From: Robertkochia aurantiaca
GTDB lineage: Bacteria; Bacteroidota; Bacteroidia; Flavobacteriales; Flavobacteriaceae
Assembly (NCBI RefSeq): GCF_020166495.1
Contig: NZ_JAINZS010000002.1
Location: 1 to 64,000 of the forward strand
Reading direction: 5' to 3'
Length of the DNA: 64,000 bases
Shown here one piece after another: positions 1 through 64,000 of the stretch. Below the pieces are notes generated by a model. That model did no database searches, had not been told where the DNA came from, and saw nothing but the letters and a program-made list of their open reading frames with translations. Each line of letters starts with the position of its first letter. The first letter of the stretch is position 1. Both the position numbers and the translations under genes were made by a program.

Positions 1-294
1 GATATCAACGCTCTGGCCAACACTTTTCTGAAAATCATTATGCCCAACAGCAACGGAAGCGATCTCATGTATAATGTAGACGGAACCGGAGGATTAGAAA
101 AGCAATACAGAAGCCATGAGTGGTTGAACTTGGGGAAATATAATCAAGAGGTTCAAAATAAAATTAAGAATGAATATATAACAGGAATCGAAGATGAAAA
201 CATCAAGGTCTATGGTACTCAAGCCATAGGGATTGCTGCGCTGAATGCTAAAATCCTGTCTGACGGAAGCCCTGTTTATCCCGAGCAACCGTAA
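1..294 (+). CDS. 3' end of an unrecognised protein
   Basis: The reading frame enters from outside the window and stops at TAA 292-294, leaving 97 residues. An ATG at 40 is in frame, but the frame is open before it, so I do not treat it as the start. The visible part is soluble and mixed-charge, with no membrane segment and no motif I recognise. It ends PVYPEQP. It converges on the minus-strand glycosyltransferase and shares a terminator with it. No function is proposed. Confidence 0.6.
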   Translation, partial: DINALANTFLKIIMPNSNGSDLMYNVDGTGGLEKQYRSHEWLNLGKYNQEVQNKIKNEYITGIEDENIKVYGTQAIGIAALNAKILSDGSPVYPEQP

Positions 295-318
295 TCTCAT
301 TCTCAATAAATAATATAA

Positions 319-349
319 AAGCCGCGGAAAATATTTCCACGGCTTTTTT
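319..349. terminator. Bidirectional terminator between convergent genes
   Basis: A 12-bp stem, AAGCCGCGGAAA with TTTCCACGGCTT, has one C-A mismatch on the plus strand, which becomes a G-U pair in the minus-strand transcript. T-runs flank it on both sides. It lies between the end of the partial first gene and the end of the GT4 gene, so it probably serves both. Confidence 0.75.
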
Positions 350-362
350 ATTGGTTACATTA

Positions 363-1520
363 CTAACTGCAATCCTGAGCAACCTTATGATTGAATTCAG
401 AAATACTCTTTTTTACAAAATTCAATATTGAATTTGCCCTCTTCTGAAGATCATAATTTACCGAATCTTTAAGTGCCTGAGATGACATTTTATCAAGTAA
501 ATTATCGTCATATATTATACGAGATATGGCCTTTTCCAATTCTTTTATATTCAAGGGATCAACCAAAATTGAATAAGACTGTTTACATTGAACACGAACC
601 TCTTCAATATCTGAAGAAATAACAGGTAGTCCACAAGCCATTGCTTCTACGATTGCATTTGAACAACCTTCCCGAAGCGTGGGTAGCACAAATACATCGG
701 CTGCACTTAATAATTCGGGCACCTGGGAAGATGGCACTCTATTCTGAAAAACTATCTTATCACTTTTATATTCTTCCTTCCCACTCCCTACTAAAATTAT
801 TCCGACATCATTCAATTGAGCTATTGCCTCAATTATTCTACCAGGCCCTTTATGCCAGGTGAATCTCCCAACGAATATCAATAGTTTTAAATTCTTGGGC
901 AATCCAAATTTTCGACGCATTTTTTCCTTGTCATGAGGATAGAAAATCCTATGATCTACTGCATTAGGAATGAGTTCGATTTTACTCGGAGGCACATTTA
1001 GCTCTTCCAATCTGCGGCTTAGTTGGGGTCCAACTGTAATGAATCCTGAAATCTTTGACAAATTCTTCTGAAGAAAAGTCTTAGAGTAAAGTTTTATCCT
1101 TTCGTCGAGATTACTTTCTCCCAGAGCAACGAATATCGGTTTCCCATTTCTTTCAAGTGCTTTAACCCCGATTAATCCATTATTCAGAAAATGAGCATAG
1201 GCTACATCAAATTCTATTTTATTCTTTCTTATGCAGGATGAAATTGCTTTCACCTGCAAAAATTCGCTTATTCGGTAAGTGTTGAATCCAAAGACACTTT
1301 TGGCTGAAGCGGATAAAAAATTCGGGCGGAATACAACGGCTCTTTCTTTTCCATAACTGGAAGCTTTCCCCTTGCTTTTTAAAATGAATGGCTTTCTGGG
1401 TGCTATAACAGTGACTTGACACCCCAGTTTACAAAACTCCTGAACCAAATTATATACAAATACACCTCTGTTTGGATTATCAGGGGATGGATAATTATTC
1501 GATAGAACCAATAATTTCAT
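363..1520 (-). CDS. Glycosyltransferase family 4 protein
   Basis: A 385-residue GT-B retaining glycosyltransferase that would add a sugar to a growing surface glycan at the inner face of the membrane. The N-terminal half starts MKLLVLSNNYPSPDNPNRG with a glycine-containing donor loop. The C-terminal half has VGRFTWHKGPGRIIEAI and the family-4 E-x7-E block REGCSNAIVEAMACGLPVIS near residues 280-297. The frame is open to 1580, but the start at 1520 fits the family N-terminus and avoids a 41-base overlap with the upstream O-antigen ligase gene, leaving a gap of 19 bases. It is the last gene of a minus-strand group with the ligase and the ATP-grasp gene. Sugar specificity cannot be read. Family assignment is firm. 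Confidence 0.9.
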   Translation of the reverse strand: MKLLVLSNNYPSPDNPNRGVFVYNLVQEFCKLGCQVTVIAPRKPFILKSKGKASSYGKERAVVFRPNFLSASAKSVFGFNTYRISEFLQVKAISSCIRKNKIEFDVAYAHFLNNGLIGVKALERNGKPIFVALGESNLDERIKLYSKTFLQKNLSKISGFITVGPQLSRRLEELNVPPSKIELIPNAVDHRIFYPHDKEKMRRKFGLPKNLKLLIFVGRFTWHKGPGRIIEAIAQLNDVGIILVGSGKEEYKSDKIVFQNRVPSSQVPELLSAADVFVLPTLREGCSNAIVEAMACGLPVISSDIEEVRVQCKQSYSILVDPLNIKELEKAISRIIYDDNLLDKMSSQALKDSVNYDLQKRANSILNFVKKSISEFNHKVAQDCS

Positions 1521-1539
1521 TGAAACAGATTTAGCTTTA

Positions 1540-2712
1540 TTAGGTCTTATATGTTTGCTGAGGTTTATGGGAAGCACCAATTAAAATAGCAAAAAGAAAC
1601 CAAAAGATAATTTTTGTTATACCGCCTCCTGCCTTTGCCATGTTTAAAAGAATAATAAAGAATACAATTATGAAAACGATTCTTCCAGTCTCACGAAAAT
1701 ATTGAAAGATTGAAAAACCAACCCTTGCCAGGAAAATCATAAAAAACAAAAAACCGATTATTCCCGTAGTCATCAATATCCATAAAAAAACATTATGGGG
1801 ATCTATGAATCTACCACTATACTTAAACATCATAGCTTTATCTCCGGGTAGACCAACACCCAGGTACAGATTCTCATAAATTATCCTGACCGCTGCTACC
1901 CAAAGATCGTTTCTTCCAATATCACCCGTTTCTATAGTGGTCAATAATCTCTTCTTAAAATAGGGGTTGGTTTCCAAAATGAAATTGAAAAATGAGATAG
2001 AAAAAAACAATCCCAAAATTCCTAATAAGAATTTTTTCCAAAACCCAATATCCATTGTAAAAACCATTAAAAGTATTCCTAAAAAAAGGGAAAGCAAAGC
2101 ACCCCTTGAAGCAGACAATATCACCAGATTTAGGAAGGGTAATAACAAGAGGGCTCCCATTGTCTTCAGCTTCCAGTTTAAAGGTTCATTTAAGAGAAAC
2201 GATAAAACAATTAAAAATGCAATAACAGCCTTTACACCTATGAGATTTGGATTTTCTCCAAATATGAGAATACGACCATTTACAAACGAGACTCCCGTTC
2301 CTGCCAAGTAAAGTATATACATTAATAAAACACTGGCTACAAATGTTAATAAGACATATTCAGCTTTTACCTGCCCGCCATAGAGGTGTACGGCTATCAA
2401 AGCCATTAAAATAATCAGCTGAAGGAGACGACTATCATAAATGTCACTAATAGAATCTGCAAAATAACTGTTTACGGTTGTCGTAAAAACAGCCCAGAGC
2501 GTAAATAGAATTAAAGGAATCAAAAAAGGTTTGATAAACGACCAACTAAAATCCGATCTGAAAAAAGGCACCCAGGATAGAATGTAAAAAACACTCGTAA
2601 TCTTGGTTATGGAAAGACTGCCAAAGCTCATCGGATCCCAATTTTCAAATGTAACTGAAAAGACCAGAAGATATAGCAGGAAAATATGAAGTTTACGAAG
2701 AAACGTGCGCAT
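1540..2712 (-). CDS. O-antigen ligase / polymerase-like membrane protein
   Basis: A 390-residue polytopic protein with roughly ten to twelve hydrophobic segments. It carries the Wzy_C/WaaL-type signature in its long periplasmic loop: SRGALLSLFLGILLM near residue 205, then GLPGDKAMMF and DPHNVFLWILMTTGIIGF near residue 290. Members either polymerise lipid-linked repeat units or ligate the glycan to its acceptor on the periplasmic side, and sequence alone does not separate the two. Its start overlaps the stop of the ATP-grasp gene by 20 bases, so the two are probably translationally coupled. The downstream GT4 follows after 19 bases. Confidence 0.85.
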   Translation of the reverse strand: MRTFLRKLHIFLLYLLVFSVTFENWDPMSFGSLSITKITSVFYILSWVPFFRSDFSWSFIKPFLIPLILFTLWAVFTTTVNSYFADSISDIYDSRLLQLIILMALIAVHLYGGQVKAEYVLLTFVASVLLMYILYLAGTGVSFVNGRILIFGENPNLIGVKAVIAFLIVLSFLLNEPLNWKLKTMGALLLLPFLNLVILSASRGALLSLFLGILLMVFTMDIGFWKKFLLGILGLFFSISFFNFILETNPYFKKRLLTTIETGDIGRNDLWVAAVRIIYENLYLGVGLPGDKAMMFKYSGRFIDPHNVFLWILMTTGIIGFLFFMIFLARVGFSIFQYFRETGRIVFIIVFFIILLNMAKAGGGITKIIFWFLFAILIGASHKPQQTYKT

Positions 2713-3730
2713 TTAAATTCTTGATTAGATCCTCCACCATCCATTCCTCAGGAATAACTTTGGTTTCATGCCAATTTAGTTGTTCATCCCAATATCCCGG
2801 GCAATCATAATAAACTACTTTATTAAAGCAATATGAGATCTCTACAATTTTTGGCTTACCCTTCTGATCATACACAAAATCGTAAGCCATGGACTGGAAA
2901 TTAAGCTTACGATTCAATTCAAAAGCAATCTTCACAAACTCTTCGTCAAATAATTCCCTGTCGTAAAAAAAATTTCCACTACCTGAGGCCCGAAAATCGT
3001 TATCCCGCACCATTCTTTTTAAACCTATAGCCCGATTTCCAATGACAATAATTCTTTGATCATGATCATTTCCCGGAAGGAAGTCCTGAAAGTATGCATA
3101 ACCCATTTCATTAGGACTCATATTTCTAAAAGGAACTCCTATAAATAAACGAACAATCCCCTTCATAACCCCTAATAATGATTCCTTTTTGTTCTTGTAT
3201 TTGCGTATTCGTTCTTTAAGAATAACCTTCATATCCAACGTAGGAAAGCCTTTACTAAATGCTTTTGAAATCAATTTATCGGCTTGCTTAAAGCTTTTGG
3301 CAAGCAAAACATTTTTAGAGCCAGACCCCTTTCTTAACTTAAATACCTTCGGATATGATGTTTGTTTTGCCCAAGAACGAGCTTCCTTTTCGGAATAAAA
3401 TACGTAGGACTTCGCCAGCGGAGCATTTACCGATTCAAGAAGATATTTTTGTGCCACTTTATCATCATAATGCCAGACAGTATCGTAATTAGGGAACGTC
3501 TTTATTTGTTTTTCTTCTAATGATTTTATAAGGAACTTCGCAAAAATTTGCTCCCGGTAATCAAAATTTTCAATGTGCCATAACAAGCAATCGCAGCCAT
3601 CGAGTTGTTCGAAAATATCATTTTCATAGCAATTGACCAGCTTGAAAGGGACCCCGTTTTTTTCACAATAAGCCACCCAAGAAGTGCTAAAATCGTCTTT
3701 ATTATCAAAATGTATTGCAATCATTTTCAA
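2693..3730 (-). CDS. ATP-grasp domain protein of the polysaccharide locus
   Basis: A 345-residue soluble protein with an ATP-grasp fold. The glycine-rich nucleotide loop is KVFKLRKGSGSKNVLLAKS (about residues 130-150). The substrate and metal region reads YFQDFLPGNDHDQRIIVIG and then RASGSGNFFYD (about 210-250), ending in DFVYDQKGKPKIVEISY (about 300-320), where the acidic and aromatic residues would hold magnesium. ATP-grasp enzymes form acyl-phosphate intermediates and usually make amide or ester bonds, so a glycan or lipid carrier modification is possible. The substrate is unknown. The first Met is at 3730 and a second lies at 3724. It leads the minus-strand group opposite the plus-strand glycosyltransferases. 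Confidence 0.75.
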   Translation of the reverse strand: MKMIAIHFDNKDDFSTSWVAYCEKNGVPFKLVNCYENDIFEQLDGCDCLLWHIENFDYREQIFAKFLIKSLEEKQIKTFPNYDTVWHYDDKVAQKYLLESVNAPLAKSYVFYSEKEARSWAKQTSYPKVFKLRKGSGSKNVLLAKSFKQADKLISKAFSKGFPTLDMKVILKERIRKYKNKKESLLGVMKGIVRLFIGVPFRNMSPNEMGYAYFQDFLPGNDHDQRIIVIGNRAIGLKRMVRDNDFRASGSGNFFYDRELFDEEFVKIAFELNRKLNFQSMAYDFVYDQKGKPKIVEISYCFNKVVYYDCPGYWDEQLNWHETKVIPEEWMVEDLIKNLNAHVSS

Positions 3731-4058
3731 TAATTATTTATGATTTATACCTTCAATACCAACTGATTATTCACTTTAATCTCCTGCTAAAAGATACGCC
3801 TTACCAGATTATCAGGCGGGTATTGGAAGAAGCCTTATTCGCATAAAAATTGCATGTTAGTTCCAGTTTCAAAACAACCTTCATGCCTTCTACGATTTGG
3901 ATTAAATTTAGTAGAATTTAGATGCTGAAATTCAGATACTTGAGTAATTTAGACCTATTGAACGAAATATCGGTTAAAATAGGTATTACAACATATAAGT
4001 TTTTTAGAACATCAATTAATACACAATTTCACTCTATTAATACCGAAATCTTTAAGAA
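3731..4058. promoter_or_regulatory. Divergent intergenic region of the polysaccharide locus
   Basis: This 328-base gap separates the two divergent halves of the locus, so promoters for both directions should lie here. On the plus strand, TAAGTTTT at 3996-4003 matches seven of eight positions of the Bacteroidota -7 element, but no TTG lies at the right distance. I see no RNA gene and no convincing open frame. Confidence 0.3.
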
Positions 4059-5198
4059 ATGAGATGTCTGCATTTATGTAATGATTTTCAGGGAAGTAAG
4101 GTACATCAGAATCTTTATTGTCAACTTTCTGCATTACATATCTCTCAAACTGTTTTTTATCCTGATCGGAAAAAACAACCACCTACAGCAAATTTTTACC
4201 CCTTCAAGCTTATAAAATCGATAAGAATCCCTTTACTTCTAAGACTGTTTTTCAGGGCCAAGATTCAATTGCTATATCGCGATCTCACAACCCGAAATTC
4301 TATTGAAAAATTCGACTTCGTACATGCAACAACTCTGTTTAGTGACGGAGCCATTGCCTTAAAATTAAAAACCACTAGAGATATTCCCTATATCGTTGCG
4401 GTGCGATCAACAGACATCAATATCTTTTTCAGGTTTCGTCCTGACCTGCACGGTCTGGCATTAAAAATTCTTAAAAATGCTGATGCAATCATTTTTCTTA
4501 CTCCTGTACTGAAGAAAAAAACATTCAGACAACGATTTCTTCAGAATCATCTGAAAGAATTTGAATCTAAATCAGTGATTATTCCCAATGGTGTCGAAGA
4601 CTATTGGTTAAGTGATCGATACCTCAACCGGAGCCTGAGTGCCAAAAAGGTTTTATATGCAGGCACCTTCAACAAAAGAAAGAATGCTCTGTCTTTAATC
4701 GACGCAATAGTAGATATTAATAATCAAGGATGTCAGATCGAGTTATCGCTTGTCGGGCAAAAGGGAAGTTTATCATCAAAAGTAAAAAGGCGCTGTAATG
4801 AATATAATTTCATGAATTACCTAGGGATGGTGAATGACCGCAATGAATTGAAAGGATTATACCGGGCTCATGACATATTTGTATTACCCTCTTGGGGTGA
4901 AACTTTCGGGTTGGTCTATCTAGAGGCATTAAGTCAGGGTATGGTTGTTCTGCATATGAAAAATGAAGGAATAGACGGTCTTATCCGAAATCCCTATGGT
5001 CCTGTAATATCCGGCAAAAACAGTGACCAAATTAAGAAAGCTCTCATAGAAGCCATTGAGAATTATTCCAGTTATAATATACCGGGTATAGATTTGGAAC
5101 CCTTCTCATGGAAATATATTGCCAAAACCTATTTCGATTTATATAAAAACCTCATTAATGAAAATCCTTTACATTCATCAATTCTTCAAAACTCCTGA
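4059..5198 (+). CDS. Glycosyltransferase family 4 protein
   Basis: A 379-residue GT-B glycosyltransferase. The N-terminus MRCLHLCNDFQGSKVHQN resembles the acceptor-side Rossmann half. The donor half begins near KVLYAGTFNKRKNALSLIDAI (about residue 200) and holds the E-x7-E block GETFGLVYLEALSQG near residue 280. It is the first gene of the plus-strand polysaccharide group and overlaps the next GT4 start by 41 bases. Which sugar it moves cannot be told. The sequence is AT-rich compared with the acetyltransferase and ligase genes further along. Confidence 0.88.
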   Translation: MRCLHLCNDFQGSKVHQNLYCQLSALHISQTVFYPDRKKQPPTANFYPFKLIKSIRIPLLLRLFFRAKIQLLYRDLTTRNSIEKFDFVHATTLFSDGAIALKLKTTRDIPYIVAVRSTDINIFFRFRPDLHGLALKILKNADAIIFLTPVLKKKTFRQRFLQNHLKEFESKSVIIPNGVEDYWLSDRYLNRSLSAKKVLYAGTFNKRKNALSLIDAIVDINNQGCQIELSLVGQKGSLSSKVKRRCNEYNFMNYLGMVNDRNELKGLYRAHDIFVLPSWGETFGLVYLEALSQGMVVLHMKNEGIDGLIRNPYGPVISGKNSDQIKKALIEAIENYSSYNIPGIDLEPFSWKYIAKTYFDLYKNLINENPLHSSILQNS

Positions 5199-6381
5199 AG
5201 ATCCAGGAGGTACAAGATCCTACTGGATTGCCCGGGAACTTATCGATCAGGGGCATCAGGTGACGATGTTAACCTCAAATAAACCACTTACTCAGAAAAA
5301 AGAAATCGAATACATCGATGGGATTGAAGTAATCTATTTGAATGTTATTTATGACAGTGGTAAAATGAGTATTTATGAGCGATACAAGGCATTTATACAA
5401 TTTGTAGTGAGATCGACTCCGGAGGCATTAAATATAAAGAATGTAGACCTTGTGATAGCTACTTCAACACCATTAACCGTAGGTATTCCTGCTTTAGTTC
5501 TCAAAAAATTTAAAAACATACCCTATGTTTTTGAAGTAAGAGATCTTTGGCCAGAGGTACCTATTCAAATGGGTGGTTTAAAAAATCCAATTCTGAAAAA
5601 AACTGCACTTTGGTTAGAAAAAGTTATTTATAGAAACTCTCTCCATATCATCGCTCTGTCTCCGGGAATGAAGGAGGGTATTTTAAATCGGAATGTTGAT
5701 CCACTCAAAATATCAACCATCCCTAACATGTCAAAAATTGACAAATTCTGGCGAAGACCCAAAGACTTGAAATTACAACAACATATGGGGTTGAGAAATG
5801 ACAGTTTTAAAGCCATCTATTTTGGGGCTATGAACATTGCCAATGATATTCCGTATATTATCGAGGCAGGAAAAAAGCTTATCGAATTAAAAAAAGATCG
5901 TATTGAAATCTTTTTCCTGGGGGATGGAGCCTCCAAAGAAGAAATGCAAAAGAAATGTAAAGATGAAAACATCCATAATATTAAGTTCTTTGATAAAGTT
6001 CCCATGGAGGAATTGTCTGAGATAGTTAACCTTGCAGACGTTTCCCTTGTCACTTTTTCCAATATACCAATTCTTGCTACCAATTCTCCCAATAAGCTTT
6101 TCGACTCGCTTTCTGCCGGGAAAGCTATTATAGTGAATTCTCCCGGTTGGACCCGTACACTGGTAAAAGAAAATAACTGTGGAGTCTACGTTGATCCCAT
6201 GGATTCTTCTGATCTGGCAAAGACACTTATTTATCTTTCAGAAAATCCTGATCTATGCAATACAATGGGCGAAAATGCCAGAAATCTGGCTGAAAAAAAA
6301 TATGATAAGTCTTTACTATGCCGGCAATTTGCAGAGATCGTCGATAAAAAAAATCAGGCCAAAGTCAAAGAAATGCTTTAA
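5158..6381 (+). CDS. WbuB-like glycosyltransferase family 4 protein
   Basis: A 407-residue GT-B enzyme of the WbuB-like type, recognised from MKILYIHQFFKTPEDPGG at the N-terminus, FEVRDLWPEVPIQMG near residue 125 and NSPNKLFDSLSAGKAIIV near residue 320. WbuB enzymes typically add N-acetylfucosamine-type residues early in O-unit assembly; transfer of that specificity here is only inference. The frame is open from 5119. The start at 5158 matches the family N-terminus and gives a 41-base overlap with the preceding GT4. A second WbuB-like paralogue lies at 22446-23693. Confidence 0.9.
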   Translation: MKILYIHQFFKTPEDPGGTRSYWIARELIDQGHQVTMLTSNKPLTQKKEIEYIDGIEVIYLNVIYDSGKMSIYERYKAFIQFVVRSTPEALNIKNVDLVIATSTPLTVGIPALVLKKFKNIPYVFEVRDLWPEVPIQMGGLKNPILKKTALWLEKVIYRNSLHIIALSPGMKEGILNRNVDPLKISTIPNMSKIDKFWRRPKDLKLQQHMGLRNDSFKAIYFGAMNIANDIPYIIEAGKKLIELKKDRIEIFFLGDGASKEEMQKKCKDENIHNIKFFDKVPMEELSEIVNLADVSLVTFSNIPILATNSPNKLFDSLSAGKAIIVNSPGWTRTLVKENNCGVYVDPMDSSDLAKTLIYLSENPDLCNTMGENARNLAEKKYDKSLLCRQFAEIVDKKNQAKVKEML

Positions 6382-6414
6382 CAAGTTTATACGCAGTTCA
6401 TCCAATAATTTTAA

Positions 6415-7071
6415 ATGCCGAAATCTGCTTCTGCTACCTTTAAATCACTCAAAAACAAGGTAGTGTACAAAAATAGTATAAAGCGGGTTTTCGATCTTAT
6501 AGTGAGCATTCTAGCTTTCCTGGTACTCTTTCCCATCTTTATACTGGTTTTGTTCATTTTATTATTTGCAAACGAAGGGAAGCCCTTCTTCTTGCAAAAA
6601 CGCCCTGGGTTGAATGGAAAGCTTTTCAGGATCATAAAGTTCAAGACCATGAATGATAAAAAAGACTCTAATGGAAACCTGTTGCCTAATAAAGACCGTA
6701 TCACACCATTTGGCGGTTTTATTCGTAAAACATCCTTAGATGAACTGCCACAGCTGATCAACGTGATAAAAGGAGATATGAGCCTGGTCGGCCCCAGACC
6801 TCTTTTACCGGAATACCTGCCGCTTTATGACGATTTTCAGGCCAGACGACATGAAGTCAGGCCCGGTATAACAGGATGGGCTCAGGTTAACGGGAGAAAC
6901 GCCATAAGTTGGGAAGAAAAGTTTGCTTACGATGTATGGTATGTAGAAAACTGTTCACTATATACCGATTTAAAAACCCTGTGGCTTACCGTTTTAAAAG
7001 TATTAAAAGCCGATGGAGTATCAGCTTCTCCAAGCGTTACGATGGAACGATTTACCGGAAGTAAAACCTAA
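6415..7071 (+). CDS. Initiating phosphosugar transferase (bacterial sugar transferase)
   Basis: A 218-residue monotopic phosphoglycosyl transferase of the PglC/short WcaJ type. It would transfer a sugar-1-phosphate from a UDP-sugar to undecaprenyl phosphate, starting the lipid-linked glycan at the inner membrane. A single re-entrant hydrophobic segment (about residues 25-50) precedes the catalytic block. KFKTMND (about 79), TSLDELPQLINVIKGDMS (about 106-123) and VGPRPLLPEYLPLY (about 125) are diagnostic, and the Asp-Glu pair of DELPQL is the catalytic dyad known from PglC. The length fits the short, single-domain class. The gap to the preceding GT4 is 33 bases. Confidence 0.93.
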   Translation: MPKSASATFKSLKNKVVYKNSIKRVFDLIVSILAFLVLFPIFILVLFILLFANEGKPFFLQKRPGLNGKLFRIIKFKTMNDKKDSNGNLLPNKDRITPFGGFIRKTSLDELPQLINVIKGDMSLVGPRPLLPEYLPLYDDFQARRHEVRPGITGWAQVNGRNAISWEEKFAYDVWYVENCSLYTDLKTLWLTVLKVLKADGVSASPSVTMERFTGSKT

Positions 7072-7084
7072 TCCCCTCAACAAT

Positions 7085-8119
7085 ATGAAACTCAGTGTAA
7101 TACTCCCCACTTTTAATCAGGAAAAGTACCTGTCAAGGTGCCTTGATAGTCTGATCGATCAGGGATTAAGTTCAAATGATTATGAAATAATCATCGTAAA
7201 TGATGGATCGACCGACAATACCGTAGCGATCGCCGAGTCATACATGAACAGCTTTGAACAGATCAGATTATTGAATAAAAAAAATGGCGGAGCCGGTGCT
7301 GCAAGAAATGCCGGTTTAAAAGAGGCCAAAGGTAGATATCTGCATTTTGTAGATCCCGATGACTATATCGCTTCTAATGTGTATCCGGTCTTATTGCATG
7401 AAGCCGAAAACAATATGCTGGAGATCTTAGGGTTTGGATTTGAAAAAACAAAAAAAACTGACTTAAAACAGTCCAGAACAGACCTGAATAAAAATAATCT
7501 GAAAACAAGAGTTTCAAGTGGTCCTGAATTTTTAGCCCGAACGAACTACCGCAATACCGTATGGTGGTATTTGATCAGTAAAAGCTTTATGCTCGAAAAT
7601 GGATTTGAATTCATCGAGGGCCGCTGGATGGAGGATTCGATCCTTACCCCTAAAATGTTCATGCAAACCAAACGCTTCGGTTATATAAAAATCGATGTAT
7701 ACCGATACATGGTCAATCCGAATTCAGCTATGACCAGTAAAAAGCCGGAACATTATAATAAATTGATATCAGATATAGAACATGCTACTTTCGAGTTCGA
7801 TGAACTATTAGATAATATACCTAAAAATGATAAACTTTTTGCTCAGTGCTGGCAGCGCATCAAGGTAAGACAACAGTCATTTGTGTTCTTTCTGCTGGTA
7901 CGTTTGATGAAGTCTAATCTTCCCATCGATACCATCCCGGAAAAACTGTCAAAATTCAAAGATATACAGGCATATCCGCTGGATTATTTCGGTGGAAAGG
8001 ACTTTGAAGGACCCGCTTATAAAATTTTAACTTATATCTTTAACAGAAAGCAGCTGATGTATCCGTTCATGAATCTGTTCAGATTGGTGTACAAGCCTAT
8101 CTACAGGATCAGGAGTTGA
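7085..8119 (+). CDS. Glycosyltransferase family 2 protein
   Basis: A 344-residue GT-A inverting glycosyltransferase. The N-terminal domain has SVILPTFNQEKYLSRCLDSL, the nucleotide motif IVNDGSTDNT and the metal-binding stretch HFVDPDDYIA near residue 90, followed by GRWMEDSILTPKMF near residue 180, which supplies the ED-type catalytic acid. The C-terminal third is unassigned. The frame is open to 7013, but the Met at 7085 starts the canonical family N-terminus and lies 13 bases after the transferase stop. It is co-directional with the capsule group. Confidence 0.9.
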   Translation: MKLSVILPTFNQEKYLSRCLDSLIDQGLSSNDYEIIIVNDGSTDNTVAIAESYMNSFEQIRLLNKKNGGAGAARNAGLKEAKGRYLHFVDPDDYIASNVYPVLLHEAENNMLEILGFGFEKTKKTDLKQSRTDLNKNNLKTRVSSGPEFLARTNYRNTVWWYLISKSFMLENGFEFIEGRWMEDSILTPKMFMQTKRFGYIKIDVYRYMVNPNSAMTSKKPEHYNKLISDIEHATFEFDELLDNIPKNDKLFAQCWQRIKVRQQSFVFFLLVRLMKSNLPIDTIPEKLSKFKDIQAYPLDYFGGKDFEGPAYKILTYIFNRKQLMYPFMNLFRLVYKPIYRIRS

Positions 8120-8161
8120 TCAGAAATTTTGCCGTATTTTCATACTAATATCTACGTCTTC

Positions 8162-8797
8162 ATGCAAAAGAAAGTATTCATTGTTGGAGCAGGCGGTCTT
8201 GGCAGACAAATTGAATTTTATGCTGAGAGTCACCCTGATTTTAAAAACGGGAGCTGTTCTTTAGAAGGTTATATCGATGACAACCCCGGGGCTCTTGATA
8301 ACAAATTCAGCAGGTTGTCGGTAGTGGGGAATGTTGATGATTACCTTTTTGAGCCGGATGACCGGGTCATTCTGGCAATTGGCAATATAGAGCAACGCGA
8401 GCGTATCGTTGCAAAATTGCAGTCCCGGGCAGAGATCATTAGTTTTATTGCAAATGACACTACCATAGGCTTCAACACGATAATAGGAAAGGGCGTTGTT
8501 ATTTGCCCTGATGTACATATAGGCTGTAATTGTCTGGTGGAAGATTACTGCCTTATAAATTTAAAAACCATTGTAGGGCACGATTCAACACTCGGAGAAT
8601 TTTCATCCCTCATGCCAAGATCTGATATCGGTGGTGGTTCAAAAGTCGGGAAAAAGGTTTATATGGGTACCAAAGCCACTATCTCTCCGGGATTAGAAAT
8701 ATGTGATGAAGTATTCATAGGTGTGAATACGACCGTTTTGAAATCGATACATGAATCCGGTACCTACTTTGGTTTACCTGCACGAAAAATGAGCTGA
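8162..8797 (+). CDS. NeuD/PglD-like sugar O- or N-acetyltransferase
   Basis: A 211-residue left-handed beta-helix acyltransferase. It has the short Rossmann-like N-terminal domain typical of NeuD and PglD (VFIVGAGGLGRQIEFYAES), then hexapeptide repeats from about residue 100 (TTIGFNTIIGKGVVICPDV, IVGHDSTLGEFSSLMP). The His in IVGHDS is the usual general base. Such enzymes acetylate an amino or hydroxyl group of an activated sugar. A start at 8162 gives the canonical MQKKVFIVG; the frame is open from 8129. The following carrier-protein and ligase genes suggest a joint glycan decoration step. Confidence 0.88.
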   Translation: MQKKVFIVGAGGLGRQIEFYAESHPDFKNGSCSLEGYIDDNPGALDNKFSRLSVVGNVDDYLFEPDDRVILAIGNIEQRERIVAKLQSRAEIISFIANDTTIGFNTIIGKGVVICPDVHIGCNCLVEDYCLINLKTIVGHDSTLGEFSSLMPRSDIGGGSKVGKKVYMGTKATISPGLEICDEVFIGVNTTVLKSIHESGTYFGLPARKMS

Positions 8798-8810
8798 TAA
8801 AACAATTACT

Positions 8811-9068
8811 ATGAGCATAGATCAGAATACCAAAAAAGAGTTAATCGCAGTCTTTGAACGAGCGCTTTCGATCGATAAATCCCGGGTCACCCCTCACCTG
8901 GGCTACAAAGAAATCCCTGAATGGGATTCTATAAGTCATATGATACTGATAAATGAAATAGAAACAACCTTTGAAATATCTATTCCTTCCGATCAGATGG
9001 TTGAAATGAATAGTTTCAGCAATATCCTTTTATTTCTCGATAAGAACCTCCTAAAGAAACCTTCATAA
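8811..9068 (+). CDS. Acyl carrier protein
   Basis: An 85-residue four-helix carrier protein. Ser40 in the sequence EWDSISHM sits where the 4'-phosphopantetheine arm is attached in this family (DSL or DSI motif). Length and the pattern EIETTFEISIPSD after the Ser match stand-alone carrier proteins of polysaccharide and non-ribosomal pathways rather than the highly acidic fatty-acid ACP. It lies 13 bases after the acetyltransferase and 2 bases before the acyl-activating enzyme, which is its probable loading partner. Confidence 0.9.
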   Translation: MSIDQNTKKELIAVFERALSIDKSRVTPHLGYKEIPEWDSISHMILINEIETTFEISIPSDQMVEMNSFSNILLFLDKNLLKKPS

Positions 9069-9070
9069 TA

Positions 9071-10483
9071 TTGTCAGGCATTCATCACATATTATATAAA
9101 AAAGATAGTATCACTCTGGTAAACGCTGAATCAGGTACGAAACACCTGCTTACAGAATTGCTCCTCGAAGGGGAAATTACAGATGCTTTGCCTTTTCGAT
9201 CCGGTCTTGCATTTTTATATATCAATAATTCACTTGATGATGTAATCGCTTATTTAAGCTTGTTAAATACAGGGCTAACCCTGGCACTGCTTAAAAATGA
9301 TTTAGAGGCTTCGCTGAAAACTGATCTGGAGTCCAAATATCGTCCTAACCTGATTTTTGACCCAAAAAGAAATAAGATCCCGAATACAAAACAACTTGCC
9401 ATTACAAACCATGAGATCGGTTTATCCTTTTTCATATATGACCGGGGTTCAACTGGTAAAATCGATCCGAGAATAAAGGTGCTCCTATCTACTTCAGGCA
9501 CCACGGGATCCCCGAAGTTTGTCAAACTTTCTGGTGAAAATCTCTGGGCAAACGCCGATTCAATCGCTTCCTATCTACCTATAGAAAGATCAGATACAGT
9601 ACCTCTGAACCTTCCATTAAATTACTCCTATGGCCTTTCTGTTTTACATTCTAACCTATTGAAGGGTTGCACTCTGGTAACCAACGTTCCGGACATTATC
9701 AGTCCTGAATTTTGGACGGGATTCAACAAATATGGTTATAGTACGCTAGCCGGGGTTCCTTTTGTTTATGAACTTTTAGATCGTATAGGTTTTCGGAACA
9801 AAGACCTGCCATCGTTAAGGTATTTTACTCAGGCCGGAGGAAATTTAAGCGAACCCCTGAAAAGAGCATTCTATACGTACAGCAAAGAAAAAGATAAAGA
9901 GTTTTATATCATGTACGGACAGACGGAAGCCTCTGCACGTATTTCCTATGTACCTTACGACCAACTTCCCGCAAAAATAAATTCAATCGGAACTCCCGTC
10001 AAAAACGGAAAACTATATATCGATAGCGAGAATCATGAATTGCTATATGAAGGCCCTAACATTTTTGGAGGTTATGCAACGAGTATGGAAGACCTGAAGT
10101 CTTATAAAAACATCCCTGTGCTAAGAACCGGCGATATTGCCCGTCAGGATGAAGAGGGATTCTTCTATATCGTAGGAAGACTGAAAAGATTCGTAAAACT
10201 TTTCGGCAACCGAATTAACCTGGATGAATTGGAACGTTTCTTAAAAGAAGAGTGTCCGGGGGCCTCTCTGGCATGCGACAATATTGAGGACAAATTCATT
10301 CTTGTTTCCATAGTGGGAGACCCCATGGCTTTCCAAAACGTGAAGCAATCGCTATTTGAGAAATTTAAAATACACCCTTCATCTGTTAAACTGCAATTCG
10401 TCAAAGAGATGCCATTGACCAAAAACGGAAAAACAGACTACCAAGCTCTTTCAGTTATGTATGCTGATGATTCACAGCCATAA
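9071..10483 (+). CDS. AMP-forming acyl/amino acid-activating enzyme
   Basis: A 470-residue ANL-superfamily adenylating enzyme. It has the ATP loop STSGTTGSPKFVKLSGEN (about residues 142-159), the A5-type motif YGQTEASARISYVP (about 286), RTGDIARQDEEGFFYIVGR (about 346) and the catalytic Lys in LTKNGKTDY near the C-terminus. It would adenylate a carboxylic acid and load it on the adjacent carrier protein. The start is TTG at 9071: no in-frame ATG lies nearby and the frame begins 2 bases after the ACP stop, so translational coupling is likely. The acid is unknown. Confidence 0.88.
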   Translation: MSGIHHILYKKDSITLVNAESGTKHLLTELLLEGEITDALPFRSGLAFLYINNSLDDVIAYLSLLNTGLTLALLKNDLEASLKTDLESKYRPNLIFDPKRNKIPNTKQLAITNHEIGLSFFIYDRGSTGKIDPRIKVLLSTSGTTGSPKFVKLSGENLWANADSIASYLPIERSDTVPLNLPLNYSYGLSVLHSNLLKGCTLVTNVPDIISPEFWTGFNKYGYSTLAGVPFVYELLDRIGFRNKDLPSLRYFTQAGGNLSEPLKRAFYTYSKEKDKEFYIMYGQTEASARISYVPYDQLPAKINSIGTPVKNGKLYIDSENHELLYEGPNIFGGYATSMEDLKSYKNIPVLRTGDIARQDEEGFFYIVGRLKRFVKLFGNRINLDELERFLKEECPGASLACDNIEDKFILVSIVGDPMAFQNVKQSLFEKFKIHPSSVKLQFVKEMPLTKNGKTDYQALSVMYADDSQP

Positions 10484-10698
10484 AAGTCAGTACTCCAGCA
10501 CAAAGTTTTCAAAGAAAATCATAGGCTTTTGTAGCGTTAAATTTCGAATATAAATAGCAAAAAATAAGCTGTTTCAGGTTAAGGTAGTTTTAACGAAAAT
10601 TGCTCTATTTAATCGATATAACCCAAAGGGTTAGGCAAATAATGTTGACTTTTGACACAATAGCACTTACCTCCTCTATTAAATTGATTCATAGCACC

Positions 10699-10718
10699 TT
10701 AAATCACTAATGATTTAA
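10699..10718. promoter_or_regulatory. Perfect inverted repeat before the giant exported protein
   Basis: TTAAATCA-CTAA-TGATTTAA is an 8-bp perfect inverted repeat ending ten bases before the ATG at 10729. It could be a repressor operator or an RNA hairpin that hides the ribosome entry site. The remaining gap from 10484 holds nothing else I recognise. Confidence 0.45.
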
Positions 10719-10728
10719 TACGTGGTGT

Positions 10729-13700
10729 ATGATTCGATCTTTACTCTTAAAAAGCAATGAACAATATTCTGAAGGTAAAAGCAACTCACTGTTTTGTACG
10801 GTTATTTTTCTTTTTTCTTTCCTGGTAATTTCTCCGGTTTTTTCTCAAAATGTAAGCTGGGGCTCCACAGGCCTTGTAGGGGAAAAGGTAAATAATCCCA
10901 CTTCACTTGATTTTGCCCCGAACGGTAAATTATATGTTTCTCAACAAAATGGTCTGATCTGGGAATATACCATCGAAAGGGATGATGCAGAACCGGGTAA
11001 TGGTACCTACACCATAGTTGATGATAATACCATAAGCCTGATAGCGAATAACACCCCTAATCACAATGACGATGGAGAGATAAACAGTACAAAAACACGT
11101 CAGATCACAGGCATATTGGCTGCAGGAACCCCTGAAAATCCAATTCTTTATGTCACCTCATCCGACTGGAGAATCGGGGGTAAGAACGAGCCCGGAAATG
11201 ATATCAACCTTGACACGAATTCCGGAATTCTGACCCGGCTGCGCTGGGACGGTAATTCATGGGTGAAAACAGACCTGGTCAGGGGGTTGCCCCGTTGTGA
11301 AGAAAATCACTCAACCAATGGAATGGATCTCTTTGAATTAAACGGGGAGACTTTTCTTTTTATCCAGCAAGGCGGAAATACCAATATGGGAGCTCCGAGT
11401 AATAATTTTGCGGGGTCTTCAGAGTATTATCTGGCCGGTGCTCTACTGGTGATAAATCTCAGTCAACTGGAAACCATGGAGAATTCGAATGGTGGGCCCT
11501 ATACAGATCAACGCGATGGGGTCACCAGGTTTATTTATGATCTTCCAACCCTGAATGATCCGGAACGTGAAGATATCGATAACGATCATCCTGACTTTCC
11601 TTATGAATCAGGTCATCCACTATATAACGCAACCATCGATATTGGAGATCCTTTTGGAGGAAACAATGGGTTGAACCAGGCATTTTCAGAAAATGCAGGG
11701 CCTGTACAGATCTTTTCCCCGGGATACCGAAACGCATATGATGTGGTGGTTACGGAAAACGGTAATATTTACACCTACGATAACGGTCCCAACGGAGGTT
11801 GGGGCGGACCACCGGTAATAAGAACAGAAAAAGGTAATCTTAAGGGAGATGATTCATCCACCACCTTCGATGCTTCTGACGGTGATTATGTGACCAATGA
11901 ATTTAATTACTCGAACGGCAAAACCCACAGTGATCAATTGCATTTCGTTGGAAATATAACAGATTCCTTTAATTCCTATTATGCCGGTCACCCGGTGCCA
12001 ATTCGTGCATTCCCCGGACAGGCAGGTGTTATTGAATATGAGTACAATGGTGATGAATGGGTAGAATCAGGTTCTTATGATTGGGCTGATCTGATTTCGG
12101 GAGTATCAGGATATTTTCAGAACAGTTTCAGCATGGCCGATTTTCCTGATGATCCCAGGCAGGCCGAATATACAACCGATGATCAGAATGCACCCGGTAT
12201 CAGAATACTTGATTTCGTAAAGTCTTCCACCAACGGAATGTGCGAATACACCGCATCCAACTTCAGCGGCGCCTTAAAGGGATCATTGCTTGCAGCCTCC
12301 TTTAATGGAGATATAAACTGGTATAAATTGAATTCTAGCGGGAATGGTCTCGAAGAAAAAGACAATGAATTCTTAACGGGTTTTGGAAGCATTCCCCTCG
12401 ATGTTATAGCCCAGGGGGATGACGATATTTTCCCGGGAACCATTTGGGCAGCCACTTACGGAGCAGACGATATTACCGTTTTTGAACCCGCAGATTTTGG
12501 TGAATGTCCTAAGGAGGGCGAATCCAAATACGATCCCCTGGCAGATTACGATCTCGATGGTTTTACCAATGAAGACGAGTCATTAAATAAAACCGATCCA
12601 TGTTCTGCCGGGAGTAAACCCAAGGACGCTGACGGTGATTTTATATCCGATCTAATGGATGAGGATGATGATAATGACGGCATCATAGACAGCGAAGATC
12701 CTTTCGTGATCGATCCGGATAATGGTTTGACGACCGAATTACCGGTAGATCATCCATTTTGGAACAATGACCCCGGTACAGGATTTTTTGGACTCGGTTT
12801 TACCGGACTTATGCTAAGTCTTGATTCTGAAACGGAGTATCTTGATTTATTTGATACCGACAACATGTCCTTTGGCGGAGCCGGAGGAAAAGCCACCGTA
12901 GATGAAACCAGTTCGGGGACTGCAATGGGAGAGTCTAACAATCAAGAATATGCCTTTCAGTTTGGGGTCAATGTCGATGATACCTCTAATCCGTTTACCT
13001 TACATGGAAAAATAGAAACACCTTTCGATGGTAGTGCACCCTTGCAAGGACAATCTTACGGTATTTTCCTGGGTAATGGTGACCAGGACAACTTCTTGAT
13101 GGTTGCCATAAACGAAGGAACCAATTCTTCAGATGAAGTATCAGGAATTCTAATATACACAGAAGACGAAGGAAAGATAAAGGAAAACAGTTATGATATT
13201 CCCGGTTTAACAGGCGCCGCCGGGGTTGACTTATATATCGGCGTCAATCCATCAAATCAGATAGCCTATATATCATACTCCCTTGACAACGGAAAAACCC
13301 TTCAATCTGTCGGGATTCCCGTCAAGCTAAACCCAGACTGGTTTAATGCGGATGATAATATGGGGCTGGCTGTCGGAATAATCAGCACATCCGGGAGTTC
13401 TTCATCTCCCTTTACCGCTACCTGGGATTTTCTGAATGTAACCGAAGATCAACCTAACACTCTTTCTGTTACCCCCAATGAGTTAGATTTCGGACAACTT
13501 TCTATAGATGGTAGTGGGGCTGAACTCAGTATCGAGGCCATCAATGAAGGCGGAGCAGAAGACCAGACCGTAGAAATTACCGCTATTAATGTGCTGAATG
13601 ATTCTGAAAACATCTTTATTGTTGGCACCAATTCGCCTCTATCTATTGCCCCGGGTGCCAAAAAACAAATTTCGGTCATGGCAGAACCAAAGAGCAATTT

Positions 13701-16700
13701 GGGGATCTACACCGCTACTTTAGAAATTCAGCATTCGGGAGTCAACTCCCCCCTTTCCATACCTCTCAAGGTTGAATTTGCAGACATTGCTGTCTTAAAA
13801 CCAATCCTTAGAATCAATGCAGGGGGTGGTAACGTCAACAGCAGCGACTCCGGACCTGACTGGACAGAGAACAATTTTAACGGAAGTGGTATCCGAACGA
13901 ACTACACTGTGAACACAGGAAACGTTTATAATTCTAGCTTTGCTTTCGGTGCCAGAGACAACAGTATTCCGGAATACATAGATGAAGCTACCTTCGATGC
14001 CATTTTTGATCAGGAAAGATATGACCCGGGCAGCGCTCCGGAAATGGAATTTGCCATTCCTTTGGAAAACGGCGATTACGTTATAAGACTTTATTTAGGT
14101 ACGAGTTTTGAAGGAACAAACAGCCCTGGGAGCAGGATATTCGATATACTCATTGAAAACGAGATTAAGGTCGACAATTTCGATCCGGTAGAATCTTTTG
14201 GCTTTGCTGTAGCGGGAACTGTATCAATTCCGGCCACCATTACAGATGGAGTGCTGAACCTATCATTTAATCATGATACTGAAAACCCGAATATCAATGC
14301 CATAGAAATTCTCACACAAGAGAGTTTTACCGGAGTTACAGCAGTAATAAAAAGTAATCTTAACTCAGGAATTGCACCGCTGGAAGTTACGTTTGATGCC
14401 ACGGGATCCAGTGCTGTTAACGGAATTACCGAATATTACTGGAATTTTGGAGATGGAAATACCTCCTCTTCCGCAATTGCAGATCACTTATATGAGTCCC
14501 CGGGTATTTATCAGGTACTCCTTACAGTTAGTGATGGTATAAATACAGACAGCGCTTCAACTACGATAACAGTCAACGAATCAATTCCGAATAATGACTT
14601 TAGTCTGGCAATTAATGCCGGTGGGCCCGAGGAAATCTTTGATGGAATTACATTCGAGGCAGATGATTATTTTTCAGGTGGAACCACTTATAAGAAAACC
14701 GGTCTCGATTTGCCTGCAATCTATGAAACCGAAAGAAATGCCAACCCTCCGGTATTCGCATATCAGATCCCGGTACCAAACGGAAATTATACCGTTGACC
14801 TCCATTTCGCCGAAATCTTCTTTGAATCATCCGGAAAGCGAATATTCGATGTTTACATAGAGAATGACCTCGTACTGAACGATTTCGATATTGTTAAAGA
14901 TGCAGGCTCCCTCACCGCTGTTATTAAATCTTTCGTTACAACAGTCGAAGATGGAAATCTAGACCTGTATTTTTCAGCTGAAGCTAATGAAGGAGGTGTT
15001 AACAGGCCTAAGGTATCGGCTATTCACATCAAAGGTAACGGAGACCAACAAAGCGATATTACGGTAGCCGAAATAGCTGACCAATATGATGAGGTTGGAA
15101 ACATTCCCGAATTAAGTGTTACCGCATCAGGAGGTTCTCCGGAAGAAAATTTCACCTACGATATTTCCGGTCAACCCAATGGTATCTCTATTGAAAGCAC
15201 CAATGGCCAGATCATTGGTATCATAGAAGAGAGCGCACTCACCGGGGGCGTTGAAGGTAATGGCGTACATGAAGTTACAATCACCGTATCAAAACCATCA
15301 TCTGAATCGGTTTCCACCACATTTTTATGGGCTATAGGTACCTTCGATGATCAATGGACATTATATGGTGAAAACACCAATTATACCGCCAGAAGCGAAA
15401 ATTCCTTTGTACAGGCCGGGGAAAAATTCTTTCTCTTCGGAGGTCGCCAAAGTCCAAAGGACATGGATGTTTATAATTATAAAACAGACAGCTGGTCTAC
15501 ACTTCCGAACTCACTGCCCTTTGACTTCAATCATGTTCAGGCAGTGAGTCACGAGGGACTTATATGGGTAATGGGAGGTTTTCAGGACAATAATTTTCCA
15601 GACGAAATACCCATGAGTCATATATGGATCTTTGATCCGCTGAATAATCAATGGTTCCAGGGGCCTGAAATCCCGGAACAAAGACGCCGCGGATCTGCAG
15701 GAGTAGCTTTCAAGGACGGTAAATTCTACCTTATCGGAGGAAATACTTCCGGTCACAACGGTGGATATGTACCATGGGTTGACAGCTATGATACCTTTAC
15801 CGGGGAATGGACCGTTCTGGAAGATGCGCCCCATGCCAGAGATCACTTTCAGGCAGTAGTGTATCAAAATGAAATATATGCCATTGCAGGTCGTCTCTCA
15901 GGTGGAGACGGGGGGTATTTCGCTCCTCTTATCCCGGAGGTCGATGTATTCGATATAACGACCAATAGTTGGAAAACACTTCCTGCCGGCTCTAATATCC
16001 CTACCCCTAGGGCAGGTGCGGCTGCAGCACTGTTTCAGAATAAAGTATACATTACCGGAGGTGAAGTCAAAGCCGAAGATTTCGCTTTAACTTCTACCGA
16101 GGTATTCGAACCTGTCTCCGGAACCTGGAGCCAGGCAGCCGATTTGAATGCCGGGAGACATGGAACGCAATCGATCGTTTCAGGAAACGGAATCTTTATT
16201 ACGGGAGGATCACCTGAAAGAGGAGGAGGTAGTCAAAAGCTCATGGAGTTTTACAACTACGGTATCCCTTCGGGTGATGTTATTACCGAGAGTACATTAT
16301 TAACTCCATTGGAAATTGAAATAATTGCCAAAGGTAGTGGGGAATTAAATCTCGAAAGTCAGAATGGTAATCAGGCAGTATTTATAAATGACATTATACT
16401 TTCAGGAGCCAATCCGGAACTTTTTGACATCGTAGAGTCACCAACTAAAAACTTCCTCTTGGAACCCAACAGCAAAAGATCCATTACTATTAACCATCTC
16501 GGGACTAATGCCGGTGATAATGCAAAGCTGACAATAACCTATAATAACTCTAAAGAAATCGTCGTCGACCTTAATTCGGTCAATGAAATTTCAGGAGATG
16601 ACTATTTTCCCGTATTCAGAATCAATGCCGCAGGGCCTAACGATTTTGCTTCCACAGATGACGGTCCCGTCTGGCTGGCTAATCCTGTAAATGGTGCATA

Positions 16701-19700
16701 TTTAACCGATGCGTACCAGGTGAACACAGGAACAAACACCAATGCAACTTTTGCATTCGAAGCCAGAGATTCTTCTATTCCTGAGTACATTGACCTTAAC
16801 ACCTTTCAAGAGCTCTTTTCCTTTGAGAGATATGACCCGGCATCAGGAGAAGAAATGGAATTTAAAATTCCTCTTCCAAACGGAGATTACAAAGTGAGAC
16901 TTTACCTGGGAAACAGTTTCGAAGGTACCTCGACGGTGAACTCAAGAGTATTCGATATCTTGATAGAAGGTGAACAGATCATCAACAATTTTGACCCTGT
17001 TGCCACATTCGGCCACAAGGTAGCCGGAGCGATCACTTCTGAAGTAACCCTAAAAGACGGTGAACTCGATATATATTTTTCAAGAGAGGTTGAGAACCCT
17101 GTTATTTATGCTGTAGAAATACTGGGAACTACAGAAATGTCTGAGATAAAAGCTGTGGCAACTTCCAATACTGAATCAGGCACCATTCCTTTAGACATTA
17201 ACTTCGATGCTTCTTTATCTGAATCTGACTCGCCTATCACCACTTACCTTTGGGATTTCGGTGACGGTAATTCTGCCGAAGGATCAAATGTAACTCATCA
17301 GTATGAACAAGCCGGTGTTTTTACAGTCGTGCTAACCATAACAGATGAAGCCGGGAATACTGATCAGGATAATTTGACAATTTTTGTAAATAATAGTCCG
17401 GAATCTGTAACATCCTATCTGAGGATCAATGCCGGAGGAGCTGAAGATTTAATGGCTACCGATCAGGGGCCGGACTGGTTAAGTAATCCGACAAATGGTT
17501 TATATGAAACCGAAGCGTATTCGGTTAATACCGGAAACAATACTACGACCAACCTTACATTTGAAGCACGACATATGTCTTTGCCCGATTATATTGATCA
17601 AAATACGTTCAATGGCATCTTCGGCACGGAGCGATACGATCCGCAGAAATTACCTGAAATGACTTTTGACATACCACTCCCAGATGGTGACTACCAGGTG
17701 AATCTTTTTATGGGAACATCCTTTGAGGGTACCAGTTCAGTGGGTACAAGAGTTTTTGATATCCAACTGGAAGGGAATACGGTAATCGATAATTTTGATC
17801 CCGTCGAGGCATTCGGTTTCGCCTCAGGCGGAATGCTAAGTCTGCCTGTCTCTGTAAGTGATGGAATCCTTTCGATCTCCTTTATTCATGAATTAGAGAA
17901 TCCGCAGGTTAATGCGATAGAAATCATGGAGGTTAAAGACATGATCAGTCTGGAAGCCTCTTTAGAGGCAGAGCCTGTTCAAGGTTATGCCCCACTAATG
18001 GTTACGTTTAAAGGTAGTAACTCATCCGGAACCAATGCAATTGAAAAATACAACTGGGATTTCGGCACCGGGGATTATTCGGAAAAGGCAGACACAACTT
18101 TTACGTACCAAAACGAAGGAACGTACCAAGCGGTTTTGAAAGTAACCGATTCAGAAGGAAATCAGGCTGAAGCTGTCCAGGAGATCATAGTTGAACCAGC
18201 TCCGGAATTAAATGCTAGAGCATCAGCAGATCCAATTGAAGGAATTGCCCCTCTGGAAGTGGCCTTCAACAGTAATGAAAGTGTTTCTGAATTAGGGATT
18301 GTTTCTTATTTCTGGGACTTTGGAGATGACTTATCAACATCTGAAGAGGCAAACCCTACTTTCACATTTCAAAACCCTGGTGAATATCGCGTTATACTCA
18401 CAATTGAAGACGAAATAGGCCAATCTGATTCTGATACCTTGGCCATTAAAATTGAACCTGTTAACGATATTGAAGCTATAGCCTTAGCGACTCCGGAAAC
18501 GGGTCAAGCTCCTCTTGAAATACAGTTCGACGGAAACGCTTCAACCAGTAGCTATGAAATTACGACTTACCTGTGGAACTTTGGTGACGAAACGACCAGC
18601 GACGAAATAAACCCTATTCATACTTATGAATCTCCTGGGGAATATGAGGCTGTTCTTACAGTCGAAAATGAATTCGGGCAATCAGATTCTGATACGCTTC
18701 TAATCTCGGTTAGCCCTGTTGATGATATAATAGCTGTTATAACAACAGACGGCAATTCCGGGACAGCACCTTTTGAAGTCTCCTTTTCGGCTGAAGCATC
18801 ATTTAGCAGCTATGCTATTACAGAATATTTATGGGATTTTGGCGACGGCACAACCAGTACAGAAATGAATCCTACCCATACATTTAAATATCCCGGAGGG
18901 TACCAGGTAAAACTTACCGTGACCGATGAACAGGGTAATACCGATACGACTATCCAGAACATCGTGGTTGAGTATCCGGTAAATGCCGGAAATATCGTTC
19001 TAAGGATTAATTCAGGCGGACCGGAAATCACCTACAGTGGTAATGAATTCAATGAGGATATTTATTTCGAAAACGGAATTATTGAATCATTCGTCGGCAA
19101 CAGTGTTCCTGAACTATATCAGACCATAAGAACTTCTGATACAAAAGAGTTGAACTACGAAATTCCGCTGCCAAACGGGACCTACAATTTGGTCTTACAT
19201 TTTATTGAAAATGAATTTTCTGATAAAGACGGAGATGGAACAGATGACAACGAAGATGATGACCCGAATAATGATGACGACGACAAAAAACCGAATAAGC
19301 GTAAATTCGACGTATGGCTGGAAAATGGATTGGTTCTGAATGACTACGATATTTTTGAAATAGCCGGAGTTGATAAACCTGTTAAAGAGGTGTTTTCGAT
19401 AAATGTCTCTGACAATAATCTGAATATCGATCTTTCATCACTTCCGTCAGATGGCGGAAAGGGACAACCTCTGATCGCTGCCATTGAAGTATTTGGTATA
19501 AATATCGGAAAAACCACCCCTCCGGTAGCCCTGATTACTGCCTCTCCCCTTTCGGGTGAGGTTCCTCTGGAGGTTTCCTTCACGGGCAGCACCTCCGTTG
19601 ATGACCTGGGAATAGCTTCTTATTCATGGGATTTTGGAGATGGTAACACTTCAGAAGAAGCTGATCCGGTACATACTTTTACCCAGGTGGGAATATATGA

Positions 19701-20967
19701 GGTTACCCTAACAGTGACAGACATTGTAGGCTTAACAGATACAGAAACCATTTCCATCACGGTCGAAGATGAAACCTTGCCCGGGTTGGTAACAGATCCT
19801 GCACAGGTTCTTGATTTTGGCAGTGTCATGATCGGTGATCCTGCTGTAAGTAAAGAGTTGACTCTCATGTATCAGGGTGAGAACATCGGTACTGAACTTG
19901 TTATTACAGCCATGGAAATTACGGGAAAAGACAAAGAAGCTTTCTCCCTTCAATCTTCTCTTCCCATAGCACTTGAGGAAGGCTCGTCTGAACCTTTGGT
20001 ACTGGATTTTACTCCTAACCCATTAACAGGAGAAAAGAACGCAGTACTCGAAATTACGCATAACGGAAACAATTCACCTTTTACCATCGATCTTATAGCT
20101 CAGGTAACAGAGGAGGCTGGTAAAGTTCCGGTATTAAGATTAAATGCCGGATCTTCAGAACTACTGCCGGCCACAGATAATGGACCCGATTGGGAGCCTA
20201 TACCACAAAATGGAAGTTACACCAACGAAAAGTACGGTATAAGCAGCGGGATCAACCGATTGACCAGTGCTATGGATTATGACCTCCGCCATGGTTCCAT
20301 ACCCGCATATATAGATAAAACCACATTTAGCGAACTGTATAGCTCTGACCGGTACATGCCTCCGGGAGAAAATAAAATGATCTTCACTTTCAGGATTCCA
20401 GACGGCGATTACACCGTAAATCTTTACATAGGTAATAATGGGAATTATGACATGAATGATCCCCAGATATGCGATATAGAAATAGAAGGGAACATTATCT
20501 CTGAAAATATTAATATAACCAATTGGTTCTCTTCAGGCCAGGGGGGGATGCTACGAATACCTGCAACGGTAAATAATGGAGAAATGAAGTTATCTCTGAA
20601 CAGTCACGGAAACTCGGTAAACATTTATGCCCTGGAATTAATGGGTGAAGATGGCGGTATTTTTGACCCGGAGGAACCAGAGTATGATCTTCAGGTTTCC
20701 CTTTACCCCAACCCGGCAAGTTACCAGGTGACACTAACGCATGAAAACAAACAAAATCCTGTTACCAGTATATCTTTATTCGATATATCCGGACGATTAA
20801 TGAGAAGCTTTGAACCTGCCTCTTATCTTGACGCCCGAAGCTCCGATACCGTTTTATTCTATAGCTTACCGCTATCAGGACTTAATAAGGGAACCTATAT
20901 ACTGGTAACAGAAAGTGAAGACGGTACAATAACGAATAACAAGTTAGTAATAGAAAGATCTCAGTAA
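10729..20967 (+). CDS. Giant secreted multidomain protein with T9SS sorting signal
   Basis: A 3412-residue protein, exported and probably placed on or released from the cell surface by type IX secretion. A hydrophobic signal sequence spans about residues 22-40 (VIFLFSFLVISPVFSQ). Domains in order: beta-propeller-like region (44-600); calcium-binding thrombospondin-3-like stretch (606-661); lectin-like beta-sandwich (670-905); anchor-D-type Ig domain (910-1020); malectin (1024-1195); PKD (1205-1285); malectin (1291-1435); cadherin-like Ig (1444-1538); Kelch propeller with repeated FGG/IGG strands (1542-1844); Ig-like (1855-1951); malectin (1960-2138); PKD (2142-2223); malectin (2229-2403); four PKDs (2406-2750); malectin with an acidic insert (2755-2926); PKD (2932-3014); anchor-D (3020-3129); malectin (3134-3308); T9SS type A tail (3321-3412) starting LYPNPASYQVTL. 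PKD copies carry WDFGDG-type motifs and malectin copies LRINAGG. Malectins bind di- or oligosaccharides, so glycan binding is a reasonable role. No catalytic site is evident. Confidence 0.92.
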   Translation: MIRSLLLKSNEQYSEGKSNSLFCTVIFLFSFLVISPVFSQNVSWGSTGLVGEKVNNPTSLDFAPNGKLYVSQQNGLIWEYTIERDDAEPGNGTYTIVDDNTISLIANNTPNHNDDGEINSTKTRQITGILAAGTPENPILYVTSSDWRIGGKNEPGNDINLDTNSGILTRLRWDGNSWVKTDLVRGLPRCEENHSTNGMDLFELNGETFLFIQQGGNTNMGAPSNNFAGSSEYYLAGALLVINLSQLETMENSNGGPYTDQRDGVTRFIYDLPTLNDPEREDIDNDHPDFPYESGHPLYNATIDIGDPFGGNNGLNQAFSENAGPVQIFSPGYRNAYDVVVTENGNIYTYDNGPNGGWGGPPVIRTEKGNLKGDDSSTTFDASDGDYVTNEFNYSNGKTHSDQLHFVGNITDSFNSYYAGHPVPIRAFPGQAGVIEYEYNGDEWVESGSYDWADLISGVSGYFQNSFSMADFPDDPRQAEYTTDDQNAPGIRILDFVKSSTNGMCEYTASNFSGALKGSLLAASFNGDINWYKLNSSGNGLEEKDNEFLTGFGSIPLDVIAQGDDDIFPGTIWAATYGADDITVFEPADFGECPKEGESKYDPLADYDLDGFTNEDESLNKTDPCSAGSKPKDADGDFISDLMDEDDDNDGIIDSEDPFVIDPDNGLTTELPVDHPFWNNDPGTGFFGLGFTGLMLSLDSETEYLDLFDTDNMSFGGAGGKATVDETSSGTAMGESNNQEYAFQFGVNVDDTSNPFTLHGKIETPFDGSAPLQGQSYGIFLGNGDQDNFLMVAINEGTNSSDEVSGILIYTEDEGKIKENSYDIPGLTGAAGVDLYIGVNPSNQIAYISYSLDNGKTLQSVGIPVKLNPDWFNADDNMGLAVGIISTSGSSSSPFTATWDFLNVTEDQPNTLSVTPNELDFGQLSIDGSGAELSIEAINEGGAEDQTVEITAINVLNDSENIFIVGTNSPLSIAPGAKKQISVMAEPKSNLGIYTATLEIQHSGVNSPLSIPLKVEFADIAVLKPILRINAGGGNVNSSDSGPDWTENNFNGSGIRTNYTVNTGNVYNSSFAFGARDNSIPEYIDEATFDAIFDQERYDPGSAPEMEFAIPLENGDYVIRLYLGTSFEGTNSPGSRIFDILIENEIKVDNFDPVESFGFAVAGTVSIPATITDGVLNLSFNHDTENPNINAIEILTQESFTGVTAVIKSNLNSGIAPLEVTFDATGSSAVNGITEYYWNFGDGNTSSSAIADHLYESPGIYQVLLTVSDGINTDSASTTITVNESIPNNDFSLAINAGGPEEIFDGITFEADDYFSGGTTYKKTGLDLPAIYETERNANPPVFAYQIPVPNGNYTVDLHFAEIFFESSGKRIFDVYIENDLVLNDFDIVKDAGSLTAVIKSFVTTVEDGNLDLYFSAEANEGGVNRPKVSAIHIKGNGDQQSDITVAEIADQYDEVGNIPELSVTASGGSPEENFTYDISGQPNGISIESTNGQIIGIIEESALTGGVEGNGVHEVTITVSKPSSESVSTTFLWAIGTFDDQWTLYGENTNYTARSENSFVQAGEKFFLFGGRQSPKDMDVYNYKTDSWSTLPNSLPFDFNHVQAVSHEGLIWVMGGFQDNNFPDEIPMSHIWIFDPLNNQWFQGPEIPEQRRRGSAGVAFKDGKFYLIGGNTSGHNGGYVPWVDSYDTFTGEWTVLEDAPHARDHFQAVVYQNEIYAIAGRLSGGDGGYFAPLIPEVDVFDITTNSWKTLPAGSNIPTPRAGAAAALFQNKVYITGGEVKAEDFALTSTEVFEPVSGTWSQAADLNAGRHGTQSIVSGNGIFITGGSPERGGGSQKLMEFYNYGIPSGDVITESTLLTPLEIEIIAKGSGELNLESQNGNQAVFINDIILSGANPELFDIVESPTKNFLLEPNSKRSITINHLGTNAGDNAKLTITYNNSKEIVVDLNSVNEISGDDYFPVFRINAAGPNDFASTDDGPVWLANPVNGAYLTDAYQVNTGTNTNATFAFEARDSSIPEYIDLNTFQELFSFERYDPASGEEMEFKIPLPNGDYKVRLYLGNSFEGTSTVNSRVFDILIEGEQIINNFDPVATFGHKVAGAITSEVTLKDGELDIYFSREVENPVIYAVEILGTTEMSEIKAVATSNTESGTIPLDINFDASLSESDSPITTYLWDFGDGNSAEGSNVTHQYEQAGVFTVVLTITDEAGNTDQDNLTIFVNNSPESVTSYLRINAGGAEDLMATDQGPDWLSNPTNGLYETEAYSVNTGNNTTTNLTFEARHMSLPDYIDQNTFNGIFGTERYDPQKLPEMTFDIPLPDGDYQVNLFMGTSFEGTSSVGTRVFDIQLEGNTVIDNFDPVEAFGFASGGMLSLPVSVSDGILSISFIHELENPQVNAIEIMEVKDMISLEASLEAEPVQGYAPLMVTFKGSNSSGTNAIEKYNWDFGTGDYSEKADTTFTYQNEGTYQAVLKVTDSEGNQAEAVQEIIVEPAPELNARASADPIEGIAPLEVAFNSNESVSELGIVSYFWDFGDDLSTSEEANPTFTFQNPGEYRVILTIEDEIGQSDSDTLAIKIEPVNDIEAIALATPETGQAPLEIQFDGNASTSSYEITTYLWNFGDETTSDEINPIHTYESPGEYEAVLTVENEFGQSDSDTLLISVSPVDDIIAVITTDGNSGTAPFEVSFSAEASFSSYAITEYLWDFGDGTTSTEMNPTHTFKYPGGYQVKLTVTDEQGNTDTTIQNIVVEYPVNAGNIVLRINSGGPEITYSGNEFNEDIYFENGIIESFVGNSVPELYQTIRTSDTKELNYEIPLPNGTYNLVLHFIENEFSDKDGDGTDDNEDDDPNNDDDDKKPNKRKFDVWLENGLVLNDYDIFEIAGVDKPVKEVFSINVSDNNLNIDLSSLPSDGGKGQPLIAAIEVFGINIGKTTPPVALITASPLSGEVPLEVSFTGSTSVDDLGIASYSWDFGDGNTSEEADPVHTFTQVGIYEVTLTVTDIVGLTDTETISITVEDETLPGLVTDPAQVLDFGSVMIGDPAVSKELTLMYQGENIGTELVITAMEITGKDKEAFSLQSSLPIALEEGSSEPLVLDFTPNPLTGEKNAVLEITHNGNNSPFTIDLIAQVTEEAGKVPVLRLNAGSSELLPATDNGPDWEPIPQNGSYTNEKYGISSGINRLTSAMDYDLRHGSIPAYIDKTTFSELYSSDRYMPPGENKMIFTFRIPDGDYTVNLYIGNNGNYDMNDPQICDIEIEGNIISENINITNWFSSGQGGMLRIPATVNNGEMKLSLNSHGNSVNIYALELMGEDGGIFDPEEPEYDLQVSLYPNPASYQVTLTHENKQNPVTSISLFDISGRLMRSFEPASYLDARSSDTVLFYSLPLSGLNKGTYILVTESEDGTITNNKLVIERSQ

Positions 20968-20985
20968 TTTTAATCATTCAATGAA

Positions 20986-21019
20986 ACAAAAGAGCCGGAA
21001 TATTATCCGGCTCTTTTGT
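20986..21019. terminator. Bidirectional terminator after the giant gene
   Basis: ACAAAAGAGCCGG pairs with CCGGCTCTTTTGT around a short AT-rich loop. Flanking A- and T-runs let it work for the giant gene on the plus strand, and possibly for the convergent OmpA gene on the minus strand. Confidence 0.8.
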
Positions 21020-21156
21020 TATGGTTGACCTTTCTTCAACCAATTACTCAATTTATATTTCATGTCGCAGAATGAAAGTAAGATCAAATAAAGGTACACC
21101 CCCTCAAATGAAATTTGTGAATACTATATAATCTCACAAAGCTGAATTATCCTGTA

Positions 21157-22254
21157 TTAGTTCATTAAATGATAATCGGTTCGGCGGTTTTCCCTGTGCT
21201 CCTCCTCAGTACATGGAACATCGTTGACACAGTGGTTCAGAATCTTATTCTCGCCAAATCCTTCTCCTGTTATGCGATCCGGATCTATCCCGGCATCGAT
21301 TACGAATTGAACGATACGATTCGCTCTGCGATCAGCCAGCCAGGTATTATATTTATCACTCCCTCTTGAATCTGCATGAGCGTGTACTTTGATTTTAGCT
21401 TCAGGATAAGAACGCAGGAAAGCGATCAGATCCTGCACGATCTGTTTATCGCCTTTTGTCAGGTAAGAAGAGTCAAATTGAAAATACACTCTCCTGAGCG
21501 ATTGCAAATCCCTCATCATTTGTTCCCTTCTGAGTTCCTCCTTCGATTTTACGGCGATCACTACTTCATCCGGAGAAATCACCTGTCTCGGAACGGTGTC
21601 CTTTTGAATCTCCTCGGGTACCGGCTCCTGAGATTGAGGTATGGCTACAAATTCTTCCTTTTCAACCTCTTCCAATTCATCTTTAACGAATCGGTATACC
21701 AACCCAACAGAATGTTGCACATGATTGGTTCCCTTATCAGTAAACAATCCCCATTTTCCCATGGAGTTCAGGTTTAAGCCCAGTTTACGGGTGAACCATA
21801 TATTCAGTCCGGCTCCGGCATTAAAGGTCGCACGGTCTGCATCCCCGATCCAGGTATAGCCGGTTCCGGTAATTAGGTATGGATCAAACCATCCCTGAGT
21901 ACCGGTTAGCCGGTCCAGCTGGTAACTTAATTTGGCATCTATGGCCACATAAGTTTGAGCTTCATTCAATACTTTCCCGTCAACGATTTTTCCCGGATCA
22001 TATTCATTATAGCTTCCTATAGCTTCAAATCCGAAGCCATTTGCCAGATAGTATCCGAAAGTTAAACGAGAAGGATAGGGAACTGCATGCCATATCTCTT
22101 CAAAATTGAAATAATCGTTTAATCCAGGTCCGGAATCATCTACGAAATTATACCCCAAACCGACCTGGAAAAAATCATTTCTTTCCTGGGCTTTCAATCC
22201 AAGGCACGAAAAATAAATTAATAGGAGAACGATGTAGGGGGACACTCGGCTCAT
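21157..22254 (-). CDS. OmpA-family outer membrane protein (paralogue 1)
   Basis: A 365-residue outer membrane protein. It has a signal peptide to about residue 22 (LGLKAQ), then a beta-barrel-like domain rich in alternating aromatic strands (GLGYNFVDDSGPGLNDYFNF). A charged and proline-rich linker follows at about 195-240, then an OmpA-like peptidoglycan-binding domain (250-365). Binding residues sit in HAHADSRGSDKYN and LADRRANRIV, and there is a cysteine pair in the C-terminal loop (NHCVNDVPCT). It would tether the outer membrane to the cell wall. It is clearly a paralogue of the genes at 24704 and 25943, sharing the NFVDDSG and WFDPYL motifs. Confidence 0.92.
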   Translation of the reverse strand: MSRVSPYIVLLLIYFSCLGLKAQERNDFFQVGLGYNFVDDSGPGLNDYFNFEEIWHAVPYPSRLTFGYYLANGFGFEAIGSYNEYDPGKIVDGKVLNEAQTYVAIDAKLSYQLDRLTGTQGWFDPYLITGTGYTWIGDADRATFNAGAGLNIWFTRKLGLNLNSMGKWGLFTDKGTNHVQHSVGLVYRFVKDELEEVEKEEFVAIPQSQEPVPEEIQKDTVPRQVISPDEVVIAVKSKEELRREQMMRDLQSLRRVYFQFDSSYLTKGDKQIVQDLIAFLRSYPEAKIKVHAHADSRGSDKYNTWLADRRANRIVQFVIDAGIDPDRITGEGFGENKILNHCVNDVPCTEEEHRENRRTDYHLMN

Positions 22255-22445
22255 AGCTAAAGGAATTAGTTGATAGTGAGTAAATTAAGACATAAATAGG
22301 AGTATTCATAAAATTTCCCATAAATAACATAAATGAGCCGACAGATTACTGTAGTCAGTTTTCAACTAAAACTTAGGTCAAATTAGTCTGCTGTTAATTC
22401 AAGTAAAATGATAATGCATATAATTTAAAATAATTTATCGTATAA

Positions 22446-23693
22446 TTAATGAGGAGCCAGGACCTTATTTTGAAAATAATCTTGGAGTATTGTTCCATAT
22501 TTTACCTTAAAATTTTGATAAGAAAAGTTTTGAGACAATTTCAGAGCATTTTCCCTTTGAATCTGATGTAATTCTTTTTTACTGCAGTATCGAATGAAAT
22601 CATCCAATATCACTTCATTTAATTCCTCGACTTTTGAAGGTAATACATAACCTACATTTGCGCTTTTTATTAAATCAGATTGCCATCCACCATAATTAAT
22701 TAAAACCGGTCTGCCGGCAGCCAAGGAATCAAAAAATTTATTCGCGGAGTTTGCCCAAAGTTCACTTATTGAAATTACAAACGAACTTCCCATCTCAACT
22801 TGCGAATAAATACAAGGTAAAACAGCTTTTGAGACCGGATCCTTAAAAAAAACATTCTTATCCAACACTTTCAAACTTTTTGCTAGTGCTATTATCTGTT
22901 CTTTTTGCTTTCCTTTACCATATAAATAAAAATTAATATCACCATCCCTTTTTCGCAATTCATAAGCTAATCGAATAACATATTCCAATCCATTTACGTC
23001 GCCAAAGGCTCCCGCATAGACAATAGAAAATGAGCCCTCTTTTTGTAAATCCCGTTTCAAATCAGTCCCATGATCTTTCATTCTCTTCGAAAACATATCG
23101 ACAAGAGCGATATTTTCGATAACTGTTGTATTCAGTGAATTTTTATCAAATCTTCTTAATATAGATGATTCCATATCCACAGATAATGGGATGATATGTG
23201 AAGAACCACAATATACCATTGCCTCTAATTTTATTGCTATTCTTTTTAGCAATTTATTTTTCAAAGCTCCAATCGCTATTGCTGCTTCAGGCCATACATC
23301 TCTTGCTTCAAAAAAGTAATCTGTACCATCCCAATATTTTTTTACAAGGGCAGGAATCCCAATTGTTAAAGGCGGTGAGGAAACTATTACCAGATCAGTT
23401 TTTATGAAAACAAGACGAATACTCGCTAAAATAGCGAAATACAAAAACTCCAGAACTCTTAAGAAATAACTCTTGGAATTATCATATTTTAAGGTCTTCA
23501 AAATTTTTATTGTTATACCATCCAATTGTATTTCACTCCATATTTTATTTGTTTTTTGTTCAACAAAACCAGATGAGGTGATTAATGTAACTTGATGCCC
23601 CAGTTCGATAAGGAGCCTTGAAAGGTCATAAGCTCTGGTATTTCCTGATGTTTCGGCAGTTAAAAAATATTGATGTAGAATTACAATTTTCAT
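22446..23693 (-). CDS. WbuB-like glycosyltransferase family 4 protein
   Basis: A 415-residue GT-B enzyme. It starts MKIVILHQYFLTAETSG, has FFEARDVWPEAAIAIGALK near residue 130 and NSANKFFDSLAAGRPVLIN near residue 315, all matching WbuB-type transferases and the plus-strand paralogue at 5158. The coding DNA is visibly richer in A and T than the OmpA genes on both sides. It is the second gene of a minus-strand pair with the GT2 at 23709, which ends 15 bases upstream. Acceptor and donor are unknown. Confidence 0.9.
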   Translation of the reverse strand: MKIVILHQYFLTAETSGNTRAYDLSRLLIELGHQVTLITSSGFVEQKTNKIWSEIQLDGITIKILKTLKYDNSKSYFLRVLEFLYFAILASIRLVFIKTDLVIVSSPPLTIGIPALVKKYWDGTDYFFEARDVWPEAAIAIGALKNKLLKRIAIKLEAMVYCGSSHIIPLSVDMESSILRRFDKNSLNTTVIENIALVDMFSKRMKDHGTDLKRDLQKEGSFSIVYAGAFGDVNGLEYVIRLAYELRKRDGDINFYLYGKGKQKEQIIALAKSLKVLDKNVFFKDPVSKAVLPCIYSQVEMGSSFVISISELWANSANKFFDSLAAGRPVLINYGGWQSDLIKSANVGYVLPSKVEELNEVILDDFIRYCSKKELHQIQRENALKLSQNFSYQNFKVKYGTILQDYFQNKVLAPH

Positions 23694-23708
23694 AATAAAA
23701 TCAAATCC

Positions 23709-24545
23709 TTATAAACGGGAATTCTGTGGCGATATTAGTTTTAACTTCGCTAACAGTCTTTTAACCAAAGCTGCTTCACGATGTAAAAAGAACAGAAAAT
23801 CATATTCCAAGGGATCTGATAAATAAATACCGATATAACCTTTGAATAATTTAAATGTCGTAGATAATTCATAATAAATACCTTTATTTTTCCTCGAAGC
23901 TGAGTTGGGTCTTTTTCTGTAATAATATATTGCTCCGGGATCGGTAATTACTATTCTTCTAATTCGTTTAGACAGCAATGCCATAAAAATGGAATCTTGC
24001 CCATTTTTATATTTTGGTTCGAAATGCATACCTAAAAGCATTTTTTTTGGAAAAATTTTGGCCCAAACCGTGGCGCTATGAACTTTGAAGTCAATTAAGG
24101 ATAGGTTGCTCACCCCAATTTTCCTTTTGAATTCAATAAAATAAGGGTTTATTCCTGATTTTAGTTGTAGGTTATCTAAAGACATTACGTTGGTAAAAAC
24201 AACACTATCATCAGAAATTTCAAAATTCATTGCCTGAAGATAGTTCTCGGATAAAATATCATCGTCATCTACAAAAAGTATATAGCTGCCACGACTTTTG
24301 TTTAAACCTAAATTTCTAGCTGTACTTACGTTTGCTTCAGGGATATAGAACAGTTGTAATGCAAAAAATTGATGCTTTAATTTAAATGTTTTAATTTCTT
24401 CGAAATAAGGATCTTTCGGCCCATTAAGAATCAACAATACTTCATACGAATGGGAAGAAGTACTTTGTGCCATTACAGATTTAAGACAATCATATAAATA
24501 TTTGTCGGGCTTGTAAGAAGGTATTATAATAGAAAAGTCTATCAT
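23709..24545 (-). CDS. Glycosyltransferase family 2 protein
   Basis: A 278-residue GT-A enzyme with IDFSIIIPSYKPDKYLYDCL at the start, ISTARNLGLNKSRGSYIL-type sequence around residue 80 and the metal motif LFVDDDDIL near residue 95. The expected nucleotide-loop DGS/DGST is replaced by LILNGPKDP, a common variant. The C-terminal part is basic. It is AT-rich and paired with the downstream GT4. No promoter match was found upstream. The pair sits between OmpA paralogues rather than in the main polysaccharide locus. Confidence 0.86.
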   Translation of the reverse strand: MIDFSIIIPSYKPDKYLYDCLKSVMAQSTSSHSYEVLLILNGPKDPYFEEIKTFKLKHQFFALQLFYIPEANVSTARNLGLNKSRGSYILFVDDDDILSENYLQAMNFEISDDSVVFTNVMSLDNLQLKSGINPYFIEFKRKIGVSNLSLIDFKVHSATVWAKIFPKKMLLGMHFEPKYKNGQDSIFMALLSKRIRRIVITDPGAIYYYRKRPNSASRKNKGIYYELSTTFKLFKGYIGIYLSDPLEYDFLFFLHREAALVKRLLAKLKLISPQNSRL

Positions 24546-24645
24546 TATTGGATAATATCGACATGCATTTAGAAAAAATACTTTATAAATATAGGAAAAT
24601 CAACAAGTTATGAAGTAAAATTATCGATTAACGGGAAAGGAATGC

Positions 24646-24676
24646 AAAAAAAAGCACCTTTATTAAAGGTGCTTTG
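24646..24676 (-). terminator. Terminator (minus strand) after OmpA paralogue 2
   Basis: In the minus-strand transcript AAAGCACCTTTA pairs with TAAAGGTGCTTT and is followed by a run of eight T. It lies 28 bases beyond the OmpA stop at 24704, so transcription of the OmpA pair is likely to end before the glycosyltransferase genes. Confidence 0.82.
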
Positions 24677-24703
24677 ATAACTTTATCTATAACAGGTTAT
24701 TAA

Positions 24704-25822
24704 TTATTCAAATAATATATATTCTGTTCTCCTGTTTTGACGATGCTCTTCTCTTGAACATGGATTAGCATCCCCGCAATCGTTAATAAGATCAGACTCT
24801 CCGTGTCCGATAGCCTTTAATCTAGAAGAGTTGATACCTCTCTCGGTCAGATACTCCACAATTCTGTTCGCTCGCTTTTCAGAAAGCCATTTATTATAGG
24901 CTGTATCTCCACGCTGGTCTGCATGGGCATGTATCTCAAGCTTAGCCTCAGGAAACTCCTCCATAAAACTTTCAAGGTTTTCAACAACTTTTTTGTCCTC
25001 TTCAGTGAGATAAGAAGAATCAAAGCGGTAATAAACCGTCTCTATCATATTGAGTTTTCTTCTCATTTCCTCAGCTCTCAGCTCCTCTTCCGATTTCACC
25101 GGAGCAGCCGGCACTACTTCCTCTGCAGGCTCTTCAGGAAGTTCCGGCTCAACATCTTCCACTACTTCTTCCTGCTGGGGTTCCGGCGAAGGATTATTCT
25201 GTACTACCGCAGGAATGCTTCCGGGAGTAGATTTATTCTTTTTAAGCCCCTGCCCGAATCTGAATACCACCCCAGCACTATGCTGAAGATGGTTAGAATT
25301 AATGTCTGAATTAAGGGACCATTTTCCAAAGGTGTTGAAGTTCAATCCCCAGGAATCAGAAAACCAGGCATTAAAACCAAGACCTGCGTTGAAGGTGGTT
25401 CTGGCTACATCTTCTATGGATGTATTTCCTATTCCGGTTGCCACATACGGATCGAACCATCCGGTTGAACCTATCAAATGATTAAGATCATAGCTGATTT
25501 TTAAATCTATGGCTCGATAGTCTCTTTCTTCCAGGATCTCTTCGCCATCAACTATAAGCCCTTCATTATATTTATTGATCGATCCTATCAATTCAAATCC
25601 TAAGCCATTTTGAAGATAATAACCTGCGCTTAAACGATTGGGATAGGCGGTGGTGGCCCAATGATCATCAAAGTCGATAAATTCAGACCAGCGGGATCCA
25701 GAATCATCCACAAAATTATAGCCCAGACCGAACATCCAGTAATTCCCCTCTTCCTGAGCCATAATATCCTGGCTGGGTATAAAAAGTAAGCTAAATAAAA
25801 ATCCTAGGTAAAGATTTCTCAT
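24704..25822 (-). CDS. OmpA-family outer membrane protein (paralogue 2)
   Basis: A 372-residue outer membrane protein: signal peptide to about residue 22 (SQDIMAQ), beta-barrel-like N-terminal domain (GLGYNFVDDSGSRWSEFIDF), and a linker very rich in Glu and Pro (about 205-245). An OmpA C-terminal domain (255-372) has HAHADQRGDTAYN and LSEKRANRIVEYL as the peptidoglycan contacts. A Cys pair near the end is in the same place as in paralogue 1. It has its own terminator on the minus strand. A TATTTTTG element lies at 25866-25873 upstream. Confidence 0.92.
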   Translation of the reverse strand: MRNLYLGFLFSLLFIPSQDIMAQEEGNYWMFGLGYNFVDDSGSRWSEFIDFDDHWATTAYPNRLSAGYYLQNGLGFELIGSINKYNEGLIVDGEEILEERDYRAIDLKISYDLNHLIGSTGWFDPYVATGIGNTSIEDVARTTFNAGLGFNAWFSDSWGLNFNTFGKWSLNSDINSNHLQHSAGVVFRFGQGLKKNKSTPGSIPAVVQNNPSPEPQQEEVVEDVEPELPEEPAEEVVPAAPVKSEEELRAEEMRRKLNMIETVYYRFDSSYLTEEDKKVVENLESFMEEFPEAKLEIHAHADQRGDTAYNKWLSEKRANRIVEYLTERGINSSRLKAIGHGESDLINDCGDANPCSREEHRQNRRTEYILFE

Positions 25823-25865
25823 AAATAGTAGTTTAAAAATCAGATAAATGTTTAGAAAATAAGTT

Positions 25866-25873
25866 CAAAAATA
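25866..25873 (-). promoter_or_regulatory. Candidate -7 promoter element for OmpA paralogue 2
   Basis: Read on the minus strand this is TATTTTTG, a full match to TAnnTTTG, about 44 bases before the start at 25822. No TTG at the usual distance was found, so support is partial. Confidence 0.3.
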
Positions 25874-25942
25874 ATTGCTATTTATTATCATGTAAGCCAG
25901 GATATGAACATTTCGTGATCTGTGAACATATCTATCTCACTC

Positions 25943-27082
25943 TCAAATTTTTATAAGAATATAATCAACTCTCCTGCTTTTACGGTAAACCGCCTCTTCA
26001 CAATCTGCGTTCTCACAAGGTGTGCTCAACTCCAACTCTCCTTTGCCGACTCCGTAAATTCTTTCGGCTTCGATACCATTTGAAACCACATAATCAACAA
26101 CACGCTCTGCTCTCTTCTTGGAAAGCATTTCGTTGTACTCGGTATTACCCCGCTCATCGGCATAGGCCTGAACCTGTACGATCATACCTGAGTTCTGTTT
26201 CATGATTGTTACCAGCTGATCTAATACACGCATATCTTCTGCATTCATATAGGAAGAGTTCAGGTCGAAATAAATTCGAGGCAGGGAATTCAACGCGGCC
26301 TCCAGCTCAAAAAAGGCAGAGCGATCTTCTTCCTTTACGCGGCTATTATCGTTTGTTGTAACGGCAGTTTTCTGTGTATTTGAGTCGTTAGGAGCAACAG
26401 GCTGATCTTTAGGCTCCTGAATTTCAAGTTGCCTTCCCTGGTCAGCAGCCTGAGCCAGATCATCTTCTTCATCAGTTTCAATTGTAGTAGTTCGGCTTGA
26501 TTTAGAAAATAATGCAGGCTTAAAAATGATTCCTACTGCATGCTGTAAATAATTCGTACCGCTGGCATTGATTGACCATTTTCCAACTGTATTTAAATTC
26601 ACCGCGATATTTTCACCCAGCCACATATTGAGTCCCAGTCCGGTATCAAAATTTGATTGAGCCTGCGAGTCCAGCCAGGTATACCCCAGACCGGTCAATA
26701 AAAACGGATCAAACCAGCCTGCATCATTAAATAAGCGATTCAGGTGGTAACTCAGATTCGCATCCAACCCAAAATAACTTCGGTCTTCAGCAATAACAGC
26801 TCCGTCTATAACTTTGCCCTCTTTGTAATTGTTCACCCTTCCGATCATTTCGATACTCAAGCCATTACTTAGCTGGTACCCGGCACTAAACCGTGACGGA
26901 TAAGGTGCCACATTCCAGTTCTCTTCGGTATTAAATAATTCCTGAGTTCGGCTACCGGAATCGTCAATCACATTCGCCCCTACTCCGAAAATAACATACT
27001 CGCCTGCGGATTGAGCTTCAGCAGAAAAAATTGAAACGATACCAATTAAGAAGCCCCATTTTCTTAAATGATCGATCAGCAT
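25943..27082 (-). CDS. OmpA-family outer membrane protein (paralogue 3)
   Basis: A 379-residue relative of the two preceding OmpA proteins. It has a signal peptide ending near AEAQSAG, a barrel-like domain with GVGANVIDDSGSRTQELFNT, and a longer polar linker with many Gln, Asp and Thr (about 205-265). The OmpA domain at the C-terminus reads VQAYADERGNTEYNEMLSKKRAERVVDYV, with the peptidoglycan-binding Asp and Arg preserved. It is the most diverged of the three: it retains the C-terminal Cys pair (STPCENADCEE) but lacks the acidic Pro linker. It lies 120 bases upstream of paralogue 2 and in the same direction. Confidence 0.9.
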   Translation of the reverse strand: MLIDHLRKWGFLIGIVSIFSAEAQSAGEYVIFGVGANVIDDSGSRTQELFNTEENWNVAPYPSRFSAGYQLSNGLSIEMIGRVNNYKEGKVIDGAVIAEDRSYFGLDANLSYHLNRLFNDAGWFDPFLLTGLGYTWLDSQAQSNFDTGLGLNMWLGENIAVNLNTVGKWSINASGTNYLQHAVGIIFKPALFSKSSRTTTIETDEEDDLAQAADQGRQLEIQEPKDQPVAPNDSNTQKTAVTTNDNSRVKEEDRSAFFELEAALNSLPRIYFDLNSSYMNAEDMRVLDQLVTIMKQNSGMIVQVQAYADERGNTEYNEMLSKKRAERVVDYVVSNGIEAERIYGVGKGELELSTPCENADCEEAVYRKSRRVDYILIKI

Positions 27083-27271
27083 ATCAATATATTTGGTTGG
27101 TTACTGTAACAAGGGGGGAATCTGTATCTTATTTAGCACAAATCACCCAAAAATCACAGGGTTTTCACGTCGCTAAAATAGAATAATTTCCATATAAAAA
27201 ACACGAAAATTCTGTCCATTACCAAAAGAAATATGGACTTAAAAGGGGATAAAAATGCTATATTCTGTAAA

Positions 27272-28399
27272 TCAGCTATTTACAAAGGCGAGTTTGTAGA
27301 TCTTCTCATATTCAGGAACGATCGCCCTGATGTCGAATTTTGAAGCTTGTGCCCTGGCCTGATTTTTAAATCTTTCAAGTGTCTCACTATCCCTGATAAT
27401 GGCTAATGCATTCTCTGCCATCTCGTCGACATTTCCCGGATCACTTAAAAATCCGCTCTCTCCGTGAATATTAACTTCCGGTAATCCTCCCGAATTTGAA
27501 CTGATCACGGGAACCCCGTTTGCCATGGCCTCCAGGGCTGCCAGACCAAAACTTTCGGTTTCCGATGGCAGTAAGAATAAGTCTGAGAAACAAAGGATCT
27601 TATCTACCTCGTGACTGTTACCCAGATAGATCACTTTATCAGCTATTCCCAGATCTTCACAAAGCTGTTCAGCTTCCTCCTTTTCAGGACCTTCCCCTAT
27701 CATCAACAGCCTGGCAGGAACCTCCTTCTGAATCCTTTCAAAAATGTGGATGACATCGGGAATTCTCTTCACTTTCCTGAAATTACTTATATGGGTGATG
27801 ATGCGTTCTTCCCGGTGAGCCATCATATCTCGCTGGCAATCGGTAAAGCTATGTGCATACTTGCTGAGATCAATAAAATTCGGAACAACATGTATGTCTT
27901 TACGCACATCGAACTGCTTAAAGGTATCTTGTCTCAGACTTTCAGATACAGAGGTAACTATATCAGAATTGTTTATACTGAAGGTTACCGCGGGCTTATA
28001 GAATGGGTGATTGCCCACCAGGGTGATATCGGTACCGTGCAGGGTTGTGACTATGGGTATATCTATACCCTCTTCCTGCAACATTTTCTTCGCCATATAA
28101 GCCGCATAGGCATGAGGAATGGCATAATGAACATGCAACAATTCGATCTCGTGAAGCTTCACCGTATCAACAAGTTTACTGGAAAGAGCCAGTTCGTAAG
28201 GCTGGTAGTGAAAAAGGGGGTATTCGGGAACATTTACCTCGTGAAAATGGATATTATCACTGATCAGGGCCAGGCGAACGGGCTGTTTGTATGTGACAAA
28301 ATGAATATCGTGACCCCGGCCGGCCAAAGCCATTCCGAGTTCTGTGGCTACTACCCCGCTTCCGCCAAAAGTTGGATAACAAACAATTCCTATTTTCAT
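27272..28399 (-). CDS. bshA: N-acetyl-alpha-D-glucosaminyl L-malate synthase
   Basis: A 375-residue GT4 enzyme that joins N-acetylglucosamine from UDP-GlcNAc to L-malate, the first step of bacillithiol synthesis in the cytoplasm. BshA-type features are MKIGIVCYPTFGGSGVVATELG at the start, HFHEVNVPEYPLFHYQPYE near residue 60, HVHYAIPHAYAAYMAK near 95, LHGTDITLVGNHP near 125, and PSETESFGLAALEAMANGVPVIS near 280. Length matches known BshA. The frame extends to 28426, but the Met at 28399 is the family start. A good promoter match lies just upstream, inside the end of the GH3 gene. Other bacillithiol genes are not in the window. Confidence 0.93.
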   Translation of the reverse strand: MKIGIVCYPTFGGSGVVATELGMALAGRGHDIHFVTYKQPVRLALISDNIHFHEVNVPEYPLFHYQPYELALSSKLVDTVKLHEIELLHVHYAIPHAYAAYMAKKMLQEEGIDIPIVTTLHGTDITLVGNHPFYKPAVTFSINNSDIVTSVSESLRQDTFKQFDVRKDIHVVPNFIDLSKYAHSFTDCQRDMMAHREERIITHISNFRKVKRIPDVIHIFERIQKEVPARLLMIGEGPEKEEAEQLCEDLGIADKVIYLGNSHEVDKILCFSDLFLLPSETESFGLAALEAMANGVPVISSNSGGLPEVNIHGESGFLSDPGNVDEMAENALAIIRDSETLERFKNQARAQASKFDIRAIVPEYEKIYKLAFVNS

Positions 28400-28453
28400 G
28401 TGATTTTTTTCCGGTTGGTGATACAATACGTCTTAAGCGGGCTAATTTCCTTA

Positions 28454-28485
28454 CAAAGGTAAGTCTTTATGACGATATCGATCAA
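28454..28485 (-). promoter_or_regulatory. Bacteroidota-type promoter for bshA
   Basis: On the minus strand TTG (28485-28483), 21 bases, then TACCTTTG (28461-28454) fits the TTG and TAnnTTTG consensus. The expected transcript start is near 28448, about 50 bases before the ATG. The -33 element overlaps the stop codon of the GH3 fusion gene. Confidence 0.5.
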
Positions 28486-31415
28486 TACATGACAGCGTCA
28501 TAAATGATCTCCTGTATCACGGTACGGGTGCCCTCTGTTATGAGTTTTCTGTTCTCTGAGCTGGGGTAGGTACGATTCGAGAGAAAGATGTAAACGATTT
28601 CCATAGCAGGGTCGGCCCATGCATATGTCCCGGTAAAACCACTATGACCGAAACTGGTCATGGAAACACAGCCACATGTAGGCCCTGTGTCTCCCAGCTG
28701 GGGCTTATCGAAACCAACACCTCTGCGCACATCCTGCTCGCAGAAATAACAGGTATTAAACTTATCAAGAGTTTCTGCAGTGAAATAGCGAACCCCACCG
28801 TAGTACCCCTTTTGAAGATACATCTGCATGATCTTAGCCACATCATTGGCGTTACTGAAAAGCCCTGCATGGCCACCTACCCCTCCAAGCATGGCAGCCG
28901 CCATATCATGAACATACCCCTGCACGGTCTGATACCTGAAATAATCATCTACCTCTGTAGGAATGATCTGTCCCTTACGAAATTTTTCCAAAGGTTTGAA
29001 GGTTGTATAATTCATTCCCAGGGAACTGTAGAATCTTTTTTGAGCCACTTCATCCAGCGACTGGTCATATTCCTTTTCTATGTATCGCTGTAACAAAAAA
29101 TAAGGGAGGTCACTGTAACGGTAAGCCCTGAAAGGGAGAAGCTCGCTGTCTTTGATCTGCTTAATGATACTGTCCCGGTAATCTGACCGTAAATACATCT
29201 CATCTGAAACTTTTACGCGAAACCTGCCTCTCGGTTCGGCTGCATAATACTTGTCTGAAGGCTTTTTGGTAACCTCATTTAAGGTATACGTATAAAAGGG
29301 AATCCATGGCTTAAAACCAGCATAATGAGAAAGGGTCTCGATTAGACGCAGATCTCCTTTATTGCTGTTCCGGAGTTCAGGCAAGAGCTCACCGAAGGTG
29401 GAATACAGGCTCAGTCGCTCATTTTCCACCATCTGCATAATAACCGGCAGGGTTGAAAGAATTTTTGTCAGAGAAGCCAGATCGTACAGGTTGGTATCTG
29501 CCACCTGCTCTGCATCTGCACCATAGTAATGCTTTCCGAAGCTTTTATTATATACAACCTTCCCTCTTCTGGCCACCAGGATCTGTGCGCCGGGTGTAAC
29601 CCCGGAACTTATCGCTCTTTTAATAACTGAATCGATGGCTTCAAGTCGGCCGGAATTCATTCCTACAGCCTCCGGCAGGGAATACCCAAGCCTTGAAAGA
29701 CTTCTGGTCTCAATGCCTGTATCTTCCGGAAGTTCGGCATGGGCCATAACGGGGAGAACTCCTTTTGCCTCCCTTGCTCCAAAGATGATCTCAGCCGCCT
29801 TTTCCTGAAATACCGCTTCATTCTGATAAGCAATCAGTATTGACTCTATATTGGTCAGACTGCTCAGATCCAGAAGCGCATAAGGACTGGTAAAAACACT
29901 TAAGATCACATTCTTCTCCCGGGCGATTTCGTAAAGCCAGTTCTTTTCAAGATCTGAGAAGCTATTGTCTTTCCACGGAGTCTCAGAAGATCGATGGTGC
30001 CCTATGATCACGGTATTATACGGCTCTAAAAGTTCCAGTGTGCCTGCAAGATCATCACCTTTAACCTCATCGACCCTCGTATACTTTTTCAGGGCTTCAA
30101 GAAAAGGAACACCGGTATCATCCCCTAATGGAACATAGGCAACATTTCGGGTGTCGAGATCCCTTACCGGGATACTGTTCTCCTCATTTTTAACCACCGT
30201 TATAGCTTGTGAGGCAACCTCTTCAATCAACAGGCGATCCTCATGGTGGTTCAGATCTTCTCTTAAATTTTCAAGCGGAACGGGGCTATATTCGTGCAAT
30301 CCGGCCCAGTACTTGGCCTTAAGAATCTTTCTTACAGAATAAGCCAGTCTTGCCTCGGTCACTTCTCCTTCTTCATATGCCCGTGTGATTCTTTCGATTC
30401 CCTTTACCGGGTCTGAAGACATTAGCAACACATCATTACCGGCCAGGAAAGCCTTCAGATCGACTTCTCCCGGAGGAGCATAATCTGCTGCTCCGCGCAT
30501 TCCAAGAGCATCGGTATAGATCAATCCGTTGAACCCCATTCGTCCTTTGAGCAAACCACTCACGATCGATGATGACAATGATGATGGTAATCCCTCCTCC
30601 TGCTCAAGAGCCGGAACATTTAAGTGAGCTACCATTACACCGCTCAGACCGTTTGCAATCATTTCACGGAAAGGATACAGCTCGACACTGTTGATACGTT
30701 CTTCAGAAAATCCTACCGTAGGAAGGGTTTTATGGGAATCGCTGTCAGTATCGCCATGACCCGGAAAATGTTTGGCACTCGTAAGTAATCCGGCCTCCTG
30801 CATTCCCAACATCATCATAGTAGCTTTCAGACCCACATTGCGAGGCTCCTCTCCAAAAGAACGGTTCCCGATGATTGGATTTTCAGGATTGGTATTAATA
30901 TCGGCTACCGGAGAAAAATTGATATGAACCCCCAGTCGCTTATTGTGTTGCCCAATTCGAAACCCCACCTGCTCGATCAGGTCTTCATCTGATATAGCTC
31001 CCAGGGTCATATTGTACGGATAAGCAAAGGTTGAATCAAGTCGCATTGACAGCCCCCATTCAGCATCAAGGGCAATAAGCATCTTGGTCTTGGCAAGGTC
31101 CTGAAACCTATTTGTGATCATGGCCTGCCTTACGGGTCCGCCGGTAGAAAAGATAATTCCACCAATATTGTAATCTCTTATGAGTGTTTCTATCTTTTCT
31201 TCATGAGCCCTTCCCTTATCGCTATATGCCTGAACCATAAATAGCTGAGCTACCTTTTCCCTTGTGCTCAGGGAATTGTAGACACTATCTATCCAGAAAA
31301 GTTGTTCCTTGTAATCTTTGGTTCTCAGGGGGTCTGCGAACTGAGCATTACCCGTTGTCAGGGTAAATGCCAGCAATATCGCAAACGTCAATCGTTTCAT
31401 ACTCATGCCGTTCAT
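28482..31415 (-). CDS. GH3 beta-N-acetylglucosaminidase fused to a beta-lactamase-like serine hydrolase
   Basis: A 977-residue exported protein (972 if the third Met at 31400 is used; MKRLTFAILLAFTLTTGNAQ is the signal peptide). Residues about 30-370 are a family-3 glycoside hydrolase with the NagZ signature KHFPGHGDTDSDSHKTLP near 215 and a likely Asp nucleophile in YTDALGMRG. A GH3 C-terminal-type sandwich covers about 390-580. Residues about 600-975 are a class C beta-lactamase/PBP-like domain with SLTK (SxxK), YSD in place of YxN, and GHSGFTG in place of KTG. It probably cleaves muropeptides in the periplasm, both sugar and peptide parts. A terminator upstream separates it from the next gene. 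Confidence 0.9.
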   Translation of the reverse strand: MNGMSMKRLTFAILLAFTLTTGNAQFADPLRTKDYKEQLFWIDSVYNSLSTREKVAQLFMVQAYSDKGRAHEEKIETLIRDYNIGGIIFSTGGPVRQAMITNRFQDLAKTKMLIALDAEWGLSMRLDSTFAYPYNMTLGAISDEDLIEQVGFRIGQHNKRLGVHINFSPVADINTNPENPIIGNRSFGEEPRNVGLKATMMMLGMQEAGLLTSAKHFPGHGDTDSDSHKTLPTVGFSEERINSVELYPFREMIANGLSGVMVAHLNVPALEQEEGLPSSLSSSIVSGLLKGRMGFNGLIYTDALGMRGAADYAPPGEVDLKAFLAGNDVLLMSSDPVKGIERITRAYEEGEVTEARLAYSVRKILKAKYWAGLHEYSPVPLENLREDLNHHEDRLLIEEVASQAITVVKNEENSIPVRDLDTRNVAYVPLGDDTGVPFLEALKKYTRVDEVKGDDLAGTLELLEPYNTVIIGHHRSSETPWKDNSFSDLEKNWLYEIAREKNVILSVFTSPYALLDLSSLTNIESILIAYQNEAVFQEKAAEIIFGAREAKGVLPVMAHAELPEDTGIETRSLSRLGYSLPEAVGMNSGRLEAIDSVIKRAISSGVTPGAQILVARRGKVVYNKSFGKHYYGADAEQVADTNLYDLASLTKILSTLPVIMQMVENERLSLYSTFGELLPELRNSNKGDLRLIETLSHYAGFKPWIPFYTYTLNEVTKKPSDKYYAAEPRGRFRVKVSDEMYLRSDYRDSIIKQIKDSELLPFRAYRYSDLPYFLLQRYIEKEYDQSLDEVAQKRFYSSLGMNYTTFKPLEKFRKGQIIPTEVDDYFRYQTVQGYVHDMAAAMLGGVGGHAGLFSNANDVAKIMQMYLQKGYYGGVRYFTAETLDKFNTCYFCEQDVRRGVGFDKPQLGDTGPTCGCVSMTSFGHSGFTGTYAWADPAMEIVYIFLSNRTYPSSENRKLITEGTRTVIQEIIYDAVMY

Positions 31416-31440
31416 TAAACTATTTGGGGAAATTCAGCAT

Positions 31441-31482
31441 AAAAAAAGTCAAAGTTATTGAGTAATCCAACGACTTTGACTT
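31441..31482 (-). terminator. Terminator upstream of the GH3 fusion gene
   Basis: AAGTCAAAGT and ACTTTGACTT form a perfect 10-bp stem with a 17-base loop. In the minus direction a run of seven T follows. It ends the transcript of the conserved hypothetical gene at 31504, so the GH3 gene probably has its own promoter. Confidence 0.7.
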
Positions 31483-31503
31483 AAAATTATTCTAATACTG
31501 AGA

Positions 31504-31989
31504 TTAATTCATAAAGCGTACATGCCAACTGTCTCTGGCTGGTACTTCCCAGTAATTCTGATATTCTTCTTTATTGTTCACCAGGTTATTAAAAACAATG
31601 GTGTTTTGGGATACGGCTTTTTGCTTTGCCATTTTCTTGAAGTCTGCCAAAGGCTTGTAAGCGATAAAATCACCTTGCCTGTAGGAAACGTTCATCTTAT
31701 CGAGCAAATCAATATTATACTCCTTCTCTAACTCCTGTATGAAATGCACAGAGGCATCTATGGAACAACCGGTGGCAGCCTGTCTATCCTGGTCAAGCCC
31801 GATCACAATAAATCTTTTATACCGAATCTCATATCCTGCTTCCAATCCTGAACCATGAGCGGTCCATGCCTGCAGAAAGTTCTCCAGTTTTTGCTTTATT
31901 GCTTCAGTTTCCTCATCTGTGAGAGTCCTGTTCGCCTGGTAGATCCAGATCCTGGCATCTTCCGGAAGTTTTTCAAAATCAACCAACAT
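31504..31989 (-). CDS. Conserved flavobacterial protein of unknown function
   Basis: A 161-residue soluble protein starting MLVDFEKLPEDARIWIYQANRTLT. I recall relatives being labelled ABC transporter ATPase in public annotations, but there is no Walker A or signature motif here, so that name is not supported. Visible features are RFIVIGLDQDRQAATGCSID in the middle, with a single Cys, and a conserved-looking end WHVRFMN. It lies 26 bases after the CCG-type iron-sulfur gene and ends in a terminator, closing that transcription unit. Function unknown. Confidence 0.8.
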   Translation of the reverse strand: MLVDFEKLPEDARIWIYQANRTLTDEETEAIKQKLENFLQAWTAHGSGLEAGYEIRYKRFIVIGLDQDRQAATGCSIDASVHFIQELEKEYNIDLLDKMNVSYRQGDFIAYKPLADFKKMAKQKAVSQNTIVFNNLVNNKEEYQNYWEVPARDSWHVRFMN

Positions 31990-32015
31990 ATATCTTTCTT
32001 CTTTATTCCTGATTA

Positions 32016-32807
32016 TTAAAGGTCTTCGGCATTGGCGATCAGTTCAGCCACATCGAGAACCTCTATAGCTCCCTCTTTTTCCTTGTTTTTTACCCCATCT
32101 GTCATCATGGTGTTGCAGAAGGGACATCCTGCAGCGATCACATCGGGTTGGGTCTCCAGAGCCTGTTCGGTTCTTTTGATATTCACCTCCTGATTACCTG
32201 GTTCAGATTCCTTGAACATCTGTGCGCCACCTGCGCCACAGCAAAGACCTTTCTTACGACAGTTCTTCATCTCGACCAGTTCAGCATCCAGTTTTCTGAT
32301 CAGTTCACGCGGGGCTTCATAAACATTGTTCGCCCTTCCGAGGTAACAGGGGTCGTGAAAGGTAATGCGCTTGCCTTTGAACTTCCCTCCTTCTATCTGT
32401 AATCTTCCCTCTTCCAGCAAAGAAGTCAGTAATTGCGTATGATGTACCACCTCATATTCTCCACCGAGTTGAGGATACTCATTCTTAATGGTATTAAAAC
32501 AGTGAGGACAAGCTGTTACGATCTTTTTTATTTCATAGGCGTTCAGCACCTCGATATTCGTAACTGCCTGCATTTGAAACAGGAATTCATTTCCTGCTCT
32601 TTTTGCCGGATCCCCCGTGCAGCTTTCTTCGGTTCCCAAAACAGCGAAGTCTACCCCGGCTTTGTTTAATATCTTAACAAAGGCCTTGGTAATCTTTTTC
32701 GCCCGGTCATCAAAACTTCCTGCACACCCTACCCAGAATAACACCTCCGGGCTTTTTCCCTGGGCTGCCATTTCCGCCATGGTAGGCACTGTGATCGTCT
32801 CACTCAT
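32016..32807 (-). CDS. CCG-domain (Fe-S)-binding oxidoreductase subunit
   Basis: A 263-residue soluble protein with two cysteine-rich CCG repeats of the HdrB/LutA/GlpC type. The first includes VGCAGSFDDRAKK and ACPHCFNTIKNEYP. The second includes FHDPCYLGRANN, LCCGAGGAQMF and AAGCPFCNTMM. In this family the cysteines hold an unusual [4Fe-4S] cluster or act in disulfide and quinone chemistry. Its likely partner is the membrane iron-sulfur protein at 33312, since HdrB-type and HdrC-type subunits commonly work together. The two are separated only by a small HAD gene. Electron donor and acceptor are unknown. Confidence 0.88.
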   Translation of the reverse strand: MSETITVPTMAEMAAQGKSPEVLFWVGCAGSFDDRAKKITKAFVKILNKAGVDFAVLGTEESCTGDPAKRAGNEFLFQMQAVTNIEVLNAYEIKKIVTACPHCFNTIKNEYPQLGGEYEVVHHTQLLTSLLEEGRLQIEGGKFKGKRITFHDPCYLGRANNVYEAPRELIRKLDAELVEMKNCRKKGLCCGAGGAQMFKESEPGNQEVNIKRTEQALETQPDVIAAGCPFCNTMMTDGVKNKEKEGAIEVLDVAELIANAEDL

Positions 32808-32839
32808 ACGCTTACTCTTTACTTTTATGCTGATTATTC

Positions 32840-33286
32840 TTAGTCGTGTTTTCCGTCGTCAAACACCTGTATGGTCACTTCCTTATCTACCAGGTCGGTA
32901 AATCTGCCATTGTATCTGGTCGCCTTCACCAGGTGATTATCGATCCAGTGATAGTTACCACCTCTGGGTTTCCCCATTACCATTCCGTGATATTTAAATC
33001 CATGACGGTCCAGCCAATCTTCCGTGGTCTTGCGATGTTCTTCAGTTCTTGATGTAAAGAAATATATGATATGCCCTTCATCATACCACTTATTCAAAGT
33101 TTTCAATGCGTCGGGATACACTTTGGCAGTAGCCATACGTTCGGGCTCCTCATTGGGTATATCGTCACAGATCGTTCCGTCGATATCGATCAGGTAATTT
33201 TTAATTCCTTCAGGTAATACCGGGCTTACGTGTTCTCCTTCTTCAAGCTTTTGATTAAGCAATCTTTCTACCTCGTTCTTGTTCAT
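32840..33286 (-). CDS. Small HAD-superfamily hydrolase
   Basis: A 148-residue protein with the HAD motif I LIDIDGTICDDIPNEEP near residue 30, where the first Asp is the nucleophile in active members. A Ser/Thr motif II follows in IIYFFTSRTEEHRKTT near 75, and a Lys in GKPRGGNYHWIDNH near 110. It lacks a cap domain. Similar proteins are sometimes labelled phosphoheptose isomerase, which the sequence does not support. It is placed between the two iron-sulfur genes with 25- and 32-base gaps. Substrate unknown. Confidence 0.82.
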   Translation of the reverse strand: MNKNEVERLLNQKLEEGEHVSPVLPEGIKNYLIDIDGTICDDIPNEEPERMATAKVYPDALKTLNKWYDEGHIIYFFTSRTEEHRKTTEDWLDRHGFKYHGMVMGKPRGGNYHWIDNHLVKATRYNGRFTDLVDKEVTIQVFDDGKHD

Positions 33287-33311
33287 GTAATAAAGTTTAA
33301 ATGGTTACAGG

Positions 33312-34640
33312 TTAATCGTTTTTCCAGTTAAGTCTGTCCATCTGGTTGAATGGCCATGGAGCTCCATTATTCTCCACGTTACTCATCATATTATTCAATT
33401 CCGCCGGAGCAGCAGATTGCTCCATCACCAGATAGCGTCGCATATCCATAATAATAGACAATGGGTTAATACTTACAGGACAAGCCTGGACACAAGCATT
33501 ACATGAAGTACAGGCCCAGAGTTCTTCAGCCGTGATATAATCACCCAGCAATTGCTTTCCATCCCCAACAAATTCCCCGTTATTACTATCGATGTTCTTA
33601 CCAACCTCTTCAAGCCTGTCACGGGTATCCATCATGATCTTCCGCGGAGACAATTTCTTCCCGGTCTGACTCGCCGGACATTCATTGGTACATCTACCGC
33701 ACTCTGTACACGTATAGGCATTGAGCAGCTGCACCTGATTAAGATCCATAACATCTGAAGCACCAAATTTTTCAGGTTCTCCTTCATCTTCTGCAGGATC
33801 GGGTGCCGCAAAAGGATCAGCGTCAGGATCCATCATAAGCTTAACCTCCTTCGTTACAGACTCAAGATTATTAAACTGCCCCATAGGCTTCAGGTTAGCA
33901 AACCAAGTATTGGGAAATGCCAGTAAAATATGCAGGTGCTTCGAATAGTAGAGGTAATTCAAAAATATCAGGATCCCTACGATATGTAACCACCAGGCAG
34001 TACGTTCAATGATCACCAGGGCACCTTCGGTTAACCCGTCAAATAGAGGAGCCAGGAACTGACTTACAGGAAAAGCTCCTGCCTGAACATAATGGTCGGC
34101 GCCCATCTGTTGCAGCTGGTAATCGGCTCCATTCATGGTTAGGAACAATACCATCAGGACCAATTCAAAATATAAAATATAATCGGCATCTTTCTTAGGC
34201 CAGCCTTTCATTTCAGGATACCAGAACCGACTCAGCTTCAAGGTATTCCTCCTCAGCCAGAAAACGGTTACAGCCACAATGACCAAAAGAGCCAGTATCT
34301 CAAAACTTCCGATCAGGAAATCATAAACGCTTCCCAATGGTGCGAAGATACGGTGGGTACCAAAAAGCCCGTCAATAATGATCTCAAGCACTTCGATATT
34401 GATAATTATGAAGCCCACATATACTATGATATGCATAAGACCGGCGACAGGCCTGACCACCATTTTTTGCTGTCCGAGCGCTATCCTCGTCATATGTTTC
34501 CAGCGTTCACCCGGATTATCGGTGCGATCTATTTTCTTACCGAGTTTGATATTACGAACGATCTTCCTAATATTCCTGGTAAAATAAGCAATACCCAGAA
34601 AGAGTATTACAGCAAAAATTATTTGGGGTATCCAACTCAT
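33312..34640 (-). CDS. Membrane-bound 4Fe-4S electron transfer protein
   Basis: A 442-residue protein with about five membrane segments in the first 250 residues, resembling the NarI/HdrE-type cytochrome b domain. A soluble domain follows with two ferredoxin clusters, CTECGRCTNECP near residue 310 and CTSCNACVQACP near residue 380. It would pass electrons between the quinone pool and a soluble partner, probably the CCG protein encoded two genes later. His residues in helices (RPVAGLMHIIVYVG, WWLHIVGILIF) could hold heme. Its start overlaps the MCE gene stop by four bases. Confidence 0.88.
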   Translation of the reverse strand: MSWIPQIIFAVILFLGIAYFTRNIRKIVRNIKLGKKIDRTDNPGERWKHMTRIALGQQKMVVRPVAGLMHIIVYVGFIIINIEVLEIIIDGLFGTHRIFAPLGSVYDFLIGSFEILALLVIVAVTVFWLRRNTLKLSRFWYPEMKGWPKKDADYILYFELVLMVLFLTMNGADYQLQQMGADHYVQAGAFPVSQFLAPLFDGLTEGALVIIERTAWWLHIVGILIFLNYLYYSKHLHILLAFPNTWFANLKPMGQFNNLESVTKEVKLMMDPDADPFAAPDPAEDEGEPEKFGASDVMDLNQVQLLNAYTCTECGRCTNECPASQTGKKLSPRKIMMDTRDRLEEVGKNIDSNNGEFVGDGKQLLGDYITAEELWACTSCNACVQACPVSINPLSIIMDMRRYLVMEQSAAPAELNNMMSNVENNGAPWPFNQMDRLNWKND

Positions 34641-35596
34641 TGGTCTTGGTTTTCTTCTTCCTCAGGTTCTTCGTATGGTTTCGCCTTTTTCCCGAAAAGC
34701 GAAAAATGAACATATCGCTTAGGATTCAGACGAATGTCTTCAAGCAGCATATTGAGCTCATCTGATGCACCTGATAAATTGTTGTACAGCTCTTCGTCTT
34801 TTATCAGCTGCCCCAGGGACCCTTCTCCCTGATCGATGGCTACAATAATGTTATCCAGTTTGTCTGCTGTTGATTTCAGCTTAGCCATCATGCTTCCAAG
34901 TTCGGCATTCGCGAGAGTATCACTAACCTTGGAAAGATTGGTGGTTATATTATTGACATTTTCTATCGAGGTGGTAAGACTGCTTTTATTATCAGATACC
35001 AACTGAGCAAGGTCTGCCGAGGTGTTCCTGAAATTATATATCACCTGATTCAGGTTTTTCACGCTGGAACGAATATTCTGCCTGGTTTCAGCGTCCAGTA
35101 CCTTATCCACACTGGTCAGCACTGAATCGGTATCGATCATCACGCTCTCAAGCTTTTCCTGTAAAGGAGTCAGACGTTGGGTTACCAGTTCTGTAATTCC
35201 GGGCTCTATACTGGCCTTAAGGGTATCACCGCTCTTAGCTAGTTCTGCCTGCCCTCCATCGGGAATAATTCGCAGACTTTTTCCTCCTATAATTCCGGTA
35301 TCATAGATCTCGGCCTCGCTACCCCTGGAAAATTCGAAATCGCTTTCCACCGAAAAGGTAACCAACAGATTACCCTGGTTGTCTAGAAATGAGATATCCT
35401 TGATACGCCCCACCTTCAGCCCGTTAATGGTAACAGCGGTGCCTGTGGTGAGTCCGTTTACATTATCGTATACTGCATAATACGTTCTGCTGCTGTCAAA
35501 AAGGGAATTTGACTTAAGATAGCTATACCCCAGTATAAAAAGGAGTATACCGCCAAGAACGATGATTGCAGTCTTAAGTTCTCTGGAAAGTTTCAA
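34637..35596 (-). CDS. MCE (MlaD-type) domain protein
   Basis: A 319-residue protein anchored by one N-terminal membrane helix (about residues 9-27), followed by an MCE domain (YAVYDNVNGLTTGTAVTING, about 42-61, with VGRIKDISF). A long coiled-coil-like helical region to the C-terminus follows, ending in an acidic tail. MCE proteins form hexameric rings that carry lipids between membranes. The matching permease and ATPase genes are not next to it. It sits 56 bases after the amidase and overlaps the next gene by four bases. Confidence 0.9.
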   Translation of the reverse strand: MKLSRELKTAIIVLGGILLFILGYSYLKSNSLFDSSRTYYAVYDNVNGLTTGTAVTINGLKVGRIKDISFLDNQGNLLVTFSVESDFEFSRGSEAEIYDTGIIGGKSLRIIPDGGQAELAKSGDTLKASIEPGITELVTQRLTPLQEKLESVMIDTDSVLTSVDKVLDAETRQNIRSSVKNLNQVIYNFRNTSADLAQLVSDNKSSLTTSIENVNNITTNLSKVSDTLANAELGSMMAKLKSTADKLDNIIVAIDQGEGSLGQLIKDEELYNNLSGASDELNMLLEDIRLNPKRYVHFSLFGKKAKPYEEPEEEENQDQ

Positions 35597-35652
35597 TAGC
35601 TGGTTTTTTTAATGAGAATAACAAAATTAGAAATATTTTCTTAAGAACGACT

Positions 35653-36801
35653 CTAATTAGCCTGTGAATTGAACACTGAAGACAAACTCACTTTTTCCCC
35701 ATTGCGAAAAGCCACTATAAAACAGGAAGGATAACCTTTTTCAACTGCAGTCTGCTGTAATTTCCGGGCTTCTTCCAGACTTTTGGCCTGCCCGTAGTAA
35801 TAGCGGTACAGCGATTCAAACTGCTCCCTGCTCACCGGGCTTAAGCCGTTAAAATTGGAAGGTTCAGTATCGATCAGATTAGCCCCGGCAGCTATCTGCA
35901 CCTTGAAAACAACATCTGCATCAGCGTTATCGGTTGGCTCTGACGATTGCCCGGCAACCGTCACCACAGATGTTTCTGATGCTTCCTGCGGAACGGTAGC
36001 CTCAAAACTGAAGTCTGCACCTACGTTTTCATCAACCACCTGCTTATACTTCTTGATAGCCTTGGCGATCGAGTTAGCCATCTGACTTTTTCCTTGACCT
36101 GAATTCAGGTATGATCCCTCCGGCTTATAGGTAAGAAACCCTGTTTCAACCAACACACTTGGCATAAAGGTTTGGTGAAGCACTATAAAGCCTGCCTGTT
36201 TCACACCGCGATTCTTTCGGTTCAGATCAAACGTAAAACTATCCTGAATGGCCTTGGCCAGCACGATACTCTGATCCAGGAATTCTTCCTGCATAATGGT
36301 AAGACCGATAAATGATTCCGGCGAATTGATATCATATCCGGCATAATTCACCTCATAATCCTCTTCCAGGTAGATCACCGAGTTTTCTTTCTTTGCCACT
36401 TCAAAATTCTGCTTATTGGCATGAAGCCCAAGCACGAAAGTCTCTGTTCCATGAGCTGAAGAACTGTGGGAATTACAATGTACAGAAACGAAAAGATCGG
36501 CTTTTGCCTTATTAGCGATCTCACCTCGTTTGAAAAGGTCGACAAAAACATCACTCTTTCGTGTATATACCACCTTAATACCAGGGTTTTGTTCCAGTAT
36601 TCTTCCCACCTCGAGCACAATGCTCAGCGCGATATCCTTTTCCTTAAACCCATTTCCCAGATTCCCGGGATCATGACCTCCATGGCCGGCATCGAGAACC
36701 ACCACAAAATCATCATCGTTATTGTTTCCTGTAACAGCATAAATGCCTGTGAAGAAAAATAAAACGAAACAGACCGGAATAAACTTGAGGTTTGTGATCA
36801 T
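35653..36801 (-). CDS. N-acetylmuramoyl-L-alanine amidase with SPOR-like tail
   Basis: A 382-residue periplasmic enzyme that removes stem peptides from peptidoglycan. It has a signal peptide (about residues 1-24) and an Amidase_3 domain (about 30-240). Zinc ligands appear in VVLDAGHGGHDPG and SVHCNSHSS, with a catalytic Glu in VLVETGFLT. A Ser/Thr-rich linker follows, then a C-terminal SPOR-like domain (about 290-380, VFKVQIAAG), which in known proteins binds glycan strands lacking stem peptides. It heads the minus-strand envelope operon and is divergent from lptD. Confidence 0.92.
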   Translation of the reverse strand: MITNLKFIPVCFVLFFFTGIYAVTGNNNDDDFVVVLDAGHGGHDPGNLGNGFKEKDIALSIVLEVGRILEQNPGIKVVYTRKSDVFVDLFKRGEIANKAKADLFVSVHCNSHSSSAHGTETFVLGLHANKQNFEVAKKENSVIYLEEDYEVNYAGYDINSPESFIGLTIMQEEFLDQSIVLAKAIQDSFTFDLNRKNRGVKQAGFIVLHQTFMPSVLVETGFLTYKPEGSYLNSGQGKSQMANSIAKAIKKYKQVVDENVGADFSFEATVPQEASETSVVTVAGQSSEPTDNADADVVFKVQIAAGANLIDTEPSNFNGLSPVSREQFESLYRYYYGQAKSLEEARKLQQTAVEKGYPSCFIVAFRNGEKVSLSSVFNSQAN

Positions 36802-36877
36802 ATTATATGGAACGAATCAAGGTGTGATTTTATTGGTAAAAAAATAAATCTATAATTAACAGACCAAAAAATATACG

Positions 36878-36885
36878 TAAGTTTG
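36878..36885 (+). promoter_or_regulatory. Candidate -7 element for the LptD gene
   Basis: TAAGTTTG matches TAnnTTTG exactly. The expected transcript start is near 36890, 45 bases before the TTG start at 36935. No TTG at about -33 was found. Confidence 0.4.
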
Positions 36886-36934
36886 GCACGTTTTTAACCT
36901 GCCCAACCTCTGTACAAAAATAGGATTTAAAGCA

Positions 36935-39616
36935 TTGCAAGCAAATAAACCTAACATACTTTTAGCGCTGTGTCTGCTGTTAACGGGTTTCGTACTTAAG
37001 GCGCAGGAAACGCCTAAAAGAACGGAGCTTAACATCCGTTCAGAGAAAGACACGCTTGCCATTCCCGTTACTGCCCAACCCCTTACCACTGCTGTTCAGG
37101 ACACCACTGTACAAGACAGCATTCAGCAAGATACCCTGAAGCAGGGAATGATACAGGACCGCATAAAATACTTTGCCAAGGATTATATGCGCATGAGCCG
37201 AAAAGACAAAAAGATCTACCTCTATAACGAAGCAGAAGTATATTATCAGGAATACGAGCTCAAGGCGGGCATCATAGTGATCGATTATACCACCAATGAG
37301 GTGTATGCCGGTCGCATTAAGGATTCGGCCGGAAATTACACCCAGATCCCCTATTTTAAACAAGGGAACAATGTGGTGGAACCTGATTCGATCAGGTTTA
37401 ATTTCGACACCAAGAAGGCTCTTATCTTTAATTCCCGATCAGAACAGTCTGTAGGCGAAGTGATGAAGGTTTATGCCGAGACAGTCAAAAAGGAAAATGA
37501 CTCGGTTTACTTCCTGAGAGAGGGTCGGCTCACCACCTCTGAAGACACCGAAAACCCCGATTATTATATAAGGGTACGAAAAGGGAAGTTCGTCCCCAAG
37601 AAAAAGATTATCGCCGGTTTCAGCAATATGTACATCGCCGATGTACCCACACCTATCGCAGTACCTTTCGCTTATTTCCCCCTGGTACAATCGAATGCCA
37701 GTTCAGGTATCATCCTCCCTACTCCCGGACAATCGAACCTCAGAGGTTACTCGCTTCAGAACGGTGGATATTATTTTGCCCTTAGCGAGTACTTTGACCT
37801 GGCGCTGCTTGGAGATTATTATACCAATGGAAGTTACGGACTGAGAGTCGAAAGCAATTACGCCAAGCGTTACAAGTTCAGAGGGGGGTTACGGTTTCGG
37901 TATGAGAACCTGATCAACAGCCAACGAGGATTTCCTGATTACAGCCGAAGCACCATCTACAACATTCAGTGGAATCATAACCAGGATCCCAAAGCGAATC
38001 CAAACTCCAGGCTGGCAGCATCGGTGAACTTTGGTAGCAGCCAGTACTATCAGCAATCGGTCAACCAGCTGAACACCCCGAACTTCCTGAACAACACCCT
38101 GCAATCGTCGGTGTCTTATAACAAAACCTTCTCTGGCTACCCTATGGTCAACATGAATGTTACGTCATCGATCAGCCAGAATACACGAACACAATCGGTC
38201 AACCTTACCCTGCCCACCCTGCAGGCAAGTATGGAACGAATATTTCCATTTGCCAGCAGAACCGGCGCCAAACGGGGTATCATTCAAAACATCAACTTTC
38301 AGTATAACGGGCGTGGAGAAAATCGCATCAACACCGTTGATACCCTTTTGTTCAGGAAAGAGATGTTCGACGACGCAAGGGTCGGATTTCAACATTCGAT
38401 ACCGATCAGCACCAACTTCAAGTTGTTTAAGTATTTCAGCACCACGGTAGGTATGAACTATAATGAAGTCTGGCAAATAGAAACCATCAGGCGTGATGAT
38501 TACGATCAGGTACTCGACCGTGCCGTGATCGATACCGTTAGTGGGTTTGATCGTTTCGGTACCATGAACCTCAATGCCAGTCTAGGTACCACCTTATACG
38601 GTACATTCCTTTTCGGAGAAGATAAAAAGATACAAGCCATACGTCATACACTTCGTCCCAGTGTAAGTTACGGTTACACCCCCTCATATGAAGATCAGTA
38701 TTATGACGAATACGTAGACCAAAACGGCGTGGTTCAACAATACACCCGATTTGAGAACGGCTTGTTCGGCCGTCCCGGTCTCAATGAATCCAACAGTGTA
38801 TCCCTCTCTCTGTCTAACGTTTTCGAAGCAAAGGTAACCGATAAGGATACCACCAAGACTGAGCCTAAAAAGATTATGCTGCTCAATAACCTGAACTTCA
38901 GCACCGGTTATAATTTTGTAGCTGACTCCCTGAACTGGAATCCCGTTCGCATGAGTGGTAATACACAGTTCTTCGACAAGAAGATGAATGTGAACTTCAA
39001 TGCAACCCTCGACCCTTACGCCCTTGATGCCGCCGGTAACCGCATAGACATGCTGAATGTAAATAATGGCGGTAGCTTATTCAGGCTGTCCAATGCTAAT
39101 ATGAACGTGAGTTATTCACTTAACAGCAAATCCTTTCAGGGAGGTGCAGATGAAGTAGACAATACTCAAAGTGGAGGCCGTGACGATGATTTGTTCGGAA
39201 GATCACAGGATTTCAGCGACCGAAGAACCTTTTTAGATGAAGAGGAAGATGAATCTGCCACCGAATCCTCCGCCTATAATTCAGCTATCCCGTGGGATCT
39301 GCGGTTAGCCTATTCCCTCACCTACAGCAATAACCGAAGGCAAAGCGAGATCACCAATAACTCCCTGATGTTCTCCGGTAACGTAAAGCTTACACCCCAG
39401 TGGGATGTAGGTATTTCGTCAGGATACGATTTTAAACAAAAGGGATTTACCTACACGCAATTGCGGTTTCGCAGAGATATGAAGAGTTGGGTAATGAACT
39501 TCAACTGGGTACCCTTCAGCACCCGGGCATCATGGTTTTTCTTTATTGGGATCAAATCTTCGATGCTCAGCGATATCAAATGGGAGCAAAGAAGAGAACC
39601 TGACAGAAGGCTGTAG
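36935..39616 (+). CDS. LptD-like LPS assembly outer membrane protein
   Basis: An 893-residue outer membrane barrel related to LptD of Bacteroidota, the protein that inserts lipopolysaccharide in the outer leaflet. It has a signal peptide (LLALCLLLTGFVLKAQ), an OstA/jellyroll-like part (about residues 80-250, YLYNEAEVYYQEYELKAGII) and a long beta-barrel to the C-terminus, with many aromatic-alternating strands. It ends with the WFFFIGIKSSMLSDIKW segment. The start is TTG at 36935. No ATG lies between the last upstream stop (36878) and the signal peptide, and a -7 promoter match lies at 36878. RidA follows after 37 bases. Confidence 0.85.
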   Translation: MQANKPNILLALCLLLTGFVLKAQETPKRTELNIRSEKDTLAIPVTAQPLTTAVQDTTVQDSIQQDTLKQGMIQDRIKYFAKDYMRMSRKDKKIYLYNEAEVYYQEYELKAGIIVIDYTTNEVYAGRIKDSAGNYTQIPYFKQGNNVVEPDSIRFNFDTKKALIFNSRSEQSVGEVMKVYAETVKKENDSVYFLREGRLTTSEDTENPDYYIRVRKGKFVPKKKIIAGFSNMYIADVPTPIAVPFAYFPLVQSNASSGIILPTPGQSNLRGYSLQNGGYYFALSEYFDLALLGDYYTNGSYGLRVESNYAKRYKFRGGLRFRYENLINSQRGFPDYSRSTIYNIQWNHNQDPKANPNSRLAASVNFGSSQYYQQSVNQLNTPNFLNNTLQSSVSYNKTFSGYPMVNMNVTSSISQNTRTQSVNLTLPTLQASMERIFPFASRTGAKRGIIQNINFQYNGRGENRINTVDTLLFRKEMFDDARVGFQHSIPISTNFKLFKYFSTTVGMNYNEVWQIETIRRDDYDQVLDRAVIDTVSGFDRFGTMNLNASLGTTLYGTFLFGEDKKIQAIRHTLRPSVSYGYTPSYEDQYYDEYVDQNGVVQQYTRFENGLFGRPGLNESNSVSLSLSNVFEAKVTDKDTTKTEPKKIMLLNNLNFSTGYNFVADSLNWNPVRMSGNTQFFDKKMNVNFNATLDPYALDAAGNRIDMLNVNNGGSLFRLSNANMNVSYSLNSKSFQGGADEVDNTQSGGRDDDLFGRSQDFSDRRTFLDEEEDESATESSAYNSAIPWDLRLAYSLTYSNNRRQSEITNNSLMFSGNVKLTPQWDVGISSGYDFKQKGFTYTQLRFRRDMKSWVMNFNWVPFSTRASWFFFIGIKSSMLSDIKWEQRREPDRRL

Positions 39617-39653
39617 CCCCTGTTTAGATACATAACCAATTAACCCATATAAT

Positions 39654-40034
39654 ATGAAAAAGGTCATTAAAAGCCAGAAAGCCCCGGCTCCGTTAGGACC
39701 CTACAACCAGGCTATTCTCAGTGGAAACACGCTTTACCTTTCGGGGCAGGTCGGTATCGATCCCGCTAAGGGAGAAGTTGTTCCCGGTGGCGTTACCAGG
39801 GAAGCCGAACAGGTAATGAAGAACCTGCAGGCCGTTTTGGAGGAAGCAGGTTACAGCTTTCAGGATGTGGTTAAAACATCCATCTTTCTCAAAGACATGA
39901 ATGACTTTACCAAAGTTAACGAGGTTTACGGAAGTTATTTCGATGAAGATACAGCTCCTGCCAGAGAAACGGTAGAAGTCGCCAACCTTCCCAAATTCGT
40001 ACACGTAGAGATCAGTATGATCGCAGTAAAATAA
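39654..40034 (+). CDS. RidA-family reactive intermediate deaminase
   Basis: A 126-residue protein that hydrolyses enamine/imine intermediates formed by pyridoxal enzymes such as threonine dehydratase. Family hallmarks are IKSQKAPAPLGPYNQAI at the N-terminus, LSGQVGIDP, the Arg in APARETVEVANLP (about residue 105) and VHVEISMIAVK at the end. The conserved Arg that binds the substrate carboxylate is present. Homotrimer expected. It ends at a strong terminator. Confidence 0.93.
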   Translation: MKKVIKSQKAPAPLGPYNQAILSGNTLYLSGQVGIDPAKGEVVPGGVTREAEQVMKNLQAVLEEAGYSFQDVVKTSIFLKDMNDFTKVNEVYGSYFDEDTAPARETVEVANLPKFVHVEISMIAVK

Positions 40035-40071
40035 AAAAACCGGCCTGTTTAGAAACAGGCCGGTTTTTTTT
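40035..40071. terminator. Bidirectional terminator between RidA and kinase genes
   Basis: AACCGGCCTGTTT and AAACAGGCCGGTT form a perfect 13-bp stem with a two-base loop, with A- and T-runs on both sides. It serves two convergent genes. Confidence 0.9.
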
Positions 40072-40090
40072 AGATTCTTATTTTCGATTA

Positions 40091-40957
40091 TCAGGCAAAC
40101 AATTCCTTATGATAATCGACGAGTCCGTCAATAGGTCTTCTCAATACCTTACCTAACTTAAGGTTTTGCTCTTCGAGCATTTCCCTGAGCTCAGCCTGCA
40201 GATAAAAAGAAATACTACCTACAAAATGCACCGGCACTTCGCGGGCCTGAGGGTACTGAAGAATATAATTCTGTATAAACAAACGCATGCCCTTTTTGAT
40301 CAGCGCCTGCGCGTATTCTTCATCCTTATTCTGGATAAGGAACCGGGCAAAAGTGGCCAGAAAGGTGTTAGGGTTCGGCATTTTATACAGATGATTCTTA
40401 ATGTGATCTTCGTCTAAATCATACTCTCTGGCAAATTTCGCAGCCAGCTTAGGCGGAATCTTATGGAAATAATAATCCCGCAATAACTGCCTTCCGAAAT
40501 AATTTCCGCTGCAGTCATCCATCAGAATATAACCCAGTGAAACCACCTTTTGCATGAGTTCGGTACCATCCCAGAAACTGCAATTCGATCCGGTACCCAA
40601 TATGCATACTATGGCTGGTTCTTCGGCATTTATAGTGGCATAAATAGCCGCATACGTATCTTCTTTTACAGAAATACTGGCATGAACAAAATAGTCTTTG
40701 AATATTCCTTTCAGGAAATCGCGCATACGCTGAGTTCCACAACCTGCTCCATAAAAATACAGCTGTGTAACTTCTTTACGATGTTTATACAATTCGAAGT
40801 TATTGGTGAGTCGCTCAACAATAATCTCTTCGGTTAATACCTCAGGGCTTAACCCCAGGGTCTGGGTCATAAAAATTCGGTTTCCCTCTTCGTCCAGAGC
40901 GATCCAGTCTGCTTTAGTAGCACCGCTATCTACAATAAGAATCATAGGCTTTTCCAT
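40091..40957 (-). CDS. BadF/BadG-type ATPase, probable N-acetylglucosamine kinase
   Basis: A 288-residue ASKHA-fold kinase. The phosphate-1 loop is MILIVDSGATKADWIALDE at the start. The phosphate-2 region is CILGTGSNCSFWDG near residue 118, followed by GYILMDDCSGNYFGRQLL near residue 145. Length and motifs match the eukaryotic-type N-acetylglucosamine kinase group common in Bacteroidota; the substrate is inferred, not shown. It follows gap by 60 bases with a small hairpin between them, suggesting it belongs to the pfkA-gap unit or is separately adjusted. Confidence 0.8.
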   Translation of the reverse strand: MEKPMILIVDSGATKADWIALDEEGNRIFMTQTLGLSPEVLTEEIIVERLTNNFELYKHRKEVTQLYFYGAGCGTQRMRDFLKGIFKDYFVHASISVKEDTYAAIYATINAEEPAIVCILGTGSNCSFWDGTELMQKVVSLGYILMDDCSGNYFGRQLLRDYYFHKIPPKLAAKFAREYDLDEDHIKNHLYKMPNPNTFLATFARFLIQNKDEEYAQALIKKGMRLFIQNYILQYPQAREVPVHFVGSISFYLQAELREMLEEQNLKLGKVLRRPIDGLVDYHKELFA

Positions 40958-40968
40958 TTAACAGCGAA

Positions 40969-40988
40969 TTCCTGCCCGAAAGCAGGAA
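40969..40988 (-). promoter_or_regulatory. Short hairpin between gap and kinase genes
   Basis: TTCCTGC and GCAGGAA form a 7-bp stem with a six-base loop, 12 bases before the kinase start. It has no T-run, so it is more likely an mRNA stability or processing element than a terminator. Confidence 0.3.
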
Positions 40989-41017
40989 CTCCTGTCTTAA
41001 TTGTTACTTTTAAAGAT

Positions 41018-42022
<1,005 letters not shown>

Positions 42023-42044
42023 CTAAATATTAAATTTTAAAGAT

Positions 42045-43031
42045 TTATGTTGTCATTATTTCAGAAACACGTATCAACTCTTTGTTGATCTCCGTCTTTC
42101 CTTTGACCGCCTTATCCAAAGGAGTCAGATTAATTTTATCATTCTTGATGCCTACCATGAGATTCGATTGGCCATCCATAAGGGTCTCAACCGCTTTCAC
42201 GCCCATTCGACTGGCAAGCACCCTGTCGAAACAGGTTGGGGTACCCCCTCGCTGTACGTGCCCCAGAACGGTTACCCTTATATCATAAAAGGGCATTTCT
42301 GATTCCACTTTCTGAGCCAGTTCGAATACATTCTCTCCGGTCTTATCACCTTCTGCGACCACGACTATAGAAGAGGTTTTCCCTGACTTACGGCTTCTTT
42401 TCAATGATTCCATCAGCCGGTCAAAGCCCAGATTTTCCTCCGGAATAAGGATCTCTTCTGCTCCTGCCCCAACACCTGCGTTCAGAGCTATGTGTCCTGC
42501 ATCACGCCCCATCACTTCTATAAAGAAGAGCCTGTCATGAGAGCTGGCCGTGTCCCTGATGCGGTCAATGGCATCTACCACCGTATTGAGAGCCGTATCA
42601 TATCCAAGCGTAAAATTCGTTCCGTAGATATCATTATCGATAGTACCCGGTATTCCGATAACCGGAAAACCGAACTCCTGGTTAAAGATCATTCCTCCGG
42701 TAAACGTACCGTCACCCCCAATCAGTACGAGAGCATCAATTTCATTGTTCACCAGGTGATCATAGGCCTTTTTACGGCCTTCCTTGGTTCTGAAATCTTT
42801 GGAACGGGCAGATTTCAGAAACGTACCACCACGGTTGATAATATTCTTAACACTTCTCGCATTCAATTCTTCCATATCTCCTTCGATCAGCCCCTGGTAT
42901 CCTCTGTAAATTCCTACACAGGTGATCTTATGAAAAGCACAGGCGCGAACCACTGATCTGATGGCAGCATTCATTCCGGGAGCGTCTCCTCCCGAGGTCA
43001 TAACCCCAATTTTTTTAAGGCTTTTTGGCAT
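42045..43031 (-). CDS. pfkA: ATP-dependent 6-phosphofructokinase
   Basis: A 328-residue bacterial-type phosphofructokinase. ATP and substrate motifs are VMTSGGDAPGMNAAIR, GGDGTFTGGM and GIPGTIDNDIYGTNFT, with the catalytic Asp in the last. VLGHVQRGGTPTCFDR forms the fructose-6-phosphate and effector area. The Gly in GGDGT favours ATP over pyrophosphate. It is first in the pfkA-gap unit with a promoter match just upstream. Length fits the 320-residue class. Confidence 0.96.
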   Translation of the reverse strand: MPKSLKKIGVMTSGGDAPGMNAAIRSVVRACAFHKITCVGIYRGYQGLIEGDMEELNARSVKNIINRGGTFLKSARSKDFRTKEGRKKAYDHLVNNEIDALVLIGGDGTFTGGMIFNQEFGFPVIGIPGTIDNDIYGTNFTLGYDTALNTVVDAIDRIRDTASSHDRLFFIEVMGRDAGHIALNAGVGAGAEEILIPEENLGFDRLMESLKRSRKSGKTSSIVVVAEGDKTGENVFELAQKVESEMPFYDIRVTVLGHVQRGGTPTCFDRVLASRMGVKAVETLMDGQSNLMVGIKNDKINLTPLDKAVKGKTEINKELIRVSEIMTT

Positions 43032-43052
43032 CTATTTTTTGTTTAAGCTTCG

Positions 43053-43085
43053 TAAAGCTACCAAAGAAAATTCAATTATATCAAA
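43053..43085 (-). promoter_or_regulatory. Bacteroidota-type promoter for pfkA-gap
   Basis: On the minus strand TTTG (43085-43082), 21 bases, TAGCTTTA (43060-43053) matches TTTG and seven of eight positions of TAnnTTTG. The expected start is near 43047, giving a leader of about 16 bases. Confidence 0.45.
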
Positions 43086-43300
43086 TTGAAATCCCGAAAA
43101 TTATGACAATCGGAATTTCAATCGTTTTCGTTTCAAAAAAAATTTTTCAGGGGCAGAAAAAACGGCACGGAAAAGGAAAAAACAGGGATTTTACCGTTTT
43201 AAAAACGAGTGATAAGATACAAAAAAAGCTATGATTTAATTGTGGCGAAAACTTCTCACCAAATGACTTAATTAACTGTCAGAAAAGCATGATCTGAAGG

Positions 43301-46300
43301 CTAAAGATCGTTATCATTTTCAGCGCCTCCCTTTTCCTCAGAATTGATCTTTACCAATCCGTTACCGAAACTTTTTTGTTTCTGAGGGGTCTTGGATATC
43401 CCCGGTAACCCTTCCTGCTCTTCTTCCTGCTTTCCAAAAAGCTTTCTGAGCAGTTCCCTGAAAGTATCGAAATCGACCTCATAAGAAAGACCTACGCCCT
43501 GGGTATACCCCTGTTGCTGGGCAAAGAACTGGGTGATCTCATTCTCCCGGTTGAAAATGGTTGCCCTCAGTGTCCCGTCTTCATTAAGCAATATCTGTAC
43601 CTCGACATTTCCGGCTACCACACTTTCAGAGACTCCGCCTATCGGCATTCCTATCTTACCATTGATCAGCACGCGATCACTGATCTGAGTAGAAACGGTC
43701 ACCCCAAGACGGTCTTCGGTTACAAAGTCCTGCTCCGGGTTGCGCTCACCTACCTCATAAGACACCCCTACATCGAACTTACCATCTCCTGAATTCAATA
43801 TATCGTTAAACATGCTCGATGCTGTTTGTGCCAGGTTACCGGTCAGGGCCTGGTTTCCGATACTGAACTCATTGATGAAGGTACCCTGTGACAGCAGTGA
43901 AAAAACCTGGAGTTCTCTTTTGGTCTCATCTTCCAGTCGATACTGTAATTCTGAATTGGTAACAGCAGATGCAGTCGGGAATTCGATCTGATATTCGAAC
44001 CTGGGTTGCATAAGCTCACCCATCATATGAATCCTTACCTCGGTTTCTATCTTCCGGGTATATTGCGCATTGTCAAGCAGTACCGACGGGTTTGCGTTCA
44101 AGGAATACTGCGCCCAGATATCGACATTAGCTCCCAGCGGATCTCCTTCCCATACAATACTTCCGTTGGGAAGCACTTTGAAGGTCTTATCGATAATACC
44201 TCCGTACTTAAAGTTATATTGCCCGTCGAAGGTCAAAAAGTCTCCCCACATTCTGAATTTCCCGTTGGTGTTCACCTCGATCAGCAGGTTCCCTGCACCG
44301 CTTCCCCTCAGGGAGCTGCCTGTCTTTTGATCAACTACGATCTCGATATCGGCTTCCGGGGTTACATCCAGGTCGAATTGCATCTCCAGTCCCTGCACTT
44401 CTGCGAGTTGTCTTTTTCCATTGCCGTTTTCGGCATCGGTCTTATCGATGAAGTTTATATAAGAAAAATCCCCGATAGAGGTCTCGTCACTGATCGGAAT
44501 CTTAAATACGGTTCCTTTTTCAGTACTGGCTGTTACCTCGATATTGATCAGTTCATCGGTTTGTCCGTAAATTTTTGAAGTCCCGCTTATAAAGCCTGTT
44601 CCGTAATATAGGGAGTTTTCTTCCTGCTCTGTATTCAATACCAGAAAACGGTCGCCCAGGGTATTGAAATCAAGGTCCAGGTACCAGTCGGTAAAGTAGT
44701 CATGCGTGATCACCCCCAAAAGATTTGCCTGTGTTTTATACTCGGTATCTGTAAGGGTGACATTATTAAAAACAATTGATTGTGAATTCAGAATAATATT
44801 TGCTCCCTGATTAAAGGCCACATCGAGATTGAGATACGGTATACGTAACCCTGCATCCTGCAGGCTGAGGGACCCATTGATATCGGGATTATTGATAGGG
44901 CCTTTCACTACAAAATTACCACTCGCATAACCACGAAGCTGATCTAATACCTCTCCGCCCAGCGGACTGAAAGGCTCAAGGTTCATATCCTGCATTTTTC
45001 CCTGCAGGCTGAAGTTCGATTCCTGGTTGCGGTAATTTATATCTCCGAAAATGTTAAGTACTTCCTTGTTATTCCTGACTATTTTGGTGTTGACACCATA
45101 ATTTCTCAGGTTGTCGTTTCCAAAGATTGAAAGGAAGAAATTCCCCAGTACCACATCATTTACCGCAAAATCGGTGATCTTTACATTAGAAGAGGGGTAA
45201 TAGTTCGTATTCTGTTGCAGGATATTCAGGTAACCGTCTACCGTACCGCGCATGTCAAGACTGTCTATGGCCGGAGTGATATTTTGTAATTCCACCTTTT
45301 CGAATTCCAGGTCTATATCTTTATAGGTGGTATCGATAAGGGTACCTTCGAGCCTGATTTCCTCATTCTTGTAATTCATGACTACCTGCTCGATATTAAT
45401 GGTATCGAGAGAGTTATCAAAGATTACTTTATTCTGTCGGTTATTATTCTCATTGATGATCCATTCATGACCTTTAAAGCTCAGCTCAGAACGCTTCAAT
45501 CCGATCACCGACTGCCGCTTTTCGGTAAAGGTGTGATAGAAGTTAAGGCTATACCTGTCGTCGTACTCCTCCCCTCCCTTGAATTCGGTGCGGAAGAAAA
45601 GGGTATCCTTGATCTTAGTGTTTATCAAACTGAAATTTGAAACATCGTATACATTGCTCTTTATCTCAGATACCTCTACGTATGTATTAAATAGCGGATT
45701 CTTGTTGTCAACATTCAGGTTAATGTTTTCGAAAACATTGCCATAGGCATCGATGAGCGGAGATCTGAAGGTGAGTTTAAAGTCGCCTTCATCAGCCTCC
45801 ATACTTCCCCTGATGAAGGTATTGCTCCCAAATTCGATCTCGGGAAAGAACACCTCTACGATCTTATTATATATCTTCAGATTGAAGTCCAGGTTTTGTC
45901 CCGGAGTAATTTTATAAGGATCATAATTGGTATAAATGCTACCAACGGAGTTCATCACCAGTTTATCGATCTCTCCGATCTTAAAGACCCCTCTAACATA
46001 ACCGGTGATAATATCGGGTGAATTTACCTCTATCACCCTTTCCTCCCCCTCAAATCGCGAGCTTATAGAGAAATCTTCAAAATAGAAAGTATCATCTTCG
46101 TTGGTATACTGGGTATTGCTAAAGTTCAGTTCCCCTCTGAAGTTATCGATGCTGCTGCCCTGGGCGTTCATTTGTATTCTACCCTGAAATACCGCCAGGC
46201 TGTCCCTTTTGAATAAATTTAGCGTATTCAGTTCTATTCGATTCACATCGGCAACGAAATTGAATTCATTATTTTCTCCTGAAAGATCAGCAAGCCCCTC

Positions 46301-47737
46301 GAAATCCACATCGAAATTCTCATCTCCTGCGGTAAGTTTCCCGTCAAAAAGCTGATCTTTTATCACTCCCGAAACCCTGATGTCATTATATTCATAGCCA
46401 TTATAATTCAGCTTGAAGATCTTCCCGATCACCTCGGTGTTCAGTGTATTTTTATTAAAGCCTTTTCCGTCAACATCGACGTCAAGTGTGGTGGTTCCCA
46501 AAGCTGAACTTTCTATATAGCCTCCCAGGTCAAAATCGTTAAGAGAAAGGAAGCCTTTGTAGGAGGCCTGGTCGATATTATCGATATTGGTCAGGGTAAT
46601 ATCTGAATAAGCATTACCCAAGGCAGTTTTTAATTCAACCTTGGAATAGATTTTTTCAGTCGTGAGGTCTATTCTTCCTCCGAGATTGAATTGTCCGAAT
46701 CGCTCAAAGGTGGAAGGCAGTGTATTACCCAGCAGATTGGGCATTAAACTGACCAGCTGTGAATAATTGGAACTAATATTCTGTATTCTGGCATCCATCC
46801 TGAAGCGGTCATTATTCTCGATCAGGTTCTTGAAATAAAAATCACCCTTCACAGATGTGTTTTCAGAGCGCAGGGAAACATCTTCCAGATTCAGATCATT
46901 GAGTACCCCTGAGAATGATGCAGACATATCGACCTTTCTCCTTGTACCGAATTCACTATAGAATTTATTGAGTTCATTCAATGATAAGGTGCTGTTCTCA
47001 AAACGCCCGTCAATCTTCACCTTGTTGATGAAATCAGCAAAATCTTCACGATTGTAGTTAAAATGTATATAGCCATTTACTTCAGACTCCGGAGTTTCCA
47101 ACTTCAGTGAATCGATCTTCATAGCCTCTTTTGAATAGGTAAAGGAGGCCTGAAGGTGTTCCATGGTAACCCCCCTGGCGGTTTCGAAAGCGAGATCTCT
47201 GATATCAAGACTTACATTAGGTCCTTCAATTCTGAAATCATCGGCAGCAGCGGTGATCTGTTCAAGTCCCAATAGCCGGGCATTTTCTTTATTCTTATCG
47301 ATCATCAGGAAGCGGCCGGATTGTATCTCGATACTACTGGCGGTCATGACAAAGGGTTCTCCGGTAGACTCTCCGCTGTCAAGTTTTTCGACAAAGACAT
47401 CCAGGTTGGAATTATTCTCCCCTTCATATGTTGTGATGTTGAGGTACAGGTCATGCCCTTCGATATCGCCGAAGCTCAGATCCCCTCTGGCGATATCCTT
47501 CAGATTCAAAAGGGAGGTGTTAAGCCTGCTGGCATAAATCAAAGTGTCACCCTGATAGTCTTCAATGTAAACCTTTCTCAGGCTTACATCTCCAAGAAAT
47601 AAAGAGATATAAACATCTTCAACCTGAATTTTAGTATTGTAGGTCTCGTTCAGCCAGGTGGTAAGTTTATTGGCAATGCCGTTTTGTACCGGAGGAAGCG
47701 ACAGAAATACCCCGGTGATCAAAAAGATCCCGATCAA
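43301..47737 (-). CDS. TamB/DUF490-family translocation and assembly protein
   Basis: A protein of at least 1478 residues that spans the periplasm as a long beta-taco groove. Family members support outer membrane protein assembly or phospholipid transport. A membrane anchor is at the N-terminus (GIFLITGVFLSLPPVQN), then repeated beta-strand sequence. The diagnostic C-terminal domain (about residues 1100-1420) includes LRGSGAGNLLIEVNTNGKF and WEGDPLGANVDIWAQYS. The called start is TTG at 47737, but the frame stays open to 47785 and encodes a basic stretch (RKLRKILFRTF) that looks like the cytoplasmic end of the anchor. The true start is probably upstream and non-ATG. It is divergent from tsaD. 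Confidence 0.88.
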   Translation of the reverse strand: MIGIFLITGVFLSLPPVQNGIANKLTTWLNETYNTKIQVEDVYISLFLGDVSLRKVYIEDYQGDTLIYASRLNTSLLNLKDIARGDLSFGDIEGHDLYLNITTYEGENNSNLDVFVEKLDSGESTGEPFVMTASSIEIQSGRFLMIDKNKENARLLGLEQITAAADDFRIEGPNVSLDIRDLAFETARGVTMEHLQASFTYSKEAMKIDSLKLETPESEVNGYIHFNYNREDFADFINKVKIDGRFENSTLSLNELNKFYSEFGTRRKVDMSASFSGVLNDLNLEDVSLRSENTSVKGDFYFKNLIENNDRFRMDARIQNISSNYSQLVSLMPNLLGNTLPSTFERFGQFNLGGRIDLTTEKIYSKVELKTALGNAYSDITLTNIDNIDQASYKGFLSLNDFDLGGYIESSALGTTTLDVDVDGKGFNKNTLNTEVIGKIFKLNYNGYEYNDIRVSGVIKDQLFDGKLTAGDENFDVDFEGLADLSGENNEFNFVADVNRIELNTLNLFKRDSLAVFQGRIQMNAQGSSIDNFRGELNFSNTQYTNEDDTFYFEDFSISSRFEGEERVIEVNSPDIITGYVRGVFKIGEIDKLVMNSVGSIYTNYDPYKITPGQNLDFNLKIYNKIVEVFFPEIEFGSNTFIRGSMEADEGDFKLTFRSPLIDAYGNVFENINLNVDNKNPLFNTYVEVSEIKSNVYDVSNFSLINTKIKDTLFFRTEFKGGEEYDDRYSLNFYHTFTEKRQSVIGLKRSELSFKGHEWIINENNNRQNKVIFDNSLDTINIEQVVMNYKNEEIRLEGTLIDTTYKDIDLEFEKVELQNITPAIDSLDMRGTVDGYLNILQQNTNYYPSSNVKITDFAVNDVVLGNFFLSIFGNDNLRNYGVNTKIVRNNKEVLNIFGDINYRNQESNFSLQGKMQDMNLEPFSPLGGEVLDQLRGYASGNFVVKGPINNPDINGSLSLQDAGLRIPYLNLDVAFNQGANIILNSQSIVFNNVTLTDTEYKTQANLLGVITHDYFTDWYLDLDFNTLGDRFLVLNTEQEENSLYYGTGFISGTSKIYGQTDELINIEVTASTEKGTVFKIPISDETSIGDFSYINFIDKTDAENGNGKRQLAEVQGLEMQFDLDVTPEADIEIVVDQKTGSSLRGSGAGNLLIEVNTNGKFRMWGDFLTFDGQYNFKYGGIIDKTFKVLPNGSIVWEGDPLGANVDIWAQYSLNANPSVLLDNAQYTRKIETEVRIHMMGELMQPRFEYQIEFPTASAVTNSELQYRLEDETKRELQVFSLLSQGTFINEFSIGNQALTGNLAQTASSMFNDILNSGDGKFDVGVSYEVGERNPEQDFVTEDRLGVTVSTQISDRVLINGKIGMPIGGVSESVVAGNVEVQILLNEDGTLRATIFNRENEITQFFAQQQGYTQGVGLSYEVDFDTFRELLRKLFGKQEEEQEGLPGISKTPQKQKSFGNGLVKINSEEKGGAENDNDL

Positions 47738-47793
47738 TACCAGGAAGGTCCTAAATAATATTTTTCTTAATTTCCGGATAGGCCTTTAAATTA

Positions 47794-47801
47794 TAACTTT
47801 G
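47794..47801 (+). promoter_or_regulatory. Candidate -7 element for tsaD
   Basis: TAACTTTG matches TAnnTTTG exactly, 26 bases before the ATG at 47828. No TTG at the usual distance. Confidence 0.35.
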
Positions 47802-47827
47802 CAGTCAATTTTCGTTCCAAAGATAAG

Positions 47828-48850
47828 ATGAAAACCAAAGATGTGATTATACTTGCCATAGAATCTTCATGTGATGATACGGCAGCCGCTGTACTTTGCA
47901 ATGACCGCGTTCTGAGCAATGTCGTTGCAACCCAGGAAATACATGAAGCCTATGGCGGGGTTGTTCCCGAACTGGCCTCCAGGGCACACCAGCAGAACAT
48001 AGTACCCGTCATTCACCAGGCACTGAAACAGGCAGGGGTCGAAAAAAACGAACTTTCAGCCATTGCCTTTACCAAAGGACCGGGTCTCATGGGCTCATTA
48101 CTGGTAGGAACATCTTTTGCCAAATCTCTGGCTATGGGGCTGAACATACCCCTGATAGAGGTAAATCACATGCAGGCACATATTCTCGCCCATTTCATAG
48201 AAGAAGATAACAATAAGAAACCGCAATTCCCATTTTTAGCACTGACAATCAGCGGGGGTCACACACAAATCGTAAAGGTGAACGGATTTTTCGAAATGGA
48301 GGTGATCGGACAAACCCAGGACGACGCTGTGGGAGAGGCATTCGATAAATCTGCAAAAATACTGGGGCTGCCTTATCCCGGAGGTCCGGTTCTTGACAAA
48401 CTTGCACAGCAAGGAAATCCCAGGGCCTTTGAATTTCCCATTCCCAAGGTTGGAGGTCTTGATTTTAGTTTCAGCGGATTAAAAACCGCGGTGCTGTATT
48501 TCGTTCAGAGAGAAACGGGGAAAGATCCAGAATTCATCGAAAAAAACCTCAACGACATCTGTGCCTCTGTTCAGTATACCATCGTACAGATCCTGATGAA
48601 GAAACTTAAAAAGGCGGTCAAAGAAACCGGTATTCGTGAAATTGCAGTGGGTGGAGGAGTCTCCGCTAACAGCGGAATCAGGAAAAGCCTTACCGATGCC
48701 CGAAATAATTTGGGCTGGAAAACCTATATCCCTAAATTTGAATATACCACCGACAATGCGGCCATGATCGGAATTGTAGGGTATTTAAAATATCTGGAAG
48801 GCGATTTTGCTGACCAGCGTGTAGCAGCCAAAGCCCGCTACTCAATCTAA
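47828..48850 (+). CDS. tsaD: tRNA N6-adenosine threonylcarbamoyltransferase
   Basis: A 340-residue ASKHA-fold enzyme that transfers the threonylcarbamoyl group to A37 of ANN-reading tRNAs. Motifs are AIESSCDDTAAAVL at the start, the metal-binding VNHMQAHILAHF near residue 115, LTISGGHTQIV, and GEAFDKSAKILGLPYPGG near residue 175. C-terminal GGGVSANSGIRK and TTDNAAMIGIVGY complete the family pattern. Length matches bacterial TsaD. It heads a closely packed plus-strand run. Confidence 0.97.
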   Translation: MKTKDVIILAIESSCDDTAAAVLCNDRVLSNVVATQEIHEAYGGVVPELASRAHQQNIVPVIHQALKQAGVEKNELSAIAFTKGPGLMGSLLVGTSFAKSLAMGLNIPLIEVNHMQAHILAHFIEEDNNKKPQFPFLALTISGGHTQIVKVNGFFEMEVIGQTQDDAVGEAFDKSAKILGLPYPGGPVLDKLAQQGNPRAFEFPIPKVGGLDFSFSGLKTAVLYFVQRETGKDPEFIEKNLNDICASVQYTIVQILMKKLKKAVKETGIREIAVGGGVSANSGIRKSLTDARNNLGWKTYIPKFEYTTDNAAMIGIVGYLKYLEGDFADQRVAAKARYSI

Positions 48851-48859
48851 TTTCAGCAT

Positions 48860-49564
48860 ATGCAGTTATTTTTCGCACCAGACCTCGATAAGAACAGTAA
48901 AATCTACGACTTTTCTAAGGATGAAAGCAAGCATATCGCCCGGGTTCTGAGAAAGAAGGAGGGTGACATCTTATACATAACCAATGGTAAGGGCTATCTT
49001 TTTGAAGGCAAACTGACCAACATAGACCAGAAGAAATGTTCGGTTGAATTGATCAGCAGCCGTTTACAACCTAAAAAGAGGTACCGCCTGCATATGGCCG
49101 TGGCTCCAACCAAGATGAATGAAAGATACGAATGGTTCCTTGAAAAATCGACTGAAATCGGTATCGATGAGATCACCCCGCTAATTTGTGATCATTCTGA
49201 AAGAAAGAAAATAAAGAATGACCGGTTCGAACGAATCATTCAGACCGCCTTGAAACAGTCATTGAACTGTTACCTGCCTCAGTTGAATGAGGCTATCGGT
49301 TTTCGTGATTTCATCGATAAAAAGCAAAAGGCCCAGTTATTTATCGCTCATTGTAAAGAAGACGAACGATATGACCTTAAACGGCATATAATGCCTGACA
49401 AGGAAGTTTTGATCCTTATAGGCCCCGAAGGAGACTTTTCAGATGAAGAAATACAACTCGCCATACAGGCCGGATATTACCCGGTCTCGTTGTCTGACAA
49501 CAGACTGCGTACAGAGACTGCTGCCATCGTTGCCTGCCACATCGTATCAATGATAAATAACTGA
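48860..49564 (+). CDS. rsmE: 16S rRNA (uracil-1498-N3)-methyltransferase
   Basis: A 234-residue SPOUT methyltransferase that methylates U1498 in the decoding region of 16S rRNA. An N-terminal PUA-like domain (HIARVLRKKEGDILYITNGK) precedes the trefoil-knot domain, with KSTEIGIDEITPLICDHSE near residue 95 and the SAM loop LILIGPEGDFSDEE near residue 185. NRLRTETAAIVA closes the knot. It lies 9 bases after tsaD, so is probably cotranscribed. Confidence 0.95.
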   Translation: MQLFFAPDLDKNSKIYDFSKDESKHIARVLRKKEGDILYITNGKGYLFEGKLTNIDQKKCSVELISSRLQPKKRYRLHMAVAPTKMNERYEWFLEKSTEIGIDEITPLICDHSERKKIKNDRFERIIQTALKQSLNCYLPQLNEAIGFRDFIDKKQKAQLFIAHCKEDERYDLKRHIMPDKEVLILIGPEGDFSDEEIQLAIQAGYYPVSLSDNRLRTETAAIVACHIVSMINN

Positions 49565-49567
49565 CAC

Positions 49568-50215
49568 ATGTTAAAAAGAGTTCTTATCATTATATCGCTA
49601 ACACTTGTATCAAATGCTCTCAGAGCACAGGACATAGCTGTTCTCAAATATCAGGGGGGAGGTGACTGGTATTCCAACCCAACAGCCTTGCCCAATCTCA
49701 TCGCTTTTTGCAATTCAGAGATAAATACCAGAATCAATGCGAAGCCTCAAGTGGTTGAGACGGGAAGTGAAGACCTTTTCCTGTACCCGTATGTTCACAT
49801 GACCGGCCATGGTAATGTATTCTTTGATGAAGATGATGCGATCAATTTAAGAACCTATTTGCTCGCAGGCGGGTTTCTCCACATAGACGACAACTATGGG
49901 ATGCAGCCCTATCTCGTAAAAGAATTGAAAAAGGTATTTCCCGATAAAGAACTGATCGAGTTACCGGCCGATCATCCCATATTCACCCAACATTTTAAAT
50001 TTCCCGGCGGCCTTCCTAAAATTCATGAGCACGACGGCAAACGACCCCAGGCTTTTGGTATTTTCGAAAACGACCGGCTGTTACTCCTGTTTACCTATGA
50101 AAGTGATCTGGGCGACGGGTGGGAAAACCCCGAGATTCATAACGACCCTGAAGAAGTGAGGCAAAAGGCTCTGCAAATGGGTGCCAATATCATCGACTAC
50201 GCTTTCAAACACTGA
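49568..50215 (+). CDS. DUF4159 exported protein
   Basis: A 215-residue protein with a signal peptide (IISLTLVSNALRAQD) and a DUF4159 domain. Typical stretches are LKYQGGGDWYSNPTALPNL, YPYVHMTGHGNVFF and LLAGGFLHIDDNYGMQPY, followed by LPADHPIF and GDGWENPEIHNDP. The fold is related to class I glutamine amidotransferase-like domains but the catalytic cysteine is absent. Function unknown, although it is widely kept in Bacteroidota. It starts 3 bases after rsmE. Confidence 0.88.
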   Translation: MLKRVLIIISLTLVSNALRAQDIAVLKYQGGGDWYSNPTALPNLIAFCNSEINTRINAKPQVVETGSEDLFLYPYVHMTGHGNVFFDEDDAINLRTYLLAGGFLHIDDNYGMQPYLVKELKKVFPDKELIELPADHPIFTQHFKFPGGLPKIHEHDGKRPQAFGIFENDRLLLLFTYESDLGDGWENPEIHNDPEEVRQKALQMGANIIDYAFKH

Positions 50216-50233
50216 CTTCCCGAACTTCCCGGT

Positions 50234-50743
50234 ATGGAAAAACAATTGGAGCACGAAGAAATAAACTTTCCGGAAAAAACCTTTGAACTGATCATTGTCT
50301 GCCAGGCTATGACCAGCGCCTCAAATACGGGGTCGATATTTCGTCTGGCCGATGCTTTCGGGGTGAAAGAGATCATCTTTACCGAAGTTCAGCCGGTATT
50401 CACCAGAAGAATGCAGAAAACCTCCCGCGCTACCCATCAGACTGTAAATCATTCATTCAGTGATGATACCTGCTCCTCACTTAAGGAGCTCAAAAGAAAC
50501 GGTTATCATCTCATGGGGTTGGAGATCACCCGGGAAAGCCGGCCGCTGGATACCATTTCGTTACATAAACATGATAAAATTGCCCTGATTGTCGGAAGTG
50601 AAAAATTCGGACTGAGTGCTGATGTCATCGATCTTTGTGATCAGGTTTCTCATATAGAAATGTACGGCAGAAACAGCAGTATGAACGTCACCCATGCCGC
50701 TGCCATAGCACTTTATAAAGTCAGCGCGCACTTGAAAAAATGA
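50234..50743 (+). CDS. SpoU/TrmH-family RNA 2'-O-methyltransferase
   Basis: A 169-residue SPOUT enzyme lacking the N-terminal substrate-binding domain. SpoU motifs are SNTGSIFRLADAFGV (motif 1), LIVGSEKFGLS (motif 2) and MYGRNSSMNVTHAAAIALY (motif 3), including the catalytic Asn-Arg contacts. The target is a ribose 2'-OH in tRNA or rRNA; the exact site cannot be told. It lies 18 bases after the DUF4159 gene. Confidence 0.9.
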   Translation: MEKQLEHEEINFPEKTFELIIVCQAMTSASNTGSIFRLADAFGVKEIIFTEVQPVFTRRMQKTSRATHQTVNHSFSDDTCSSLKELKRNGYHLMGLEITRESRPLDTISLHKHDKIALIVGSEKFGLSADVIDLCDQVSHIEMYGRNSSMNVTHAAAIALYKVSAHLKK

Positions 50744-50801
50744 ACAAATTTTTATCATCTCATAAAATAGAATTACCTTTTGTCTTCCAACCTGAATTGA
50801 T

Positions 50802-51902
50802 ATGAACGCTAAGACTATAGCCAACGGCATACTTCGGGCCGTGGGAATCCTTATTTTGATCAGCCTGATACTTTTATTCGTCTATAAGGTAAGGTCTATC
50901 ATTGCCTATATTCTTATCGCGGTAGTGGTTTCACTGATAGGAAGACCGCTTATTCTTCTTTTGCGCAGAAAATTGCGCTTTAATAATACGGTGGCTGTGG
51001 TGATTACCATGGTGCTGATGTCTGCGGTTTTTGTAGGACTGATCTCCTTATTCATTCCGCTCATCATAGAACAGGGAAAAAACCTGTCCCTTCTCAATAT
51101 CAAGAACCTGCAGCTCAATCTTCGTGACCTTTATGAACAGGTGGCCGATTATTTCCAGATCAACCGTTATCAGGTCGAAAGATCGGTAGAAGAGTCTCTT
51201 AGAAGGTCAGACCTGGTCTCGAGGTTTAATTTCTCTATGATTACTGATCTTCTTAATCCGATTATGAGCGGACTGGGGAGTTTTGGTTTCGGTTTTTTCA
51301 CCGTTATATTCATTGCATTTTTCTTTATGAGAGACAGCAAATTGTTCCAGAATACGCTATTGCTTTTCATACCAGATTCAGAAAAGCAAAAAGTGGTCAA
51401 CAGTATCGACAAGATCAAGAACCTCCTCTCCCGTTATTTTATCGGGTTGTTGATCCAGATCACCATCTTATTCTTCTGGTATACCGTCATACTGCTTACA
51501 TTTGGAATAGAAGACGCATTCGTAATTGCCTTTTTATGCGCCTTGCTGAACCTTATACCCTACATCGGGCCTATTATCGGGGGCGTTCTTATGGTGATAC
51601 TTACCATGTCCAGCAACCTGGGTGAAGATTTCAGCACCGTGATATTTCCAAAAGCCATCTATGTCTTTATAGGTTTTGTTGCGGGCCAGCTGATCGATAA
51701 TTTCTTCAGCCAGCCTTATATATTTTCAAGCAGCGTGAAGTCACATCCGCTTGAGATATTCCTGGTGATCATCGTGGCCGGTGTCTTATTCGGGGTTACC
51801 GGAATGGTACTGGCAATTCCTGCCTATACAGCCCTCAAGGTTATTTTGAAAGAGTTCCTTTCTGAAAACGAGATCGTGAGATCGATCACCAAAGATCTTT
51901 AG
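50802..51902 (+). CDS. AI-2E (PerM) family transporter
   Basis: A 366-residue inner-membrane protein with about eight hydrophobic segments. It has the PerM-type central cytoplasmic or periplasmic helical region (about residues 90-150) and the conserved ALLNLIPYIGPIIGGVLMV near residue 245, then GQLIDNFFSQPYIFSSSVKSHPLEIFLVII near 305. Family members have been linked to autoinducer-2 export or sodium-proton exchange; which applies is not visible. It follows the RNA methyltransferase by 58 bases. Confidence 0.92.
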   Translation: MNAKTIANGILRAVGILILISLILLFVYKVRSIIAYILIAVVVSLIGRPLILLLRRKLRFNNTVAVVITMVLMSAVFVGLISLFIPLIIEQGKNLSLLNIKNLQLNLRDLYEQVADYFQINRYQVERSVEESLRRSDLVSRFNFSMITDLLNPIMSGLGSFGFGFFTVIFIAFFFMRDSKLFQNTLLLFIPDSEKQKVVNSIDKIKNLLSRYFIGLLIQITILFFWYTVILLTFGIEDAFVIAFLCALLNLIPYIGPIIGGVLMVILTMSSNLGEDFSTVIFPKAIYVFIGFVAGQLIDNFFSQPYIFSSSVKSHPLEIFLVIIVAGVLFGVTGMVLAIPAYTALKVILKEFLSENEIVRSITKDL

Positions 51903-51904
51903 GT

Positions 51905-53089
51905 ATGAATTCCCGTATTTCAGACCCTGACGTACAGAGGTTTATAAAAGAACACCTTCATGATGACCCGGGGCAGCTGGCACTTAAAGGGATCGGCTTA
52001 AAAGGAGTCTCAGACCGCGAGGTACTGCAGCAAATAACCGCGAAACAAAAAGCCCTTGACAAACTTCCATTATGGGCACGTACAGAAGGTATTATCTATC
52101 CCGAAAAAATCTCTGTCGAACAAACCTCTTCTGAACAGACAGCTCGGTATAAATCGCAGCTCCTTCCTTATGAACAGGTAATTGATCTCACTGGAGGATT
52201 TGGAATAGACAGTTATTTTTTTTCACTCCTGGCAAAAAAAGTCATTCATTGTGAGATCAATACGGAACTTTCAAAGATCGCCCGCCACAATTTTCAAAAA
52301 CTGGGTGCTACCAATATAGAATGCCATACCGGTGACGGACTGGAGTTTTTAAAAATCAATAACCGAATCTTCGATCTTATCTATGCAGATCCCGCGAGAA
52401 GAGACCGATCGAAAAAGAAGGTCTTTATGCTCGAAGACTGCCTGCCGGATATAGCTGCTACCCTGCCCGGGTTATTCGATCATGGAGAAGCCGTCATGGT
52501 CAAGACCTCACCCCTGCTCGATCTGCAGGCCGGTATCGAATCATTCAGATTTGTGAATAGTATTCATATCATCAGTCTAAAGAATGAAGTCAAGGAACTG
52601 CTGTGGATCCTGAAGAAAGATGCGGGTACTGATCCGCTCGTGCACGCAATGAACATTCATAACGAGCAAACAGACCCCTTAACTTTTCGTCTGAGTGAGG
52701 AAGCTCAGAGTACAGCAAATTTTTCTGCACCCCTTAAATACCTGTACGAACCCAATGCCGCGGTTATGAAGTCGGGGTGTTTTACCCTGCTTACACATAA
52801 GTTTGATTGCTACAAACTGCATTCACATACCCATTTATACACCAGTTCCAAGCCTGTAGAGTTTCCGGGAAGGAGTTTCTTAATTGAACGTATTCTTCCC
52901 TACAATAAGAAGCTTCTCAAAAAAGACGCTGAACTGCAAAAGGCAAATATCACTATTCGTAATTTTCCTGATACCGTGAACCAGATACGCAAGAAAACGG
53001 GAATAAAGGAAGGAGGGGAAAAATACCTCTTCTTCTGTACAGACCTGCAAGGGAAAAAGATCGTTATCGTTTGTTCTAAATATCCTTAA
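51905..53089 (+). CDS. THUMP-like domain class I SAM-dependent methyltransferase (PG_1098-like)
   Basis: A 394-residue protein combining a helical N-terminal part (about residues 1-80), a Rossmann methyltransferase domain with motif I VIDLTGGFGIDSYFFSLLAK near residue 98 and the DPAR-type motif IV LIYADPARRDRSKKK near residue 160, then C-terminal THUMP-like and ferredoxin-like parts. It resembles Porphyromonas PG_1098. RNA is the likely substrate but it is unproven. It starts two bases after the AI-2E transporter stop. Confidence 0.88.
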   Translation: MNSRISDPDVQRFIKEHLHDDPGQLALKGIGLKGVSDREVLQQITAKQKALDKLPLWARTEGIIYPEKISVEQTSSEQTARYKSQLLPYEQVIDLTGGFGIDSYFFSLLAKKVIHCEINTELSKIARHNFQKLGATNIECHTGDGLEFLKINNRIFDLIYADPARRDRSKKKVFMLEDCLPDIAATLPGLFDHGEAVMVKTSPLLDLQAGIESFRFVNSIHIISLKNEVKELLWILKKDAGTDPLVHAMNIHNEQTDPLTFRLSEEAQSTANFSAPLKYLYEPNAAVMKSGCFTLLTHKFDCYKLHSHTHLYTSSKPVEFPGRSFLIERILPYNKKLLKKDAELQKANITIRNFPDTVNQIRKKTGIKEGGEKYLFFCTDLQGKKIVIVCSKYP

Positions 53090-53284
53090 TCTGCGAATTC
53101 TAAACCGGGGATTTCCTTTTTGACCCCATGCATTAACCGATCTCTATCAGACTCAACAAGCAGGCAATAACAAGCTTTCACCCATACTGTCGGAAATCTC
53201 GATTATATCAGGTTTACCTGCCCTGAAGCTCTTTTTAGCTGAACTGTATTTTAGAGGAAAGCACTGAGTCGTGCCCCTTTAAAC

Positions 53285-54007
53285 TTAAAGGCAATCCCAG
53301 GTAAAATTCGCAACCTCCATATTCAGGGTTGGCCCGTAATTGTAATGCCACCATTCGGAAGTAATGGCATTGAAGCCATGTGATTCCATAACCGTTTTCA
53401 GCATTTGGCGATTTTCAATAACTTCTTTCGGAAGATCAGTATAAGCATGGCGGGCTTCGGGACCAAAGAAGTCAAAGCCTGTTCCCATGGGAATCTCGTT
53501 ACCTTGCAGATCGACCAGGGTAATATCAACGGCCCCGCCTTTATTATGAATGGATCCTTTTGCAGGGTCAGCTACATATGTAGGATTCGGTTCGATCTCC
53601 CACATTTTCTTCTGAACGTCATGCGGGCGATAACAATCGAAAAACTTGATACGGTAGCCACGATCCATGAATTCCTTATTCGCCTCTATCAAGGCTTTGG
53701 CAGTTGTAGCACGTACATAACATTCGGCACAGTCATACACAGCTTTTTCCAAAAAATTATCGTTGGTTGCATATTTAAGATCATAACTGAAATCATCACT
53801 GTAATCTGCCAGTCTTACAAAAACGGTATCAGCAATTGAATTCAATGCAGGAAGATCGCTTGATTCGGCCTTGACCGAAAGACTGTCTGTTTGTTGAGGC
53901 TCTGTACTTTTGTCAATAGCCTCCTGATATCCAGGAGTTTTCTTTTCCTTACAGGCTATCAAAAGAATTAATGAGGCAGCCGTGATGGCTGAATATAAAA
54001 TTTTCAT
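53285..54007 (-). CDS. VanX-like D-alanyl-D-alanine dipeptidase, lipoprotein
   Basis: A 240-residue peptidase of family M15D, with a lipoprotein signal ending at the Cys of LILLIACKEKK. Zinc ligands lie in SIHNKGGAVDITL (His and Asp, about residue 150) and SEWWHYNYG (Glu base and His, about residue 216). FDCYRPHDVQKKMW near residue 122 supplies the conserved Arg. It would cut D-Ala-D-Ala or related dipeptides for cell-wall recycling outside the cytoplasm. No Van-type resistance partner is present, so a recycling role is more likely than glycopeptide resistance. Confidence 0.9.
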   Translation of the reverse strand: MKILYSAITAASLILLIACKEKKTPGYQEAIDKSTEPQQTDSLSVKAESSDLPALNSIADTVFVRLADYSDDFSYDLKYATNDNFLEKAVYDCAECYVRATTAKALIEANKEFMDRGYRIKFFDCYRPHDVQKKMWEIEPNPTYVADPAKGSIHNKGGAVDITLVDLQGNEIPMGTGFDFFGPEARHAYTDLPKEVIENRQMLKTVMESHGFNAITSEWWHYNYGPTLNMEVANFTWDCL

Positions 54008-54151
54008 CTTGGTTATGGTTTGCTGAAAGATATGAAAAAGGAATAAACGGAGTAAAGAAGATCAAAAAGAAGATCTGAAACAAAATGCTTTCATAAAAAG
54101 TTAAAAAACAGTTAATTATCTGTTTGTCAGTAATTTATGGTTATTTTTTTG

Positions 54152-54159
54152 TATATTTA
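54152..54159 (+). promoter_or_regulatory. Candidate -7 promoter element for the orphan RNA
   Basis: TATATTTA matches seven of eight positions of TAnnTTTG. The expected first base falls near 54164, exactly where the first stem of the RNA begins. The nearest TTTG (54123-54126) is 25 bases upstream, slightly farther than usual. Confidence 0.4.
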
Positions 54160-54163
54160 CGGA

Positions 54164-54236
54164 ACTATATCGGAGTGCCCAGCGGCTGAGAGTATATCCG
54201 TTGTATTCAATAGGTAATGCTATTGAAAAATATAGT
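54164..54236 (+). ncRNA. Orphan structured RNA, TPP-riboswitch-like in its first half
   Basis: Four stems can be drawn. P1 is ACTATAT (54164-54170) with ATATAGT (54230-54236), 7 bp. P2 is CGGA (54171-54174) with TCCG (54197-54200). P3 is GCC (54177-54179) with GGC (54184-54186). P4/5 is TTCAATAG (54206-54213) with CTATTGAA (54220-54227), an 8-bp perfect stem whose loop gives GGTAATGC. GAGTGCCC, GGCTGAGAG and GGTAATGC appear in the order of the thiamin pyrophosphate riboswitch (GGGTGCCC, GGCTGAGA, GGATAATGCC). The conserved ACCTGAT and AGGGA strands of the pyrophosphate-binding helix are missing. A strong terminator follows and no gene lies on this strand for 2.2 kb. A diverged or decayed TPP element, or a new RNA, is possible. 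Confidence 0.5.
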
Positions 54237-54238
54237 AT

Positions 54239-54287
54239 CAAAGGGAATAAAAATGGTAACACATTTTATATTCCCTTTGTTTTTTTA
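54239..54287 (+). terminator. Strong terminator behind the orphan RNA
   Basis: CAAAGGGAATA with TATTCCCTTTG, extended inside by AAAATG with CATTTT, gives 17 base pairs with one bulged A and a six-base loop, followed by seven T. It overlaps the stop codon of the convergent acyltransferase gene at 54285-54287. Confidence 0.85.
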
Positions 54288-55460
54288 TGCCTTTTGCAAG
54301 GATGTCTGTCTTAGTTTTTCCCTCCCCGACTTATATATTACCGGTCTTTTTACTCCGAATAATGGCCACAGCCAGGAAACTCTCCTTATCACAAACTCAA
54401 ATACAAACCAACTGATAACAAAAGTTCCCAGTATCAGGATCAGAAACTCAATCATAAAGGGCAAATGAACCTTTAGCAAATAATATCCCAGAATTACTGT
54501 TACGGTCTGGTGAAGGATATAGAATGGATAAACAGCCTGATTTGCATATGATAACCAAGAAACATTTCTGTTCAGGTATTGAGAGGCATATCCGAAAATT
54601 ACAATAATCCAGGCCCACATATTGAACACTTTAAAAAATCCTTCGGTAAGATGTATCAGTAAAGAATCTTTACCCAGAATGCGTATGGTTAGTAAAACCA
54701 AAAATGATATGATGGCTGCAACGAGCATTTGCTTTCGGATCTTTTGTGCGGTAACCCAGAAAACCTCCCTGATCTGTATCAGAACAAAACCGAAAAAGAA
54801 CAACGTCAAACAGTTCACAAAATTGAACCAGTCCCAGACCAGGTTATGAGTAATCCCGAAGATGGGTTCCAGAAGTATTTCATATAAGTACAACGGCAAC
54901 AGAAACCACAGTAAATGAAGTGGGCTTTCAGACAATTTATGTTCTAATACAGTCTTCCACCTGTTATGATTTCTCATCCTTATAAAAACCGGAACCAGGA
55001 TTACTGAAAAAACCAGCAGGTAAGGCAGAAACCACAGGTGATGCCAACTGATATTTCCTTCCGGATATACACTGTTGGTAAAGGCCGGCCCAAGTAGAAA
55101 ATCAATATAGCTCCCTTCATAAGCTCCCGATACCTTTCTTTCAAAAAATACCTGAGGCGGTACGATCACAAGCATACCAAATAGCAGGGGGATTAACAAA
55201 CGGTAAAATCGTTCCCTGATGAACTGTCCCGAGGTTCGGTAACCGAGGGCAAAGGCAGTTCCCATTCCGGAGATGACAAATAAAATGGGTAATCGCCATT
55301 GATTGATAAAGTACATGGGGTAAGTGAGCCAATCAACCGGGTTTTCATATTTAATGTGCCACTGCCAGGGAACAAAGTACATCCCCACGTGGTAAAATAT
55401 CAGCAGGGCGAAAACCAAAACCCTCAGCCAATCCAGATCGTATCTTCTTATTTTTTCCAT
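54285..55460 (-). CDS. Acyltransferase family 3 membrane protein
   Basis: A 391-residue membrane protein with about ten hydrophobic segments, starting RRYDLDWLRVLVFALLIFYH. The His of FYHVGMYF and the Arg-rich RTSGQFIRERFYRLLIPLL near residue 80 are typical of acyltransferase 3 enzymes, which O-acylate glycans or lipids. The closest known style is glucan biosynthesis protein C (OpgC), but the substrate is unproven. The LytTR regulator gene lies 136 bases upstream on the same strand. Confidence 0.88.
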   Translation of the reverse strand: MEKIRRYDLDWLRVLVFALLIFYHVGMYFVPWQWHIKYENPVDWLTYPMYFINQWRLPILFVISGMGTAFALGYRTSGQFIRERFYRLLIPLLFGMLVIVPPQVFFERKVSGAYEGSYIDFLLGPAFTNSVYPEGNISWHHLWFLPYLLVFSVILVPVFIRMRNHNRWKTVLEHKLSESPLHLLWFLLPLYLYEILLEPIFGITHNLVWDWFNFVNCLTLFFFGFVLIQIREVFWVTAQKIRKQMLVAAIISFLVLLTIRILGKDSLLIHLTEGFFKVFNMWAWIIVIFGYASQYLNRNVSWLSYANQAVYPFYILHQTVTVILGYYLLKVHLPFMIEFLILILGTFVISWFVFEFVIRRVSWLWPLFGVKRPVIYKSGREKLRQTSLQKA

Positions 55461-55483
55461 ATCGCAAGTTTAAATGGTTGACA

Positions 55484-55491
55484 CAAATGTA
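55484..55491 (-). promoter_or_regulatory. Candidate -7 element for the acyltransferase gene
   Basis: On the minus strand TACATTTG matches TAnnTTTG exactly, about 24 bases before the start at 55460. No TTG was found at the usual distance. Confidence 0.35.
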
Positions 55492-55596
55492 GAGTGGCTG
55501 CCCGATGCGATAGAAAATTAGTTCTGAATTACAAGTTTTTGTGACCGGCAACAAAGCCTTGTGACGAAAGAAAAGAAATGGTGATCAACAGCAATC

Positions 55597-56451
55597 TTAA
55601 TCTGCCAGCTTTCTGAACGCTTCGATTCTCCCCCTTGAAACGGGAACAGGAAAATCCAGATTTTCAACCTGTAACATATATCCCTGGGCATTTCCTTCAA
55701 CCTGCTGTATCTTATCAATGTTCACCATGTAACTCCTGTGGGACCTGAAGAGCCCGGGGTATGATTTTAACCTTTGCTCCAAAGCGTTCATAGTGAACCT
55801 GTAGACGGTTCGGTTCGTTTCAGCAGAAGTGCTGCTGAAAACCTCGATATAATTTCCTTCGCTGCGGGCACAGAGAAATGAACCGGTATCAATATAAAAT
55901 TGCTGATCGCTATCTACTTCGATTTTAACCGATCTGTCACTCGCTGAAAGGGTTTTGTTAAAATGGATGTGTGCAGCCTGTTTTTCATGTTTTCGCTGCA
56001 GAAAATGGGTATAGACGTTCAGGGCAAGAAACAATATGACCCCACCTGAAAGGAAGGCATGCCAGACCTCTTCCCATAATATACCCAAAGAATGGTTGTA
56101 CGGATTATCATAAATAACATCTCTGATGAGCCAGTTCACAAAACCTATGAGGAACAGTACGGCAACCACAGAAAAAAATTCCTTATAACGTTTCCATCTT
56201 TGTGTGTTCACAAGATGGTTCACAAGGAAGAAGAATATAAGGTATAGCAAAGTGGCAACGGTCACATGAACCAGGCAAATTACCCAGTACTCAAACAGGT
56301 GTTCACTGGGGTTTCGGGGAAAAGGAACTATGAAATATTCAAAAAGAAAACCTATTGCAAATAAGCAGGCGCCGATTAGCAGCAGCCCTTTACCTTGATG
56401 ATAGTAAGGGTGATCAGTATTTAAAAACCGCTGAAGATTATTTATATTCAT
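55597..56451 (-). CDS. Membrane-anchored LytTR DNA-binding regulator
   Basis: A 284-residue protein with four hydrophobic segments in the first 155 residues and a LytTR domain at about 185-284. LytTR features are FLCARSEGNYIEVFSS, LEQRLKSYPGLFRSHRSYMVNIDKIQ and PVPVSRGRIEAFRKL. These domains bind DNA as beta-sheet dimers, and a membrane-bound N-terminus suggests signal sensing. There is no receiver domain. Its neighbour on the same strand is an acyltransferase, a plausible target. A GC-rich hairpin lies in its leader. Confidence 0.9.
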   Translation of the reverse strand: MNINNLQRFLNTDHPYYHQGKGLLLIGACLFAIGFLFEYFIVPFPRNPSEHLFEYWVICLVHVTVATLLYLIFFFLVNHLVNTQRWKRYKEFFSVVAVLFLIGFVNWLIRDVIYDNPYNHSLGILWEEVWHAFLSGGVILFLALNVYTHFLQRKHEKQAAHIHFNKTLSASDRSVKIEVDSDQQFYIDTGSFLCARSEGNYIEVFSSTSAETNRTVYRFTMNALEQRLKSYPGLFRSHRSYMVNIDKIQQVEGNAQGYMLQVENLDFPVPVSRGRIEAFRKLAD

Positions 56452-56459
56452 AATAAGAC

Positions 56460-56482
56460 AAGCCCGAATTAACCGGGCTTTT
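56460..56482 (-). promoter_or_regulatory. Leader hairpin before the LytTR gene
   Basis: AAGCCCG with CGGGCTT forms a 7-bp stem ending about ten bases before the start at 56451. No plus-strand gene ends here and no proper T-run follows, so a role in the leader of the LytTR mRNA is more likely than termination. Confidence 0.3.
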
Positions 56483-56543
56483 CGTTCGCTATCTTACAAA
56501 ATTTTAATAAATTCTAAGCACAACCCGATCAAAAATATAACCG

Positions 56544-56642
56544 ATGAAAAGAATGATCAAATTTGCCGTCATCGTTTTCCTTGTGCTGGCCCTGGTACTC
56601 GGACTTTTTTATTTCTTCTTTATTTATGAACCCATGCGCTGA
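56544..56642 (+). CDS. Possible 32-residue single-span membrane protein
   Basis: ATG at 56544 to TGA at 56640-56642 encodes MKRMIKFAVIVFLVLALVLG and a further twelve residues ending YEPMR. A basic start, one hydrophobic helix and a short polar end are typical of small membrane proteins. No homologue is recalled. It lies between the LytTR gene and the DUF3179 gene, 124 bases before the latter. Confidence 0.4.
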   Translation: MKRMIKFAVIVFLVLALVLGLFYFFFIYEPMR

Positions 56643-56766
56643 TGGATCAGAAACTTATTCTTTCAAATTAAGACCGCACAAGATAGAAAGCGAAAAACAG
56701 TCTTTGCTTTTATCCGTCGTTTTATATTGATTAAATTGCTCTGTTGCATAAAAGCATGACCATGTA

Positions 56767-57723
56767 ATGAGATATCCTATTTTAATACCTGTCTTGTTTG
56801 TTTTTCTTTGGGCCTGTAAAGACACCCAACTGCCAAGCCCAAAGGAGACTGAATTTGATCCTGGTCCCATTCAGATCTTTGCCCAGTCGCGTCCCGGAGG
56901 TCCTGTTTTCGATTATGCCATGCCGGTAGACAGAGGCCTGGAAGATTTAAACCTGACCGAGGTTGAAAAATCCGATCTTGACGATTCTGAACTTGTTCTA
57001 GGTCTCCTTCAAAATTCAGAACCTGTGGCTATTCCCATCAATATGCTCACTGGGTTCGAAATTGCTAATCTTCAGCTGGACAGGCAACCGGTGGTAATTA
57101 CCTGGTGCCCGCTCGCTGGCAGTGCGCGTGCATTTTCCGCAGAAATAGACGGAGAAACCACTTTGTTTGATTTCGGAAGAGGACTTATCTACAACAATCT
57201 GCTCTTTGTAGACCGAAACAGCGGTTCGGTATGGAATCAATTATCCTGCAAAGCTGTGAAAGGTGAAAAGACGGGTACTTCCTTGCAACCATTACCGGGA
57301 ATACAGGCCACCTGGAAATTCTGGAGATCGAAATATCCAGGGACAAAGGTTCTCACGAATTTGAATCGTTCGCAGATTTCAGGGCAAAAGACACGAAACC
57401 AAAAACAATTCTATACCACCTGGATTCCCGGAAAGACCATTCCCACCCGAACCACCTCTCATGAAGCTGACCATCTCGGACTGGGAATAAATCTGAATGA
57501 AAAGGCAATCTTTTTCCCTTTGGATAGCTTATTTGAACATACAACACCTGTAGAGATCCGGATCGATACCACCTTGATTAGGATATTCTCAGATAAGGAA
57601 GGAATAACTGCCTGGGCAGAAGATAAAAATGGCAACTTACTTCCGGCTACCCTCGCCTATAATTGGGCCTGGGACAACTTTTACCCGGATACCGCTGTTT
57701 ACAAGGGGGAATTAGAGGATTAG
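56767..57723 (+). CDS. DUF3179 lipoprotein
   Basis: A 318-residue protein with a lipoprotein signal (LIPVLFVFLWACKD, Cys about residue 17). The DUF3179 pattern is VITWCPLAGSARAF near residue 113, FGRGLIYNNLLFVDRNSGSV and WNQLSCKAVKG near 155, then a TWKFWRSKYPGTKVL block near 185. The C-terminal part (KTIPTRTTSHEADHLGLGIN) is also typical. The single Cys in WCPL is usually a pair (CPLC) in this family; here the second is Ala. Function unknown; members occur in many environmental bacteria. Confidence 0.88.
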   Translation: MRYPILIPVLFVFLWACKDTQLPSPKETEFDPGPIQIFAQSRPGGPVFDYAMPVDRGLEDLNLTEVEKSDLDDSELVLGLLQNSEPVAIPINMLTGFEIANLQLDRQPVVITWCPLAGSARAFSAEIDGETTLFDFGRGLIYNNLLFVDRNSGSVWNQLSCKAVKGEKTGTSLQPLPGIQATWKFWRSKYPGTKVLTNLNRSQISGQKTRNQKQFYTTWIPGKTIPTRTTSHEADHLGLGINLNEKAIFFPLDSLFEHTTPVEIRIDTTLIRIFSDKEGITAWAEDKNGNLLPATLAYNWAWDNFYPDTAVYKGELED

Positions 57724-57891
57724 TTCTACCTAAACTGTAAATGAAAAAGGTTGTTATACAGCCTGGATCGTTTATTTCAATCCTGATAAATACCTGGAAG
57801 CTTGTGAAGTTTAAGATGAATTCTCACAAAGATTCTCACTCTGGTAGAGATCACCTCAACCGATCTGCTGATTTTACAGATCATGGGGTTC

Positions 57892-58710
57892 TTATCCGTT
57901 TGCCGTAAAACCCGGAAAACAAGTCATGCCTCCATCTACATAAAGAGTGGTACCGTTGACGTATTCAGATTCATCAGAAGCAAGCCATACGGCTGCACTG
58001 CCGATATCATCGGGAACCCCTATACGCTTATATGGAATTAATTTCAGAAGTTTTTCCAGTGATTCCGGGGTGTTCCAAGCTTCCCGGTTGATAGGAGTCT
58101 GTATTGCTCCAGGAGCGATACTGTTTACCCTGATTTTGTGAGGCGCATATTCCTGGCAAATACTTTCCATCAACATGACCAGTCCGCCCTTTGAAGCCGC
58201 ATAATTTGCATGCCCGGCCCAGGGTATGATCTGGTGTACCGAACTCATATGTATGATCTTTCCCAAAGACGTTGAAACATCAGGCCGCATGCCACGACGT
58301 AAAAATTCACGTATGGCTTCGCGTGCACATAAAAACTGGCCGGTAAGATTCACATCGATGACCCGCTGCCAGTCAGATAAACTCATGTCTGTTAAAGCAG
58401 CATCCCTTTGTATGCCCGAATTAGCAATACAAATATCGACCGTGCCGAATGTTTCTATGGTGGTTGAGAACATCTCAACTACATCTGCTTCATGGCTCAC
58501 ATCAGCCTGTATCGCAATGGCATCACCGCATAGGCTGTCTTTGCTGATCTGGTGAGCTACCTCTTCGGCGCTTTCTGCGTTAGAATGATAGTTTACAACC
58601 ACATTGGCACCGTCTCTGCCAATTGCCAGGGCCACTGCCTTTCCTATACCCGAACTGCCTCCCGTGACGATACAGGTTTGTCCTTCGAGTCGTTTATTGG
58701 GTTTCTGCAT
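57892..58710 (-). CDS. Short-chain dehydrogenase/reductase, glucose-1-dehydrogenase-like
   Basis: A 272-residue classical SDR. The cofactor motif TGGSSGIGKAVALAIG is near residue 17, IANSGIQRDA (NAG-like) near 95, the catalytic Ser in HMSSVHQI near 150, and YAASKGG (YxxxK) near 165. The C-terminus VNGTTLYVDGGMTCFPGF matches glucose/sugar dehydrogenase-like members. The frame reaches 58734 by a TTG, but the Met at 58710 gives the normal start. NAD(P) use and substrate are open. Confidence 0.92.
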   Translation of the reverse strand: MQKPNKRLEGQTCIVTGGSSGIGKAVALAIGRDGANVVVNYHSNAESAEEVAHQISKDSLCGDAIAIQADVSHEADVVEMFSTTIETFGTVDICIANSGIQRDAALTDMSLSDWQRVIDVNLTGQFLCAREAIREFLRRGMRPDVSTSLGKIIHMSSVHQIIPWAGHANYAASKGGLVMLMESICQEYAPHKIRVNSIAPGAIQTPINREAWNTPESLEKLLKLIPYKRIGVPDDIGSAAVWLASDESEYVNGTTLYVDGGMTCFPGFTANG

Positions 58711-58819
58711 AAAGAAAAATTTGGTGCAGGCCAATCGGTAAGAAGAAGCTTTGTTAAAGATACGTATTCATATGGCAGAAGGAAAAACCGGGAAAATATT
58801 TCTGACAAGGATTATAAAA

Positions 58820-59227
58820 TCAAGACATTTTCTGCGGATCCATATAAAGCATGCTCCATCGGTGACCGTCGGGATCGGTGAATCCCATTACATACATCCA
58901 ACCATCAACCTCAGAAGGTTCTGCGAAGACCTCACCGCCCGCCTCAATTACGGTTTGAGCCATGATGTCTACCTCTTCCCTGCTCTGGGCATCAAGGTTC
59001 AGCAACATTTCGTTCCCCGAGGCTGTGTCGGTAACATCATTGCCTGTAAAACGGGTAAAGGCTTCTTCAGGAAATACCATTACCACGAAATTTGAATCGC
59101 CCAACAAAAAGCTTCCGAGGTGATCGGCACCACGATGCATGGGGTTTTCACGGAAACCGATTTCACGGTAAAATCTTTTGGTTAGCTGCAAGTTTTTTGA
59201 AGGAAGGTTAAGCCATACAGTTTTCAT
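58820..59227 (-). CDS. VOC-family (glyoxalase/extradiol fold) protein
   Basis: A 135-residue protein with two beta-alpha-beta-beta-beta repeats. It has WLNLPSKNLQLTKRFYREIGF at the start, SFLLGDSNFVVMVFPEEAF in the first half, and VFAEPSEVDGWMYVMGFTDPDGHRWSMLYMD at the end. The YVMGFTDPDGH motif with His and the terminal acidic residues may bind a metal. Relatives are often labelled glyoxalase or extradiol dioxygenase without evidence. The start at 59227 gives a canonical N-terminus; an upstream open frame reaches 59266. Confidence 0.88.
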   Translation of the reverse strand: MKTVWLNLPSKNLQLTKRFYREIGFRENPMHRGADHLGSFLLGDSNFVVMVFPEEAFTRFTGNDVTDTASGNEMLLNLDAQSREEVDIMAQTVIEAGGEVFAEPSEVDGWMYVMGFTDPDGHRWSMLYMDPQKMS

Positions 59228-60043
59228 GATAAGAGATTTTAGGGCAGCAGAAGATTTGAGGTACAACTGCTTATGTTCATAAATATAATCGAGAAAATTG
59301 AAAACAGAGCTTTAAATTCGATGTAATGTACAGACGATCGTAACCCGAGAACTTTACAATGGAGCTTTTGCCTGTAAAAATATGTTGTTGTAACAAATCA
59401 GGTTGAATCAGATCTTTTATCCAAATGGACCTTTTTAAAACCAATTATTTCAAGGTTGCTGTCTTTTCTGATTCCTGCTTCCTTCATCCGGAATAAGGTC
59501 AAACATCCCTTACTATAAGGCTCCCGGGAATCATACCGTTCAGGAAGGTATATGCAGGTCGATGATAATACCAATACCCTGTTTGACAGAAATGCTGATT
59601 TTGTCTAATGCTGCTTTGTTTTGAGCTTTAAGACTTGTTTAATTTCCTTGCGGTATACATATGAATAAAATATTACCTGCAGCACTGAAGTAACAATGAA
59701 AAATCTGCTGATTCGTTTTTTGGTTTTCTTTTTCATGTGTCTGTTTTTAAATCAAATGCGCTCAACTCTCAGATCAGGAAAAGACTCAGACGGTAAATTT
59801 GAAGCAAACAAGAGTAAAGTCAAAACGACAGATAAATGACTGAATATCTACAAGTTAACCATATATTATAATACACTCCATATTTTAACCAATTTTAATG
59901 CTTAATTAATCCCTGCTTTTCAATCGTAGAAAGCCTTTATTAATGAACTAGAATTACGGTCAATTGTGTTCAATTGAAGATAAAATTTCACGGGAAAGTC
60001 AGACTTATTTTCCAAAAAGTGTACAGCCCGTCGAAATGCTTCC
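59228..60043. other. Gap between the VOC gene and the lipoprotein gene
   Basis: In this 816-base gap I see no RNA gene and no clear promoter. The one candidate gene is a short open frame at 59696, listed separately. A ten-codon frame (59661-59693) ends two bases before it. A short minus-strand frame near 59560-59645 looks protein-like but lacks a start. Confidence 0.5.
59696..59839 (+). CDS. Possible 47-residue membrane-anchored peptide
   Basis: ATG 59696 to TGA 59837-59839. The first 20 residues (MKNLLIRFLVFFFMCLFLNQ) form a basic start and one hydrophobic helix; the rest is charged (Lys, Asp, Ser). A ten-codon frame (59661-59693) ends two bases before it, as a leader peptide might. No homologue is recalled. 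Confidence 0.35.
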   Translation: MKNLLIRFLVFFFMCLFLNQMRSTLRSGKDSDGKFEANKSKVKTTDK

Positions 60044-61204
60044 TTATGGCTGTGCTCTTTTTCCGGAACGTTTACCCAAAAGATATCCGAGGTAAAAGGG
60101 TAAACCGAGTAGTATGATCAGTAAAATCACGAGGAAGAACAGCAGCGTCTTTATCATCCCGTGAAGTTCATCCATGGCATTCTTAACCCCGTTATCAGCG
60201 ATTACTTTAGCTTCCCGGCTGAAAGCAATACGTTCCCGTTTAATGATGGTGTCCAGAGCAATTCTTTCTCTGAGTATCATTCTGTCGAGAGCATCCATTT
60301 CGTGGGAAAGAGTAGCCATACTTCGGTCCATTCCGGTATTCAGATCAGCGATAACAGGATATACCGAACGACGGAAATCTGCAATAGCTTCGGAAAGGAT
60401 TTCCGGAGAATTAACAGCTACATCGGCCAGTCTTTCCAGTTCGTATTCGACTGCTGCCAGGCGTGACTCCAGCGGAACAGAGTCCAGTCCCTCTTCTTTT
60501 AAGAACAGGGAAGTCTGCCAGGCCAATCTTTTCCCTGCAACATCTGCACCGAAATCGAAGCGGTTTGTGGCGTCGGCCACAACTTCAGACAGGGTTCCCA
60601 CAGTTCTTACAGCTGTGCTATCTTCAAGATTCCTGAACGAAATATAGGCGTCACGAATGGGCGAATGCTGTAAACCATCTGTAAATTTCAACTTATGCTC
60701 TGTGGCGTACGATTCAACAAAATCTTTGTAGCTTAAAAATTCCTTTTTATTCAATACACTGGCTGCAATATTTTCGACACGCTCCGCATTTGTTCGAACA
60801 GCTGAACGGGCAATCTGAGTATAGGAACCAAAAAGCGAATCGGCCTCAGGTTGTTCAAAATAGTGCTGCATCTCGAGCATATAAGACCAGGTATCTACCA
60901 GTGCCACCCGTGGTAAGGTTTGAAAACTGGTAGCCGAAAGCTCAGAAGCAGTGTGGATTTTCCATCTCAGTGCCCGCTTTTGGATCTCATTAAACCCCTC
61001 GGCCTCCTTTATAATGCTGTCGGCCGCTGTTTCAGTGCGCTCTAGGCTTTCTTCGGCAAAAGCCTGTATCAGCAGGCGGGTGTTGAGATCATTGACAGAA
61101 AGAGGTTCCTGCTCACTTTCGATCCTTACCAGGGAACAGGATCCGGCCAGTAAGGATAAAAAAACGGGAAAAATCAGAATCCGGAATCTTATAACAGGTA
61201 TCAT
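60044..61204 (-). CDS. Unrecognised helical lipoprotein with C-terminal membrane span
   Basis: A 386-residue protein. A lipobox LLAGSC sits at about residues 19-24. A long helical domain follows, rich in Ala, Glu, Leu and Arg (about 60-345), with coiled-coil character near the end (MDRSMATLSHEMDALDR, ERIALDTIIKRERIAF). One hydrophobic span lies at about 350-375, followed by a basic tail (GKRSGKRAQP). Two possible membrane attachments would place the helices in the periplasm between membranes, or both in the inner membrane. I do not recognise the family. Confidence 0.75.
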   Translation of the reverse strand: MIPVIRFRILIFPVFLSLLAGSCSLVRIESEQEPLSVNDLNTRLLIQAFAEESLERTETAADSIIKEAEGFNEIQKRALRWKIHTASELSATSFQTLPRVALVDTWSYMLEMQHYFEQPEADSLFGSYTQIARSAVRTNAERVENIAASVLNKKEFLSYKDFVESYATEHKLKFTDGLQHSPIRDAYISFRNLEDSTAVRTVGTLSEVVADATNRFDFGADVAGKRLAWQTSLFLKEEGLDSVPLESRLAAVEYELERLADVAVNSPEILSEAIADFRRSVYPVIADLNTGMDRSMATLSHEMDALDRMILRERIALDTIIKRERIAFSREAKVIADNGVKNAMDELHGMIKTLLFFLVILLIILLGLPFYLGYLLGKRSGKRAQP

Positions 61205-61606
61205 ACTTTATAAAAGGAAATAATCATTTTTTCTAAAGGCACTCACCCTCAACATTCTGTAAATCATAGCGGTAAAATCGGGCGTCGCAATTGTGACAGC
61301 GATTATCAGAAATATACAAAAGCCTGCTTTTTAATGATTAAAATCTACGATTGAAAAGGCTAATTACACGTTAAATAGTAAGATCTCCCTTGATCTTCAA
61401 AAATTAATATTCAGTTTATGCGACCCTTTGAACGAAATCAGAACAGGAATTATTCCATCCCTACTAAATACTCCTCCATGACAGTATTGGGAAAAGTGGA
61501 ATAAAACCCATTCATTATCCTTTTATGGAATCTCAAATATAAATTACTAATAATCAGTTAGTTCTGTTTTATCAGTATATTTAAGAACAGATAAATCCGG
61601 AACAAT
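61205..61606. other. Divergent gap between lipoprotein and DUF5996 genes
   Basis: This 402-base stretch is AT-rich. TATATTTA at 61576-61583 matches seven of eight positions of the -7 element for the plus-strand gene, with no TTG partner. It sits between GTTCT (61561-61565) and AGAAC (61584-61588), a loose inverted repeat. Nothing else is recognised. Confidence 0.3.
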
Positions 61607-62539
61607 ATGGCACCTTTCTCCGCGTCCTTTCCTGCCCTGCCCATAGACGAATGGGAACCTACAAAAGAAACACTACACCGGTATTTACAGATCGTAGGTA
61701 AGATCAGGCTTGCCCTGATGCCACGAAAGAATCACTGGTGGTATATTACGCTTTATGTCAACAGCAGAGGGATCTGTACCGGCCCTATCCCCTATAACGA
61801 TTTTGTTTTTGAGATTCAGCTCAATTTTATACAACATCAAGTCGAAATATTCAGCAGTAATGGAAATCAGAGTAGTTTCAGCCTTGAAGATGGTTTAAGT
61901 GTAGGCAACTTTTACAGCAATATCATGAAGGGGCTCAGTGATACAGGCGTCATGGTTTCAATCAAGAATATACCTTATGACCTGGCTGATACTATTCCTT
62001 TTGATAAAGATTCGCAACATAACAATTACCAGAAAGAATATGTAACCCGGTTCTGGCAGATATTGATTCAGGTAGATCAGGTTTTCAAAGAATTCAGCGG
62101 CCGTTCGTACAGCAAGACTTGTCCGGTTCACCTGTACTGGCACCATATGGATCTGGCTGTAACCCGGTTCTCCGGAGAAAAAGGACCTCAAATGTCTGAA
62201 GGCAGCATCGCTGATCTCGATGCTTATTCTCATGAGGTTATAAGCTTTGGCTTTTGGGCCGGGGATAAAGATGTAAGAGCGCCCGCGTTTTATTCTTATA
62301 CCTATCCTTCCCCTGAAGGACTGGAACAGGAACCATTAAAGCCTGCAGAAGCAATATGGATAGAGAACAACGGAACCCCCATGGCTTTACTGATGTATGA
62401 TGATATCAGGCAGAAAGAAAACCCTAAGCAATTATTGTTAGAATTTCTGGAAAGCTCTTATCAGGCCGGTGCTAAAAGGGCAGGATGGGATGCAGAGCTA
62501 TTGCGGGTACCGGAGCTGGATGAACTGAAAAAGGAGTAG
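61607..62539 (+). CDS. DUF5996-family protein
   Basis: A 310-residue soluble protein. Features are LPIDEWEPTKETLHRYLQIVGKIR at the start, NHWWYITLYVNSRGICTGPIPY near 45, and TCPVHLYWHHMDLAVTRFSG near 180. SFGFWAGD and APAFYSYTYPSPEGLEQEPL follow, and the end is YQAGAKRAGWDAELL. These match the DUF5996 pattern as I recall it. His and Trp clusters suggest a metal or aromatic ligand pocket, but no function is known. It is the last clear chromosomal gene before the repeat array. Confidence 0.85.
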   Translation: MAPFSASFPALPIDEWEPTKETLHRYLQIVGKIRLALMPRKNHWWYITLYVNSRGICTGPIPYNDFVFEIQLNFIQHQVEIFSSNGNQSSFSLEDGLSVGNFYSNIMKGLSDTGVMVSIKNIPYDLADTIPFDKDSQHNNYQKEYVTRFWQILIQVDQVFKEFSGRSYSKTCPVHLYWHHMDLAVTRFSGEKGPQMSEGSIADLDAYSHEVISFGFWAGDKDVRAPAFYSYTYPSPEGLEQEPLKPAEAIWIENNGTPMALLMYDDIRQKENPKQLLLEFLESSYQAGAKRAGWDAELLRVPELDELKKE

Positions 62540-62581
62540 ACACTTCATTCATGCAGAGATCTTCATCAATGAGGACCTAAC

Positions 62582-63236
62582 GATTACTTCGTGATCCTGT
62601 AACAACCACTCCTGAAAATAAAAACCATCCCCGCTGGCGCGGTGATCGCTTTTTTATTCCCCATTCACTAACAGGACCGAGCGTATTAAAAAAGGTCCGG
62701 TGGACCTTTTTAGCGTAGGGGCCAGCCGGCGGGGCGGGCAAACGACGCTCTGGGGTGAACAGGATTACTGCGTGATCATGTAACAGCCACTCCTGAAAAT
62801 AAAAACCATCCCCGCTGGCGCGGCGATCGCTTTTTTTATTCCCTTTCGCTTTCAAAAGCAAGTGCAGGATTACTGCGTGATCCTGTAACAACCCCTCCTG
62901 AAAATAAAAACCATCACCGCTGGCGCGGTGATCGCTTTTTTTATTCCCCATTCACTTACAGGACCGAGCGTATTAAAAAAGGTCCGGTGGACTTTTTTAG
63001 CGTAGGGGCCAGCCGGCAGGCCATGCAAACGACGCTCTGGGGTGAACAGGATTACTTCGTGATCCTGTAACAGCCACTCCTGAAAATAAAAACCATCCCC
63101 GCTGGCGCGGCGATCGCTTTTTTTATTCCCTTTCGCTTTCAAAAGCAAGTGCAGGATTACTGCGTGATCCTGTAACAACCCCTCCTGAAAATAAAAACCA
63201 TCACCGCTGGCGCGGTGATCGCTTTTTTTATTCCCC
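62582..63236. repeat. Array of hairpin-rich repeats with 287-bp higher-order period
   Basis: Module A (about 81 bp, starting GATTAC) occurs five times, at 62582, 62763, 62868, 63050 and 63155. The spaces alternate between a long one (B, about 100 bp: 62662-62762 and 62950-63049) and a short one (C, about 24 bp: 62844-62867 and 63131-63154), giving the order A-B-A-C-A-B-A-C-A. Each A holds the hairpin ATCACCGC-TGGC-GCGGTGAT or a one-mismatch variant, followed by CGC and a T-run, and on the other strand by GGTTTTTATTTT. B holds AAAAAAGGTCC-GGT-GGACC plus T-run. C holds GCTTT-CA-AAAGC. No coding role: the period is not a multiple of three. Confidence 0.9.
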
Positions 63237-63273
63237 TTCGCTTTCAAAAGCAAGCTTTTGACACTCTGGGGAA

Positions 63274-63306
63274 TAAAAAAACCGCATCATTGCTGATGCG
63301 GTTTTT
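63274..63306 (-). terminator. Terminator of the original tRNA-Arg gene
   Basis: AAAACCGCATCA with TGATGCGGTTTT around TTGC, flanked by A- and T-runs. It lies just past the 3' end of the tRNA fragment in the tRNA's own direction. Confidence 0.8.
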
Positions 63307-63314
63307 GCTTTAAG

Positions 63315-63357
63315 TGATCGCGACAGGATTCGAACCTGTGACCGTCTGCTTAGAAGG
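63315..63357 (-). other. 3' half of a tRNA-Arg(TCT) gene: attachment-site scar
   Basis: On the minus strand the sequence gives an anticodon loop CTTCTAA (anticodon TCT, 63356-63350), the anticodon 3' strand GCAGA, variable loop CGGTC, a full T arm ACAGG-TTCGAAT-CCTGT, the acceptor 3' strand CGCGATC and discriminator A (63315). No CCA is encoded. The 5' half is missing: upstream of the loop the DNA reads TTAAC instead of TCTGC, and no acceptor or D arm follows. Loss of similarity exactly at the anticodon loop is the usual result of tyrosine-recombinase insertion in a tRNA gene. Confidence 0.85.
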
Positions 63358-63448
63358 TTAAATATCACTGCTCTATTTTAAAGACTAACAAAGTTTCAAG
63401 TAATTTATTTGCAATATATTTACAATAATATACCACAAAACAAGAAAA
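63358..63448. other. AT-rich end of the integrated element
   Basis: Ninety-one bases of AT-rich DNA between the tRNA break and the first cargo gene. TATATTTA (63414-63421) is a weak -7 candidate. Recombinase arm sites could lie here, but I see no clear repeat pair. Confidence 0.4.
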
Positions 63449-64000
63449 ATGAGAGGTGGATTTAAGTTTGTAGATATATTCGATAAGGAATTTTTAGAAG
63501 ATTACCCTTTATATAAAAAGTATGATATCACTTTAGAAGATATACCCAAAATGCTTCTTTGGAATCAAGTTTCTATCAACGAATATTGTAATCATTGTAA
63601 AACTAATGAAACCTTCAATTTAAAAGCAAATTATGATCAAATGCTCCCTTCTTTCATGAAAGGATCATCTCAATCAAGCATTCTAAATTTCACCTTGTAT
63701 TTCAAGTGTCAATCTTGCCACCAATTCGAAAGGATTTATTCAATTCACCTCGATGAAGAAAATAAAATTATGTTTAAGACAGGTCAGTATCCTCAATGGG
63801 AGGTTGAATCGAACAAAAAGCTGAAAAAAACATTGGGTAAACATTATAGCAATTACAACAAGGGTTTAATATGTGAGGCTAACTCTTATGGGATTGGAGC
63901 ATATGCATATTATAGAAGAATCATCGAAGAAATTATCGTAGAATTAATCGAAAAGATTGAAGAGATGATCGATGATGATGAAGATAAACAAGTTTATCAT
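63449..64000 (+). CDS. Cargo protein with two CxxC motifs, 5' part
   Basis: ATG at 63449 opens a frame that runs out of the window (184 codons seen). It starts MRGGFKFVDIFDKEFLEDYP. Two CxxC pairs, NEYCNHCKTNE near residue 48 and LYFKCQSCHQFE near residue 88, could form a zinc ribbon. A helical stretch ANSYGIGAYAYYRRIIEEII near residue 150 resembles the C-terminal helices of DUF4145-like proteins, though this is uncertain. The DNA is AT-rich compared with the chromosomal genes to the left. As the first gene inside the inferred element, it is accessory cargo. Confidence 0.7.
   Translation, partial: MRGGFKFVDIFDKEFLEDYPLYKKYDITLEDIPKMLLWNQVSINEYCNHCKTNETFNLKANYDQMLPSFMKGSSQSSILNFTLYFKCQSCHQFERIYSIHLDEENKIMFKTGQYPQWEVESNKKLKKTLGKHYSNYNKGLICEANSYGIGAYAYYRRIIEEIIVELIEKIEEMIDDDEDKQVYH

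Follow-up and report, generated by a model that had tools for sequence, protein, structure and literature searches.

A 2.69-kb two-gene integrative element in the tRNA-Arg(TCT) anticodon loop of Robertkochia aurantiaca

Among the described systems that resemble the locus studied here, one comes from Riemerella anatipestifer, which we take to belong to the same order as Robertkochia aurantiaca, the source organism of the window (the whole stretch of DNA that was analysed, 64,000 nt). In the excerpted account of the Riemerella 10K genomic island, as in our element, a tyrosine integrase gene adjoins tRNA-Arg; in contrast, that island is 10 kb long, holds 12 ORFs and has a 53-bp repeat of another sequence (PMC6764341). 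The same excerpts report that the island excises and that a cloned 1716-bp fragment, carrying attP and the integrase gene, integrates. The Riemerella island supports the view that, within this order, an integrase together with attP may be enough (PMC6764341). In the tDNA islands collected with Islander, as excerpted in PMC4383910, an intact tRNA and a displaced 3' fragment likewise enclose a tyrosine integrase gene, and 2083 of the 3919 islands have, like our element, an anticodon-centred subsite. At 2.69 kb, the element lies near the 2-kb lower limit of that collection, for which size peaks of 13.6 and 39.9 kb are given (PMC4383910, in part). MTnSag1, in the excerpts of PMC5704250, is similar in having one recombinase and one cargo gene in under 3 kb, but it uses a DDE transposase, shows low site specificity and carries a resistance gene. 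The present element would be close to the smallest size possible for a self-integrating tRNA island, and this near-minimal size reveals which parts of the attachment-site anatomy are kept, namely the core, the distal arm, the terminator and an encoded CCA.

A displaced tRNA half and its second copy

An earlier note on this DNA had proposed that a tRNA-Arg(TCT) 3' half, cut at the anticodon loop, marks the near end of an ICE, prophage or island that begins at about 63358 and leaves the window, with the intact tRNA rebuilt at the far end. The half was indeed found on the minus strand, broken at the 5' edge of the anticodon loop, and starts at 63314 rather than at 63315 as had been given. It occurs once in the 64-kb window (chance expectation 0.00), in which ARAGORN called no tRNA. 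The window corresponds to C1:1-64000, and contig coordinates run on from it. The sole other exact copy found in the 3.43-Mb, 11-contig genome lies to the right, where the note had suggested looking, inside an intact tRNA-Arg(TCT) (Table 1). The two 44-bp copies, which lie 2,692 bp apart, show 100% identity. The displaced fragment is downstream of the intact tRNA and shares its orientation. Between the two att sites stands an uninterrupted tyrosine integrase gene, anticipated by the note near one end, which adjoins the rebuilt tRNA and has the same direction. The DNA right of the displaced half is AT-rich, as had been remarked: GC is 32.4% in the element versus 44.2% in the 3.3 kb to the left and 42.7% in the 14 kb to the right, and 2 of 487 sliding windows, those overlapping the element counted in, were as GC-poor. 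The element holds only two ORFs of at least 70 aa, which are convergent with ends 6 bp apart. The element is a small (2.69-kb) two-gene integrative element in the anticodon loop of tRNA-Arg(TCT).

Table 1. Coordinates on contig C1 of the features of the element and its left flank
Feature	Coordinates	Strand	Remarks
Native tRNA-Arg(TCT) terminator, now behind the displaced half	63277-63306	-	Inverted repeat, RNA fold z -6.5, G001 match
Displaced tRNA-Arg(TCT) 3' half, distal att site	63314-63357	-	44 bp identical to C1:66006-66049
In-window part of the integrated element	63358-64000	.	2,692 bp in all, ends at C1:66049
Candidate arm-type site at the distal end (TTGYAA twice, 11 bp apart)	63409-63425	-	67 bp from core; 0 of 5000 shuffles reach the element's three forward-strand motifs
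Cargo gene (ORF A), 281 aa, uncharacterised family (phrog_25239)	63449-64000 in window, ends at C1:64294	+	
Tyrosine integrase (ORF B), beyond window	64300-65556	-	
Candidate integrase-side arm sites, beyond window	65540-65567		
Element-borne terminator, beyond window	65973-66000	-	
Rebuilt intact tRNA-Arg(TCT), CCA encoded, beyond window	66004-66080	-	

The earlier note thus stood in that an element leaves the window from about 63358, but this element ends 2.05 kb beyond the window and, because it has 2.69 kb and two recognisable genes, is neither an ICE nor a complete prophage. No relaxase or type IV secretion gene was recognised in the whole element, with its two ORFs of at least 70 aa, and no structural or lysis gene, excisionase or replication gene was recognised among its ORFs. 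From the int, alpA and primase set of PICMIs, it holds int alone. CIMEs keep their att sites and have lost the integrase, whereas the integrase gene here has an open frame. We rejected an ICE or a large island to the right of the window, the intact tRNA being 2.7 kb away. No DNA relatives of the element were found in phages or plasmids, blastn giving no phage record. Among the titles and abstract openings listed by literature searches, under terms other than the name phrog_25239, none described this element.

Four congeners (G001-G004) each have one intact tRNA-Arg(TCT) in the stretches read. The undisturbed site that the note had hoped for in a related strain was thus found in other species of the genus rather than in strains of the same species. 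Neither outcome named there as contrary, that is, no second copy and no integrase, or the same truncation conserved in relatives, was seen. In G001, the bases after the intact tRNA, terminator included, align by eye with the left flank of the window and do not align with the bases after the rebuilt tRNA. Because G001 carries this matching sequence directly after its intact tRNA, the terminator noted to the left of the displaced half, an inverted repeat with arms at 63277-63289 and 63294-63306, is the native one. In G001 and G004, a 310-aa ORF of the left flank (61607-62539) has orthologues, 68% and 69% identical, that lie about 0.8 and about 1.8 kb past the tRNA, respectively. The 9.9 kb that follow the tRNA in G003 gave no orthologue, and the G002 contig stops 355 bp past the tRNA, short of any such comparison. 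These flank matches identify the left side as the former downstream region and the right-hand 3' half as element-borne.

Unlike the native half, the element-borne half encodes CCA, a feature of 3 of 30 distinct tRNAs inspected in this genome, the rebuilt one among them, as counted at the loci of 30 of 41 tRNA hits. It is followed by its own terminator, for which the fold (z -2.9) is the better evidence, since the terminator scan, with 2 terminator-like sites, barely exceeded the 1.6 of shuffled sequences.

Two side observations concern the native flank. Behind the native terminator, a 101-nt unit that contains terminator-like hairpins occurs five times at 62582-63255, overlapping a 287-bp direct duplication (97%). 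The native terminator stretch is also 75% alike at tRNA-Arg(TCG) and tRNA-Arg(CCT) of the same genome.

Very probably, the 2,692-bp element entered tRNA-Arg(TCT) by recombination mediated by a tyrosine recombinase, with the tRNA rebuilt. Its attP would have recombined with the anticodon loop, the element supplying its own 3' half with encoded CCA and terminator. The tRNA would have stayed intact because the element carried this copy, and the native half and native terminator would have been displaced to the far end, at 63314. Presumably, the recombinase was the element's own integrase, acting on TTGCAA repeats as arms. That part of the tRNA was simply duplicated in place, with no integration at all, is very hard to credit: duplicated tRNA blocks do occur, as in G007, where two intact Pro-Arg copies lie 451 bp apart, but here the base composition is foreign, an integrase gene separates the copies, the tRNA is cut at its anticodon loop and the far side holds the native downstream region. 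The empty-site comparison also disfavours it.

Integrase clade and arm-type repeats

ORF B (418 aa) matches Phage_int_SAM_5 (2.2e-9) and the phrog_1 integrase family (2.1e-17), and scores under the cut-off of the Phage_integrase model. Searching 60 genomes gave 19 with any match, own included, the strongest outside the own genome being 29% identical. Closer relatives (E <= 1e-25, 34-44% identity) are held by 5 of 396 other genomes of the family, and one IMG/VR contig has a relative 40% identical. Four of the five genomic relatives lie directly downstream of a tRNA gene and share its direction; the tRNAs are tRNA-Arg(TCT) in G414, tRNA-Arg(ACG) in G691 and tRNA-Pro in G662 and G474. For the fifth, in G642, no tRNA was found within the 20 kb read. 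Phage-family proteins, namely a DNA polymerase processivity factor, a helicase, RecT and a holin, were confirmed near the relatives in G414, G691 and the IMG/VR contig. Of the 10 proteins compared there, eight matched a family, in some cases one of unknown function.

All seven aligned integrases share K290, R364, H387 and Y396. The usual first catalytic arginine is Q in our integrase and H or F in the six others, and the H of the H-x-x-R motif is replaced by Y or F in the aligned integrases. Some Bacteroidota integrases lack the first catalytic arginine. The relatives carry H or F at this position, so the missing arginine characterises the clade rather than reflecting decay of our copy.

The flavobacterial prophage of G414 is one of the systems nearest to our element, and its genome was the one searched as a whole for a displaced half. 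It also occupies tRNA-Arg(TCT), with an intact tRNA and a displaced half 50.6 kb apart that are identical over 44 bp from tRNA position 32, and the boundary of its displaced half is that of our element. The two integrases are 42-44% identical. The prophage differs by its 50.6 kb, its phage-family genes and its lack of an encoded CCA.

Paired TGCA-type repeats, 11 bp apart, stand near the integrase start in all six genomic members of the clade. Our element has such pairs at both ends: in the strict form, TTGYAA-N5-TTGYAA, two are at the integrase start and one is at the far end (Table 1). None of 5000 first-order shuffles reached these three forward-strand occurrences. The strict motif was found upstream of 4 of 38 integrase ORFs and of 0 of 626 other ORFs; for the loose motif (TGYA pairs), the counts were 13 of 38 and 8 of 626. 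Six of these 13 integrases belong to the clade, two others follow TGCAA pairs and five have a different-looking TGTAC sequence. The distal motif lies 67 bp from the core both in our element and in the G414 prophage. Because a 50-kb prophage shows the same spacing, arm-site rules become testable for an integrase clade so far unstudied. We infer that the TTGCAA repeats are candidate arm sites bound by the element's integrase. The repeat type is not exclusive to the clade: a relaxed motif occurs within 150 bp of the displaced half in four of nine elements (own, G414, G569 and G589), and in G569 and G589 an integrase of another kind starts at it. The integrase-side motifs begin 437 and 448 bp after our tRNA (about 440 bp), versus about 110-123 bp in four relatives and 123 bp in G414, so these candidate arms, about 320 bp farther from the tRNA, may be misplaced.

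About 320 bp of extra noncoding DNA lie at C1:65570-65965 (5570-5965 of locus L005), between the rebuilt tRNA and the integrase arms. This segment contains the tandem repeat GTGGAATA, seen in 2 of 149 genomes of the family, own included. The idea that this repeat represents the arm sites of a lost second integrase was unsupported, given its presence in 2 of 149 genomes and its absence from the other loci compared.

The element presumably originated as the integration module of a flavobacterial temperate phage, with one passenger gene kept or gained. Whether it is still alive is a closely balanced matter, a dead remnant being about as likely as a live element. We give slightly less than an even chance to the reading in which a full prophage, or two tandem elements, lost the phage genes by internal deletion and became immobile, with attL, attR, the integrase and a single moron gene left over. 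It agrees with the presence of phage-family genes around integrase relatives (in G414, G691 and one viral contig) and with the 50.6-kb prophage at the identical tRNA site of G414, and the extra 320 bp or so could be the deletion join. In a Rhizobium phage that was induced from a lysogen, moreover, a homologue of the cargo gene stands alone on the reverse strand, next to the major capsid gene. However, neither gene is interrupted, their ends are 6 bp apart, the two 44-bp repeats do not differ and the distal arm is preserved, with the spacing seen in G414. Furthermore, neither ORF matches a phage structural family in comparisons made as protein for the ORFs alone, and blastn of the element had no phage record. 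An unlikely alternative is that of a helper-dependent satellite, which its own integrase would excise and which would then rely on a phage for packaging or on a conjugative element for mobilisation. Its small size, integrase plus cargo and fixed site resemble the satellites and mobilisable islands of the excerpted accounts (PMC10803314, PMC5704250), but AlpA, primase, replication, capsid and relaxase genes were not recognised in it, and its own genome gave no second match to the integrase at E <= 0.001.

tRNA-Arg(TCT) 3' halves in other genomes

A degenerate pattern of the tRNA half had an exact match in 174 of 397 genomes of the family and two copies in 17, own included. The two matches of G486 and of G710 are on separate contigs, and those of G007 are the duplicated intact tRNAs mentioned above. 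The listed spacings, which leave out three two-copy genomes, are 2.69 (own), 4.1 (G428), 7.7, 9.4, 14.6, 21.1, 21.3, 22.3, 42.5, 47.3 and 50.6 kb; ours is the smallest, the G007 duplication apart. Pieces were read in G022, G414, G428, G569 and G589 and at one end of G621; in the remaining genomes, the second copies may be halves or whole tRNAs.

G428 (L242 1589-5772) carries a 4.1-kb element in tRNA-Arg(TCT) with an integrase and few genes. Its second copy spans 70 of the 75 tRNA bases, and the exchange point may differ from the one in the anticodon loop. In G039 (L071 1128-7731), a displaced tRNA-Arg half and an intact tRNA flank, as judged by eye, an efflux-pump-like operon, and no integrase was found in this stretch.

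An accumulation of such halves was seen in G059, a genome of the same order (83% complete), with at least eight displaced tRNA-Arg(TCT) 3' halves, one decayed, on three contigs (C29, C34 and C3; loci L073, L074 and L075). Two further partial halves at contig ends may repeat halves already counted. One to three larger ORFs lie in the segments between halves. TTGCAA-N5-TTGCAA precedes seven of the eight halves with readable upstream DNA, at 77-78 bp from the core, that is, one helical turn beyond the 67 bp of our element and G414. No integrase was found in the array stretches, nor, by a clade-profile search at E <= 0.01, in the G059 assembly. The only other genome of its family that was compared has a single match, at the intact tRNA. 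These three G059 contigs end in or just past a half, so the repeats may have broken or confused the assembly.

In the excerpts of PMC5704250, CIMEs and tandem accretion produce, as in G059, integrase-less att-bearing elements stacked at one site, and by analogy this known CIME accretion could explain the array. In contrast to those CIMEs, our element retains its integrase and the array has at least eight displaced halves (PMC5704250, in part). A more far-reaching idea, which we consider doubtful, is that our element is one "tRNA-half cassette" of a class in Flavobacteriales that forms arrays, as in G059, and would be a phage-derived counterpart of integrons. By "tRNA-half cassette", we mean a minimal stretch of cargo DNA that has a tRNA-Arg(TCT) 3' half and a helically phased TTGCAA arm site as its boundaries. 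Prophage-type integrases would move such cassettes, in cis or in trans, and the cassettes would accumulate at one tRNA into long arrays. Should the G059 array be what it resembles, integrases of the prophage type are able to assemble integron-like gene arrays at a tRNA gene.

The cargo gene and its protein family

ORF A (184 aa of it in the window) matches phrog_25239, a family of unknown function, at 1.8e-40, and had no Pfam, NCBIfam or PADLOC family below 0.01. The cargo family was matched in 4 of 395 genomes of the order (own included), in 1 phage record and in 2 plasmid records. In GTDB genomes, 245 of 405 candidate stretches matched, the best 80 of the 245 being kept. Record titles place the relatives from Bacteroidota to Proteobacteria, Planctomycetota, candidate phyla and Lokiarchaeota. 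Across phyla, identities reach about 40%, which suggests that the family was transferred between them. A single-protein search of IMG/VR found relatives in 0 of 9 stretches. Numbered as in our protein, four cysteines are conserved in an alignment of 79 sequences, C47 in 77 of them, C50 in 60, C87 in 79 and C90 in 78; R156, R157 and H231 are present in all 79. The confident AlphaFold2 model of one homologue, L085 (pLDDT 91.1, pTM 0.74), combines a small beta part with a long helical part, and this model, of the homologue and not of our protein, had no PDB or BFVD match at E <= 0.001.

The motifs "RR..E" and "G-L-H", together with the excerpts of PMC3710099, had prompted the idea of a DUF4145/HEPN RNase. 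This candidate was rejected. No HEPN or DUF4145 model was among the 25 of 39 Pfam matches listed. With respect to the HEPN R-x4-6-H motif, H219 is invariant in 47 of 47 members, and no arginine that is invariant, or in a 90% column, lies 5-7 residues before it. The L085 model, with its lack of structural matches, was a further reason for the rejection.

We also looked for links with defence. Our cargo protein had no PADLOC match to a known anti-phage system, and 47 members of its family hit seven PADLOC families, one member each, with a best E of 0.0018. Homologues are found on Leptospira plasmids, one of them about 2 kb from a Shedu gene. PADLOC was also run on 144 proteins near and 104 far from family members. 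Among the top 25 models listed, type I specificity and type IIG models match four proteins each for the near neighbours; for the far ones, mad2 matches four, mad8 two and the other listed models one each. Because the models overlap and the top 25 are listed, no defence enrichment is claimed. Our guess, drawn only from genomic company, is that the cargo may act against phages or other mobile DNA. A passenger from such an uncharacterised, widely scattered family is a candidate for a phage-defence test.

A tyrosine recombinase lies within 3 kb in 9 of 86 cargo loci and within 10 kb in 11 of 86; these counts are lower bounds, since the model derives from integrases of Bacteroidota and contig ends truncate many of the loci. 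A tRNA is present in 18 of the 86 loci, and tRNA-derived repeats bracket the cargo in L155 and L160 and, more weakly, in L111 and L083. In L155 (9767-11351, Solibacteraceae), the homologue sits between 27-bp tRNA-Ser repeats (93%) 1.56 kb apart, between which no integrase was found. One homologue follows, by eye, an mnmE-like gene. Integron-type cassette boundaries were detected at 3 of 77 testable homologue loci versus 2 of 845 control ORFs, both of the latter in L104. The three cassette-bounded homologues come from bacterial records (L088 9995-10798, L104 9992-10798 and L123 9974-10780). In L088 and L104, the tyrosine recombinase adjoining the cargo homologue resembles, judging by eye, an integron integrase.
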